48,510 nucleotides of DNA from Methanobacteriota archaeon (GTDB lineage: Archaea > Halobacteriota > Methanosarcinia > Methanosarcinales > Methanosarcinaceae): assembly GCA_016841625.1 (NCBI GenBank), contig JAENYU010000019.1, positions 1 to 48,510 of the forward strand, in the 5' to 3' direction. The notes beneath the pieces are model-generated. The model was not told the DNA's origin and did no database searches. It saw only the letters and a program-made list of their open reading frames with translations. Each line of letters starts with the position of its first letter. The first letter of the stretch is position 1. Positions 1 to 48,510 of this stretch are shown here, in pieces. The position numbers were made by a program, and so were the translations under genes.

Positions 1-333
1 CACTGTTTCTTCCTATGCCTGGGACTTCGACAACGATGGAACTGTTGACAGTACCCAACAAAGCCCGTCATATACATACGAATCAGCCGACACCTACACA
101 GTAACCCTCACAGTTTCCAATGCAGGTGGAAGTGATTCAGAAGTAAAGACCGACTACATATCTGTAAGTGAACCACTACCGTCAGCACCTGTTGCAGCAT
201 TCGGTGCAACACCTACTTCGGGGGATGCTCCTCTGACTGTTCAGTTTACAGATGATTCAAGTGGCACTGTCTCTTCCTATGCCTGGGACTTCGACAACGA
301 TGGAACTGTTGACAGTACCCAACAAAGCCCGTC
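1..333 (+). repeat. Near-identical PKD-encoding direct repeat, 264-bp period
   Basis: Bases 1-69 and 265-333 match with about one mismatch (cactgttt versus cactgtct near the start). Each copy encodes the TVSSYAWDFDNDGTVDSTQQ part of a PKD domain. The near identity suggests recent duplication or gene conversion of PKD modules. Confidence 0.8.
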
Positions 334-1126
334 CCACACATACACAAGTGAAGGAACGTACACCGTTACCCTGAAAGTCAGCAACGAATACGGGAAAAAC
401 ACGTCAGAGAAGATATCGTACATACAGGTAAACCCCGTCCCCTTTCGTGTGGCAGAATGGTGGTGGTGGTGGCAGAGTTGGTGGGGGAGGTTCCCCCGAA
501 GATAAGAAAAATGTCCAGTTTAGAGAACTCGACCAGCAGTTCGTGGTAAACGGAGTTCGCATCAAGTTCGAGTTTATACAGAAAGCCACCTCTGTCGGAT
601 ACGTGGAATTCGATGCCAAAAAGAGTGTTGGAAAAACCACAACCATTATCGAGGAACTGAAAGGCAGGTCAACCCTGACGCCTACCGAACCAGAAGGAGA
701 AGTCTACAGGTATCTGAATATCTGGATCGGAAGCGGCGGTTTTGCAAACCCTGATAACATCGGGAATGCCGTTGCGGGCTTCAGGGTGAGCAAGACCTGG
801 ATCTCCGAAAACGGCGTAATTGTGGACTCAATAACTCTTCAGTACTTCGATGAGGACTGGAACTCACTCCAGACTGTAAAAGTCAGTGAAGATGACGAAT
901 ACATTTACTTCGAAGCCGAAACCCCCGGCTTCTCTCCGTTTGCGATCACAGCCAATAGTGAGAAGATAGTGATTGAGGCTGAAAGCGAAGAAGAAGAGGA
1001 ATTGCAAGCTCCCACAGGAACAGAACATCGGAAAAGAAAGGCACGATCTTCCTGATAGGGTTCATAATAGTAATCCTGATAGGGGTAGTCGTGATGCAAA
1101 GAAAGAAAAATGATGAAGAACCGTAA
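1..1126 (+). pseudogene. PKD-repeat surface protein, 3' part, two frameshifts
   Basis: The gene enters from the left edge, so its N-terminus is outside the window. The first 430 bases encode one partial and one full PKD domain (YAWDFDNDGT motifs). The repeats are nearly identical in DNA with a 264-base period. The frame then changes between about 432 and 455, in a C-run/Gly-rich GGT stretch, and continues as a PGF-pre-PGF-like domain (VVNGVRIKFEF, YFEAETPGFSPFAI) to about 1010. A second shift between about 1000 and 1035 returns to the original frame, which encodes a hydrophobic helix (IFLIGFIIVILIGVVV) and a basic tail (MQRKKN) ending at TAA 1124-1126. PKD proteins of this type sit in the cell envelope of methanogens. 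The two shifts compensate each other, so they may be decay, sequencing errors in homopolymers, or slippage. The domain call is firm; whether the gene is intact is not. Confidence 0.8.
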
Positions 1127-1418
1127 AAAAAGAAAAATAACCTGAAAAGTAGAAGACTAAAGAGTCTTCTGCTTTTTAGACCTTACTCTTTTTGGAAAGC
1201 TCCGAAAGATTTCTTTTCACATCTGCTTCCACGTAAGTTCACACCTTTTTTTACCAAAACCCGAAACAGCTCGGAATCCGGGGAGACGGGAAACAGGAAA
1301 AGTCTTAGGACCTGTCACAGAACAACTTATGCACAGGTTTTGATTGGATGCCTTTATTTTCAATATCATTGTCATCAATTGAAAATTAACTTTATGAAAA
1401 ATATGCCTAATCTATTTT
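1127..1418. other. Intergenic region with a dispersed-repeat end
   Basis: No gene is seen. Bases about 1307-1345 (ttaggacctgtcacagaa, then aacttatgca) match a sequence near 45556-45585 almost exactly, so this is one copy of a dispersed element or its end. The match continues more weakly into the AT-rich sequence up to about 1390. Confidence 0.5.
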
Positions 1419-1739
1419 ATGGCGAGTCCTTACCTGCACGTCTCGGAATGCGTGGAATCGATTCATTTTGCTGTTGAAAAGAGCAAAGAAGAGGTCAACA
1501 CCTTCAATATAGGCTCCAAAGACACCATCAGCGCCACATGGAGTGGGGAGGTTTTTGTGAAGGAGATAGGGATCTCGGATGTCGAGTTTACGTATACGAG
1601 CGGAAGATGGGGATGGAAGGGGGACGTGCCAAGGATGAGACTCGGGATTGATAAGTTGAAGATCCTGAGATGGAATACGGAGTATACTTCGGAGAGGAGC
1701 GTGAGGGAGACTACGAGGAATTTGCTGGATGGTAAATGA
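1419..1739 (+). pseudogene. 5'-truncated NAD-dependent sugar epimerase remnant
   Basis: The 106-residue reading frame looks like only the C-terminal third of an extended short-chain dehydrogenase (UDP-glucose 4-epimerase/dehydratase type). It has YLHVSECVESIHFAVE, then FNIGSKDTIS, then GWKGDVPRMRLGIDKLKILRW, all typical of the substrate-binding half. The Rossmann fold (TGGAGFIGS), the YxxxK catalytic motif and a plausible ribosome site are missing. Full members are about 310 residues, so about two thirds are gone. The sequence just upstream matches a dispersed repeat, so an insertion or deletion at about 1390-1418 may have removed the 5' part. A related intact epimerase lies at 36501-37397 on the minus strand. 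Confidence 0.65.
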
Positions 1740-2458
1740 AAAACAAAATACCGGATCGGTATAATACCCTATAACTTTTAAAATTGCTAAAGTTTTATAA
1801 ATTGGATGGGATAATATTAATGATATGAAGGCTATTTTGCATATGTCAAAATTTGGGGGGGGGAAGAGCCACTTTACATTCCAAATAAAAGCCAAATTAA
1901 CGCAGTTTTAATAAAAATGAGCATAGTTACAAAATAGCTGTGCGAAAAATCAAGTGAAACTCACAAAATCGAGTTCATTAAAAGTAAGCTGCCTGTGGGG
2001 GAAGGCTTTACGTCTCGATTCCTGTGAGAAGACCGTATACTCAATGCCTTAAAAAGTAGTCTTTCTGATATGCATCAAGACCAGTTTATAGTTGATACTA
2101 TAGACGCTCTCTGAGCCTGTTCAAAGAAAGCAGCCAGAAAATAAAGAAAGTTCCTGACTAAAACTGGTAATGATAAGTGGGCTCTGATCGACCGGACGCA
2201 ACATAAAAAATATCACATTCAAGCCCGGAAACAGCCTCAACCTCCAAATACACTACCACATAAGTGAGCGCCGGGTTGTGGTGAAGGAGATAGCCTGCAT
2301 GCAGGTGAATATGGAAAACTGAACTTCAATTTCAAAAATAGGCATCTTGTGAAATTATTGGATATATTAACAATGATGAAATAGGCCAAATTTTGGGCAA
2401 CCATGAACTTTTCCGACGCTCTCTGAAAATTAAATCAAATGTTCACAAGTGAGAATGA
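1740..2458. other. Long intergenic stretch before wecB
   Basis: About 720 bases without a convincing gene. It contains a run of nine G at about 1855-1863, two copies of the 12-mer gacgctctctga about 310 bases apart (near 2102 and 2415), and fragments with stop codons in all frames. It may be decayed mobile-element DNA, but no transposase or terminal repeat was recognised. Confidence 0.4.
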
Positions 2459-3526
2459 ATGAAAATCGCGATCATCCTCGGCACCCGACCCGAGATCATA
2501 AAAATGAGCCCGATTATCCGGGAATGTGAAAAACAGGCCATCGACTATTACATTCTCCACAGCGGCCAGCACTACAGTTACGATATGGACAGGATCTTTT
2601 TTGAGCAGCTCAAACTTCCCGAGGCAAAATACAACCTCGATGTGGGTTCGGGCAAACATGGGGAACAGACTGCAAAAATGCTTGCCGGAATAGAAGAAAT
2701 CCTGCTCAAAGACACACCTGATGTGGTCCTGGTACAGGGAGACACAAATACAGTCCTTGCAGGTGCCCTTGCAGCTTCCAAACTCCAGATCAAAGTCGGC
2801 CATGTCGAAGCAGGGCTGAGATCCTTTGACAGGACAATGCCCGAAGAAACAAACAGGGTGATTGCGGACCACATTTCCAATTACCTCTTTGCTCCCACCG
2901 AAAAATCAAAACAGTACCTTTTGAACGAAGGCATCCCCGAAGAAAAGGTCTTCGTTACCGGAAACACGATCGTGGACGCCGCCCACCAGAACCTAAAAAT
3001 CGCAAAACAGACCGGAAACGTCCTTGAAACCCTCGGCTTAAAGGAAAAAGAGTACTTCGCCGCCACCGCCCACAGAGCCGAAAACGTTGACAGCAAAAAA
3101 CGTCTGGGCGGAATCCTTTCCGGCTTTTCGCAGATCTACGAAGAATTCGGGCTTCCGATAATCTTTCCCGCCCACCCCAGGACCGTGAAAATGATAAGGG
3201 AATTCGGCTTCGAAGTGCCCGAAGGCACAAGACTAATCGAACCCCTGGGCTATCTGGAATTCCTGCAGCTCGAAGGCGAAGCAAAGCTGATCCTCACCGA
3301 CAGCGGAGGCGTCCAGGAAGAAAGCTGCATCCTGAAGGTCCCCTGCGTAACGCTGAGGGATAATACTGAGAGGCCGGAAACGGTGGAGGTGGGTGCAAAT
3401 TTGATTGCAGGAACCGGCGAGAAGATAATTCTCTGTGCCGGGCAGATGATGGAATCAAAACCCGAGTGGAAAAACCCCTACGGAAACGGGAATGCTGCAG
3501 AACTTACCCTTGGGAAATTACAGTAA
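2459..3526 (+). CDS. wecB: UDP-N-acetylglucosamine 2-epimerase (non-hydrolysing)
   Basis: Interconverts UDP-GlcNAc and UDP-ManNAc in the cytoplasm, the entry to ManNAc-derived glycan sugars. The 355-residue protein has the family length and motifs: ILGTRPEIIKMSPI at the N-terminus, GDTNTVLAGALA near residue 100, HVEAGLRSFDRTMPEETNR near 120-140, TAHRAENVD near 200 and DSGGVQEES near 280. The acidic residues and the histidine known as catalytic in this family are all present. The ATG at 2459 gives the standard MKIAIILGTRPE start. It lies 150 bases upstream of wecC on the same strand, and the two form the classic UDP-ManNAcA pair. In a 2,3-diacetamido pathway a related enzyme epimerises the uronic acid; sequence alone does not exclude that substrate. 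Confidence 0.93.
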   Translation: MKIAIILGTRPEIIKMSPIIRECEKQAIDYYILHSGQHYSYDMDRIFFEQLKLPEAKYNLDVGSGKHGEQTAKMLAGIEEILLKDTPDVVLVQGDTNTVLAGALAASKLQIKVGHVEAGLRSFDRTMPEETNRVIADHISNYLFAPTEKSKQYLLNEGIPEEKVFVTGNTIVDAAHQNLKIAKQTGNVLETLGLKEKEYFAATAHRAENVDSKKRLGGILSGFSQIYEEFGLPIIFPAHPRTVKMIREFGFEVPEGTRLIEPLGYLEFLQLEGEAKLILTDSGGVQEESCILKVPCVTLRDNTERPETVEVGANLIAGTGEKIILCAGQMMESKPEWKNPYGNGNAAELTLGKLQ

Positions 3527-3676
3527 CCGATTACGGAAAATCCAGAGTTCAGGAACTTACAATCATCATAATTGCAAACCAAATTACGGCCAGATTACAA
3601 AATCAATCATAAAATCAAATTTGATCAAATCTCATATTAAAATCAGAAAAAATATATTCAAACGGGGGGAAAGTAC

Positions 3677-4930
3677 ATGTCAAAAATCTGTGTCCTCGGT
3701 CTTGGCTACATAGGCCTTCCAACTGCCCTTCTATTTGCAAACAACGGCCACGAAGTCGTGGGTGTCGACGTAAACAGGCGCGTGGTAGACATCCTCAAAA
3801 CAGGAAAGATGCCATTCGAAGAAAAAGGCTTCCAGGAGCTTCTGGACAGTGCCCTTGAGAAAAAAGCCTTCAGAGCAGAATCCTTTGTTGAAGAGGCCGA
3901 TGTCTTCCTTGTTGCAGTCCCGACCCCCTTCGACTCCGAGATGCGTATGGCAGACCTCAAATACGTAATATCAGCCTGTGAGATGATCGTCCCTCACCTG
4001 AGAAAAGGCAACCTCGTAATCATAGAATCTACAATTCCCCCCAAAACCTGTGACAGGCAGGTAAAACAGATCCTCGAAAACTCAGGCCTTAAAATGTGCG
4101 AAGACTTCTGCGTCTCCCACTGTCCCGAAAGAGCAATCCCCGGAAACACACTCCACGAAATGGTCTACAACGACCGCGTAATCGGTGGCGTAAACGAAAA
4201 GTCCACCCAGCTTACAGCCGACCTCTACTCCTCCTTCGTAAAAGGCGACCTCCACCTCACAACCAGCACCACTGCCGAAATGATCAAACTAATGGAAAAC
4301 ACCTCCCGCGACGTCAACATCGCCCTTGCCAACGAATTCGCCCAGATCGCCGACGACTACGGCATAAACGTATGGGAAGCCATCGAAATCGCAAACAAGC
4401 ACCCCCGCGTAAACATCTTAAAACCCGGCCCCGGAGTAGGCGGCCACTGCATAGCCATAGACCCCTGGTTCCTCACCGAAAATGCTAACAACAGCAGCCT
4501 GATCATGATGTCCAGGCAGATCAACGATTCAATGCCCCAGTACGTTTTGAAAATGGTAAAGAAAATGGTTGCGGGGATTGAAAATCCGACAATTACTGTA
4601 TTCGGCGTTGCGTATAAGGGAGATATTGCGGATACAAGGGCTACTCCGGCAAAGAAGTTTATAAAACTTGCAGAAAAGGAAGGTTGCAAGGTTAAGATTT
4701 ATGATCCATTTGTGAGGGAGTGGTGTTATCCGATTATGGGATTGGAAGAGGCTGTTGAGGGGAGTGATTGTATAGTTGTGTTGACGGATCATTCGGAGTT
4801 TAGGGAGATGGACCCCAGAGAGCTTTATGGGAAGATGCCTGGTCTGAATATATTTGATAGTAGGAATGTTATAAATGAAGAGTTATGGGGGAAAGCTGGG
4901 TTTAACGTGAGAAATATTGGAAAAAAATAA
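3677..4930 (+). CDS. wecC: UDP-N-acetyl-D-mannosamine dehydrogenase
   Basis: Oxidises UDP-ManNAc to UDP-ManNAcA with NAD. The 417-residue protein starts with a Rossmann fold (GLGYIGLPTALLFA), has the central helix region (STTAEMIKLMENTSRDVNIALANE) and the catalytic cysteine motif GPGVGGHCIAIDPWF near residue 260, then the C-terminal domain (VFGVAYKGDIADTRATPA). A GGGG-rich Shine-Dalgarno (gggggga) precedes ATG 3677. Composition changes sharply inside the gene. Up to about 4540 codons mostly end in C or A and the DNA is GC-richer; after that the codons are AT-ending, like the downstream island. This suggests a recombination joint inside the gene. The next reading frame (rfbB) starts close after it. 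Confidence 0.93.
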   Translation: MSKICVLGLGYIGLPTALLFANNGHEVVGVDVNRRVVDILKTGKMPFEEKGFQELLDSALEKKAFRAESFVEEADVFLVAVPTPFDSEMRMADLKYVISACEMIVPHLRKGNLVIIESTIPPKTCDRQVKQILENSGLKMCEDFCVSHCPERAIPGNTLHEMVYNDRVIGGVNEKSTQLTADLYSSFVKGDLHLTTSTTAEMIKLMENTSRDVNIALANEFAQIADDYGINVWEAIEIANKHPRVNILKPGPGVGGHCIAIDPWFLTENANNSSLIMMSRQINDSMPQYVLKMVKKMVAGIENPTITVFGVAYKGDIADTRATPAKKFIKLAEKEGCKVKIYDPFVREWCYPIMGLEEAVEGSDCIVVLTDHSEFREMDPRELYGKMPGLNIFDSRNVINEELWGKAGFNVRNIGKK

Positions 4931-4955
4931 TAAAAAAGGCAGGGGTGGAAGTTTT

Positions 4956-6050
4956 ATGGCGATGGATGATAAATTTCTTATGGATAAAGAGAAAACGAAA
5001 AAAATCTTAATAACTGGCGGAGCAGGATTTATAGGAAGTAATTTTATTAAATATCTGCTCAACAAATATTCGAACCTTAAAATAATAAATTATGATAAGT
5101 TAACATATGCAGGAAATCTTTTAAATTTAAAGGAAGTTGAAAAACATCCCGAATATTCATTTGTCAAAGGGGATATCTGCAATAAAGAAAAGCTCATTTC
5201 GGTTTTTGAGCTTTTCAAACCGGATTATATTGTTAATTTTGCAGCAGAATCACATGTAGATCGGAGTATTTTAGATCCTGAAGAATTTATAAAAACCAAT
5301 GTTCTAGGCGTACAGAATTTATTGCAGTTGTCATTAAATTACGGAGTAACAAAGTTCATCCAGATATCGACTGATGAGGTTTACGGTTCGCTTGGAAAGG
5401 AAGGTTATTTCACGGAGAATACCCCCCTGGACCCCCATAGTCCATATTCAGCAAGTAAAGCTTCTGCAGATCTTTTAGCTCTTGCGTATTACACTACATT
5501 TCAATTACCTGTTAATATTACTCGATGCTCTAATAACTATGGTCCCTATCAATTCCCGGAAAAATTAATACCTCTAATCATTTTAAATTATCTTAAAGGG
5601 AAAGAGGTGCCTGTATATGGAGATGGACTAAACGTTAGGGATTGGATATATGTTGAAGATCATTGCTCTGCAATAGATTCTGTGCTTTGGGATGGGATTC
5701 CTGGAGAAATTTACAATATTGGAGGAAATAACGAGAAGACAAATATCGATGTTGTAAAAACTATCCTCAATATCCTTGGAAAGACTCAGCCAGATTGTGG
5801 AATTTCGGAAGAATCCATAACATATATTGAAGACCGTAAAGGTCACGACCGAAGATATGCTATTGATTCAACAAAAATCCAGAATGAATTGGGATGGAAA
5901 CCAATGGTTTCTTACGAAGAAGGGATCAAAGAAACCATAAACTGGTATCTTAACCATCAAGGTTGGCTGAATTCAATTATCTCAGAAAAATATCTTACCA
6001 ATTATAAGAAAGTTTATGGGAATAAAATTATGGCATTAGAAGAATCATAA
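4956..6050 (+). CDS. rfbB: dTDP-glucose 4,6-dehydratase
   Basis: Converts dTDP-glucose to dTDP-4-keto-6-deoxyglucose, the branch point for deoxy and amino-deoxy sugars. Motifs are ITGGAGFIGSNF (NAD binding), DKLTYAGNL, HVDRSI, STDEVYG, the catalytic YSASKA pair, and RCSNNYGPYQFPEKLIP, all diagnostic of RmlB/RfbB. A longer frame opens at ATG 4917 inside wecC, but ATG 4956 has a good Shine-Dalgarno (aggggtgg at 4941-4948) seven bases upstream and is preferred. The protein is then 364 residues, slightly longer than usual. It is the first wholly AT-rich gene of the island and pairs with rfbA downstream. Confidence 0.93.
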   Translation: MAMDDKFLMDKEKTKKILITGGAGFIGSNFIKYLLNKYSNLKIINYDKLTYAGNLLNLKEVEKHPEYSFVKGDICNKEKLISVFELFKPDYIVNFAAESHVDRSILDPEEFIKTNVLGVQNLLQLSLNYGVTKFIQISTDEVYGSLGKEGYFTENTPLDPHSPYSASKASADLLALAYYTTFQLPVNITRCSNNYGPYQFPEKLIPLIILNYLKGKEVPVYGDGLNVRDWIYVEDHCSAIDSVLWDGIPGEIYNIGGNNEKTNIDVVKTILNILGKTQPDCGISEESITYIEDRKGHDRRYAIDSTKIQNELGWKPMVSYEEGIKETINWYLNHQGWLNSIISEKYLTNYKKVYGNKIMALEES

Positions 6051-6078
6051 AATCTGCTCTACATAAAAAGGATTTTTC

Positions 6079-6088
6079 CATATATTTT
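6079..6088 (+). promoter_or_regulatory. Possible TATA box upstream of rfbA
   Basis: The sequence catatatttt lies about 60 bases before the rfbA start in a 94-base intergenic gap. It resembles archaeal TATA boxes, but the AT-rich context makes chance matches likely. Confidence 0.3.
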
Positions 6089-6144
6089 TCAGGGAACTTT
6101 TTAAATCTAAATATTTTCATAAATTTTCACTGGGGGGACAATTA

Positions 6145-6915
6145 ATGAAAGGTATCATTTTAGCAGGTGGAAAAGGCACACGCTTATTTCCCCTAACAAA
6201 AGTCACAAACAAACATTTGTTGCCTGTTGGGATAGAACCGATGATTTTCAACCCTATCCGACAATTATTATCTGCAGGAATTACGGATATTCTTGTAGTC
6301 ACGAGTAAGGAACATATGGGAGATATTGTAAATCTCCTAGGAAGCGGCGAGAATATGGGATGTAGCTTTACATTCAAGGTTCAAGAATCTGCAAAGGGTA
6401 TTGCCCATGGACTTTCGCTTGCCGAAGGGTTTGTGAATGGAGGTAGTATGGCTGTGATTCTTGGGGATAATATTCTTACTCACAGCATTAAACCCCATGT
6501 AGATGAATTTATGGAGAAAAAATCAGGTGCAAGAGTTCTTCTGAAAAAAGTAGGTGATCCTGAAAGGTTCGGAGTCGCTGCACTTGATGAAGAACATAAA
6601 ATGATAATTGAGATAGAAGAAAAGCCAAAGAATCCAAAAAGCAGTTATGCAGTTATTGGTGTCTACATTTATGATTACACGGTATTTGATATAATAAGGA
6701 TTCTCAAACCTTCGGATCGTGGGGAGTTTGAAATAAGTGATGTTAACAATGAGTACATAAAAAGGAGTGAAATGACCTACGGGGTCGTAAAGGGAGAATG
6801 GACTGATGCGGGCACATTTGAATCCCTCCACTATGCAAACGAAATAATGCTAACTGCTAATAATAAAATTCGAGTGGATACTAATAAAGCCGAGTCTGCT
6901 AACTTTTTTTACTAA
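6145..6915 (+). CDS. rfbA: Glucose-1-phosphate thymidylyltransferase-type nucleotidyltransferase
   Basis: Predicted to make dTDP-glucose from glucose-1-phosphate and dTTP, the substrate of the upstream RfbB. The signature GIILAGGKGTRLFPLTKVTNKHLLPVG is at the N-terminus, followed by ILGDNI (metal-binding aspartate), EEKPKNPKSSYAVIGVYIYD and GEWTDAGTFESL, typical of RmlA. At 256 residues it is a short-form enzyme without the long C-terminal extension of some bacterial RmlA. A strong Shine-Dalgarno (ggggggac) precedes ATG 6145. It is followed by a DegT aminotransferase, consistent with a dTDP-amino-sugar branch. Confidence 0.88.
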   Translation: MKGIILAGGKGTRLFPLTKVTNKHLLPVGIEPMIFNPIRQLLSAGITDILVVTSKEHMGDIVNLLGSGENMGCSFTFKVQESAKGIAHGLSLAEGFVNGGSMAVILGDNILTHSIKPHVDEFMEKKSGARVLLKKVGDPERFGVAALDEEHKMIIEIEEKPKNPKSSYAVIGVYIYDYTVFDIIRILKPSDRGEFEISDVNNEYIKRSEMTYGVVKGEWTDAGTFESLHYANEIMLTANNKIRVDTNKAESANFFY

Positions 6916-6974
6916 AATAGCTATAAAAAATCAATGATGGAACAGATGTTTGGTAGAGAAGAAGAGGGAAACAC

Positions 6975-8135
6975 ATGAGAAGAGATTTTCTGGTTTTTGG
7001 AAGTCCTTTGATTGAGCAACCTGAAATAGAAGAAGTAGTTGCATCAATGAAATCCGGCTGGCTGGGTACAGGTCCGAAGGTCCATAAGTTTGAAGAAATG
7101 TATAAAAAATACAAAGGGTCAAAATACGCAATGGCCGTAAATTCCTGTACTGCCGCTTTGCACCTTTCCCTCCTTGCAATAGGAATCAAACCTGGGGACG
7201 AAGTAATTGTACCAACAATGACCTTTACTTCTACTGCTAGTGTCGTAATTCATACCGGAGGAATTCCGGTTTTTGCGGATTGTAAAAAAGATACAATGAA
7301 TATTGATCCAGAAGATATCAAGAGGAAGATCACTCCCAGGACAAAAGCAATTATTCCAGTTCATTTTGCAGGGCGTGCGTGTGAGATGGACGCAATTATG
7401 GATATTGCAGAACGTCATAATCTGAGGGTTATAGAAGATTGTGCTCATGCGATTGAAACTGAGTATCATGGTAAACAAGCAGGCACTTTTGGGGATTTGG
7501 GCTGTTTCAGTTTTTACGTTACAAAAAATATTGTGACTGGAGAAGGTGGAATGGCCATTACAGATAATGAAGAATATTCCAGCACAATAAAAATAATGGC
7601 TTTGCACGGCATGAGCAAAGATGCCTGGAAAAGATTTGGCGATTCCGGATATAAACATTATCAAGTCCTCTATGCTGGATATAAGTACAATATGATGGAT
7701 CTTCAGGCAGCTATTGGTATTCATCAACTTCCAAGAGTGGATCATCAATGGAAAAGGCGCCAGGAAATCTGGAATATGTATAATGAGGCGTTTAAAGATT
7801 TGCCAGTGTTCACTCCTGCACCGGTTGAATCAGATACAAAGCACGCATATCATCTCTACAATCTTTTGCTTGATATTGAGAGGTTGAAGATAAGTAGGGA
7901 TGATTTTTTGGATATGATGACAAAGCGAAATATTGGTATTGGAGTACATTATGTTGCTCTACATTTACATCCATTTTACCAGAATGCATTTGGATACAAA
8001 ATTGGTGGTCTCCCAAATGCGGAGTGGGTTTCTGAGAGAACTGTTTCAATACCTCTCTCTGCAAAATTAACAGACGAAGATGTAGAATATGTTATAGAAG
8101 CAGTAAACTCTATCCTGACTCTTAATTTAAGTTAA
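6975..8135 (+). CDS. DegT/DnrJ/EryC1/StrS-family sugar aminotransferase
   Basis: PLP-dependent transaminase expected to aminate a keto-sugar nucleotide, most simply the dTDP-4-keto product of RfbB. Family features over 386 residues are the N-terminal GSPLIEQPEIEEVVASMKSGWLGTGPKV, VNSCTAALHLSLLA, DEVIVPTMTFTSTA, VIEDCAHAIETEY, and the PLP-lysine region FYVTKNIVTGEGGM near residue 190. A ribosome site (agaagaggga) sits before ATG 6975. It lies 60 bases after rfbA and 17 before the acetyltransferase gene; transamination then N-acetylation is the usual pair. The exact sugar product (position of the amine) cannot be read from the sequence. Confidence 0.9.
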   Translation: MRRDFLVFGSPLIEQPEIEEVVASMKSGWLGTGPKVHKFEEMYKKYKGSKYAMAVNSCTAALHLSLLAIGIKPGDEVIVPTMTFTSTASVVIHTGGIPVFADCKKDTMNIDPEDIKRKITPRTKAIIPVHFAGRACEMDAIMDIAERHNLRVIEDCAHAIETEYHGKQAGTFGDLGCFSFYVTKNIVTGEGGMAITDNEEYSSTIKIMALHGMSKDAWKRFGDSGYKHYQVLYAGYKYNMMDLQAAIGIHQLPRVDHQWKRRQEIWNMYNEAFKDLPVFTPAPVESDTKHAYHLYNLLLDIERLKISRDDFLDMMTKRNIGIGVHYVALHLHPFYQNAFGYKIGGLPNAEWVSERTVSIPLSAKLTDEDVEYVIEAVNSILTLNLS

Positions 8136-8152
8136 GGGGGGGGGAGTATCCA

Positions 8153-8731
8153 ATGGATTTTGGAGAAGAGCTTGAAGAATATATAATATTAAAATTGCCT
8201 ATAAATGAATATAAAAATAAAAAATATTCGTTAGAAGATGGTTTTGAAATAGTAGGATTTGAAGCAAGGGATCAGATTAGGGATGAGGAAAAAAAGCTTC
8301 TTCAACGCTATTTTTGTAATTGGAAAATTCCATATTATAATAAGTTAAAAGGTTGGAGAAAAGAATCTCCTCTTTATATTATGTATAATGGAAAACTTGT
8401 AAGTGGTTTGTACGTTTGTGGTCAAAATGAATTTAGTGAAGAAGGATGGGGACAATTACATTATTTTTTTACAGATTATAAATACAGGGGGAAAGGACTA
8501 CACAGTGTTTTGGTAAAAGAAGCTATAAAAAGATCAAAACTATGGGGACTTCAAGGATTGATAATAAATACTGATCGGAATTTATTGCCGGAAGTATATA
8601 TAAAATGGGGAGCTAGTTAGTGGAAGAAAAATGAAAAAAAATACTCTTCGATGCCTACATCTCTTATAGATGAGGTTTCTAAGTACATTGAAAATATTTA
8701 TTTTAAACTCTATAATATCTACAAAAGGTAA
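8153..8731 (+). CDS. GNAT-family N-acetyltransferase with in-frame UAG
   Basis: Likely acetylates the amino sugar made by the preceding aminotransferase. Up to the TAG at 8618-8620 it has 155 residues, with the GNAT acetyl-CoA signature YKYRGKGLHSVLVKEAI near residue 120 and a typical IKWGA near the C-terminus. The frame does not stop convincingly there. After the TAG another 36 codons (WKKNEKKYSSMPTSLIDEVS, then a Lys/Tyr/Ile-rich helix-like end) run to TAA 8729-8731. In Methanosarcina UAG can be read as pyrrolysine, which would give a 192-residue protein. Alternatives are a true TAG stop or a recent nonsense mutation. The GNAT call is good; the readthrough is inference. A poly-G Shine-Dalgarno (ggggggggg) precedes ATG 8153. 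Confidence 0.78.
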
Positions 8732-8760
8732 ATCTCATCCGTGGTTATAAAATGTTCTCA

Positions 8761-8891
8761 AAAAATTAGGTCGTGTCCGTGAGTCATTGATCATGATTGA
8801 GAAAACAGACACATTCAGCTTGATTAGGCATATTTACAGAAAGTTCTTCTGCAACCGTTTTTCAATGACTGACCCCCAAGACCAAAAATTA
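8761..8891. mobile_element. MITE-like element with 8-bp target duplication
   Basis: A 115-base element (8769-8883) is bounded by imperfect 22-base terminal inverted repeats. The left begins ggtcgtgtccgtgagtcat and the right, in complement, begins ggtcttgggggtcagtcat, 17 of 22 matching and both ending in cattga. It is flanked by a perfect 8-base direct repeat aaaaatta at 8761-8768 and 8884-8891. It has no transposase. A short frame inside (MIEKTDTFSL start) is probably the residue of the parent element. The parent family is not identified. Confidence 0.75.
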
Positions 8892-9102
8892 TTTAGTGTA
8901 TATATTAACGATCGATAAACAAGAGACTTTTTAATATATTCTGGGATCGCCAAAATTTACCCTGAATTCCACTGGCAATTAACTGCAATCAATCAAAAAC
9001 CCAGAAGATAATAAAAAGTATCTAACTGATAAATCTATCCATTATATTCTGGTTTGACCTATTGATTGGAGTGGAGTGTAGCAACAGATTTAGCTCAAAT
9101 TT
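8892..9102. other. AT-rich intergenic sequence
   Basis: No gene is seen between the MITE and the next aminotransferase. The AT-rich stretch includes ttaatatattct (about 8930-8941), which might serve as a promoter, but nothing decisive is visible. Confidence 0.3.
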
Positions 9103-10458
9103 ATGAAATTGAGTGTAGATCTTTACGTATATCATGACGAATCTGAAATGAAGGATACAAGAATGCCACAAAAGTCTAGATTCAAAAATTTAAAAAATAG
9201 TATTTTAAGAAAACGTTTCAAAAATATTCGATTTAGTTCAGGAACCATTACTTGGAAAGAATGTTTGATTATTCTAGTTTCGATTTTTAATGGAAGAAAT
9301 ATAGTGGAAGGAGAATACGTAAAAAAGTATGAATCAGAAGTTAGTAAATATTTAGGAGTGAAATACGCTTGTAGTTTTGGTGCAGGAAGAATGGCATTTT
9401 ATGCGATATTGAAAGCCTTAGGCATAAGTGAAGGGGATGAGGTTATTCTTCCAGGTTATACTTGTGTGGTAGTCCCTAATGCAATAATTTACTGTGGAGC
9501 AAAACCCGTATATGTAGACATTGAACCGGATACATTAAATATTGATGTCAAAAAAATTGAAACAAAAATAACATCTAAAACTAAAGTGATCTACGCACAA
9601 CATACTTTTGGAACCTTCTGCAACATGGATGCTATCACAAAAATAGCAAAAAAATATAATTTAAAAATTGTTGAAGATTGTGCGCATGCATTAGGCGCTG
9701 AGTATAATGGTAAAAAAGCAGGAACATTTGGCGATGCAGCATACTTTACAACCGAACAATCCAAATTAATATCTACAGGCATGGGCGGGTTTGCAGTAAC
9801 TAATGATGAGAAAATTGCGTTAAGATTACAGAAAATTCAAGGTGAATCTGAATATCATAATGAAAAAATTATACAAAGAATAGCTTTACAAATTGTGCTT
9901 TATAAAGTTCTTTATTACCCATATATAGATTTTATTGGGAAGTATATTAGATACTTCCTGAATAGATCTAATTTCTTTATTGTATCTACAACTGAAGATG
10001 AAGTACGAGGAGACAAACCAAAGCAATATCCCATTAGATTGTCAAATCTTCAGGCTCAGATTGGGTTAAACCAATTAAAGAACATTGAATTCAACTTAAA
10101 TCATAGACGTAAACTAGCTAATTTTTACAGGGAATCATTGCAAAAACTTAATTATAAAATTCCAGAGCATAACGATGTGAGATATAAACCTTCTTACATC
10201 AGATACTGGTTTATTGTGAACAATCGCAAAAAATTAAAAGATTTGTTTAATAGTGAAGGTATTGAATTAGGTGAGTGGTTCAACAGTCCTATTCATCCTA
10301 AAGGTTCTTTTCTAAAAAATATTCATTATGAGCCGGGTTGTTGCCCTGTAGCGGAATATATGGCAAACCACAACGTCAACTTCCCCACACATCCAAATGT
10401 ATCATTTGCAGATGCAGAACGCATTGTAGAGGTGTTAAGAAGTTATGAAGAAACATAA
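9103..10458 (+). CDS. DegT/DnrJ/EryC1/StrS-family aminotransferase (second copy)
   Basis: A 451-residue PLP-dependent enzyme of the same fold as the 6975 gene but clearly divergent. Motifs are CSFGAGRMAFYAIL, DEVILPGYTCVVVPNAI, VDIEPDTLNID, VEDCAHALGAEYNGKKAGTFGD and the PLP-lysine region TEQSKLISTGMGGFA near residue 220. It is longer than typical sugar aminotransferases because of about 45 extra N-terminal residues and an insertion after the PLP lysine (IALQIVLYKVLYYPYIDFIG). No good ribosome site is seen at ATG 9103; later in-frame ATGs near 9148 and 9163 are possible starts. It overlaps the next gene (acyltransferase) by 14 bases, so amino transfer and N-acylation are probably coupled. Confidence 0.85.
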   Translation: MKLSVDLYVYHDESEMKDTRMPQKSRFKNLKNSILRKRFKNIRFSSGTITWKECLIILVSIFNGRNIVEGEYVKKYESEVSKYLGVKYACSFGAGRMAFYAILKALGISEGDEVILPGYTCVVVPNAIIYCGAKPVYVDIEPDTLNIDVKKIETKITSKTKVIYAQHTFGTFCNMDAITKIAKKYNLKIVEDCAHALGAEYNGKKAGTFGDAAYFTTEQSKLISTGMGGFAVTNDEKIALRLQKIQGESEYHNEKIIQRIALQIVLYKVLYYPYIDFIGKYIRYFLNRSNFFIVSTTEDEVRGDKPKQYPIRLSNLQAQIGLNQLKNIEFNLNHRRKLANFYRESLQKLNYKIPEHNDVRYKPSYIRYWFIVNNRKKLKDLFNSEGIELGEWFNSPIHPKGSFLKNIHYEPGCCPVAEYMANHNVNFPTHPNVSFADAERIVEVLRSYEET

Positions 10459-11140
10459 AAAATTGATTATTTTTTTAAAATTTTTGCTAAAAAGTTTTTA
10501 TGAATTGATTTCGTTCCCGATCTTTTATTTACCAGGACCCCTGGGTTACAAACTTCGATATAATTACTACAGAAAAAAAATGAAGTATTTAGGGGAGAAT
10601 GTCAAAATTGATGTGGGAGTATCAATCATAAACCCCGAATACATTTCAATTGGGAGCAACACCTGGATCGACAAGCATGTAATTCTCCTAGCGGGGAAAC
10701 CAATAGTAGGAGAAAGGAAAATATATCGGAAAACTAATAATGATTATACGGGGGAGGAAGGAGAACTTATTATAGCGAATGACATACATATAGCACCTTT
10801 CACTATTATATCTGGAATGGGAGGAACTTATATAGGTGGCGGTGTTGCCGCAGGTTCAAAAATTTATTCATTATCTCATCATTATAGAAATTTATTAGAT
10901 CTTTCAGATAATTATGATTATAATTTTAGTTCAATGTCCCCTCAAAAAGAACAAGCTTTAATTTCAGGGCCAGTGGTTCTCGAATCCAATTCTGCGATAG
11001 GTTTAAATTCAGTTTTATTGCCAGGGGTTACAATAGGAAAAAATAGTTGGATAGGTGCTGGTTCAGTAGTACACAAAAATATACCATCCAATGTAATCGC
11101 TTCAGGCAATCCTGCAAAAGTAATAACAAAGAAATTTTGA
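10445..11140 (+). CDS. Left-handed beta-helix (hexapeptide) acyltransferase
   Basis: A 231-residue transferase with hexapeptide repeats such as ISIGSNTWIDKHV, IANDIHIAPFTII, and VLLPGVTIGKNSWIGAGSVVHKNIPSNVIASGNPAKVI at the C-terminal end, the classic xenobiotic/sugar acetyltransferase signature. The N-terminal part (LIIFLKFLLKSFYELISFPIFYLPGPLGYKLR) is hydrophobic and basic and may associate with the membrane. The start overlaps the preceding aminotransferase by 14 bases. It likely O- or N-acylates a glycan sugar. Which acceptor is used cannot be told. Confidence 0.85.
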   Translation: MKKHKKLIIFLKFLLKSFYELISFPIFYLPGPLGYKLRYNYYRKKMKYLGENVKIDVGVSIINPEYISIGSNTWIDKHVILLAGKPIVGERKIYRKTNNDYTGEEGELIIANDIHIAPFTIISGMGGTYIGGGVAAGSKIYSLSHHYRNLLDLSDNYDYNFSSMSPQKEQALISGPVVLESNSAIGLNSVLLPGVTIGKNSWIGAGSVVHKNIPSNVIASGNPAKVITKKF

Positions 11141-11344
11141 GAACTATTCTCCCTATTCGGAATCGGCCTATTGATCTTGATTTCGACGTTAACAGATAAA
11201 GCGCAAGAACCAACCAATGGAAAAAGAAAAAAAGTGGTCAATCGCCAACAATTTACTAAAATAGATGTAGAGAAATTTGCTCATTAAATTTTACTAAAGA
11301 TGGCTATTGATATTGTTTTCCCAAGGGGGAATAGTTACGAATAT
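11141..11344. other. Intergenic, no gene seen
   Basis: This AT-rich stretch after the acyltransferase has no supported gene. It precedes a MITE remnant and a wzx remnant, so it is probably decayed DNA from a former gene order. Confidence 0.3.
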
Positions 11345-11452
11345 TTAATTCTGGCTCTTCGCCGTTCTCTATGGATAAGATGAAATTCAATTCGAGACCG
11401 TTTTGGTTTTTGTAAGGGATACCAACTCAAAAAAGCGAGGAGCCTTAATTCT
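11345..11452. mobile_element. Degenerate ISL3-like MITE with 8-bp target duplication
   Basis: A 92-base element (11353-11444) begins ggctcttcgccgtt and ends with the complement of ggctcctcgctttt, 10 of 14 bases matching. It is flanked by a perfect 8-base repeat ttaattct (11345-11352 and 11445-11452). Ends starting GGCTCTTCG together with 8-base duplications are typical of the ISL3 family. A better preserved relative with the same ends lies at 21719-21897. Confidence 0.6.
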
Positions 11453-11540
11453 TATTACACCGTTAATGTGGGGGTTCATGAAGTACCAATTATTTTCATC
11501 GATATACAAGGTATGGTTTAAATTACTTACTTGAAAAAAA

Positions 11541-11693
11541 TGGATAACATCCATTATTTTAGCCAGATTATTATTGCCAGAAGATTTTGGGCTTTTAGGG
11601 ATGGCACTTGTCTTTAGGGAATTTGCAGCCAGATTCGATGATGGGGGAACAGGTTCTGCAATAGTACTAAAAACTGGGTTGTATAATAAATGA
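11541..11693 (+). pseudogene. Remnant of a Wzx-type flippase gene
   Basis: The 50 open codons resemble residues 28-78 of the intact flippase immediately downstream: ILARLLLPEDFGLLGMALVF here against ILARLLFPEDFGIIGMAMIF there. The match fades after about 35 residues. The frame is closed by a stop shortly upstream (tga about six codons before 11541) and has no start, so it is a decayed paralogue rather than the gene's own leader. Its stop TGA (11691-11693) overlaps the ATG of the intact wzx at 11690 in an ATGA arrangement. Protein similarity is only moderate, so this is not a recent tandem copy. Confidence 0.7.
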
Positions 11694-13132
11694 GTTTAAT
11701 TAAATCTGTCACAAGAGGAGTATTCTGGTCTGGAATATCCCAATTTTCAACTCAAATATACCAGTTAGTAGTAATAACTATACTTGCTCGCTTACTGTTC
11801 CCAGAAGACTTCGGCATTATTGGAATGGCAATGATCTTCACAGGGTTAGTAAAAACTATTAACGAGTTGGGTTTGAGCGCTGCAATAATACAGAAAAAAA
11901 GTATAAATGACAATCATCTATCAACATCATTTTGGATTAGTCTTGGGTTGGGCATAATTTTATTCATAACAACAGTAATCATCTCACCGTATATAGCGGA
12001 GTTTTTCAAAAATGATCAGGTTGGACCTGTAGTAAGTGTTTTGTCAATAGGCTTTATATTTGGGCCATGTGGTGTCGTACATAGATCATTACTACAAAAA
12101 GACATTGAGTTCAAAAAAATAGCAGTTACTGAAATTAGTGCATCAGTCATGTCTGGCGCACTTTCAATAATCCTGGCACTGCTTGGATTTGGAGTCTGGA
12201 GCCTTGTTTTTGGAACAATTCTAAGTAACCTAACACGTGTGGTGTTATTATGGAAGGTCTGCACCTGGCGACCATCAATGACATTCGATTTAACAAGTTT
12301 CAAAGAATTGTTCAGCTTCGGAGCACATGTAATGGGCTCTCGTTTTCTTAATTATATTGATTCAAATATTGATTATCTCTTAATAGGAAAATTTTTGAGT
12401 GCAACAGCTTTGGGTCATTATACTCTTGCATATCAATTGTCAACATTCCCTCTCACAAAGATATCTAGCATTATTACAAGCGTTACTTTTCCCGCATTTT
12501 CAATTGTCCAGGATGATAACGATACGTTAAGATCTGCGTATCTAAAAGTAAATAAGTATATTTCGACAATCACTTTTCCTTTGCTTGCTGGATTGATTAT
12601 GGTTGCCCCAGACTTTATTCCAATAGTATTTGGGGAAAAATGGGCACCTATGATAGTGCCATTACAAATTCTATGTGTTGCCGGAGCACTAAAATCGGTT
12701 TTGACAACAGTAGGTTCTATATTCTTAAGTAAAGGACATTCGGATATTCAGTTCAAATGGAACGTATTTACAGCAATTGTGTTACCTATAGCTATTTTAA
12801 TAGGAATAAGGTATGGTATCACAGGGGTTGCGATGGCAATAACTATTATGTCATTTTTATTGTTTTTAATTATTCAGAGTGTGGCAAATAATTTAATTAA
12901 TTTAAATTTTTCTGATTACTTTAAAGCATTATACCCTGCAACAACCGGTTCAATGCTTGTAATAATTTCTCTATTGATATATCAGAAATTAAGTATATAC
13001 AGTCATTTGGACATATTTTGGTTGATAAGTTCAATAATATTAGGGATTATCGTGTACATACTTGCAATGAGAATAATAGCAAAAGAACTTTTTAGAGAGA
13101 TTAAAATTTTAATTACTGATATGAGAAAATGA
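11690..13132 (+). CDS. Wzx-like polysaccharide flippase (MOP superfamily)
   Basis: A 480-residue integral membrane protein with about 12-14 hydrophobic segments, expected to flip lipid-linked oligosaccharides across the cytoplasmic membrane. The N-terminus has the characteristic SVTRGVFWSGISQFSTQIYQLVV and LARLLFPEDFGIIGMAMIFTG motifs of polysaccharide biosynthesis/export proteins, and the mid part SFGAHVMGSRFLNYIDSNIDYLLIGKFL is typical of this group. ATG 11690 overlaps the stop of a wzx remnant. It is followed after nine bases by the asparagine-synthetase-like gene, so the two are probably co-transcribed. Confidence 0.9.
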   Translation: MSLIKSVTRGVFWSGISQFSTQIYQLVVITILARLLFPEDFGIIGMAMIFTGLVKTINELGLSAAIIQKKSINDNHLSTSFWISLGLGIILFITTVIISPYIAEFFKNDQVGPVVSVLSIGFIFGPCGVVHRSLLQKDIEFKKIAVTEISASVMSGALSIILALLGFGVWSLVFGTILSNLTRVVLLWKVCTWRPSMTFDLTSFKELFSFGAHVMGSRFLNYIDSNIDYLLIGKFLSATALGHYTLAYQLSTFPLTKISSIITSVTFPAFSIVQDDNDTLRSAYLKVNKYISTITFPLLAGLIMVAPDFIPIVFGEKWAPMIVPLQILCVAGALKSVLTTVGSIFLSKGHSDIQFKWNVFTAIVLPIAILIGIRYGITGVAMAITIMSFLLFLIIQSVANNLINLNFSDYFKALYPATTGSMLVIISLLIYQKLSIYSHLDIFWLISSIILGIIVYILAMRIIAKELFREIKILITDMRK

Positions 13133-13141
13133 AGTGATAAT

Positions 13142-15025
13142 ATGCCAGGACTTACAGGAATCATTAAAGAACAAGGGAATGCACTTGATATTGAACAACT
13201 ACTGCCAAAAATGTGTGAAATAATAAGGTACGAGGATTGGTACAAAACAGATCTATTTTTAGATAAAAACATTGGTATGGGAAGGGTTAGTTTGGGGATA
13301 TTAAACCCTGATACACAGCCAATATTAAATGAAAATAAGAATCTGTGTATAATGATGGAAGGGGAAATATATGATTACGGGGATTTAAAAGAGGATTTGG
13401 TCTCAAAGGGCCACAAATTTGTGGTTAATAATGACCCAGAATTCATTCTACATTTTTATGAAGAATATAAATCCGATTTTGCAGAAAAAGTAAAAGATTT
13501 AAATGGTATATTCCTGTTTGCAATTTATGATCGCAATAATCATGAATTAATTATTTGCAACGATAGATATGGATTAAAGCCACTATATTTGTGTGACAGA
13601 CATGATTATCTCTTATTTTCTTCTGAAATCAAGGCAATTTTACAAGATGCAAGTTTCAAAAGGAAGATCAATCTGGGAGCAATGGCAGAATTATTCTCAT
13701 TTGGCTATGTACTGGGAAATAATACCTTAATAGAAGGCATTAAACTACTGCCTCCAGCCTCCATATTTACTTATTCTAATGCAAAAAGCAAAATAAAACA
13801 GTACTGGAATTGGAGTGAAATAAAAAAAATAGATGCCATAGATGAAGAAAAAATAGTAGATGAATTAGGCAGACTGTGGCTTCAGGCAGTAGAGAGAAGA
13901 ATGCAGGGAAATGGAAAAATTAGTGTACCTTTGAGTGGAGGGTTGGATTCCAGAGCAATTGTTTCTGCAATAGACTCAAAACATCTTCCTATCCATACAA
14001 TAACATTTGGAAAGAAGAATTGTGATGATTATACAATAGCGAAGAGGGTTTCAGAGATATTAAAGATTAAGCATCATTTTGTAGAGATAACTGCAGAAAG
14101 ATGGTTTTCAGGGATAGAAAAAACAGTTTGGATTACAGAGGGGTTTTTTAATGTAATTCACCAACATACATGGGATGCATTTGATAGAATGAAAGAAAAT
14201 TCGGACATAATTTTGAATGGATTTTTAGGGGATGCAGTTATTGGGGGAAGTTATCTTCCAAAAATAATCGATGCTACAAAAAATATTGATGAATATCAAA
14301 ATAATGTTTTCTCTAAAATGAATAAAAGACATGTAAGCATCGAAGATGAAATTAAATTATATAACCCTCAAATCTTTGAGAGTCTGTCGAAATATTCTTA
14401 TTTCTCTTTGAAGAAAACGATTGATCAAGAAATTAAAAGTCCTGATGAGAATGATTATTTTTTCATAAACAACCGTGGAAGAAGGTTTATCCTGATGGGG
14501 ACGGTTTCTGTTCAAACAAAACTTGAAAACCGCAAACCGTTTTTTGACAATGATTTTATTGAATTTGTGTATAGTCTACCTAATGAAATGAGATCGAACA
14601 GTTATATTTATAACAAAATGCTTATTAAGTTCTTCCCAGCAACATTTAAATCGATTCCGTGGCAGAAAACAGGCATGCCGATAAGCACATCTAAAAGCAT
14701 TGTAAGAGGATATTGTTTATACCGTGGGGGCAGATTCTTAACTAATAACTTATTACGAAAAATGAGTTTGTCCCCCATGTTTAAAGATAATAAGAATTAT
14801 GTGGATTATAACAATTGGATGCGAGACAAAAAAGAGCTACGAAATTATATATACAGTACTCTTTTGAGTGAAAAATCAATGAATAGAGGTTATTTCAATT
14901 CAGATTTTATCGAAAAAGTCATAGATGATCACATGACGGGGAAGACAAATAATGCTCAAATTCTTGGATTATTTTTAACATTTGAATTGTTCAACAGAAT
15001 GTTTATAGATGGAGATAAATTATGA
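13142..15025 (+). CDS. asnB: Asparagine synthetase-like amidotransferase lacking Cys2
   Basis: A two-domain protein of 627 residues. The C-terminal synthetase domain has the PP-loop VPLSGGLDSRAIVSAI near residue 265 and should activate a carboxylate with ATP. The N-terminal glutaminase-like domain is recognisable (GEIYDYGDLKEDL, LNGIFLFAIYDRNNHELIICNDRYGLKPLY). The mature protein would begin PGLTGI instead of CGI(V/A)G, so the nucleophilic Cys2 is absent, and the NGEIYN motif reads EGEIYD. It is therefore unlikely to hydrolyse glutamine and may use ammonia or another amine. In glycan clusters such proteins are thought to amidate uronic acids, which fits the UDP-ManNAcA genes upstream; this is inference. 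Start ATG 13142 follows an aagtgata ribosome site. Confidence 0.88.
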   Translation: MPGLTGIIKEQGNALDIEQLLPKMCEIIRYEDWYKTDLFLDKNIGMGRVSLGILNPDTQPILNENKNLCIMMEGEIYDYGDLKEDLVSKGHKFVVNNDPEFILHFYEEYKSDFAEKVKDLNGIFLFAIYDRNNHELIICNDRYGLKPLYLCDRHDYLLFSSEIKAILQDASFKRKINLGAMAELFSFGYVLGNNTLIEGIKLLPPASIFTYSNAKSKIKQYWNWSEIKKIDAIDEEKIVDELGRLWLQAVERRMQGNGKISVPLSGGLDSRAIVSAIDSKHLPIHTITFGKKNCDDYTIAKRVSEILKIKHHFVEITAERWFSGIEKTVWITEGFFNVIHQHTWDAFDRMKENSDIILNGFLGDAVIGGSYLPKIIDATKNIDEYQNNVFSKMNKRHVSIEDEIKLYNPQIFESLSKYSYFSLKKTIDQEIKSPDENDYFFINNRGRRFILMGTVSVQTKLENRKPFFDNDFIEFVYSLPNEMRSNSYIYNKMLIKFFPATFKSIPWQKTGMPISTSKSIVRGYCLYRGGRFLTNNLLRKMSLSPMFKDNKNYVDYNNWMRDKKELRNYIYSTLLSEKSMNRGYFNSDFIEKVIDDHMTGKTNNAQILGLFLTFELFNRMFIDGDKL

Positions 15026-15141
15026 ATATTTTTTGAAGAAAATATGTATCCCCTTCAATAAGTGGTAATACGTAAATTTTGTGAGTTGGGAAAATAAATC
15101 ATGTGGTGGCGTCTTAATAGTAGCAGAAAAGAGATAGAACT

Positions 15142-16272
15142 ATGAAACCAGTTGTAGCCCATTTGACAAGCCAGTATTTGCCCCTAACCGAGACCTGGCT
15201 CTACAATCAGATAATAAATCTGAAACGCTATGAACCAATAGTAATGGCACAAAGCACAATGAATCTGGATAAGTTCCCGACGCAGAATATCTGTTCCATT
15301 CCAGAGCGCAGTATTATTTTGAAAATATTTGAGAAAATCAGCATAAGGCGTACCGGATTATACCCAACCAGATATTTTGAAAATATAATCAAGGAAAAGA
15401 ATGTTAAATTACTCCATGCCCATTTTGGCACAGAAGGTTACAAATATCTTAAACTGAAAAAGAATCCGAATCTTCCCATGATAACAACTTTTTACGGATT
15501 TGATGTTTCTAAAACCCCCAGAATACCGTACTGGAAAAAGCGATATGTTCAATTGTTCCAGGAAGGAGACCTATTTCTCACTGAAGGCAACAATATGAAA
15601 AAGGAGTTGATCAAACTTGGATGTCCTGAAAATAAGATCATTGTTCAGCATCTAGGAGTTGACCTCAATATATTCAATTTTACTCCACGAACATTTCCCG
15701 AAGATGGAAATATAACAATATTGATTGCGGGGAGTTTTAGAGAGAAAAAAGGAATCCCTTATGCAATCCAAGCATTTGCAAAGGTTAAAAAAGATCATCC
15801 AGATATTCAATTGAGAATACTTGGAGATGGTCCTATGAGGAATCAGATAGAATCATTGATATCAGAGTTAGGTATATCCAGTTCAGTTACATTGCTTGGA
15901 TACAAGCCACATAATGTGTTTTTGAATGAAGCAGCAAGTGCTCATATATTTATGTTACCCAGCATAACTGCCCAAAATGGAGATACTGAAGGAGGTGCCC
16001 CGGTAGCAATACTAGAGGCACAGGCCACAGGACTACCGGTGATCTCTTCTTATCATGCAGATATTCCTGAAGTGGTTGTTGATGGAAAAAGTGCATTACT
16101 GGCACCTGAAAAGGATGTTCCAACTCTAGCAAAGCATCTCGAATATCTGATTGAACATCCAGATTTGTGGGATCCAATGGGACGAGCTGGGCGGGAACAT
16201 GTGGAAAAGAAATATGACTTGACAACACAGATTGAAAGATTGGAGAAAATATATGACTGGATACTCCATTAA
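15142..16272 (+). CDS. GT4-family glycosyltransferase
   Basis: A 376-residue GT-B fold transferase that adds a sugar from a nucleotide donor to a lipid-linked glycan on the cytoplasmic side. It has LLHAHFGTEGYKYLKL and TTFYGFDVSKTPRIPYW in the N-terminal domain (like WcaL/colanic acid transferases), LIAGSFREKKGIPYAIQAFA in the donor domain, and the E-x7-E-like motif EGGAPVAILEAQATGLPVIS near residue 290. Start ATG 15142 is preceded by agaaaagagatag. It is the last plus-strand gene of the island; the following genes converge on it. Confidence 0.9.
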   Translation: MKPVVAHLTSQYLPLTETWLYNQIINLKRYEPIVMAQSTMNLDKFPTQNICSIPERSIILKIFEKISIRRTGLYPTRYFENIIKEKNVKLLHAHFGTEGYKYLKLKKNPNLPMITTFYGFDVSKTPRIPYWKKRYVQLFQEGDLFLTEGNNMKKELIKLGCPENKIIVQHLGVDLNIFNFTPRTFPEDGNITILIAGSFREKKGIPYAIQAFAKVKKDHPDIQLRILGDGPMRNQIESLISELGISSSVTLLGYKPHNVFLNEAASAHIFMLPSITAQNGDTEGGAPVAILEAQATGLPVISSYHADIPEVVVDGKSALLAPEKDVPTLAKHLEYLIEHPDLWDPMGRAGREHVEKKYDLTTQIERLEKIYDWILH

Positions 16273-16315
16273 TCAACAAGAATGATATTATTTAGATTCA
16301 TTCGATCGGCGGGAA

Positions 16316-16329
16316 GGTCAAAAATGACC
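16316..16329. other. Small hairpin in convergent gap
   Basis: ggtca-aaaa-tgacc forms a five-pair stem between the plus-strand glycosyltransferase stop (16272) and the minus-strand membrane protein stop (16363). It could help transcription end from either side, but no long U-run follows. Confidence 0.3.
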
Positions 16330-16362
16330 AAACTTTAGTGTTTACAGACAGGAATGATAAAT

Positions 16363-18390
16363 TTAATCTAGACTTTTCCGACGCTCCCATTTCAGACAAA
16401 TGTTTGTTTCTCCGTTTGAATAAATATGTTCAAGTTGCGATGTTACTCTTTTGATCTCCGATATATCAAGTTTTGTTATACGCACATGGCTTGCTTGAGA
16501 TTCGATGGTAGACATATTTTTGGATCTTACTAATTCAATCTGATCCCGTTCAGAGATTCCTTTCACTCGAAGTCCTATAGAATCATGTTTATTTAATACT
16601 GTATACTCCCCTATTTTTAACATATTGTCCGCCACTTGGTCTTGATCATTGATTGGTAGCTGACCATAAACTCGTAAATCATCTAAGTATTGTAAAACCC
16701 ATGATTCACTAACCCAAATATTTGAATTACCTGGAACCGTATTTTTTATCCAAGTTCGATACTGGAGATCTGAATCTGTATCGTAAAACTTGACATACGG
16801 TTGATCACCTACGAACAAGCTGGTCTCACTTCCAGATACTGTACTCCCTAAGCTAAAAACGGGTATTATTAAAAGGAGTATGCTGCAAAAGATTAGACCT
16901 TTTGTTCCAAATCTTTCAATTAAAAACATAATACCAAATGTAGCAAGGAAAACAATGCTCATAGCATCAAAAAAAGTAAGCAATCTGCTACCAAGAAGTA
17001 AAGGCATCTTAATAAAACTCCCAAATGAGGTTAATGTCCATATGAATGCTCCTATTATGAACCATATAAATACATATTTATTTTTTTTCCATATTCCATA
17101 TAGACATCCCATTGATCCCAGCATCATAATTATTCCCCTTCCGCTCGTATCAATGAAAATTAGCCACAAAGGCCGTAAAAAATTAGTTGAATTTAGACTT
17201 GAGGAAGCTACTTGATAATTCTCAACGGTGAATAAAGAGCTACAATATACGTCAAATACCCTCACTAATGATGAAAACACGGAAGAAATATACATCCAGT
17301 GAGCAAACAATATCACAATATACAAAATGAATACTGAATAAAAAGATAGTGTATTAGCATTATTTTTTGAAATTACATAATTTGTTACCCATGATAATAC
17401 AATTAATATAAAGATTATTGTTGATGTGAATTGATGTGTCCAAACGATAATCCCAATAGCTAAAATATATATCATTACCCAGCTTGTTCGGTTTTGTAGC
17501 AAATTCCGATTTTTACCATAGTCATCTGTTATTGTTAATACCATTGTAATATACATTAATAGAATTCCCAATGGCAAGGCGTATGAGAACTGGTAAACAT
17601 GAGTACTATGATAAAAAGTAGTGGATGCTGTTATAAATAAGAGCATAGCTGTAATTCCAAATCTTGAAGCCCCTGCACGATTTGTTAACGAATAGATAAA
17701 CAATGCACTTACTGCATACAAAAGACCTGTCACACTCATATATAGGAATACAGGTTCTATGCCTGTAATTTTAGCTAAAGAAACTACTAAAATCTGGTGA
17801 ATTGGAAAAAAAGAGTATGTAAAACCAGATGGTACATACCCATTTTCTACAATAGGGAGTATAATATTATAAATTTGGTAATGTGTATCACCAGAAGAAT
17901 AAACACCATTTGGAAATACAATAAAATTGCTAAATAAAATGTTTAAGTTTAGTAGGAATGTTAAGTAAGGTAACAACTTTTTAATAAAGTCATCTTCGAT
18001 TAATACTGATGCAATAAATAGTACCGAAGTACAAATACCAATAAAAAAATAGTACCATAAAGACTTACTATAAAGTGATTCAAAAAATATTAAATATGCA
18101 ATACTAAATGCGAAATTAATGAAAAATATAAGTAAGCAGACATATGAAAAGGTAGGCTGAGCTAGAAAAATGGATTCAGAAGATTGTGTTAATTTTTTAG
18201 ATGCTGTGATGAAAATAAATACACCTAACATAATATAGATAGTCAAACTTGCATAGCTATAACTTTTGAGCTTAAGAAACAAGACAAAAAAAGTAAACGA
18301 AGTAAACATTATAAAGTACAAGAATGACTTATTAACAGACAACTTACTGCTTATTTCTAAAACGTGTTCCATGTCAATAGTATCCGTCAT
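16363..18390 (-). CDS. Multi-spanning membrane protein, possible GT-C-like glycosyltransferase
   Basis: A 675-residue protein with about 14 hydrophobic helices followed by a soluble C-terminal domain of about 150 residues (starting near FYDTDSDLQYRTWI). The loop SSGDTHYQIYNIILPIVENGYVPSG between early helices holds an acidic residue where GT-C enzymes have their catalytic acid, and the layout of many helices plus a C-terminal soluble domain fits that class, but no specific family is recognised. It may transfer a sugar outside the membrane or act in glycan assembly. A GTG at 18408 would add six residues; ATG 18390 is preferred (aagg upstream). It lies 147 bases after the minus-strand glycosyltransferase gene at 18538 and is probably co-transcribed with it. 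Confidence 0.75.
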   Translation of the reverse strand: MTDTIDMEHVLEISSKLSVNKSFLYFIMFTSFTFFVLFLKLKSYSYASLTIYIMLGVFIFITASKKLTQSSESIFLAQPTFSYVCLLIFFINFAFSIAYLIFFESLYSKSLWYYFFIGICTSVLFIASVLIEDDFIKKLLPYLTFLLNLNILFSNFIVFPNGVYSSGDTHYQIYNIILPIVENGYVPSGFTYSFFPIHQILVVSLAKITGIEPVFLYMSVTGLLYAVSALFIYSLTNRAGASRFGITAMLLFITASTTFYHSTHVYQFSYALPLGILLMYITMVLTITDDYGKNRNLLQNRTSWVMIYILAIGIIVWTHQFTSTIIFILIVLSWVTNYVISKNNANTLSFYSVFILYIVILFAHWMYISSVFSSLVRVFDVYCSSLFTVENYQVASSSLNSTNFLRPLWLIFIDTSGRGIIMMLGSMGCLYGIWKKNKYVFIWFIIGAFIWTLTSFGSFIKMPLLLGSRLLTFFDAMSIVFLATFGIMFLIERFGTKGLIFCSILLLIIPVFSLGSTVSGSETSLFVGDQPYVKFYDTDSDLQYRTWIKNTVPGNSNIWVSESWVLQYLDDLRVYGQLPINDQDQVADNMLKIGEYTVLNKHDSIGLRVKGISERDQIELVRSKNMSTIESQASHVRITKLDISEIKRVTSQLEHIYSNGETNICLKWERRKSLD

Positions 18391-18537
18391 AATTTCACTG
18401 CCTTGCACCCTTTTCTTAAAACTTAAAAATCCCTGCAGTTATTACATTACAGATTTTCTATTAGCTTCTATTCAGTATTTGCAAATATTTGAATCATAGA
18501 TCCCACAAAATAATAATTGCAAATTCAAGATAAATAT

Positions 18538-19752
18538 TTAGACCAAATCTTCATAAACGGTCTGCAAAATATTGGCAGATCGATCCCACGTATAGTTATT
18601 TACAATGGTTTTCCTAGCATTCTTGCCTATTTGAGTATTATCAGTAACTAATGCTTGCAATAATACATTTTTAAAATCTTGAAAGTCACCTTTATTAAAT
18701 AAATAGCCATTCTCTCCATGTTTTATTACTTCTGCAATGCCACTAACATCGCTCCCCAAAACTGTTCTTTCCATTGCCATCGATTCAAGAAGTTTTAAAG
18801 GAATTATCGTTTCGGTTGATATGTTAGAGGGTCGAGGAATTACAAAGATATCACATATCTGGTAATATACAGGCATTTGTTCATATGGGACTACTGGCAA
18901 AAACAAAACCTGTGGGTATTTTTTTGAAAGGGCAATAATTTTAGACTCTTCAGAACCGTGGCCAATAAAAAGAAAAGAGATGTCGGGCTTTTTGGCGATA
19001 ATAGATGGTATTACTTTAACAAATTCATCCACACCATTAATTTTATCTAAAACTCCCGAATACATAACCACTTTATGAAGCAGATTAAGATCTTTTTTTC
19101 TATTTTGTGCAATTTGTCCATAGATTGGAGCAAATTTGTCTAGATCTACACCGTTTGGCACTACTGTTATATTATTTTCATCTATATTATAACAATTAGC
19201 AAGCCAAATTTTCAAAGGTTGTGTAAGAGTTATAACATGGTTGCAAGATTTTAATGCATCCTTTATCCTTCTTTCTTCATAAAAAGTACCAATCATTCTT
19301 CCAGTGAATGGAATATTTATGTTAGTCCCAGGTATACTTATATCGCTCGTATAATCCATTCTTGCTGCATGAAATTCAATTATAAATGGTTTATTTAATT
19401 TTCTACTCAATTTCTTAGCAGTTTGTAAATATAACGATGAGTTGTGAGCATGGATTATATCAAATCTCTCAGACATTGAAGAAATGAATACTTTTTTTGG
19501 TAATTTGTAAAGGGTATGTAGATAACGTAACGGACTTTTTGCAAAAACTCCCCGTGGAGATAAAGAAGCTGTTTTAACTGTTATATTTCCAATAATTTCT
19601 TCCTTTGATTCAAGTATATCCCCCTTCATTGTACGATTTGAAATTAACAAAATGCTTTTTAAAGGTAACTTAGATAAAATGCCAAATAGTCTCACAGTAG
19701 TACCATTATGTTCAGGGTAAGGTGCCGCCGAAAGATGCAATATTCTCAACAT
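18538..19752 (-). CDS. GT4-family glycosyltransferase
   Basis: A 404-residue GT-B transferase. The N-terminus ILHLSAAPYPEHNGTTVRLFGIL is a typical acceptor-domain start. FDIIHAHNSSLYLQTAKKL, VVPNGVDLDKFAPIYG, VMYSGVLDKINGVDEFVKVI and the donor-site motif IIPLKLLESMAMERTVLGSDV follow in order. The start ATG 19752 has a strong Shine-Dalgarno on the minus strand (ggggggaa about seven bases upstream). It stands at the head of a minus-strand pair with the large membrane protein. Acceptor and donor sugars are unknown. Confidence 0.9.
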   Translation of the reverse strand: MLRILHLSAAPYPEHNGTTVRLFGILSKLPLKSILLISNRTMKGDILESKEEIIGNITVKTASLSPRGVFAKSPLRYLHTLYKLPKKVFISSMSERFDIIHAHNSSLYLQTAKKLSRKLNKPFIIEFHAARMDYTSDISIPGTNINIPFTGRMIGTFYEERRIKDALKSCNHVITLTQPLKIWLANCYNIDENNITVVPNGVDLDKFAPIYGQIAQNRKKDLNLLHKVVMYSGVLDKINGVDEFVKVIPSIIAKKPDISFLFIGHGSEESKIIALSKKYPQVLFLPVVPYEQMPVYYQICDIFVIPRPSNISTETIIPLKLLESMAMERTVLGSDVSGIAEVIKHGENGYLFNKGDFQDFKNVLLQALVTDNTQIGKNARKTIVNNYTWDRSANILQTVYEDLV

Positions 19753-20239
19753 AAAATAATTCCCCCCAGTAATTATTATGCATAGTTATAATAATAATAA
19801 TAACATGAGTTTTACAATTGGATTACGAGTAATATTTGGTTTAAAATCAAGTAAGCATTTGTTCTGAAATATATCATCTATATTTACTCAAAATTGGAAT
19901 ATTTTATCCCATTATATAACTATAGTCATTTGCGCAAAAATTACACTTAAAAATTGGACTGATCAATTTATTCCAGTCCGAAGAATTACGATTTTAAATC
20001 GTTATGAGATATTAAGTATAGTATTTGTGTTCAATACTATAGTTGAGTATTGATAAGCTGCATATAGTTAATCACCAAAATATCTTACTAACCTTAACTC
20101 AAAGAATTATGAGTCCTGAAAAACCATAAATTAGTTATTTAATAATACTCTATTCAGCCCAGTAATCCCATATTCAATTTGTCGGCTATCAGATATTGTT
20201 ATAAACTTTGGACTATTCTAACTTTCTCCATATGCAAAG
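19753..20239. other. AT-rich intergenic region before IS
   Basis: About 490 bases with very low GC and no gene. It includes a short AAT/AAC-rich run near 19790-19805 and must carry the promoter for the minus-strand genes that start at 19752, but several TATA-like strings occur and none stands out. Confidence 0.35.
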
Positions 20240-20315
20240 ATTCCATTCCATTGGTCATCGGTTAAGGAATGATCTCGGTCTCATGCACTCGTTTCTCATC
20301 TTGATACTCAATCCA

Positions 20316-21640
20316 TCATTCAACCCATTGAGCTCTAAATCTTTTTCTATTGACGTGTGGGTCTAAACCTTGATTTATATAAACACGCATCAGAGTTTCG
20401 AAAATTCGTTTCCCTTCACAATTTTTTAGCAGCAATTTTAATAAATCCAATGCGTTACTTGTAAATATCTTGCTCCATAGCAACTGTGTATCTCGCACCT
20501 TCTTTTCAGCATCAACTAGTGAATTTTTTACAAAATTATGTAGTCTTCTACCAACGATTAATGTTAATACCCAAGTTTGACAGAAGCATACTTTTTATAA
20601 TGTATAAATGGGCTTCATGCTTCTGTTTTCTTCATACAATTTAAAGTTCTATTTTGTGTCTTTCGACTTTTAATATTTTTTATTTTTCCTAAAGATGCTA
20701 TGCCTACGCAATATGTTTTTTGTCAGAAAATACTGTACTAATTAGTAGAATCTGTCAAACTTGGGTTAATATTGACGTCCATATAAAGGCACTAATTATC
20801 TGCACATTTTTTGTATCGAGCTCATCAAGTGCATATCCACTTTTCAACTCCTTGAAAAGCAATTCAATTTCCCACCTTGCCTCATATAATTTTGCAATAT
20901 CATTCACATCCAAAACATCTTTCTGGATGTTTGTTATGTATATATGGTACTTTTTTTCCTCACTGTTATATGTCGCAACAAGACGTACATGCATCTCATC
21001 TTTTCTTTGCTTGCCTTTTTATGCTCTTCTCTTGAACGCTATTTTTACAACTGCATCAAGATCTTTGCCTGAAAGTTGCTCGGTAAATTCACTAACACGT
21101 TTTCCTATGAACTCTCCACGCTCTTTTTCTAGAATTCCACTTTCTATAGAAACAATGACTGGATCCATATTCATCTTTATTCTGGAAACAAAATATCCTC
21201 CATTCCCCCCAACTCTTGCAAATAATTGTGTTTTATAAAAACCAAGATCAACAAGAAGGATACGGTCTTTTATCCAAGGACCGATCCTCAATGTTTTAAT
21301 CTCAGCTGTATTTTCCGGATATAAAGCAACAGTTTTAGGTCCATTAGCAATTGCACTGATCATAACTCCCACTTTTACCTCAGCAGCTACCTTTCTTGCT
21401 CTTGTTGCTGGAAATTTACTTGCTAAAGAGTTGTGAAGACGAACAATCGTGCTGTCCTGGATGAAAATATCCTTAAATTTTCCAAGTTTTTCGCTTAGTT
21501 TTCTCCCAGGTTCTTTTTCAAGCTCTTCAATGCCGTGAATCACACACTTATGAAGAAACTCAACAAATTCGGGAGTAAAACGATCGTACCAACTACTGTC
21601 ACTTAGTGAAGTATTTGCTTCTTTTTCATTTCGTTGTCAT
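20316..21640 (-). pseudogene. IS4-family transposase, broken in three places
   Basis: Reading on the minus strand, the start region (ATG near 21640) is in another frame from the body, so a frameshift lies near 21620-21640. The body (DSSWYDRFTPEF onward) contains QDSTIVRLH and LVDLGFYK, holding the first two acidic catalytic residues, then an in-frame TAA at 21019-21021. Beyond that stop the same frame continues with YEARWEIELLFKELKSGY, an exact Y-x2-R-x3-E-x6-K motif of the IS4 family. The frame is then interrupted by a 196-base MITE (20570-20765). Removing it with one 6-base duplication rejoins TSILTLIVGRRLHNF to QLLWSKIFTSNALDLLK and on to the final stop at 20316. So the enzyme cannot be made, although the DNA ends remain intact. 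Confidence 0.88.
20564..20771. mobile_element. Nested MITE inside the IS4-like transposase
   Basis: Terminal inverted repeats of 15 bases (cccaagtttgacaga at 20570-20584, complement at 20751-20765) bound a 196-base AT-rich element. A 6-base duplication ttaata flanks it (20564-20569 and 20766-20771). Excising element plus one duplication restores the transposase frame exactly, which proves the insertion came after the IS. It has no coding capacity. Its ends differ from the other MITEs in the window. Confidence 0.88.
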
Positions 21641-21710
21641 GATACATATTTTACACCTTAACCGATGACCAATGGATTCCATTCTTATTTTGCGGAAAAA
21701 TCCTTAATAA

Positions 21711-21905
21711 ATATTATTGGCTCTTCGCTGTTTTGCAGGGGTTGCAAATAATTGGTTAGTTGTAAAGTTGCCATGTTAGAGAGAGAAACATCGGTCTTGA
21801 GTGTGGTTTTGCACAACAAATGTCTTTAAATTTTAGATATGTAGATTTCACATTTAGGAAGTGCATATAACTTACCAACTCGAAACAGCGAAGAGCCATA
21901 TTATT
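21711..21905. mobile_element. ISL3-like MITE with perfect 15-bp TIRs
   Basis: A 179-base element (21719-21897) has perfect 15-base inverted ends (ggctcttcgctgttt) and a perfect 8-base duplication atattatt at 21711-21718 and 21898-21905. The GGCTCTTCG ends and 8-base duplication match the ISL3 family, so it is probably a non-autonomous derivative. The right duplication overlaps the stop codon (21901-21903) of the neighbouring minus-strand glycosyltransferase, so insertion happened exactly at that gene's end without damaging it. Confidence 0.82.
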
Positions 21906-23097
21906 TCTTAACGTGAATCTTATCATTTAAGAACTTTATATACAAACCACTTAATTTTCCACCAATTTGCTGCCAGTTGTATTGTTCTTCCGCTAGTTTC
22001 CGAGCATTTTCACCAATCCTTTTGCGTTCAGATTTATTGTCAATTAGATATTCTATTAAACTAACAATTTCATCATTACTATCAGCAACGATCACATGTT
22101 CATTGCTGATAGCATTTATTCCCTCAATTCCTTTTTTTGTGGTTATTGTAGGGAGACCAACACTAAAATAATCGAATATTTTTAATTTAGTCCCAGCGCC
22201 GTGAGTTAATGGAACTATAGCGATATCTACAATGGAAATTGTACCATATAAATCATCAATAAATCCTAAAGATTTCACATTATCTTCATGAAACTTAGGA
22301 AATCCTGATCCCCCGACTAAAAATAACACATCGTTTTTTCCTTTAAATTTAGGAGCGATATAATTCTTTATTATTTCAAAAGCACGTTTATTAGGAGGGT
22401 GAGAGAAAGTTCCATGAAACATAACAATAATTTTATTTGGATCAATTCCAAGAGACTTTTTTATAAGATCTACATTGCTTTTTAAGGAAAACAAATCTGG
22501 TAGATTAGCCCCAGAAGGAACTACACTTACTTTCTCTGGAGAGATTTGATATTTCTGTAAAAAAATAATTCTGTCTTCGTTACTTACAGATGTGATATGG
22601 TTTACAATACATTTACAAACGACTTTTTCCAATAGAATAGTATAACTATAAACTAACAATGTTTCTGTTTTTGAATATTTATTACAAATAGAAAAAGTTT
22701 CATTTATGAAATTCGATTCAACATTATGCGCATCGTAGACAATAGGGATTTTTTTCCTTGTAAGCATACACAAAAGTTTTATCGCAGCTGCACCGCTTGG
22801 GTGAGTAATTTGTATTAAATGTATATCCTCATCTTTTAAAATAGAGAAAACTTGTTTGATAAATCTAAAATTGAAGTCTTTAAAAATTGATAAGTTTCGG
22901 TTAAAAATTTGGAGGTCTTTATAAGAATAAGTACGTGCAAACTGACGATCTTTCTCTCTGATAACATCATTTGACTGCAGCAAAATGACATTGTTCCCTC
23001 TTTTTATTAATTCTGTAATCAAATTGGAAAATCTATTCTGACCTCCAGAAATTGGATAAGAGAAACCATAAGTCGTAGGGATTGCCAGGATATTCAT
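21901..23097 (-). CDS. GT4-family glycosyltransferase
   Basis: A 398-residue GT-B transferase. It begins MNILAIPTTYGFSYPISGGQNRFSNLI. PIVYDAHNVESNFINE in the acceptor domain, VVPSGANLPDLF, VMFHGTFSHPPNKRAFEIIKNYI, and GAGTKLKIFDYFSVGLPTI in the donor domain place it in GT4. The ATG at 23097 overlaps the stop of the upstream glycosyltransferase remnant by four bases (ATGA), so translation is probably coupled. The stop lies inside the target duplication of a MITE. The GC content is low, as in the whole island. Substrate is unknown. Confidence 0.9.
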   Translation of the reverse strand: MNILAIPTTYGFSYPISGGQNRFSNLITELIKRGNNVILLQSNDVIREKDRQFARTYSYKDLQIFNRNLSIFKDFNFRFIKQVFSILKDEDIHLIQITHPSGAAAIKLLCMLTRKKIPIVYDAHNVESNFINETFSICNKYSKTETLLVYSYTILLEKVVCKCIVNHITSVSNEDRIIFLQKYQISPEKVSVVPSGANLPDLFSLKSNVDLIKKSLGIDPNKIIVMFHGTFSHPPNKRAFEIIKNYIAPKFKGKNDVLFLVGGSGFPKFHEDNVKSLGFIDDLYGTISIVDIAIVPLTHGAGTKLKIFDYFSVGLPTITTKKGIEGINAISNEHVIVADSNDEIVSLIEYLIDNKSERKRIGENARKLAEEQYNWQQIGGKLSGLYIKFLNDKIHVKK

Positions 23098-23632
23098 AAC
23101 AAATCCTCATAAACTATTTCATATTTCTTAGCTATATCTAGCCAATTGAATTCAACAGCAAAGTCTCTACAGTTGTTTCGCATTTCATTTATACGTTTAT
23201 TATTTAAAATCAGTAGAATCGATTCCACAATATTATTTGCATCACATTCCACGACGTGGCCTACCTTGTTAGTGATCCATTCTGAAACTCCACAGTTTTT
23301 AGTTATAACAACTGGGGTACCACATGCACATGCTTCTAAAGCTACGTTTCCAAAAGATTCGTATCGATCCTTCGATGGTAGTACAAAAACATCTGAATCA
23401 ACATAAGCTTCAAGCTTATCATTCCCAAATAATGGTCCAGTGAATAAAATATATTCATTGAGATTTAACTCATTTACAAGAACTTTTAAAGTATCCAAGT
23501 AACCATCATCAGGACCAGCAATAACAAGTATTACATTCTCAAAAACATGTTCGGGTGATATTTCTCCTATAACACGTTCAATGCCAGGATTAAAACCACT
23601 CTTTGGATAGGGATATACATAAGTTATAAACG
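23094..23632 (-). pseudogene. C-terminal remnant of a GT4 glycosyltransferase
   Basis: The minus-strand frame is open from just after the upstream glycosyltransferase stop (23633) to TGA 23094 but has no proper start. It encodes only the donor domain. The residues GPDDGYLDTLKVLV and VFVLPSKDRYESFGNVALEA correspond closely to GPDHGYLNNLKLIV and VFVLPSKDKYESFGNVVLEA in the intact neighbour 23633-24835. So it is what is left of a tandem paralogue whose first 200 or so residues were deleted. A TTG at 23498 could start a 134-residue peptide, but a lone donor domain would not be active. The stop forms an ATGA overlap with the next gene, which may explain why this part survived. Confidence 0.78.
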
Positions 23633-24835
23633 TTACTGTAATAAGTATCCCTCCGACAACTTACGATAAATAATTTCTAAATCTCCACAAATTTTTTTCC
23701 AATCGAATATTTCAAATAACAGTTCTTTGTCATTTTTTTGAATATTATCAATCTGAATATTATCAATCACATCTTTATTTAATATTTTTAACATAGCGTC
23801 AGACAAACTATTTACGTCAGATTCAACTACATAACCAAATGTATTTGGGATCCATTCTGAGACACCACAGTTATTTGTGATAACCACCGGCGTGCCGCAT
23901 GCCATAGCTTCCAAGACTACATTACCAAAAGATTCATATTTATCTTTTGAAGGTAAAACAAAAACATCTGCATCAACATAAACTTCTAATTTATCAGTTC
24001 CGTGTAAAGAGCCGGTAAACAACACATCATCTTCAAGACCATATTTTTTAACAATCAACTTTAAATTGTTTAAGTAGCCATGATCAGGACCTGCAATAAC
24101 AAGTTTTATATTATGTAAATTATTTTTCAACTGATAAAACGCCTCAGTCAGAACATCTGCTCCCTTTCTTTCATGTATACGACTTAAAAATAATATTATT
24201 TTGTCATTTGGATTAATCGAATGTTTATTTCTAAAACATCCATATACAGGTAAGTTATGATATTCTTCAAGATCAAGCCCATTGGGCATGTGAATTATTT
24301 TTTCGTTATTTATTCCCGGAAATGCCTGCTTATACTGATCGGATTCAATTTTTGATGATGCGATTATTATTAAAGCATCGTCAATTATTTTTTTACCAAA
24401 AAGCAGATCAAAAATACTCTTTTGGATATTTTTACTCATTTTAGGAATTGAACCTCTAGGCTGTAGTATATATGGAATGCCATATTTTTTGGCATAATGA
24501 TGGACTACGATAGCGAGAATTGTTCTATGTTCATGGATATGGATTATGTCAAAAGTTTTAATTTGTTTTCGAACTATTATTGGAGAATAATAAGGGAGTG
24601 GAAGATTATTTTTAAAATATTTTCGTAGATTCTCAAAATAATATACCTTTATACCATCAACATACGATTCTTTGTTAGTTTGTACATTTGTATCATACAG
24701 AGACTTATTTGTTGTATATACAGTTACATCATGACCGTTTTCAGCCAAGCACTTAGAAATATTAAACACAGATCGCGCAACCCCACCTGACTCAAATGAA
24801 GGTTTAAAATAATTTGAAACTTGAAGAATGTTCAT
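23633..24835 (-). CDS. GT4-family glycosyltransferase
   Basis: A 400-residue GT-B enzyme starting MNILQVSNYFKPSFESGGVARSV. Motifs in order are IIHIHEHRTILAIVVHHYAK, MPNGLDLEEYHNLP, FLSRIHERKGADVLTEAFYQL, and the donor-binding SFGNVVLEAMACGTPVVI with the E-x7-E spacing. A longer frame begins at 24853 (MKQGVY), but the ATG at 24835 has the ribosome site aaggtg about six bases upstream and gives the standard start, so it is preferred. It is the first gene of a minus-strand operon with the remnant and the 21901 gene. Confidence 0.9.
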   Translation of the reverse strand: MNILQVSNYFKPSFESGGVARSVFNISKCLAENGHDVTVYTTNKSLYDTNVQTNKESYVDGIKVYYFENLRKYFKNNLPLPYYSPIIVRKQIKTFDIIHIHEHRTILAIVVHHYAKKYGIPYILQPRGSIPKMSKNIQKSIFDLLFGKKIIDDALIIIASSKIESDQYKQAFPGINNEKIIHMPNGLDLEEYHNLPVYGCFRNKHSINPNDKIILFLSRIHERKGADVLTEAFYQLKNNLHNIKLVIAGPDHGYLNNLKLIVKKYGLEDDVLFTGSLHGTDKLEVYVDADVFVLPSKDKYESFGNVVLEAMACGTPVVITNNCGVSEWIPNTFGYVVESDVNSLSDAMLKILNKDVIDNIQIDNIQKNDKELLFEIFDWKKICGDLEIIYRKLSEGYLLQ

Positions 24836-25071
24836 ATAAACACCTTGTTTCATTAACTTGAGTTATCAGATTATATTAGTGACTTCTCTTGAGAATCAAT
24901 TTCACTACTAACAAGTGTTTAATATATAGTGATTATAATCATTTATACAAAGTTTATACTTATGGCGGAGTAAGTTAATTATATAAATTTAATGACTTAA
25001 ATTATTGTCATAGAGAGTTTCGAAAACCCCAAACGAAAGAAGATTGATTTACACTGCCGTTTTTGCCCCAT

Positions 25072-27237
25072 TTATTTAAAATTTTTAAATTTAGAGAGAG
25101 AACTATTTTGTATAGATTCTACAGCCTTCAACGTCGCCATGGTCGTCAAAACATTTGCTTCAAAATCATACTCTAAAGAACCTTTTTTCACCATCTCAAA
25201 GAAACATTCGAACTCATTCTTATGCCCTTTCTCTGTTACCATCCTCTTTGCAATCTTCTCTTTCTTCCCGCCCTTGACCAGTTCAAGCTGCTTGAAGTCC
25301 GTAATAACTCCGGCCATTCCATCTGCAAAGAACTCAGCACGCTCTTTTGAAAGAGAACTATCTCCATGAGTAGTATATATTATAGTCCCGATTGAGCCAT
25401 CTTCAAAGGAAATGGTAATTGAGACGTTTTCATTGTCTTCGGGACTTTTGGTTTCGGGTTCGATTTTTTTGGCGTAGACTTCTGTGGGGGATGAGCCTAT
25501 GATGTATTGCAGGAAATCGATGAAATGGCAGCATTCGGTGATGATGCGGCTGCCGCCTTCGGAATTGTCGTAGATCCAGTGGTCTTTGGGGATGGACTCG
25601 GCGTTTACGCGGTAGAGGGCAACCATAGGCTGGGAGCGCTTTTCGAAGAAATCCCTGAGTTTTGTGCCGAGTTCGGAGTAGCGGCGGTTGAAGCCAACCA
25701 TCACAAGACCACCGTGTTCTTTCCAGGCGGTTCTGACGGCTTCAAGTTCTTCTTCGTTGAGGGCGAGGGGTTTTTCCACAAGGACGTTTTTGCCGTGCTT
25801 GAGGGCTTCGATTACCAGAGGGGCGTGAAGGCTGTTTCTCGTTACTATGCTCACGCAGTTGATTTCAGGATCTTCCATAATTTTGTGGTAATCGGAAGTG
25901 CAGTATTCAAAGCCATATTTTTTGGCAACGGATTCACAACTTATGCCGCTTGCTGCAGAGAGACCTTTTAATTTTATGCCGTCTATTTTCGAGAGGTTTG
26001 GGAGGAGGGTACTTGTTGCAAAAATCCCTGCCCCTATGACTCCAAGAACCGGGATTCCACTCGGGATGGGTTTTGATTCCGGGGCTTTAAGCACGATTTT
26101 GTCTTTGATTTCCCTGTCCGTGTCATACTTCAGGACTATCCCGAGGTAGGGTTTCCGCTGTTCTATGATATCGTAGGCGTCTGGAGCCTCCTCGATTGCA
26201 AATTCATGGGAGATGATAGGGTCCATGGAGATCTTTTGCATGGAGAGGAGGTCCAGGAAAGCCTGCATATTGCGGTTTTCTGTCCAGCGGACGTAAGGGG
26301 CAGGATAGTCCTGGCCAAATTCTTCATAGACACGGTCGTAACGTCCCGGGCCATAGGAACGGGAGACACGGAGTTCAATTTCCTTATTGTAATACTCCTC
26401 GCGGGGGATGTCCATCCCTACAAGGCCTACAATTACCACTTTTCCGCGCTCGCGGGTTATTTTCCCGGCAAAGTCTACAGGGTCGTTTGATTTTGTTGCA
26501 GCTGCAATAATGGTTACATCGGCACCTATTCCGCGGGAGAACTGCCTGACGCTTTCTTTGATATTGGGAGTGCTTCGAGAAAGGGCAACGTCTGCACCCA
26601 GCTCTTTTGCAAGCTTTACCTTTGCTTCGTCAAGGTCTATCCCAAAAACCCGACAGCCTGAAGCTTTGAGGATCTGGACGGTGATTAAGCCGATCAGGCC
26701 GAGGCCGACAACAACAACGTTTTCCCCGACCCGTACATCGGCGTTTCGGACTCCTTGCATTGCAATTGAGCCCACGGTTGTGAAACAGGCGTTTTTGAAA
26801 TCAACGTTATCCGGAACTTTTACGCAGAGGTTTTTTGGGACAAACGCGACATCTGCATGGTTGGCATAGCCTGCACCTGCACAGGCTACCCTGTTCCCCA
26901 CCTTAATTTCAGAGATATCCTCGCTTACTGCAATCACTGTGCCTGCACTGCTGTACCCGAGAGGCTCCCGCTTTTCGAGCCTTCCCATAGCCTGCTGGAA
27001 TGCTGAAATAGGGCCGTCCTGTTTGGCTTTGTTGATAACCTTCATGGCAAGGTCCGGCCTTGCCTTTGCTTTTCCGAGAAGAGATTTATCGGCAAGGTCA
27101 ACTAAACCGGATTCCGTGCCTGCACTTATCACCGAATAATGGTTTCGTACAAGCACTCCGCTGCCTTTGAGGGTGGGGATGGGGACATCTTCAACCGTCA
27201 AATCCCCGTCTTTAAGATTCAGGACAACCTGTTTCAT
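25072..27237 (-). CDS. Two-domain oxidoreductase: zinc-ADH-like plus Gfo/Idh/MocA
   Basis: A 721-residue fusion. Residues 1-360 are a medium-chain alcohol dehydrogenase-like domain (GYSSAGTVIAV, VVVVGLGLIGLITVQILKASG nucleotide-binding motif). Residues 390-721 are a Gfo/Idh/MocA domain (PVLGVIGAGIFATSTLLPNL, HGKNVLVEKPLALNEEEL, MVGFNRRYS). The same fusion is common in bacterial and archaeal exopolysaccharide clusters, where a sugar oxidation/epimerisation role is presumed but not proven. Most of the gene is GC-rich, while its 3' end (25072 to about 25400) is AT-rich like the island, mirroring the switch inside wecC. It is last in an operon with the toroid protein and two glycosyltransferases, 69 bases after the former. 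Confidence 0.88.
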   Translation of the reverse strand: MKQVVLNLKDGDLTVEDVPIPTLKGSGVLVRNHYSVISAGTESGLVDLADKSLLGKAKARPDLAMKVINKAKQDGPISAFQQAMGRLEKREPLGYSSAGTVIAVSEDISEIKVGNRVACAGAGYANHADVAFVPKNLCVKVPDNVDFKNACFTTVGSIAMQGVRNADVRVGENVVVVGLGLIGLITVQILKASGCRVFGIDLDEAKVKLAKELGADVALSRSTPNIKESVRQFSRGIGADVTIIAAATKSNDPVDFAGKITRERGKVVIVGLVGMDIPREEYYNKEIELRVSRSYGPGRYDRVYEEFGQDYPAPYVRWTENRNMQAFLDLLSMQKISMDPIISHEFAIEEAPDAYDIIEQRKPYLGIVLKYDTDREIKDKIVLKAPESKPIPSGIPVLGVIGAGIFATSTLLPNLSKIDGIKLKGLSAASGISCESVAKKYGFEYCTSDYHKIMEDPEINCVSIVTRNSLHAPLVIEALKHGKNVLVEKPLALNEEELEAVRTAWKEHGGLVMVGFNRRYSELGTKLRDFFEKRSQPMVALYRVNAESIPKDHWIYDNSEGGSRIITECCHFIDFLQYIIGSSPTEVYAKKIEPETKSPEDNENVSITISFEDGSIGTIIYTTHGDSSLSKERAEFFADGMAGVITDFKQLELVKGGKKEKIAKRMVTEKGHKNEFECFFEMVKKGSLEYDFEANVLTTMATLKAVESIQNSSLSKFKNFK

Positions 27238-27306
27238 GAATAATCTCTTGATGATTGTGATTTTGTGAATTTTATTTGTGAATTCTATGATTTTGCGAAT
27301 CTGGTT

Positions 27307-28539
27307 TTAATTTTCAATTTGTTTAGATAGCGAATAGCTCAAACAGTCCAGCACTTCCGAAGTCATAAAAAGGTCAGGGAAATTGTTATCCGGCTCGACG
27401 GTGGAAGTTTTGAGGCCCATAATGCCGGCAAGCAGGTTAAACATCCTGGGATTTACATCATTGGAAAACCTGCGTATGGCAAACTGCCTGTACATCCCAT
27501 ACCCGAACCTGAAGAACCTATGGCTCATTGGATAATTTCCTATGTTTGCAGTCTTGAAAGCCGTGAAAACCGAAGCAGGGAAACTGAGCATTGAAGTGCT
27601 TTCCCAGCGGTTTGCAATATCTTTGACATTTGATTCGAGCACCTTCAGGGCTTTTTCCGCATTTTCCGAATAAGCGGAATTCCATTTTGTCCCGTACATG
27701 AAGCAGGGGACTGAAAAAGCGTATGCCCCGCTTAGATAATAGGCAAACATCAGGCCGCTCTTTGACCAGTCGAATTTTCCGTCAGGAAACTGGACAGAAG
27801 AAAGCCATGTGAGCCCTTTTTCAAATTCAGGTTCAAGCCAGTCACTTTCCAGTGAATCTATAATCTTGAGCAGGTAATAGAGGGTTACACCCTGGTAGTG
27901 GACACAGGGGATGTCCAGGCAGTACTGGTAATTTCCCTTGTTTTCATTGGTATAGGGAAAAGCCCCGTCTGAAAACTGGTACCTGCAGATATGTTCCGCC
28001 GTGGTCCTGGCCACATCGAGGCATTCGGAATCCGAAAATACTTTACCGTATTTTGCAAGAAACGCCCCGCAGGTGGCGTCCACGTTCAGATGGTCTGCTA
28101 CGTAAACGGATGATTTTTTGAAATAGCCGGGAGAAAGCTGGTTTTCGAGTACAAAATCCCTTGCCCTCCGGGCAGCTTCCGCAAATTTCTCGTTTTCAAG
28201 GGCCTTGAAACCGTCAACCATAGCCTCTCCAACAATAGAAGTAATAAGAGCCGAAGGCTGGTCGTATTTCACATGCACCTCGTTCCAGGAACCGTTAGTG
28301 TTCTGTTTCCGGAGCAGCCAGTTCAGGAGTTTCTCGACAAGCTCAGTATAATCCGTATCATCGGGATCGTTGATGCGCATCAGCGTTTTGGCACATTCAG
28401 CATTGACACGGTTTCTCGCAATGCCATATACAGGGTCCACAGTATAAGCGAGGTCACCTTCAACTTTAATGCTGGGAAGAATTCCATTCCGGATAATTCT
28501 TGTAACAAGTGCATGCATCTGTTCATTGAGACTCTGCAA
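27307..28539 (-). CDS. Alpha/alpha-toroid-like protein of exopolysaccharide clusters
   Basis: A 410-residue soluble protein with repeated helical motifs of the terpene-cyclase/glycosidase toroid kind: LLNWLLRKQNTNGSWNEVH, ARDFVLENQLSPGYFKKS, TAEHICRYQFSDGAFPYTN and GLTWLSSVQFPDGKFDWS. These resemble QxxDGSW repeats but no catalytic signature was recognised. Proteins like this sit beside the two-domain oxidoreductase and a WbuB-like glycosyltransferase in polysaccharide clusters; the function is unknown. It overlaps the upstream glycosyltransferase gene by 17 bases, so the two are translated from one message. Confidence 0.7.
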   Translation of the reverse strand: MQSLNEQMHALVTRIIRNGILPSIKVEGDLAYTVDPVYGIARNRVNAECAKTLMRINDPDDTDYTELVEKLLNWLLRKQNTNGSWNEVHVKYDQPSALITSIVGEAMVDGFKALENEKFAEAARRARDFVLENQLSPGYFKKSSVYVADHLNVDATCGAFLAKYGKVFSDSECLDVARTTAEHICRYQFSDGAFPYTNENKGNYQYCLDIPCVHYQGVTLYYLLKIIDSLESDWLEPEFEKGLTWLSSVQFPDGKFDWSKSGLMFAYYLSGAYAFSVPCFMYGTKWNSAYSENAEKALKVLESNVKDIANRWESTSMLSFPASVFTAFKTANIGNYPMSHRFFRFGYGMYRQFAIRRFSNDVNPRMFNLLAGIMGLKTSTVEPDNNFPDLFMTSEVLDCLSYSLSKQIEN

Positions 28540-29776
28540 AAATTACACCCTCCCCCTGGACCTTCGTTTTTTCTACACTGCCAATGCTTTCAATGTTTAT
28601 TTTCAGGGAAGCTGCTATCTGTTTGCGGCTGTAATATTTCTCGACAAAAGCCCTGCCTTTCTGTCCCATTTCCGATCTATTCTCAGGGTTTTTCAGGAGA
28701 TCAAGTATCACTTCAGCGATAGCATCAGGGTCATTTTCTGCGATTACTCCCCCGCCTGATTTTTCAGCCAGTTTACGGATCTCGCCTTTCCCGCAGCCCA
28801 CAAAGGGAATCCCACAGGCCATGTATTCATAGGCTTTTGTAGGGACAGCATATTCGAGAGTTTTCAACTTTTTCACAGGGGCAACGCCCATAAGGGATTC
28901 GGAAAGCATTTTCGGGATATCTTCCCTAGGGACAAGGCCCGGGAATTCCACGTAACCCGTTAAATCGGTATCTATCGTCAGCTTCTCAAGATACTCTTTT
29001 ATGTCCCCGGCTCCAGCAATCATCAGCTTCAAATCGAAATGCTCATTGACCTTCTTCATTGCAAGAATTACATCTTCAAGGTCCTGGGCATGTCCTATAT
29101 TTCCTGCGTAAATAATCCTGTTTTTCTTCGGAACGTCAAGGGGATAAAAGAAACCTGTATCCACTCCATTGGATGTGATCTTTATTTTATTCTCATCGAT
29201 GTTTTTATAGGTCCTCACAATGTCCTGGCCCAGTTCCTCGGTGGTAACGCAGATCATATCGGTATTGGAATAACAGATCTGCTCGTATGCCCTGCTCATC
29301 TTTTCAAAGAGGCTGCCTTTTTTCAAGAAACCGAGACTTATAGAAGCATTGATCCAGAGGTCCCTTACATCCATGACCCATTTCTTTTTGAACAATAACT
29401 TAGCAGGAATTCCGCCAAACCCTGTGAAAATCGGAGGTGCGGAAGTAATAATTACGTCAAATTTACGGAAATTGAAAAGTATCCATAAGATACTGTGAAG
29501 AGGAAATGAAAGATAATAAGCTATCCTGGCCACAAAGCCCGGGTCCTGGGAATCAGGCTGCCAGGCAAGCAAATTCACCACTTTTATGCCGTTCAATTTC
29601 CTGGATTTGGAAATTTTCCACTTCCTTTTGAAAGAACCAGGAGGAAAACTCGGATGTGGAGCAAGGACAGTAACATTTTCACCCATTTTTTGGAGGTGAC
29701 TAGACATATCAAAGATCCGAGATGCATTTCCAGATTTTTCAGGTGGAAAATGCTGTGAAATGATCAAAATCTCCAT
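28523..29776 (-). CDS. GT4-family glycosyltransferase, WbuB-like
   Basis: A 417-residue transferase of the group typified by E. coli WbuB (N-acetyl-fucosaminyl transferase). It begins MEILIISQHFPPEKSGNASRIFDM, has PPIFTGFGGIPAKLLFKKKWVMDVRDLWI, ITSNGVDTGFFYPLD, IIYAGNIGHAQDLEDVILAM, and the donor motif EYAVPTKAYEYMACGIPFVG. The start ATG 29776 is about 55 bases after the GT2 gene and the 3' end overlaps the toroid gene. GC-rich codon use like the flanks, unlike the AT-rich island transferases. Exact substrate unknown. Confidence 0.9.
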   Translation of the reverse strand: MEILIISQHFPPEKSGNASRIFDMSSHLQKMGENVTVLAPHPSFPPGSFKRKWKISKSRKLNGIKVVNLLAWQPDSQDPGFVARIAYYLSFPLHSILWILFNFRKFDVIITSAPPIFTGFGGIPAKLLFKKKWVMDVRDLWINASISLGFLKKGSLFEKMSRAYEQICYSNTDMICVTTEELGQDIVRTYKNIDENKIKITSNGVDTGFFYPLDVPKKNRIIYAGNIGHAQDLEDVILAMKKVNEHFDLKLMIAGAGDIKEYLEKLTIDTDLTGYVEFPGLVPREDIPKMLSESLMGVAPVKKLKTLEYAVPTKAYEYMACGIPFVGCGKGEIRKLAEKSGGGVIAENDPDAIAEVILDLLKNPENRSEMGQKGRAFVEKYYSRKQIAASLKINIESIGSVEKTKVQGEGVIFAESQ

Positions 29777-29830
29777 AACCCTACCCCAGCAATAATAAAC
29801 GTCCTGATAAACAACAACCTTTATTGGGCT

Positions 29831-30751
29831 TCAATTCAAATTTTTGGCTTCCTGTATCATCCTCGCCATCGAATGCAGTATAATCCCAGTAAACGCCATA
29901 AACATACCAGTCAGCATCAGAATCATCATCAAAATCGTAGGCCCAAACTGCAAACTACCTCCTCGATAAAATATCTGTAAAAAAATAAGCCCCATCTGAA
30001 GTCCCCCAATTCCTATAATAATCCCGGGAACCGTAAAATAATAAAGAGGCTTTCTAAACTCCATATCCCGCAAAACCTTAACCAGAACGCCAACTCCATG
30101 TTTCACGGGATTTTCCGTCGAGCAGTCCACATCGTACCGGACCCCAACCTCTACTTCCTTGATACGAAGTCCAGCATTCCCGGCATCAGCAAGCATTTCA
30201 CTTTCAATTGCCAGGCCGCTGGAATTGAAGCGAAAAAGGTTTTTCGTAGAGCCCGCAAACGCCCGAAAACCACTCTGGGTATCAGTGACATGGAGCCCTG
30301 AATTCAGGTTTGTAACTTGATTCAAAACAAACTGCCCTAATCGGCGGTATGCAGGTGTATTTTTCTCGTTGCCGTTCATGTAGCGGCTTCCGATTACAAG
30401 ATCAGCGTCTCCTTTAAGTATCAGGGCAATTAGTGTGGGAATCTCGCAGGGGTTGTGCTGCCCATCGGAGTCAATGGTCAAGATCACATCAGTATCTGCT
30501 ACAACTTCAAAACCGGTTTTAAGGGCAGCTCCTTTGCCCATGTTTGTGAGATGGCAAATAACTTCAGCCCCGGCAAGCATCGCTACATCTGCTGTGTGGT
30601 CGCTACTCCCATCGTCAACGACAATAACTCTGTCTACATATTCCTTTGTCCAAAGGATAACGCTCCCTATAGAGATCTCCTCATTAAACGCAGGAAGAAT
30701 TGCCGTTATTTTGTTCGAAGTGGTTTCTCGATTAACATACCCCTCTACCAA
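29831..30751 (-). CDS. GT2-family glycosyltransferase, DPM-synthase-like
   Basis: A 306-residue GT-A enzyme with two C-terminal membrane helices. It has ITAILPAFNEEISIGSVILW, RVIVVDDGSSDHTADVA, GKGAALKTGFEV, and the metal-binding DSDG in ILTIDSDGQHNP, followed by GSRYMNG and DTQSGFRAF, all typical of polyprenyl-phosphate sugar synthases (dolichyl-phosphate glucose/mannose synthase type). It probably charges a lipid phosphate with a sugar for use outside the membrane. The frame starts at TTG 30751 with a G-rich stretch upstream; no ATG is available. It is the first gene of a minus-strand operon of four. Confidence 0.87.
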   Translation of the reverse strand: MVEGYVNRETTSNKITAILPAFNEEISIGSVILWTKEYVDRVIVVDDGSSDHTADVAMLAGAEVICHLTNMGKGAALKTGFEVVADTDVILTIDSDGQHNPCEIPTLIALILKGDADLVIGSRYMNGNEKNTPAYRRLGQFVLNQVTNLNSGLHVTDTQSGFRAFAGSTKNLFRFNSSGLAIESEMLADAGNAGLRIKEVEVGVRYDVDCSTENPVKHGVGVLVKVLRDMEFRKPLYYFTVPGIIIGIGGLQMGLIFLQIFYRGGSLQFGPTILMMILMLTGMFMAFTGIILHSMARMIQEAKNLN

Positions 30752-30835
30752 AATAAGAGAACCCCCAAAATCCTCAAGCAGGTTATTTCGAACACAGAGA
30801 TATAGAATATATAATGATGAATTAATAAATTCCTA

Positions 30836-30846
30836 GATATATAAAC
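30836..30846 (-). promoter_or_regulatory. TATA box for the GT2-led minus-strand operon
   Basis: On the minus strand the sequence reads gtttatatatc, a good archaeal TATA box, about 90 bases upstream of the TTG start at 30751. No competing gene lies between. Confidence 0.5.
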
Positions 30847-31218
30847 ATTTAGGGGCAAAAAAGAATGGGGTAGTACATATTTTTGAAAAACAATAAACAA
30901 GAGAGCCTTTTGGGGTGGGTCCAGAATAAAAAATAATACCCAAATTTCCCCAAATACTCAAAGATATGAGAACCAATTAAAAACCCTCGAAAAAGGGGGA
31001 AAATATTTCATAGAACAAAGTAATATGAGTTAATGGGGAGTAAAAACTGTTGGGGAAAGTACATTGAGATATTTCCTTTTATAAACTGGAATCTGTACTG
31101 AGAGAGGAATCTCTGTTCAATTCCTGTATCTGCTACCAGTGCTCATTTTTCCAATCCCCGACGAAGAAATAAAAACGGGATCAAGTTGAAACTGAGGAAT
31201 ACTTGTTGAAGAGGTAAG
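30847..31218. other. Divergent intergenic region
   Basis: No gene is seen between the minus-strand GT2 operon and the plus-strand DUF1616 gene. A plus-strand TATA-like ttttataaac lies at about 31077-31086, 133 bases before the DUF1616 start, and may be its promoter. Confidence 0.4.
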
Positions 31219-32115
31219 ATGGCCGAATCCAGAAAATTTCCCTCTGACCTGTTCCTTGTAATAGGTCTTGTGGTTCTGACCGACATATTCGTACTCGTGC
31301 CTCCGCTCAGTGAGAGTTTTATCCGAACAGCGTTAGGGCTCCCAATTGTGCTTTTCCTGCCAGGGTATGCCCTGATAGCGGCTCTCTTTCCCTCAAAAGA
31401 AGACCTTGATGGAATTGAGAGGGCTGCACTCTCTTTTGGGCTGAGCATTGCGGTAGTGCCGCTGATAGGGCTTGGCCTGAATTACACCTCCTGGGGGATA
31501 AGACTCATTCCTGTACTTGTGAGCATTTCCGCATTTACCCTGGCAATGTGTGGGGTAGCTTACTACAGGAGGAGGCAGTTGCCTGAGGACAAAAGGTTTG
31601 AAGTCCCCTTCAAAGCTTCCGCGCTTGCCCTGAAGGCTGAAATTCTGGAAAAACCTGAAACAAAAGTCGACAAAATTCTCACGGTCATCCTTATATTTTC
31701 CATCCTTATTTCGGTGGGAACCCTGATCTACGTGATTGTTACACCTAAAGAAGGGGAGCATTTCACGGAGTTCTATATCCTGGGACCCGAGGGTATGGCT
31801 GACAACTACCCGACCATATATACGCCAGGAGACAGCGGAACCGTTATAGTCGGGGTCGTAAACCACGAGTATCGGACTGTGAACTATACCATGGACATCC
31901 GGCTCGAGAACGTCTCCCAGCCCCTCCCTGAAAACCTGAAACAGATCCGGCTCGGGCACAACATGACCTGGGAAGAGCCTGTAACCATAACCCCGACCTT
32001 CGAAGGCACGGACATGAAACTCGAATTCCTGCTCTACAACGACACTGGAAAAAGCATGCCCTACAGGGACCTGCACCTATGGATCAATGTAAGCGAGACG
32101 GCAAAGGAGGTATGA
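31219..32115 (+). CDS. DUF1616 membrane protein (copy 1)
   Basis: A 298-residue protein of the archaeal DUF1616 family, function not established. The N-terminal half holds about four hydrophobic helices (VIGLVVLTDIFVLVPPL, LPIVLFLPGYALIAALF, FGLSIAVVPLIGLGLNYTSW, and one near residue 165). The C-terminal half is an extracellular beta-rich domain starting TPKEGEHFTEFYILGPEG and ending HLWINVSE. It has an agaggt ribosome site. Its TGA at 32113-32115 overlaps an ATG at 32112 and lies five bases before the CPBP gene's preferred ATG 32118, so the two are coupled. A close paralogue with the same partner is at 37950. Confidence 0.88.
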   Translation: MAESRKFPSDLFLVIGLVVLTDIFVLVPPLSESFIRTALGLPIVLFLPGYALIAALFPSKEDLDGIERAALSFGLSIAVVPLIGLGLNYTSWGIRLIPVLVSISAFTLAMCGVAYYRRRQLPEDKRFEVPFKASALALKAEILEKPETKVDKILTVILIFSILISVGTLIYVIVTPKEGEHFTEFYILGPEGMADNYPTIYTPGDSGTVIVGVVNHEYRTVNYTMDIRLENVSQPLPENLKQIRLGHNMTWEEPVTITPTFEGTDMKLEFLLYNDTGKSMPYRDLHLWINVSETAKEV

Positions 32116-32117
32116 AT

Positions 32118-33038
32118 ATGGAAATGACGGACCTTCCAACCGGGAATTAGGAGAAAGAAAGCTTTACAGAAGCCGGGAATCCGAATCTTACCGTTATTGT
32201 TGAAGAAAAGGAAGAGCCCCTCAAAACAGAAAGATTGGAAACTCACGGGCTGGAAAGTCCTGATTTCAGGAATAAGGTAATTTACGTGGGGATACCTATC
32301 CTGGCCATCGCCTTTGCGGAAATGTTGATTTATTCCGGAAGGGTAAAAGAAGCCATATGGGTGCACACAGCCATCCTGATTGGCCTTTCCCTTTCCATAA
32401 CATTCATGAAAAACGAAGAGGTTTACAAAACATACCAGGCCCTTTTGCTCCTTCCGATCCTTCGTCTGGTCAACCTCTCGATGCCTATATTTTTTGACAT
32501 AACCCTTTACTCTTTCGTTCTCATCTATGCCCCCCTTGCATTCCCTGTAACGATTGCTGCTGTCCACCAGCATTTGACACGCGGAGAGGTGGGGATAACT
32601 TTCAAGAATATATGGCTGTATCTTCCTTTCTCTATACTGTTAGGCTTTGGGCTGGGAATGGGAGAATACCTGACAATCCGGACAGACTACCTTATCCCCG
32701 ACCTTTCCTTCCTGAACATCTTAAAACTAACACTTGTAATGGTTTTCTTTGTGGGGCTTGTCGAAGAGTTAATATTCAGGGCGATGCTGCAAACAAGCCT
32801 TAGCAAACTCTTCGGGGCGTGGACGGGGATACTGCTTTCAAGCATGCTTTTTGGCTTCATGCACTCCGGTTACGGGACTTCCTACGAAGTGTTATACACT
32901 TTTTTTGTGGGGGCCATCATAGGATACATGTTCTACAAAACCCAAAGCCTGCCGTTCGTCACAATGGTTCACGGCTTCGTAAATGTATTTTTGTTCGGGT
33001 TCATCCCCCATCTGGGTCCCGGCCTCGGAATCCTGTGA
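32118..33038 (+). CDS. CPBP-family intramembrane protease with in-frame UAG
   Basis: A predicted intramembrane glutamic/metal-type protease (CAAX/Abi family). Core motifs are EELIFRAMLQ, FGFMHSGYG and HGFVNVFLF, the conserved EExxxR, FxxxH and HxxxN boxes, within about eight membrane helices. The best start is ATG 32118, with the Shine-Dalgarno aaggagg (32104-32110) seven bases upstream. From there codon 11 is TAG (32148-32150), after which the same frame runs open to TGA 33036-33038. The only start after the TAG that keeps the whole membrane part is TTG 32235, with no ribosome site. Starting at 32118 gives about 59 residues before PILAIAFAE, against 61 in the paralogue at 38849. Reading UAG as pyrrolysine is likely if this is Methanosarcina; a nonsense mutation is the alternative. 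Confidence 0.8.
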
Positions 33039-33104
33039 TGTATTTATATACATGCCCCTTTCAGCCCACTTTCCGCAGATGTCTTTTCAATTTTCACAAT
33101 TTTT

Positions 33105-33245
33105 CCGCGGGACAGAAAGGAGATTAAAAAGGAAGACGAACTGGAAGAACCTGAAGCCGTGTTCAAAAAAGAAACGGGGGAATGGAAATGCCCAACATTG
33201 CAGAAAACCCATCCAGTTAACCACCAGGTTACAGGATTTCTGTAA
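33105..33245 (+). pseudogene. Possible short coding remnant
   Basis: A plus-strand frame with charged, protein-like content (KKEDELEEPEAVFKKETGEW, then KCPTLQKTHPVNHQVTGFL) ends at TAA 33243. It has no convincing start and overlaps the end of the minus-strand small protein. It may be the tail of a lost gene; confidence is low. Confidence 0.25.
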
Positions 33246-33426
33246 TTTTGAAGACAACAGTTGCACTGAAAGTTATCAACAGTGACACAATCCCCATTTT
33301 TAAGGAACTATCCAGAGCTTTTCCCCAGAGCTTCGATGCTGAAAGGACCTCTTTGAACGAGAGAAGCGTAATCAATCCGATTACGGCTATGAACCCGAAT
33401 TCAGGAAGTCCCGGAGCAGTCAGCAT
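33229..33426 (-). CDS. Small two-helix membrane protein, start uncertain
   Basis: The minus-strand frame encodes 65 residues from ATG 33426 with two hydrophobic helices (GFIAVIGLITLLSF and MGIVSLLITFSATVVFKI). The frame stays open upstream of that ATG, giving a Ser/Ala repeat (SSSAVSSSAISSSA, made by a 15-base DNA repeat at about 33437-33480), back to an in-frame TAG at 33505-33507, preceded by a hydrophobic stretch that could start at GTG 33543. A longer protein reading through the TAG is possible but weaker than the other cases. No family was recognised. Confidence 0.45.
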   Translation of the reverse strand: MLTAPGLPEFGFIAVIGLITLLSFKEVLSASKLWGKALDSSLKMGIVSLLITFSATVVFKITEIL

Positions 33427-33730
33427 AGAGAGAGCGCTGGATGAAATTGCGCTCGATGAGACCGCACTGGATGAAATTATACTTGTTAGCCTGTTAATTC
33501 CCCCCTACAAGCTTATTCCCGTTTTTATTATAAAAATGAGCACAATAATATAAAAAACTGCTCCAACCCCATGACAGCATTTCGAAAGACTGCAGGTATT
33601 TACTCCCCATTTATAAACAATGAAGAGCATAGTCTTTCTATTGATACGGAAAATAAGAAATATTCCGGAATCGGGGGAAAGAATAATCCAGGGAGAAGAG
33701 GAAAGAATAACCCAGGGAAAAGGAGAAAGA

Positions 33731-33738
33731 ATATAAAC
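33731..33738 (+). promoter_or_regulatory. TATA box of the secreted-protein gene
   Basis: atataaac lies about 30 bases upstream of ATG 33766. Archaeal transcription starts about 25 bases after the TATA box, so the message would begin only a few bases before that ATG, which supports 33766 as the start codon. Confidence 0.5.
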
Positions 33739-33765
33739 AGACCTTAACACCGTGGGGGTGCTTTT

Positions 33766-34671
33766 ATGAAATTTACCTTTTTTAACTGTAGGAACTAGGA
33801 GAGAGTAAAGACACTGATTGTCCTATTATTTATTTCCGTGATTATTGCATTGACGATTCATTCCGGAGCTGCTGCTGTATCCGACTGGGAACTGACACCT
33901 GAAAACCCGGTTGTGGGGGATACGGTGGAGATAAAGGGAAGCGCGTCCCCGGAAGAAGAAATAGACGTGCTGGTATCTTTTGATAGGGAAGTCCAGGTTT
34001 CGGATGGAAGATACGAATACCTGCTTGAGGATATGAAAATCCCTTCAGGGTTCAACAACCGTTTCACAGTACAGGCGATAGGAGCAGACGACCTGAACGT
34101 GAGGGTAAAGATGATCCTTTGGCTGACAAAGAGTGCACAGGCCATCGGGGGGACTGCTACCGTGTCCCAGTCCAGGGTCCCACCGGGGACTTACAGGATC
34201 AAGATCGACGGAGATGCAAGCGGTCCCAGTGTTGAGCTCAAGATTGCCGCACTCCAGCAGATAAAGGCGGATTCAGAGGGGAAATTCCTGTATACTTACA
34301 ACACGAAATCCATGCCTGCTGGGAATTTTGAGGTAGAAGTGGGAGGATACACGGAGCAGGTCACCCTGAAACAGGAAGAAGGCCCCCTGCCAGGTCTGAT
34401 TCCGGATACTGCACCGACCGACGAAGAGGAAGTAAATGTGGATGAAAACGGAAGCGAGGAAGAAAACTCATCTCCCCAGGAAGCGGTAAAGGGAGAGAGT
34501 GGCTTTGAAGAGGAATCGGATCAGGGCACTTTTCAGGATGAAAACGGCAGCAAAATAATCGGTTCCGGGGGGGAGAAATACGAGTTTGGTGGGTCTTCCA
34601 TCCTGGGAGGGCTCATGGCAGGAATGATAGTGCTTTTGCTATATTCGAAGCTCAAAAAACCTAAAAAATGA
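33766..34671 (+). CDS. Secreted membrane-anchored protein with in-frame UAG
   Basis: The ATG at 33766 follows gggggtg by five bases. It is followed by nine more codons (MKFTFFNCRN), then TAG at 33796-33798, then an open frame to TGA 34669-34671. The signal peptide (RVKTLIVLLFISVIIALTI, cleavage near GAAA) begins right after the TAG. The first standard start after the TAG, GTG 33838, would cut the signal in half. The mature part is a beta-rich domain (WELTPENPVVGDTVEIKGSA, GTYRIKIDGDASGP), a Glu-rich linker and a C-terminal membrane helix (GGLMAGMIVLLLYSKLKK). So reading UAG as pyrrolysine, or a mutated start (the GTA at 33805), must be assumed. It precedes another secreted protein gene on the same strand. 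Family not recognised. Confidence 0.72.
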
Positions 34672-34890
34672 TTCAAGAAAGGTTGGGAATTTCCTGAATA
34701 AAGAAAGCAGCCCTTCAGGAACTCCTTCAAGTATATATAATCAAATAAATATATATTGTAAAATAATATATATCCCTAGAGACGACTACTACGTAATTAA
34801 AAGAGGGGGGGTAGTTAAAATTCAATAGGGGGGAGGGGACGGAGAAGAAAGGGATATAAAAGGGACATCAAACATAATGGGGGGAAGTAG
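34672..34890. promoter_or_regulatory. AT-rich promoter region
   Basis: The stretch at about 34733-34775 is almost pure A/T with several TATA-like strings (tatatataatc, aatatatatcc) and a near-palindromic feel. It should contain the promoter of the 34891 gene, probably the aatatatatcc near 34766. Confidence 0.4.
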
Positions 34891-36312
34891 TTGAAGAAGA
34901 GATCAGGGATACTAATCGGAACAATTTTGCTCCTGATATCCGTAATCCCTTCAGGATTATCAGCGGCTCTTTCCGAAGAGGAGCCATACATAGCAGTCAT
35001 AGAGAAAAACGAAGAACAAATTCTTTTTGCAGACCACAATGAGAGTGAAACCGAAGGCAACTGGATTCTCCTGAGCGGAGGCAAAGCAATAAAGCTACCG
35101 GAACCATTCACGTTCACGTATAACGGAGTCAACGGGATTGACTATGCAGGGGGAAGTCTTGAACTGAACGTCGAGAACGATACGAACCATGTGATAACTT
35201 ATCCGTATTCGAACCATTCCTTCTATACTTCAGAAGAGAGCGTGGAAATGGACTTCAAAGGTTCAAGCGATTTTAAAGACCAGGAAGTCTCGGTTTACCT
35301 GGTGGACATGAGGAACACCAGCCTGAGTTCAATCTCTGACGCTTACAAAGCCATCAAGGAAGAGAACCCGGATAGTTTTGAAGATATTTTCAATGACACC
35401 GTAAATTCGCACACACAGGTTGCAGCCGAAACCCTGGACGAAAACGGGGACCTGCCAGCACCCCTTGAACTGGGAACCCAGCCCGAGGGCCTTCACGGGG
35501 TTCTCGTCCTTCTCAATGACTCATCAGAGGATAAGAAGATACTTTCCATGACCTGTTTTGAGGTCCTGGAATACGAACTTGGTATCGAAGCCCCGGAGAG
35601 CCTGGATGAAGGAAGCGACCTGGAAATAAGCCTTGCTTTAGAGAATGTGACCGAAACCGACGCCCTGACCTATGGAGCAGTCCTGGTCAAAGCCAGCGCT
35701 TACTATGCGGACATAAGGCTTAACTCCAACGGGACATGGGACGAAACGGACGTCATCATAAACAATGTAGATATTATCGAAGAGTTTGATATCAATTCCT
35801 CGAACCTCGAATCCAAATTCGGCAGGGATGAACTTCAGACCGAAATCCAGACTCTGATAGGGGAAGGTAACGGAACGATAACGATCGGTGAAGAGAACGA
35901 GAGTAAACTGTCCCTGACAGCTTTTGACCTTACCCCCGGGGACTACCTGCTCTTTGCAGGGGCGTATGAAGAAGGTAAGGGCATCGTAGGAATAGACCAG
36001 AAAGAGCTGACGATAGTTTCATCCGTAGGAAACGGCAGCTCATCGGATTCCTCCGGTTCGGGCTCAAGCTCCGCTTCGAGTTCCGTTTCGAACAGTGAAC
36101 CAGCTGACCTCAGCACAAATGCGGTTGAAGAGGCGTTCGCCCTGAGAGAAGCACCATCCGTCCTGGAAGAAGAAACCGAAGCATCCTATTCCGAAGGTAA
36201 AGGAGTAGCCGCCGAGGTCCCGAAAAAAGGTATTTCCAAAGAAATGGGCTTTTTCATGGGCTTCGCAGGAATACTCATGATCGGAATTGCGGCGATGAAG
36301 AGAATGGGCTAA
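34891..36312 (+). CDS. Secreted methanogen surface protein, C-terminal anchor
   Basis: A 473-residue protein starting at TTG 34891, with ggggggaag as ribosome site. It has a signal peptide (KKRSGILIGTILLLISVIPSGLSA), a long extracellular part with many N-glycosylation sequons (NDT, NHS, NDS, NGT, NES), a Ser/Gly-rich linker near residue 380 (GNGSSSDSSGSGSSSASSS), and a final membrane helix MGFFMGFAGILMIGIAAM followed by KRMG. It resembles a group of methanogen extracellular proteins known from Methanosarcina (TIGR04279-like), though that assignment is from memory. It lies between the two DUF1616/CPBP pairs and could be a substrate of that machinery or a target of the glycans made here; both are inference. 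Confidence 0.75.
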   Translation: MKKRSGILIGTILLLISVIPSGLSAALSEEEPYIAVIEKNEEQILFADHNESETEGNWILLSGGKAIKLPEPFTFTYNGVNGIDYAGGSLELNVENDTNHVITYPYSNHSFYTSEESVEMDFKGSSDFKDQEVSVYLVDMRNTSLSSISDAYKAIKEENPDSFEDIFNDTVNSHTQVAAETLDENGDLPAPLELGTQPEGLHGVLVLLNDSSEDKKILSMTCFEVLEYELGIEAPESLDEGSDLEISLALENVTETDALTYGAVLVKASAYYADIRLNSNGTWDETDVIINNVDIIEEFDINSSNLESKFGRDELQTEIQTLIGEGNGTITIGEENESKLSLTAFDLTPGDYLLFAGAYEEGKGIVGIDQKELTIVSSVGNGSSSDSSGSGSSSASSSVSNSEPADLSTNAVEEAFALREAPSVLEEETEASYSEGKGVAAEVPKKGISKEMGFFMGFAGILMIGIAAMKRMG

Positions 36313-36500
36313 AGCCAGGAATATCAGAGAGAGTTCAAAGTTCCAGAAAGGCGGGGGGATTTTTGTTACCGCCTTCTATTTTATCTGTTCAACTTTTTTA
36401 TTCAATATTCTGAAAAATTATTGAAGGAGCGGGGATATCTCCGTTACTGTCTCGGAAGATTTCACGGACGGCAAATTAAAATTGTGAAGAACAGTTAAAA

Positions 36501-37397
36501 TCAAACCATTCCCTCGAGGCCTTCCCGGAGTTCGACCTCGCCTTTCCACCAGCCAGAGATCTTTGAGACGTCGGCGCAGGAGTCCCGGACGTCCCCTGCG
36601 CGGGGGTCGGCGTGGACTATTTTGCCTGAGGAACCGGTGAGTTCCAGGAAGGTTTTTGCAAGTTCAAAGATGCTTATGCTCTTTCCCAGGGCAACGTTGA
36701 AGACTTCCCCGTCTCCGTGTTCCAGGGCTGCGGCGTTTGCCCGGACCACGTCTTTTACGTGCACGAAGTCCCGGGTCTGGAGACCGTCCCCGTAAATCGT
36801 AAGGTCTTTTCCTGCTTTTGCCCTTTCCAGGAAGATGGGAATTGCCGCTGCATAGGGAGATTTCGGGTCCTGGCGGGGCCCGTAGACGTTGAAGTAGCGC
36901 AGGCAGGTGGTCCGAAGCCCGTAGTCCTCGTAAAACATCCTGGCAAGGTACTCCCCGTCCAGCTTGGAGATCGCGTAAGGGGAAGCAGGTTCGGGGTACA
37001 TATCCTCGCGCTTGGGGACGACAGGGTTGTTTCCGTAGATCGCCGCCGAGGAAGCGGTAACGAACTTCTCTACCCCGGATTCCACACAGGCCTTGAGCAC
37101 GTTCAGGGTCCCGAGGGTGTTTACCCGAAAGGCCTCGGCAGGTTTTTCACAGCTTAAGGGAACGGAAACCATGGCAGCCTCATGGAAGACATAGTCCATG
37201 CCGGAAACAGCTTTTGACACCGCGGAGGGGTCGCAGATGTCCCCTTCGAGGAATTCTATGTTTTTGTGTGCAGGGACGTTTTGCAGGAAGCCAGTTGCCA
37301 GATTGTCAAAAACCCGGACATTGTGCCCCTCATCCGCGAAATATTCGGCAATGTGGGAGCCGATGAACCCTGCCCCACCTGTAACCAGTACATTCAT
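36501..37397 (-). CDS. UDP-glucose 4-epimerase-like NAD-dependent epimerase
   Basis: A 298-residue extended short-chain dehydrogenase. The NAD motif VTGGAGFIGSHIAEYF starts two residues after ATG 37397. VFHEAAMVSVPLSCEKP, ASSAAIYGNNPVVPK, the catalytic YAISKLDGEY, RYFNVYGPRQDP and TIYGDGLQTRDFVHVKDVV follow. It probably interconverts UDP-Glc/Gal or the N-acetyl forms, supplying sugars for glycosylation. The open frame extends to 37469, but the extra 24 residues (MKICPGNFQLTRKI) are not family-like, so 37397 is chosen. No ribosome site is seen; the message may have a very short leader. It is divergent from the second DUF1616 gene. Confidence 0.87.
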   Translation of the reverse strand: MNVLVTGGAGFIGSHIAEYFADEGHNVRVFDNLATGFLQNVPAHKNIEFLEGDICDPSAVSKAVSGMDYVFHEAAMVSVPLSCEKPAEAFRVNTLGTLNVLKACVESGVEKFVTASSAAIYGNNPVVPKREDMYPEPASPYAISKLDGEYLARMFYEDYGLRTTCLRYFNVYGPRQDPKSPYAAAIPIFLERAKAGKDLTIYGDGLQTRDFVHVKDVVRANAAALEHGDGEVFNVALGKSISIFELAKTFLELTGSSGKIVHADPRAGDVRDSCADVSKISGWWKGEVELREGLEGMV

Positions 37398-37462
37398 GGC
37401 TTTTAGATAAGGGAGAGGAAAACATAAAATTTTCCGTGTGAGTTGGAAATTTCCGGGACAAA

Positions 37463-37586
37463 TTTTCATTCCGTATTTAAATTTGTTCTTTAAATTTGTT
37501 CTTCAAATCTGTTTGAATTTATACTTTTCATTCCGCATTTAAATCTATTCTTCAAATTTGTCCTTCAAATCTGTTTGAATTTATAC
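37463..37586. repeat. Tandem 62-bp repeat, two copies
   Basis: Units at 37463-37524 and 37525-37586 start ttttcattccg and end gtttgaatttatac, with a few mismatches. Each contains internal ttcaaat-type short repeats. They lie just upstream of the epimerase start on the minus strand and could affect its expression. Confidence 0.8.
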
Positions 37587-37949
37587 AGACCCATTGTGGG
37601 GGCCTCAAAAAGGGAAAAACTTTTCATAGAAAGGAACAATATGGGTATGGAGAAGTTAAAAACTTGAAAAAGCCCAGGGGGGAGTTTTTCACTAGAAATG
37701 GTAATTAGAGCCTGGGGTGGGTTCTTTTCGAGGCTTGGAGTGGCCTGGAGTGAGATATTTTTGAAGCCTGAGGGGATCTATTTTGAGACCTGGTCCTGAG
37801 CCCATACTCCGCGTTCTCTGGTTTACAGCTGCAAAAATAAAATGAAAGCGTGACCGTACCAGAGTATCCGGAACCCGTTTCCAAATGAAGGACTTTTGAG
37901 ACTTAAGGTGCAGAAAGAAGAATGGGGAAAAAATATTTTTAGAGGTTGA
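37587..37949. other. Intergenic region upstream of DUF1616 copy 2
   Basis: No gene is seen. G-rich plus-strand sequence with repeated cctgg/ggagt words; nothing structured was recognised apart from the tandem repeat just before. Confidence 0.3.
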
Positions 37950-38846
37950 ATGGCCGGAAATAAACGATTTCTTTCGGACCTGATGCTGGTGGCAGGTCTT
38001 GTACTCTTAACAGACATCTTCGTGCTTACACCGGGACTTAACGGGAGTTTCATCAGGGTGGTGCTGGGGATACCCATGGTGCTCTTTTTGCCGGGGTATG
38101 CGCTGGTAGCGGCGCTCTTTCCTGGAAAAGAAGACCTGGACTGGATAGAAAGGGTTGCCCTTTCCGTCGGGTTGAGCATTGCAGTCGTGCCGATGATAGG
38201 GCTTGGCCTGAATTACACCTCCTGGGGGATAAGGCTCTTGCCAATAATCGTGAGTCTTTCGGTATTTACCCTCCTGATGTGCGGGGCTGCATACTACCGA
38301 AGGCGGAAGCTTCCCGGGGAAGAGGTTCTTGCGATGTCTTTCAGGGCTGTGGTCTTCGACCTGAAGGACGAAATCCTGAAAAAACCGGAAACAAAAGTCG
38401 AGAAAATTCTCATGGTCCTCATGGTCCTTTCTATTCTCGCGTCGGTTGGGACCCTTGCCTATGCGGCTGTGGCGCCGAAAGAAGGCGAGCACTTTACGGA
38501 GTTTTATATACTGGGGCCCGGGGGCATGGCAAGCAACTACCCGACAGAGTATGTGCTCGGCGAAAACGGGACTGTTATTGTGGGGGTCGTAAACCACGAG
38601 TATCAGACCGTAAACTATGCGATGGACGTCCGGCTTGAGAACGGGTCCTTAGATCTTCCCAAAAACATGAAATACATCAACCTGGCCCATAACGAGACCT
38701 GGGAAGAAACTCTCAAAATAACTCCTCCTTTCGAAGGTACGGAAATGAAACTTGAGTTCCTGCTCTTCAACGAAAGCGAAAAGAAAGTTCCACACCGGGA
38801 ACTGCATCTCTGGATAAACGTAAGCGAAAAGGCTGATGAGGTCTGA
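37950..38846 (+). CDS. DUF1616 membrane protein (copy 2)
   Basis: A 298-residue paralogue of the protein at 31219, the same length and alignable end to end. Helices are VAGLVLLTDIFVLTPGL, LGIPMVLFLPGYALVAALF, VGLSIAVVPMIGLGLNYTSW and one near residue 165; the external domain begins APKEGEHFTEFYILGPGG. One DNA stretch of more than 30 bases around the GLGLNYTSWGIR codons is identical between copies while flanks differ. The start ATG 37950 follows agaggttga. Its stop (38844-38846) is two bases before the second CPBP protease ATG, repeating the copy 1 arrangement. Confidence 0.88.
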   Translation: MAGNKRFLSDLMLVAGLVLLTDIFVLTPGLNGSFIRVVLGIPMVLFLPGYALVAALFPGKEDLDWIERVALSVGLSIAVVPMIGLGLNYTSWGIRLLPIIVSLSVFTLLMCGAAYYRRRKLPGEEVLAMSFRAVVFDLKDEILKKPETKVEKILMVLMVLSILASVGTLAYAAVAPKEGEHFTEFYILGPGGMASNYPTEYVLGENGTVIVGVVNHEYQTVNYAMDVRLENGSLDLPKNMKYINLAHNETWEETLKITPPFEGTEMKLEFLLFNESEKKVPHRELHLWINVSEKADEV

Positions 38847-38848
38847 AG

Positions 38849-39769
38849 ATGGCAAGCCCGGAAATGTTAGACGAGACTTATGAACATGAAAGGAACCCTG
38901 CATCTTTTCTGGACGAAATTGAAAAATTCGAAAGGAAAAGGGAGTCGGGGAGAAAAATGATTGAAAATAGCGAAATCCGGGGGGAAACCGAAAATGCCTT
39001 ACCCCGGCACAGGAGAGTTCTTGAAGCAATCCCGATACTAATTATCGCTTTTGCCGAACTGATGATCTACGAGGGAAACCTGCATGAAGCCACAATGGCG
39101 CATACCCTGCTCCTGATAACCCTGGTACTGTGCATCGCACTCATCAAGGACCGTGAAATACAGCGGACCTACCAGATCCTGATGCTTCTTCCGGTCCTCC
39201 GCCTGGTCAACTTCGCAACACCTGTCTTTTTTGAAGACACGCTCTACTCCCTGGCTTTCATCTACGCCCCTATGGCAATCCCGGCAGCAATTATCGCCGT
39301 GCACCAGGAGTTTACCCTTAAACAGATGGGCCTGACTTTGAGGAGACTCTGGCTCTTCCTACCTTTAGCCGTCTTCATGGGCGCGATCCTTGGCTACGGA
39401 GAGTACACCATACTCCAGGTAAGTGCAAGAGATGCCCTTATCCCGGACCTGAGCCTTACAAGCCTCCTGAGTCTCGCAGTCGTGATGATCTTCTTCGTCG
39501 GGCTAATCGAAGAACTCATCTTCAGAGGTTTTCTCCAGACAAGGCTAGAAACGTTCCTTGGCCCCGCCGCAGGCATCCTTGCTGCAAGTCTCCTCTTCGG
39601 ACTCATGCATGCAGGCTATGGCAGCCTCATTGAGATCTTCTACGCCACCTTCGTGGGAGTTTTCATAGGCCAGCTCTACTACAGGACAGGGAACCTTAGC
39701 CTTGCGGTCCTTATCCACGGCTTTATGAACATCTTCGTTTTCGGGATTTTTCCCCTGATGGGACTGTAA
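38849..39769 (+). CDS. CPBP-family intramembrane protease (copy 2)
   Basis: A 306-residue paralogue of the 32118 protein, here without any in-frame UAG. The N-terminal 60 residues are polar and charged (DETYEHERNPASFLDEIEKF); about eight helices follow. Motifs EELIFRGFLQ, FGLMHAGYG and HGFMNIFVF match the protease family's conserved glutamates and histidines. The intact N-terminus is the yardstick for the start of copy 1. It is co-transcribed with DUF1616 copy 2. The substrates are unknown; secreted proteins between the two modules are candidates by position only. Confidence 0.88.
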   Translation: MASPEMLDETYEHERNPASFLDEIEKFERKRESGRKMIENSEIRGETENALPRHRRVLEAIPILIIAFAELMIYEGNLHEATMAHTLLLITLVLCIALIKDREIQRTYQILMLLPVLRLVNFATPVFFEDTLYSLAFIYAPMAIPAAIIAVHQEFTLKQMGLTLRRLWLFLPLAVFMGAILGYGEYTILQVSARDALIPDLSLTSLLSLAVVMIFFVGLIEELIFRGFLQTRLETFLGPAAGILAASLLFGLMHAGYGSLIEIFYATFVGVFIGQLYYRTGNLSLAVLIHGFMNIFVFGIFPLMGL

Positions 39770-39832
39770 GCTGCCAGGAATTAAAAAAAGCAGTATAGAT
39801 AAAAAGGCCCCCTCGTTCTTCTGTGTGTTTAA

Positions 39833-40003
39833 CCCTCGCAAGAACGGATACGGGCCTGGATTGAAACTGATCTTACCCACGAGGAATGGCGGAGGGTCAT
39901 TGGGAAGCTGAAGGAAATAGAATGGAAGCCTGTGTATGCTTCGGAAAAGAGTGGGAGAAGACGGCAAGGGCGCTGCTTAACGGAAAATAATCAAATAATT
40001 TAA
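39833..40003 (+). pseudogene. Short coding-like remnant after CPBP copy 2
   Basis: After a TAA (39830) a frame of about 56 codons reads PSQERIRAWIETDLTHEEWR, then VIGKLKEIEWKPVYASEKSG, ending at TAA 40001. It has protein-like composition but no ATG, GTG or TTG at its beginning, so it looks like the tail of a lost gene. No family was recognised. Confidence 0.35.
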
Positions 40004-40236
40004 ATAATTACACAGGGTAGTTAGCTAGGGACTAAAAATATTTACATGATATTCCGGCCAGGAGAAGCCGGGGGGAATCAAAATCAAAATCAAAATCATT
40101 CCTGGCAGCCGGCCCGAGAGTACGGATAAAGTAATCAAATCAGCACATCTGAAGCACATTTTCTGGAAAACAGCTTCTGGAAAACAGCTTCTGAAGCATA
40201 TCTTCTGAAGTACGTCTGGAATTAAATGGGGGAAAA
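40004..40236. other. Leader region with short simple repeats
   Basis: Contains a six-base aaaatc repeat at about 40080-40098 and a 14-base ttctggaaaacagc repeat at about 40159-40186, before a gggggaaaa ribosome site for the acyltransferase. No gene is seen. Confidence 0.4.
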
Positions 40237-40905
40237 ATGAATTCGAGAGGTTTTAGAATCCATAATTCTTCAAAAGTATACGGCTCTTCAACAATCGGGG
40301 AAGGAACAATCATCCTGGAAAACGTGATTCTGGGATATCCCGAACACAAAATCCTGATGGAAATCCTGAAACAGGACCTGGAAACCGAAGACTACAACTT
40401 TCCCGGCTGCACCATAGGCCCGGATTCGATTGTAAGGGCGGGGAGTACAATCTTTTCCAATGTGAAAACCGGGACGAATTTCAAAACCGGCCATAACGTG
40501 ATGATCAGGGAAAATACCGAAATCGGGAACAACGTACTCATAGGGACAAACGTCATCATCGACGGAAACGTCAGGATCGGGGATAATGTAAGCATCCAGG
40601 GGAATGTTTACATTCCAACAAATGTGATTATCGAAGACAACGTTTTTATCGGGCCCTGCGCAGTACTTGCAAATGATAAATATCCCATAAGGAAAGAATA
40701 CGCTCTCAAAGGACCTGTTCTCAGGAAAGGCGCATCAATAGGTGCAAATGCAACTCTTCTTCCGGGTGTCGAAATTGGAGAGGGCGCTATGGTGGCGGGA
40801 GGAGCCCTTGTTACGAAGGATCTCCCTCCATGGAAACTGGCGGTAGGGGTTCCTGCAAAAATCCAGGACCTTCCGGAAGATTTGAAAGAATTGAATAAGA
40901 TCTGA
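40237..40905 (+). CDS. Hexapeptide sugar N-acetyltransferase, WbpD-like
   Basis: A 222-residue left-handed beta-helix enzyme with many hexapeptide repeats ([57 protein letters not shown]). The ANDKYP segment is typical of WbpD/WlbB-type enzymes that acetylate the 3-amino group of UDP-GlcNAc3NA. Context agrees: the next three genes look like the aminotransferase, 3-dehydrogenase and 6-dehydrogenase of the same pathway. Start ATG 40237 has gggggaaaa upstream. The C-terminus ends [10 protein letters not shown]. The pathway assignment is by homology pattern and order. Confidence 0.87.
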
Positions 40906-41055
40906 ATGAAATACAAATGAGATTTTAAAAGAGACAGACCTGAATAAAGTCTGAATAAGATCGAAACGAAATCCGAATAAGATCTTAAAAGACACGAATC
41001 CGAATAAGATCTTAAAAGACACAGAATAAATTTTAACACAAAAAGAAGATCAACT
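40906..41055. repeat. Short tandem repeats between acyltransferase and aminotransferase
   Basis: About 150 bases with repeats of the type gaataagatcttaaaagacac (two near-perfect copies at about 40974-41023, and looser copies before). Purine-rich, no gene. It may reflect slippage. Confidence 0.55.
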
Positions 41056-42138
41056 ATGATCCCAGTTGCAAAACCGCAGTTAGGTCAAGAAGAAATTGAC
41101 GCAGTGACCGAAGTCTTGAAATCGGGTATGATTGCCCAGGGCCCGAAGGTTGAAGAATTCGAATCTGCTTTTGCAGAGTACACCGGTTGTGAGTATGCAG
41201 TTGCCGTAAACTCGGGCACTGCTGCCCTCCATGCTGCTCTTTTAGCCCACGGGATAGGGGTGGGGGACGAGGTAATAACAAGTTCTTTTAGCTTCGTTGC
41301 AACCGCAAACAGTATCCTCTACACAGGGGCAAAGCCGGTATTTGCGGATATTGAGCCGGATACATATAATATAGACCCGGAAAAAATAAGGGAAAAAATC
41401 ACTCCAAACACAAAAGCCATTATGCCGGTCCACCTTTACGGCCACCCTGCCGGGATGAAAGCCATCATGGAAATTGCCGAAGACCACAACCTGACCGTCC
41501 TGGAAGACGCCTGCCAGGCGCACGGAGCTGCTTATTCCGGGAAGAAGGTGGGAGCTTTCGGAACAGGGGCATTCAGCTTCTACCCAACCAAGAACATGAC
41601 CACCAGCGAGGGCGGGATGCTGACCACAAACGACAGGAAGGTTGCGGAAAAGGCAAGGATGATCCGGGCTCACGGTTCACACACCCGCTACCTGCATGAA
41701 TGCCTGGGCTTCAACCTGCGGATGACCGACATTGCAGCCGCAATCGGGCTTGTGCAGCTCGGGAAACTCGACGGGTTCACAGCCTCCAGACAGAAAAACG
41801 CAGACCTGCTCTCAGCCGGGCTCAAGGGTGTCCCGGGAGTTTCAACCCCGGGGATAAAAACCGGCTGCACCCACGTTTTCCACCAGTATACCGTCAGGGC
41901 TGAAAAGCGAGACGAACTCGCTGCATTCCTGAGAGAGAAAGAAATCGGAACAGGTATCCACTACCCGATGCCTATTCACAAACAGCCGCTCTACCTGGAA
42001 CTCGGATACGAAGACCACCTGCCGATTTCAGAAAAGGCGGCAGACGAAGTCCTTTCCCTGCCAGTCCACCCCAGCGTAACCGAACCCGACGTGCAGCAGA
42101 TTATCGCTACCGTCAAAGAGTTTTATGCTAAGGAATAA
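41056..42138 (+). CDS. DegT/DnrJ-family aminotransferase, WbpE-like
   Basis: A 360-residue PLP enzyme: [75 protein letters not shown], and the PLP-lysine region [14 protein letters not shown] near residue 180. Together with the adjacent Gfo/Idh/MocA dehydrogenase it fits the WbpE/WbpB pair, which convert UDP-GlcNAcA to the 3-amino form with the dehydrogenase supplying the 3-keto substrate. The start ATG 41056 follows aagaagatc, a weak ribosome site. This is the third member of the family in the window and the most GC-rich. Confidence 0.9.
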
Positions 42139-42245
42139 CAATATAGTCAGACATCTAATTCTTAAACTAATTTCGAACGAAGATTTAAAGCACGGAAGCA
42201 AACGGGAGAAAGAACAACGGGGATACGCAATTTATGATTGATATG

Positions 42246-42314
42246 GCGTTTTTAGTCCGCTTGAGCGAGCAACGCGAGCGAAACGGACCCCGTGCTCCCG
42301 AAGCGGAACTCGGG
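42246..42314 (-). repeat. Dispersed repeat R2, copy 1
   Basis: On the minus strand this reads gaactcc-like, then gagcacggggtccgtttcgc, then tcgctcaagcggacta. Related copies lie at about 44920-44977, 46624-46687 and 48393-48451. It ends exactly at the GTG start of the dehydrogenase gene and supplies its upstream sequence. Confidence 0.75.
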
Positions 42315-42316
42315 AA

Positions 42317-43258
42317 GTGAGAACTTTGATCAGAGTAGGAGTAATAGGCACGGGAGCCATGGGCCAGAACCATGTCAGGATCTACAGTGAAATGGAAGGC
42401 GTGGAACTTGCCGGGATCTCGGACGTTGACCTTGAACGGGTGGAAGCCTTGGCTGCCCAGTTCAACACGAACCCCTTTACGGATTATAAGGAAATGTTTG
42501 CCAAAGGTCTTGATGCGGTCAGTGTCGTTGTCCCGACCAAGCTGCACAAGCAAGTCGTCCTTGACGCCCTGGAAGCGGGGATGCACGTCCTTGTGGAAAA
42601 ACCTATCGCAGACAGTATCGAAAACGCAGACATGATGATCGAAGCCGCAGAGAAGGCGGGAAAGATCCTGATGGTAGGCCATATCGAAAGGTTCAACCCT
42701 GCGGTCATCAGGCTCAAGGAGATCATAGAATCCGGAGCTCTCGGCAAGGTCGTTTCCATCTCCACCCGGAGGGTCGGCCCCTATAACCCGAGGATTCGCG
42801 ACGTTGGAGTGATCCTGGACATCGGAGTCCACGACATAGACATCATCTCATACCTCTACGGCAGGAAAGTAAACCACGTCTACGCCGTTGCAGGCGCAGA
42901 CATCCACTCTTTCGAAGACCACGCCTCGATCATCCTCCGCCTGGACCACGAGTTCGCAGGGGTCGTGGAAACAAACTGGCTAACCCCTCACAAAGTAAGG
43001 AGGCTCACAGCCATCGGCATCAACGGCGTCGCCTACCTGGACTACATCGACCAGACCGTCGAAATCCACGATAATGGCTGGATCAGGCAAGCCAAAGTAG
43101 TGGAAAGTGAACCTCTCAAAAACGAACTGGAACACTTCATAGAATGCGCCTCCACGGGCAAAGCCCCGAAAACCTGCGGTGAAGACGGGAAACACGCCCT
43201 CGAAGTTGCCATGGCAGCCATCCGCTCATATGAAGAAGAAAAACTGATCAAGATTTGA
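42317..43258 (+). CDS. Gfo/Idh/MocA sugar dehydrogenase, WbpB-like
   Basis: A 313-residue NAD-dependent oxidoreductase. RVGVIGTGAMGQNHVRIYSE is the nucleotide-binding motif, followed by AGMHVLVEKPIADS (the EKP motif), VGHIERFNPAV and DIGVHDIDIISYL, the region holding the catalytic histidine/aspartate in this family. It probably oxidises position 3 of a UDP-GlcNAc uronic acid, feeding the adjacent aminotransferase. It starts at GTG 42317 (a TTG at 42326 is the alternative) directly at the edge of an R2 repeat, with cgggaa as possible ribosome site. Confidence 0.88.
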   Translation: MRTLIRVGVIGTGAMGQNHVRIYSEMEGVELAGISDVDLERVEALAAQFNTNPFTDYKEMFAKGLDAVSVVVPTKLHKQVVLDALEAGMHVLVEKPIADSIENADMMIEAAEKAGKILMVGHIERFNPAVIRLKEIIESGALGKVVSISTRRVGPYNPRIRDVGVILDIGVHDIDIISYLYGRKVNHVYAVAGADIHSFEDHASIILRLDHEFAGVVETNWLTPHKVRRLTAIGINGVAYLDYIDQTVEIHDNGWIRQAKVVESEPLKNELEHFIECASTGKAPKTCGEDGKHALEVAMAAIRSYEEEKLIKI

Positions 43259-43357
43259 AAACTGATCAAAATTTGAAGGTCCGAAATGCTTACCTCATTA
43301 AGCCTGAAATGTTTCAATAATTAAGTCTGAAATGTTATCCTCACCGAAGTGGTACTC

Positions 43358-44788
43358 ATGAGCAAACTTAAAACTCTCCTCGAAGCCCGCGGCCCGATAA
43401 AAAAGATCGGAGTCCTCGGCATGGGCTACGTCGGCATCCCGGCAGCCATTCTTTTCGCAGATGCCCCCTGTTTTGATAAAGTCCTGGGTTTCCAGAGAAA
43501 CTCAAAATCCTCAGGCTACAAAATCGATATGCTCAACCGGGGAGAAAGCCCGCTAAAAGGTGAAGAGCCTGGCCTTGAAGAACTAATTGGCAAAGTGACC
43601 GGAGCAGGTAAGTTCGAGTGTACTCCCGATTTTTCGAGGATCTCCGAACTCGACGCCGTTACCCTTGCAATCCAGACCCCCTTTGCCAACCCGAAAGACC
43701 TTATACCTGATTTCAGTGCTCTCATAGAAGGTATCAGAAACGTCGGGAAATACCTGAAACCCGGAATGCTGGTGGTCCTGGAGTCTACCATCACCCCCGG
43801 CACAACCGAAGGGATGGCAAAGCAAATCCTTGAAGAGGAATCCGGGTTAAAAGCAGGAGAAGACTTTGCCCTTGCCCATGCCCCCGAAAGGGTCATGGTG
43901 GGAAGGCTCCTGAAAAATATCAGGGAACATGACCGGATCGTGGGAGGGATTGATGAGGCCAGCACGAAGCGGGCAGTTGAGCTCTACACCCCGGTGCTCA
44001 CAGCCGGCAAAGTAATCCCGATGTCTGCCACCGCTGCCGAAGTTACCAAGACCGCAGAAAACACTTTCAGGGACCTGCAGATTGCAGCCATTAACCAGCT
44101 CGCCCTCTACTGTGAAGCCATGGGCATAAACGTCTACGACGTCAGGACCGGCGTGGATAGCCTGAAAGGCGAGGGAATTACGCGAGCCATCCTCTGGCCC
44201 GGAGCCGGGGTCGGGGGGCACTGTCTTACCAAGGATACCTATCACCTGGAAAGGGGTGTAAAGATCGGGGAAGGGCAGCTGGACTATCCGGAAGGTGCGG
44301 ATTCCATCTACGTGCTTGCCCGGAAGGTCAACGACTTCATGCCTGTCCATATGTACAACCTGACCGTTGCAGCCCTTGAGAGGATTGGGAAAACGGTCGA
44401 GGGGGCAAAGATTGCCATGCTCGGCTGGGCTTTCATAAACGATTCCGACGATGCCAGAAACGCCCCCTCCGAACCCTACAGGGACCTTTGCCTGCAAGCC
44501 GGAGCAGAAGTGACGGTACACGACCCCTACGTCGTAAATTACCCGGACGTTGAGATTTCGGCCGACCTGGAAGAGGTTGTCAGGGGCGCGGATGCTGTGG
44601 TGGTTTTTACTGGGCACAGTGCGTACTTTAATGCGAAGGCCGATTGGCTGAAAGAGCTGAGCGGGAAGGTAAACCCGGTCATTGTGGACGGAAGGAATGT
44701 TATTGAGCCAGCCGAGTTTATTGAAAAGGGTTTTGTGTACAAGGGAATCGGAAGAGGAGACCAGAACGGGCACGAGATAAAGGGATGA
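43358..44788 (+). CDS. Nucleotide-sugar 6-dehydrogenase (UDP-HexNAc type)
   Basis: A 476-residue UDP-sugar dehydrogenase that turns a UDP-N-acetylhexosamine into the uronic acid with two NAD. IGVLGMGYVGIPAAILFA is the N-terminal Rossmann motif, ESTITPGTTEGMA, HAPERVMVGRLLKN and AAEVTKTAENTFRDLQIAAI are in the middle, and the catalytic cysteine lies in GAGVGGHCLTKDTYH near residue 285. It is longer and only distantly similar to WecC at 3677. By position it would be the WbpA-type first step for the gene set at 40-44 kb. The frame opens at GTG 43349, but ATG 43358 gives the cleaner start. Confidence 0.88.
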   Translation: MSKLKTLLEARGPIKKIGVLGMGYVGIPAAILFADAPCFDKVLGFQRNSKSSGYKIDMLNRGESPLKGEEPGLEELIGKVTGAGKFECTPDFSRISELDAVTLAIQTPFANPKDLIPDFSALIEGIRNVGKYLKPGMLVVLESTITPGTTEGMAKQILEEESGLKAGEDFALAHAPERVMVGRLLKNIREHDRIVGGIDEASTKRAVELYTPVLTAGKVIPMSATAAEVTKTAENTFRDLQIAAINQLALYCEAMGINVYDVRTGVDSLKGEGITRAILWPGAGVGGHCLTKDTYHLERGVKIGEGQLDYPEGADSIYVLARKVNDFMPVHMYNLTVAALERIGKTVEGAKIAMLGWAFINDSDDARNAPSEPYRDLCLQAGAEVTVHDPYVVNYPDVEISADLEEVVRGADAVVVFTGHSAYFNAKADWLKELSGKVNPVIVDGRNVIEPAEFIEKGFVYKGIGRGDQNGHEIKG

Positions 44789-44919
44789 ATGTGAAACTGT
44801 GCAATAATCATTAATAATCCTGAATCTCCTGTTTTTTATTTTTTTGCAGGTATTAAGGGCGAAGTCCCTACATTCCTATTTTTTGATTTTCAACTGGCCG
44901 ATTTGCGCCAGTCGAGTTG

Positions 44920-44977
44920 CGGCTCGACGATGCGCGGTCCGTTTCGGTCGCTTTGCTCCCTCAAGAGGACTAAAACA
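44920..44977 (+). repeat. Dispersed repeat R2, copy 2
   Basis: Begins gagttgcggctcgac, then gcggtccgtttcggtcgc, then tccctcaagaggacta. It matches copy 1 in reverse complement and copies 3 and 4 in the same orientation. Confidence 0.75.
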
Positions 44978-45128
44978 GAGCAGCGTTTAATACCGTATCC
45001 TGTGGTTATTTCCCGTTTGCTTGCAAACGGCCTGCCCGAAAAAATTGCACGGAAGAAAAGGAAAGAAAAAGGAATCAGCCGGAAAAGGGGCAAAAAAGGG
45101 AAATTCACTAAAAAATGCTTTTAAAATT

Positions 45129-45280
45129 ACCTTTGAATTTTTATTGCAGCAGTCCTCTTTCAGTAATCCTCTTTCAGTAATCTTTTAACAATTCCGAGGG
45201 AAAAGCCGGCTGCCTTCGGCACCCGGTGAGAGCCCCGGGACCTGAAAAGCAGTCTGAAAAAGGATTTTCCTGAGAGAGCA
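45129..45280 (+). repeat. Dispersed repeat R1, unit A, with hairpin
   Basis: Shares with later units: a ctttgaattttta start, gggaaaagccggctgcc, then ggcacccggtgagagccccg, and ctgaaaagcagtc. A hairpin at 45206-45226 pairs CCGG with CCGG and TGCC with GGCA around a three-base loop, separated by one C/C mismatch. Transcription or function is unknown. Confidence 0.7.
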
Positions 45281-45425
45281 CATCAGTTTTTTTCCAGCCC
45301 AAACTGCGATCCAAAAACCCTGGCAACCGCCTATTTTCAAAACTCATTTTTTATATTTATCCGGTGAACGGGCACCTTCGAGAACTCACCCGAAGCAACC
45401 TGGGTCAAAAACAAGAAAACAAAAA

Positions 45426-45575
45426 CTACTTTTGAATTTTATACTTCAGCAGCCTTCTATCAATTTCTAGGGAAAAGCCGGCTGCCTCTGGCACCCGGTG
45501 AGAGCCCCGGGATCTGAAAAGCAGTCAAAAAAGGTTTTTCCGGAAAGAGCCCATTAGGACTCGTCACAGAATAAC
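45426..45575 (+). repeat. Dispersed repeat R1, unit B, with hairpin
   Basis: Same order of motifs as unit A; the hairpin at 45478-45498 keeps the stem while the loop changes from TTC to TCT. It runs directly into the gtcacagaataacttatgca element at about 45564, which is shared with position 1315. Confidence 0.7.
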
Positions 45576-45650
45576 TTATGCATATTTCTGATTGGATATA
45601 TTGATTTTCAAGATCAAGATCACCAATCGAAGTTATAATTGAATGATAAG
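45556..45650 (+). repeat. Copy of element shared with 1307-1390
   Basis: ttaggactcgtcacagaa, taacttatgca and tgattggat occur in the same order here and near 1307-1360, followed by looser similarity (ttttcaa, gatcaccaat against gtcatcaat). It may be the end of an insertion sequence or MITE. No transposase is near either copy. Confidence 0.55.
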
Positions 45651-45742
45651 TTGCATAGTTTATTTCGCTGCGGGTCCTTAGCTCTTTTCTGACCGAATTG
45701 TGACCCTAAAAAACCGGAGCAAACTCCGTTTCTTCACAGGTT

Positions 45743-46309
45743 TTAAGGCTTGAATTTTTCTTTTATTTGGGCTAACTCATGTTCTATAATTGAAATCCTC
45801 TCATCAAGATGGGACCTGAAGTCATCCCGACTTAAGCGGATTTCGGATGAGATCTCCACTCTATTTTGATCGATTTTATCTCCAAGACCATCTATTTTAT
45901 TCCCGATATTGGAGTTCATCTCTCTAATTTCCGCCCTGTTTTGATCTATTTTATTCCCGATATTGGAGTTCATTTGCCTCATGTATCTTGCGGCGGCATC
46001 CATTCTTTCGTAAGTTGCTAGTGTCAGGTCTTCTTCTCTAATGACTGCAAATGTTTTGTATTTCCCGGTGGGCTCTGTGTAGACAACGTCAATATGCTCT
46101 ACCCGAATAGGGTATTGAACAATGTTAACTTTTTCGACCATTTCCCTGAGAAGTTCTTCTTCTCCCTCGCAGATAAGCTGCACTGTCCCGTTATCAAGGT
46201 TTTTAACGTATCCCTTGAGGTTTAGGTCAAAAGCAAGCTCATCAATGAAATCTCTGAAACCTGCCTTCTGGACTTGCCCGGAGATTATGATTTCGGCATG
46301 TTTCTTCAT
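45743..46309 (-). CDS. Acylphosphatase-domain protein with coiled-coil tail
   Basis: A 188-residue protein. Residues 1-90 are an acylphosphatase fold: EIIISGQVQKAGFRDFI carries the phosphate-binding arginine, and GYVKNLDNGTVQLICEG the catalytic asparagine. Residues 115-188 are a predicted coiled coil with a repeated MNSNIGNKIDQNR unit (two copies, from a repeated DNA stretch at about 45895-45972). The longer frame starts at GTG 46372, but a TATA box (gtatatattc) 27 bases before ATG 46309 points to a leaderless start there. Acylphosphatases hydrolyse acyl-phosphates; the coiled coil suggests oligomerisation or a partner. The neighbours are repeats and toxin-antitoxin genes. Confidence 0.8.
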   Translation of the reverse strand: MKKHAEIIISGQVQKAGFRDFIDELAFDLNLKGYVKNLDNGTVQLICEGEEELLREMVEKVNIVQYPIRVEHIDVVYTEPTGKYKTFAVIREEDLTLATYERMDAAARYMRQMNSNIGNKIDQNRAEIREMNSNIGNKIDGLGDKIDQNRVEISSEIRLSRDDFRSHLDERISIIEHELAQIKEKFKP

Positions 46310-46330
46310 GTGGACATATTTTTCGTAATA

Positions 46331-46340
46331 GAATATATAC
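46331..46340 (-). promoter_or_regulatory. TATA box of the acylphosphatase gene
   Basis: gtatatattc on the minus strand is centred about 27 bases before ATG 46309, which would place the transcription start at the start codon (leaderless message). No Shine-Dalgarno is seen near that ATG. Confidence 0.6.
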
Positions 46341-46412
46341 GTTATTCCGAAAAGAACCTCCCTCCCTTCCACCCAAATGATGATCTAAAAACCCAGGCAA
46401 GTTCCGAATTTT

Positions 46413-46600
46413 AAAACTCATTATTTATTTTCACCGGTAGGCGGGCACTTGCAAGAACTCAACCGGAGCAACCGTATCCGAACCACGCCAGGTGAACTGA
46501 AAACCTGGATCAAAAACAAGAAAACAAAAACTACTTTTGAATTTTATATTTTAGCAATCATCTACCAATTTTCAGGGAAAAGCCGGCTGCCTCTGGCAGC
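46413..46600 (+). repeat. Dispersed repeat R1, unit C
   Basis: Contains aaaactcattatttatttt, a gggcacttgcaagaactca segment, gatcaaaaacaagaaaac and gggaaaagccggctgcc, matching 45345-45425 plus unit B in the same order. Its hairpin region (CTGCC-TCT-GGCAG) runs directly into an R2 copy, so two repeat families are fused here. Confidence 0.65.
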
Positions 46601-46637
46601 AGAGTTGCGCCAGCAGAGTTGCGCCAGCAGAGTTGCG
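46596..46637 (+). repeat. Three tandem 14-bp repeats
   Basis: cagcagagttgcgc occurs at 46596-46609 and 46610-46623 exactly, and at 46624-46637 with the last base changed to g. It lies at the junction between R1 unit C and R2 copy 3. Confidence 0.85.
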
Positions 46638-46687
46638 GCTCTGCAGTACGCGGTCCTTTTCGGTCGCTTTGCTCCCTCAAGAGGACT
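46624..46687 (+). repeat. Dispersed repeat R2, copy 3
   Basis: gagttgcggctctgcagtac, then gcggtccttttcggtcgc, then tccctcaagaggact. Nearly the same as copy 2 and in the same orientation. Confidence 0.75.
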
Positions 46688-46696
46688 TGAATTTTA

Positions 46697-46990
46697 AAAC
46701 TCATCTTTTATTTTTCGCATGTTGGCGGGCAGCTCCAGAAACTAAAACAGGAGAACCTTAGTCAAATTTCGCTCAAAAATATCAAAAAAGGGAGGAAAAT
46801 ACGAGAAAAACACCATTGGAACCACTTTTAATTTTTATAATCCAGCTATCATCTATCAATTTTCAGGGAAAGGTCGGCTGCCTCTGGCACCCGGTGAGAG
46901 CCCCGGTACCTGAAAAGCAGTCCGAAAAACGGATTTCCCGGATGAACCCGTTAGCTCTCCTCCAGCCCATCCAGCCAAACTGCGGTTTGG
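46697..46990 (+). repeat. Dispersed repeat R1, unit D
   Basis: Starts aaaactcatcttttatttt, then ggcgggcagctccagaaact, then the tttcagggaaaggtcggctg hairpin (about 46874-46894, where a T replaces C and keeps pairing with G), then cacccggtgagagcccc and gaaaagcagtc. It ends in ccagcccatccagccaaact, similar to unit A's ccagcccaaactgcgat. Confidence 0.65.
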
Positions 46991-47036
46991 AAATGTCTCT
47001 GTTGACGTGCTCCCGGGAATAAAGGGAAAAACCATT

Positions 47037-47046
47037 AATTTATGTA
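47037..47046 (+). promoter_or_regulatory. TATA-like box before the first MntA gene
   Basis: aatttatgta is centred about 28 bases upstream of ATG 47071. With no Shine-Dalgarno before that ATG, a leaderless message is likely. Confidence 0.5.
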
Positions 47047-47070
47047 CGAACGGTCATAAACCAAAATACC

Positions 47071-47382
47071 ATGAAACTGCAGGGGAACCAGTGTGAAGTT
47101 GACATATACATCAAAAGACTGCAGGAAATGCTTCCGGAATTGAAGAAGAAGTACCCCATCAAGTATATAGGGGTTTTTGGTTCATACGTCAGGGGGGAGC
47201 AGAGTGCCTCAAGCGACCTGGACATTCTGGTGGAATTCAACGGGTCCATCACACTTTTTGGTTATGCCAGGCTTGAGAATGAGTTATCGGATAAACTTGG
47301 TGTAAGGGTCGATCTTGTATCAAAAACTGCCCTGAAACCGAGAATCGGCAAACACATCCTTTCAGAGGTAGTCGAAGTATGA
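47071..47382 (+). CDS. mntA: MntA-type nucleotidyltransferase antitoxin
   Basis: A 103-residue minimal nucleotidyltransferase. IGVFGSYVRGEQSASSDLDI has the GS-x10-DxD signature of MNT-domain enzymes. In MntA/HepT systems the antitoxin modifies the toxin by adding AMP to a conserved tyrosine. Its stop overlaps the toxin's start (ATGA at 47379-47382), as in known pairs. It probably starts without a leader, given the TATA box 28 bases upstream. Confidence 0.9.
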   Translation: MKLQGNQCEVDIYIKRLQEMLPELKKKYPIKYIGVFGSYVRGEQSASSDLDILVEFNGSITLFGYARLENELSDKLGVRVDLVSKTALKPRIGKHILSEVVEV

Positions 47383-47723
47383 GCAACCGGGAAGCAGGAG
47401 ATTACATAGAAGACATACTCGATGCCATGCTGGATATTCAGGAATTCACAGCCGAATATTCCTACGCCCAGTTCGTCAACGATAGAAAAACACAATATGC
47501 AGTGATCAGGGCCATAAAAATCATAGGGGAAGCATCCAAAAATGTACCCACGGAGATCAGGGAAAAATACCGGCACGTCCCCTGGAGAGACATGGCCACC
47601 GTGCGAGACCAGCTAATTCATGGTTATTTTGGCGTGGATCTTATAATTGTATGGGACACCATACAACAGGACATCCCACCCCTTATCCCGATGTTCAGAT
47701 CTATCCTTGCCGAAATGGAGTGA
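47379..47723 (+). CDS. hepT: HepT-like toxin (DUF86, HEPN domain)
   Basis: A 114-residue helical protein with the HEPN ribonuclease motif R-x4-H-x-Y in TVRDQLIHGYFGVD near residue 85, the active site and the tyrosine that MntA modifies. Other family segments are YIEDILDAMLDIQEFT and IRAIKIIGEASKNVP. It overlaps the antitoxin by four bases, so the two are co-translated. It appears intact. Together they form a type VII toxin-antitoxin pair, with roles in stability or stress/phage response known in other organisms. Confidence 0.9.
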   Translation: MSNREAGDYIEDILDAMLDIQEFTAEYSYAQFVNDRKTQYAVIRAIKIIGEASKNVPTEIREKYRHVPWRDMATVRDQLIHGYFGVDLIIVWDTIQQDIPPLIPMFRSILAEME

Positions 47724-47727
47724 AAAA

Positions 47728-47795
47728 ATACCTTTGAATTTTATACTGCAGCCACCATCTACCAATTTTAAGGGAAAAGCCGGCTGCCTTCGGTA
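47728..47795 (+). repeat. Dispersed repeat R1, partial unit E
   Basis: ctttgaattttatactgcag, then accaattttaagggaaaagc, then cggctgcctt. It is cut before the cacccggtgag part and lacks the closed hairpin. Confidence 0.65.
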
Positions 47796-47870
47796 TACAT
47801 AATAGAGCTAGAAGTTTTCGCAAGCCCGGACTATTTATCAGTCTGGAACCATATATTGTAGGACCTGCAT

Positions 47871-47880
47871 AAATTATAAA
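47871..47880 (+). promoter_or_regulatory. TATA box before the second MntA gene
   Basis: aaattataaa is centred about 28 bases before ATG 47904, again predicting a leaderless start. Confidence 0.55.
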
Positions 47881-47903
47881 CAGAGGTAAGCATAAAGTCC
47901 TTA

Positions 47904-48374
47904 ATGATGGGTAATATGCAGTCTGCTGATCTGAAGTCCGTTACGCCATACCCGAAGCTTGAAAGGCTTGAACAGGAGCTTAGGGATTTTTTCTCCGGAG
48001 TTGAGAATGTTACGGTAGCCTACCTTTTTGGCTCAACAGTCCGTGGAGAAGCTAACAGCTTAAGCGACATAGATATAGCTGTGCTTATCAAGGACAGCCT
48101 TTTACAGGAGGAAGCTTTTGACCTTCAACTTGAATTGATCGGCGAACTTACAGAACTTCTTAATACGAATAATGTAGACCTCGTGGTACTCAATGATTCG
48201 CCCCTCCTTTTGACCTATAATGTCATACGTGACGGAATAATTTTGAAATCCGACGAACTTGAAAGAGTCAGGTTCGAAACAAGAATAATGTCCAGGTACC
48301 TTGACGAGCGGTATCATATTGAAAGGCATGCAAAAGAGAGCCTGAAAAGAATAGCGGAGAACGGGTTTCGATGA
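47904..48374 (+). CDS. mntA: MntA-type nucleotidyltransferase antitoxin (second)
   Basis: A 156-residue nucleotidyltransferase with AYLFGSTVRGEANSLSDIDIAV (GS-x10-DxD) near residue 43, and the helical C-terminal part MSRYLDERYHIERHAKESL typical of longer MntA proteins. It is not closely similar to the first copy. ATGs at 47904, 47907 and 47916 are all possible; 47904 fits the TATA spacing. Its stop TGA overlaps an ATG (ATGA at 48371-48374), which would begin the HepT partner. That reading frame is interrupted by an R2 repeat, and the junction is repeated at the window end. Confidence 0.88.
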   Translation: MMGNMQSADLKSVTPYPKLERLEQELRDFFSGVENVTVAYLFGSTVRGEANSLSDIDIAVLIKDSLLQEEAFDLQLELIGELTELLNTNNVDLVVLNDSPLLLTYNVIRDGIILKSDELERVRFETRIMSRYLDERYHIERHAKESLKRIAENGFR

Positions 48375-48392
48375 GAGAAGAGATAAACTACC

Positions 48393-48451
48393 CGAGTTCC
48401 GCGTCGGGAGCACGGGGTCCGTTTCGCTCGCTCGGCTCGCTCAAGCGGACT
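48393..48451 (+). repeat. Dispersed repeat R2, copy 4
   Basis: gagttccgcgtcgggagcac, ggggtccgtttcgctcgctc, then tcgctcaagcggact. Closest to copy 1 (which is inverted relative to it). Confidence 0.75.
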
Positions 48452-48491
48452 GAGTAAGAAACTTAATAAGGATAGCAAAGAGCGGATTTCG

Positions 48492-48510
48492 ATGAGAGAA
48501 GAGATAAACT
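48492..48510 (+). CDS. HepT-like toxin start, cut by window end
   Basis: ATG 48492 begins MREEIN and runs off the window. The same first six codons occur after the MntA stop at 48371, but there the frame enters the R2 repeat and stops after about 28 codons. The second copy is therefore probably the working start of the HepT gene. Identity is inferred from the MntA partner only. Confidence 0.45.

Follow-up and report, generated by a model that had tools for sequence, protein, structure and literature searches.

In the methylamine methyltransferases MtmB, MtbB and MttB the in-frame UAG codon is conserved and pyrrolysine (Pyl) lies in the active site. Pyl has also been physically observed in Thg1 (tRNA-His guanylyltransferase) of Methanosarcina acetivorans, where it is not essential for activity (Heinemann et al. 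2009, reviewed in PMC2933860), and a transposase family with a conserved in-frame amber codon is present in M. acetivorans and M. mazei (PMC2933860). Whether Pyl is inserted is believed to depend on how Pyl-tRNA competes with the release factor (PMC9499178; PMC8211752).

Here we describe a gene for a CPBP/Rce1-like intramembrane protease that contains one in-frame TAG, in a 48,510-nucleotide stretch of DNA (the window; G000:C7:1–48510) that is part of a 3.76-Mb genome of the Methanosarcinaceae. The closest likeness is to Thg1 of M. acetivorans, since in both the UAG is in a non-methyltransferase gene, is found in one species only, has a sense codon in relatives at the same position, and is accompanied by pyl genes in the genome; the protease thus appears to represent the Thg1 situation in another protein. 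The two differ in that Pyl was observed in Thg1 whereas we infer it for the protease, and in the site, which in the protease, a membrane protein, is codon 11 and falls in a poorly ordered tail. With MtmB, MtbB and MttB the protease shares an in-frame UAG in the same genome, with one pyl system for both, although its UAG occurs in this genome only and does not fall in the catalytic core. The amber-codon transposases are likewise non-methyltransferase genes with an in-frame UAG, but they are mobile and the UAG is conserved among copies, whereas for the protease it occurs in a single chromosomal gene, whose collinear orthologue lacks it.

The protease gene and its neighbourhood

The protease gene (positions 32118–33038, plus strand; 306 codons, with TGA at 33036–33038) lies downstream of a gene coding for a DUF1616 membrane protein (31219–32115, plus strand; Pfam PF07760, E = 3e-109), and the TGA of the latter (32113–32115) is separated by only 2 nt from the protease ATG at 32118. 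A Shine-Dalgarno sequence of seven bases, AAGGAGG (32104–32110, plus strand), is read from the sequence at a spacing of 7 to this ATG. Ten sense codons follow, then the TAG as codon 11 (32148–32150, plus strand), and then an open frame through the protease, an arrangement proposed in an earlier note on this DNA and borne out by direct reading and translation. With the TAG taken as a residue the translation begins MEMTDLPTGN-UAG-EKESF and is 306 residues long. It contains a match to PF02517 (Pfam, E = 1.5e-19) and all three protease motifs are intact, namely EExxxR (residues 216–221), FxxxH (245–249) and HxxxN (285–289), which together place the product among the CPBP/Rce1-like proteins. Codon 11 is approximately 200 residues ahead of the catalytic motifs, within an N-terminal tail (codons 1–53; 32118–32276, plus strand) that is polar, poorly ordered and fast-evolving. 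Besides the TAG there is no lesion across the 306 codons.

There is a second DUF1616–CPBP pair in the window. It consists of a paralogous upstream DUF1616 gene (37950–38846, plus strand; assigned to the family because it matches the first pair) and a paralogous CPBP protease gene (38849–39769, plus strand; identified by Pfam, translation and tree) which lacks a UAG, as had been claimed, and has a frame that is open across 306 codons. The region that holds the two pairs (31219–33038 and 37950–39769) also contains glycosyltransferase and sugar-nucleotide genes, and such pairs recur in relatives. We also note a frame for a small hydrophobic protein on the minus strand at about 33240–33500, which is conserved in the orthologous genome G081 (L105) and has no Pfam match.

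Orthologues and the coding nature of the tail

A search with the single protein first gave no relative, and a search with an alignment then identified 28 loci, including one in Methanosarcina sp. MSH10X1 that has the same CPBP sequence as genome G092; CPBP homologues are numerous across the 112 genomes of the family. The closest homologue (L020, in G081 of genus g13; the window genome is in genus g1) aligns without gaps over residues 1–305 at 70% identity, and has the identical DUF1616-TGA-AT-ATG junction, the same ATG and Shine-Dalgarno sequence, and 306 codons. The window gene groups with those of G081, G104 and G092 in the tree (support 95/90) and the surrounding 2.76 kb is collinear with G081, which together argue that the window gene and L020 are orthologous. 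Codon 11 in L020 is AAG (Lys), within the context AAT AAG GAA versus AAT TAG GAG in the window gene, and the two codons are separated by one A-to-T difference. A second example may be L021 (G104), which has a shorter N-terminus with a segment, LPAKNKEN, that lines up by eye with LPAENKEN in L020 and LPTGN-UAG-EK in the window gene, giving AAG again, and to which we attach little weight as MAFFT aligns it otherwise. The homologues in the same genus (G001, G002 and G003) sit on other branches of the tree, and those most similar in sequence lack a TAG and have N-termini unrelated to that of the window gene. In L020 itself the third CPBP motif has a change of His to Gln (residues 284–289, VQGFIN, versus VHGFVN in the window gene) and this copy may be catalytically altered.

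The sequence of the TAG site was sought in the 112 family genomes and is present only in the window genome. No conserved UAG was found in the relatives, and among the leading matches the window gene alone has a TAG within its body; a TAG flagged in the G060 match is the end of that gene itself, and the remaining stops flagged inside matches are TAA or TGA. This is accordingly not an active-site UAG conserved among orthologues, being private, replaced by AAG in L020, and located in the tail.

Several observations indicate that the frame is coding on both sides of the UAG. Codons 12–39, between the TAG and the first start codon beyond it, score +11.2 bits as coding in-frame, with the other tested frames negative, and codons 2–39 share 13 of 37 residues with L020 (p about 2e-5 by permutation). 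The dN/dS ratio between the window gene and L020 is about 0.33 in codons 1–39 (a noisy value) and about 0.18 in the core, and taken together with the coding score and the identity to L020, this suggests that the N-terminal tail is probably translated but loosely constrained. Identity to L020 is 35% in tail codons 1–53 versus 76% in the core, and residues 1–49 are without predicted structure by AlphaFold, in a weak model (shallow alignment, mean pLDDT 53.7) used only for the disorder of these residues. The selection seen in this pair of genes may mostly predate the TAG.

These data bear on whether the protease is made without pyrrolysine, the UAG acting as a terminator and translation re-initiating at TTG 32235 or GTG 32286. 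UAG does also serve as a stop in this genome, the predicted protease helices are largely intact from the downstream starts, and there is a 4-base Shine-Dalgarno match at GTG 32286. However, TTG 32235 has no such match, L020 has CAG and GTA at the two positions, neither of which is a start, codons 12–39 still look coding, and it is ATG 32118 that has the strong site; we therefore consider re-initiation unlikely. The TTG (32235–32237, plus strand; the first start codon past the TAG) was also considered as the native start of the gene and rejected, on its missing Shine-Dalgarno sequence and the CAG in L020. The earlier note had suggested comparing N-termini, and no inspected homologue starts at this position.

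An alternative explanation is that the TAG represents the first inactivating mutation in a decaying gene, which is consistent with its restriction to this lineage and with a second DUF1616–CPBP pair that could make the first dispensable. This is very unlikely, as no further lesion has accumulated, the catalytic motifs are intact, the start site and Shine-Dalgarno sequence are retained, and the core has the identity and low dN/dS given above.

Reading of UAG in the host genome

The earlier note made pyrrolysine contingent on pyl genes in the genome, and a complete cluster is present. Contig C36 carries pylT (anticodon CUA), pylS (413 bits), pylB, pylC and pylD in a single cluster, the last three identified by ORF sequences and gene order. 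Each of the two mtmB genes has one in-frame TAG, as do mtbB and mttB on contig C14, and together with the complete pylTSBCD set these indicate that UAG is a sense codon in this host. In 1.12 Mb of the genome, sampled in stretches, 500 long ORFs end in TGA (280), TAA (212) or TAG (8, about 2%). TAG does end some genes (e.g. pylB) and there is one full-length aRF1 in the genome, so that part of the protease product may terminate at the UAG. The terminal TAG of pylB (L019:8818–9915) is followed by approximately 14 codons to the next stop if the UAG is read, and a TAG at the end of pylB has been reported for other Methanosarcinaceae (PMC2933860). PylS is long, with 550 codons from a TTG (L019:7067–8719, contig C36), and a long Ala/Ser/Pro-rich linker joins its N-terminal and catalytic parts.

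We scanned the 1.12 Mb for stops flanked on either side by coding-like sequence in the same frame, applying the same test to TAA and TGA. The TAG cases are this protease, mtbB and mttB, making the protease the only non-methyltransferase gene, in a scan that is not independent of its target, as thresholds were loosened until the protease was kept (a stricter version lost it). Nor is the scan exhaustive, having missed the two mtmB genes in the sample despite their TAG codons. In most cases with TAA or TGA a start codon comes soon after the stop, and an ordinary gene start is a plausible explanation. One cupredoxin-like gene (L146:14838–15359, contig C43; PF13473, E = 2.6e-11 when X stands for the stop) has an in-frame TAA after 77 codons, within an acidic linker, and may represent a nonsense mutation, two genes, or an error. 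It suggests a low rate of nonsense changes or errors, and the protease TAG by itself is thus no proof of decoding; the case for decoding derives from the code of the host, from the orthologue, and from the rest of the gene being intact.

A sequencing or assembly error, with AAG or another sense codon as the true codon, must be weighed here. The TAG is known from one assembly only, it departs from the orthologue by a single base, and its site sequence occurs in no other family genome. The assembly is nonetheless of high quality (99.68% complete, 63 contigs), and only two candidate non-methyltransferase nonsense codons (the protease TAG and the L146 TAA) stood out in the 1.12 Mb; the error rate is probably low as a consequence, and we regard an error at this codon as quite unlikely.

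Probable replacement of lysine by pyrrolysine

The explanation we favour, and consider likely, is that this is a working DUF1616-linked CPBP protease in which the AAG (Lys) of codon 11 became TAG in the lineage leading to this genome, as a near-neutral change, and is partly read as Pyl. The AAG in the closest orthologue points to this direction of change and favours pyrrolysine as the substitute for lysine. Of the residues possible at codon 11, pyrrolysine has the best support; we infer its incorporation, efficiency and neutrality. The proposal that a membrane protease contains pyrrolysine is partly supported, by the pyl genes and the orthologous lysine codon, with a site that is unconserved and private. 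Confined as it is to this genome, the TAG has the look of a neutral substitution of recent date, with no dedicated function for pyrrolysine.

A single A-to-T change would have replaced Lys11 with Pyl11. Ribosomes would begin at ATG 32118 and reach the UAG after ten codons, where Pyl-tRNA(Pyl) would compete with aRF1; the fraction reading through would yield the full 306-residue protease, with Pyl in the poorly ordered tail as a residue without a special role, and the terminating fraction would yield a 10-residue peptide. The change would be near-neutral, its tolerance explained by the sense meaning of UAG in the cell and by the loose constraint on the tail. No PYLIS-like stem-loop was found downstream of the UAG (fold z = +1.13, no Rfam match), and such a structure is not strictly needed for decoding, since an amber codon introduced into uidA is read through at 20–30% in M. 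acetivorans (PMC2933860).

It is highly improbable that the UAG instead acts as a translational gate, with full-length protease made only when Pyl-tRNA is abundant and the pyrrolysine (methylamine) status of the cell setting the protease level. Early termination would cost only ten codons, and for a bacterium, Acetohalobium arabaticum, decoding of UAG as Pyl is reported to be confined to growth on trimethylamine (PMC8211752), although no result here favours a gate tied to methylamine supply. If decoding does follow that supply, a physiological link becomes testable.

Gene callers would place the start of this protease at the wrong codon. As a near-neutral replacement of lysine by pyrrolysine, the gene would represent a clean single-base case (AAG to TAG, with synteny and start kept) of a Lys codon captured by the pyrrolysine code outside of methylamine metabolism. 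The host genome is nearly without TAG as a stop, and examples of this sort are required if one is to gauge how readily UAG drifts towards a sense meaning.
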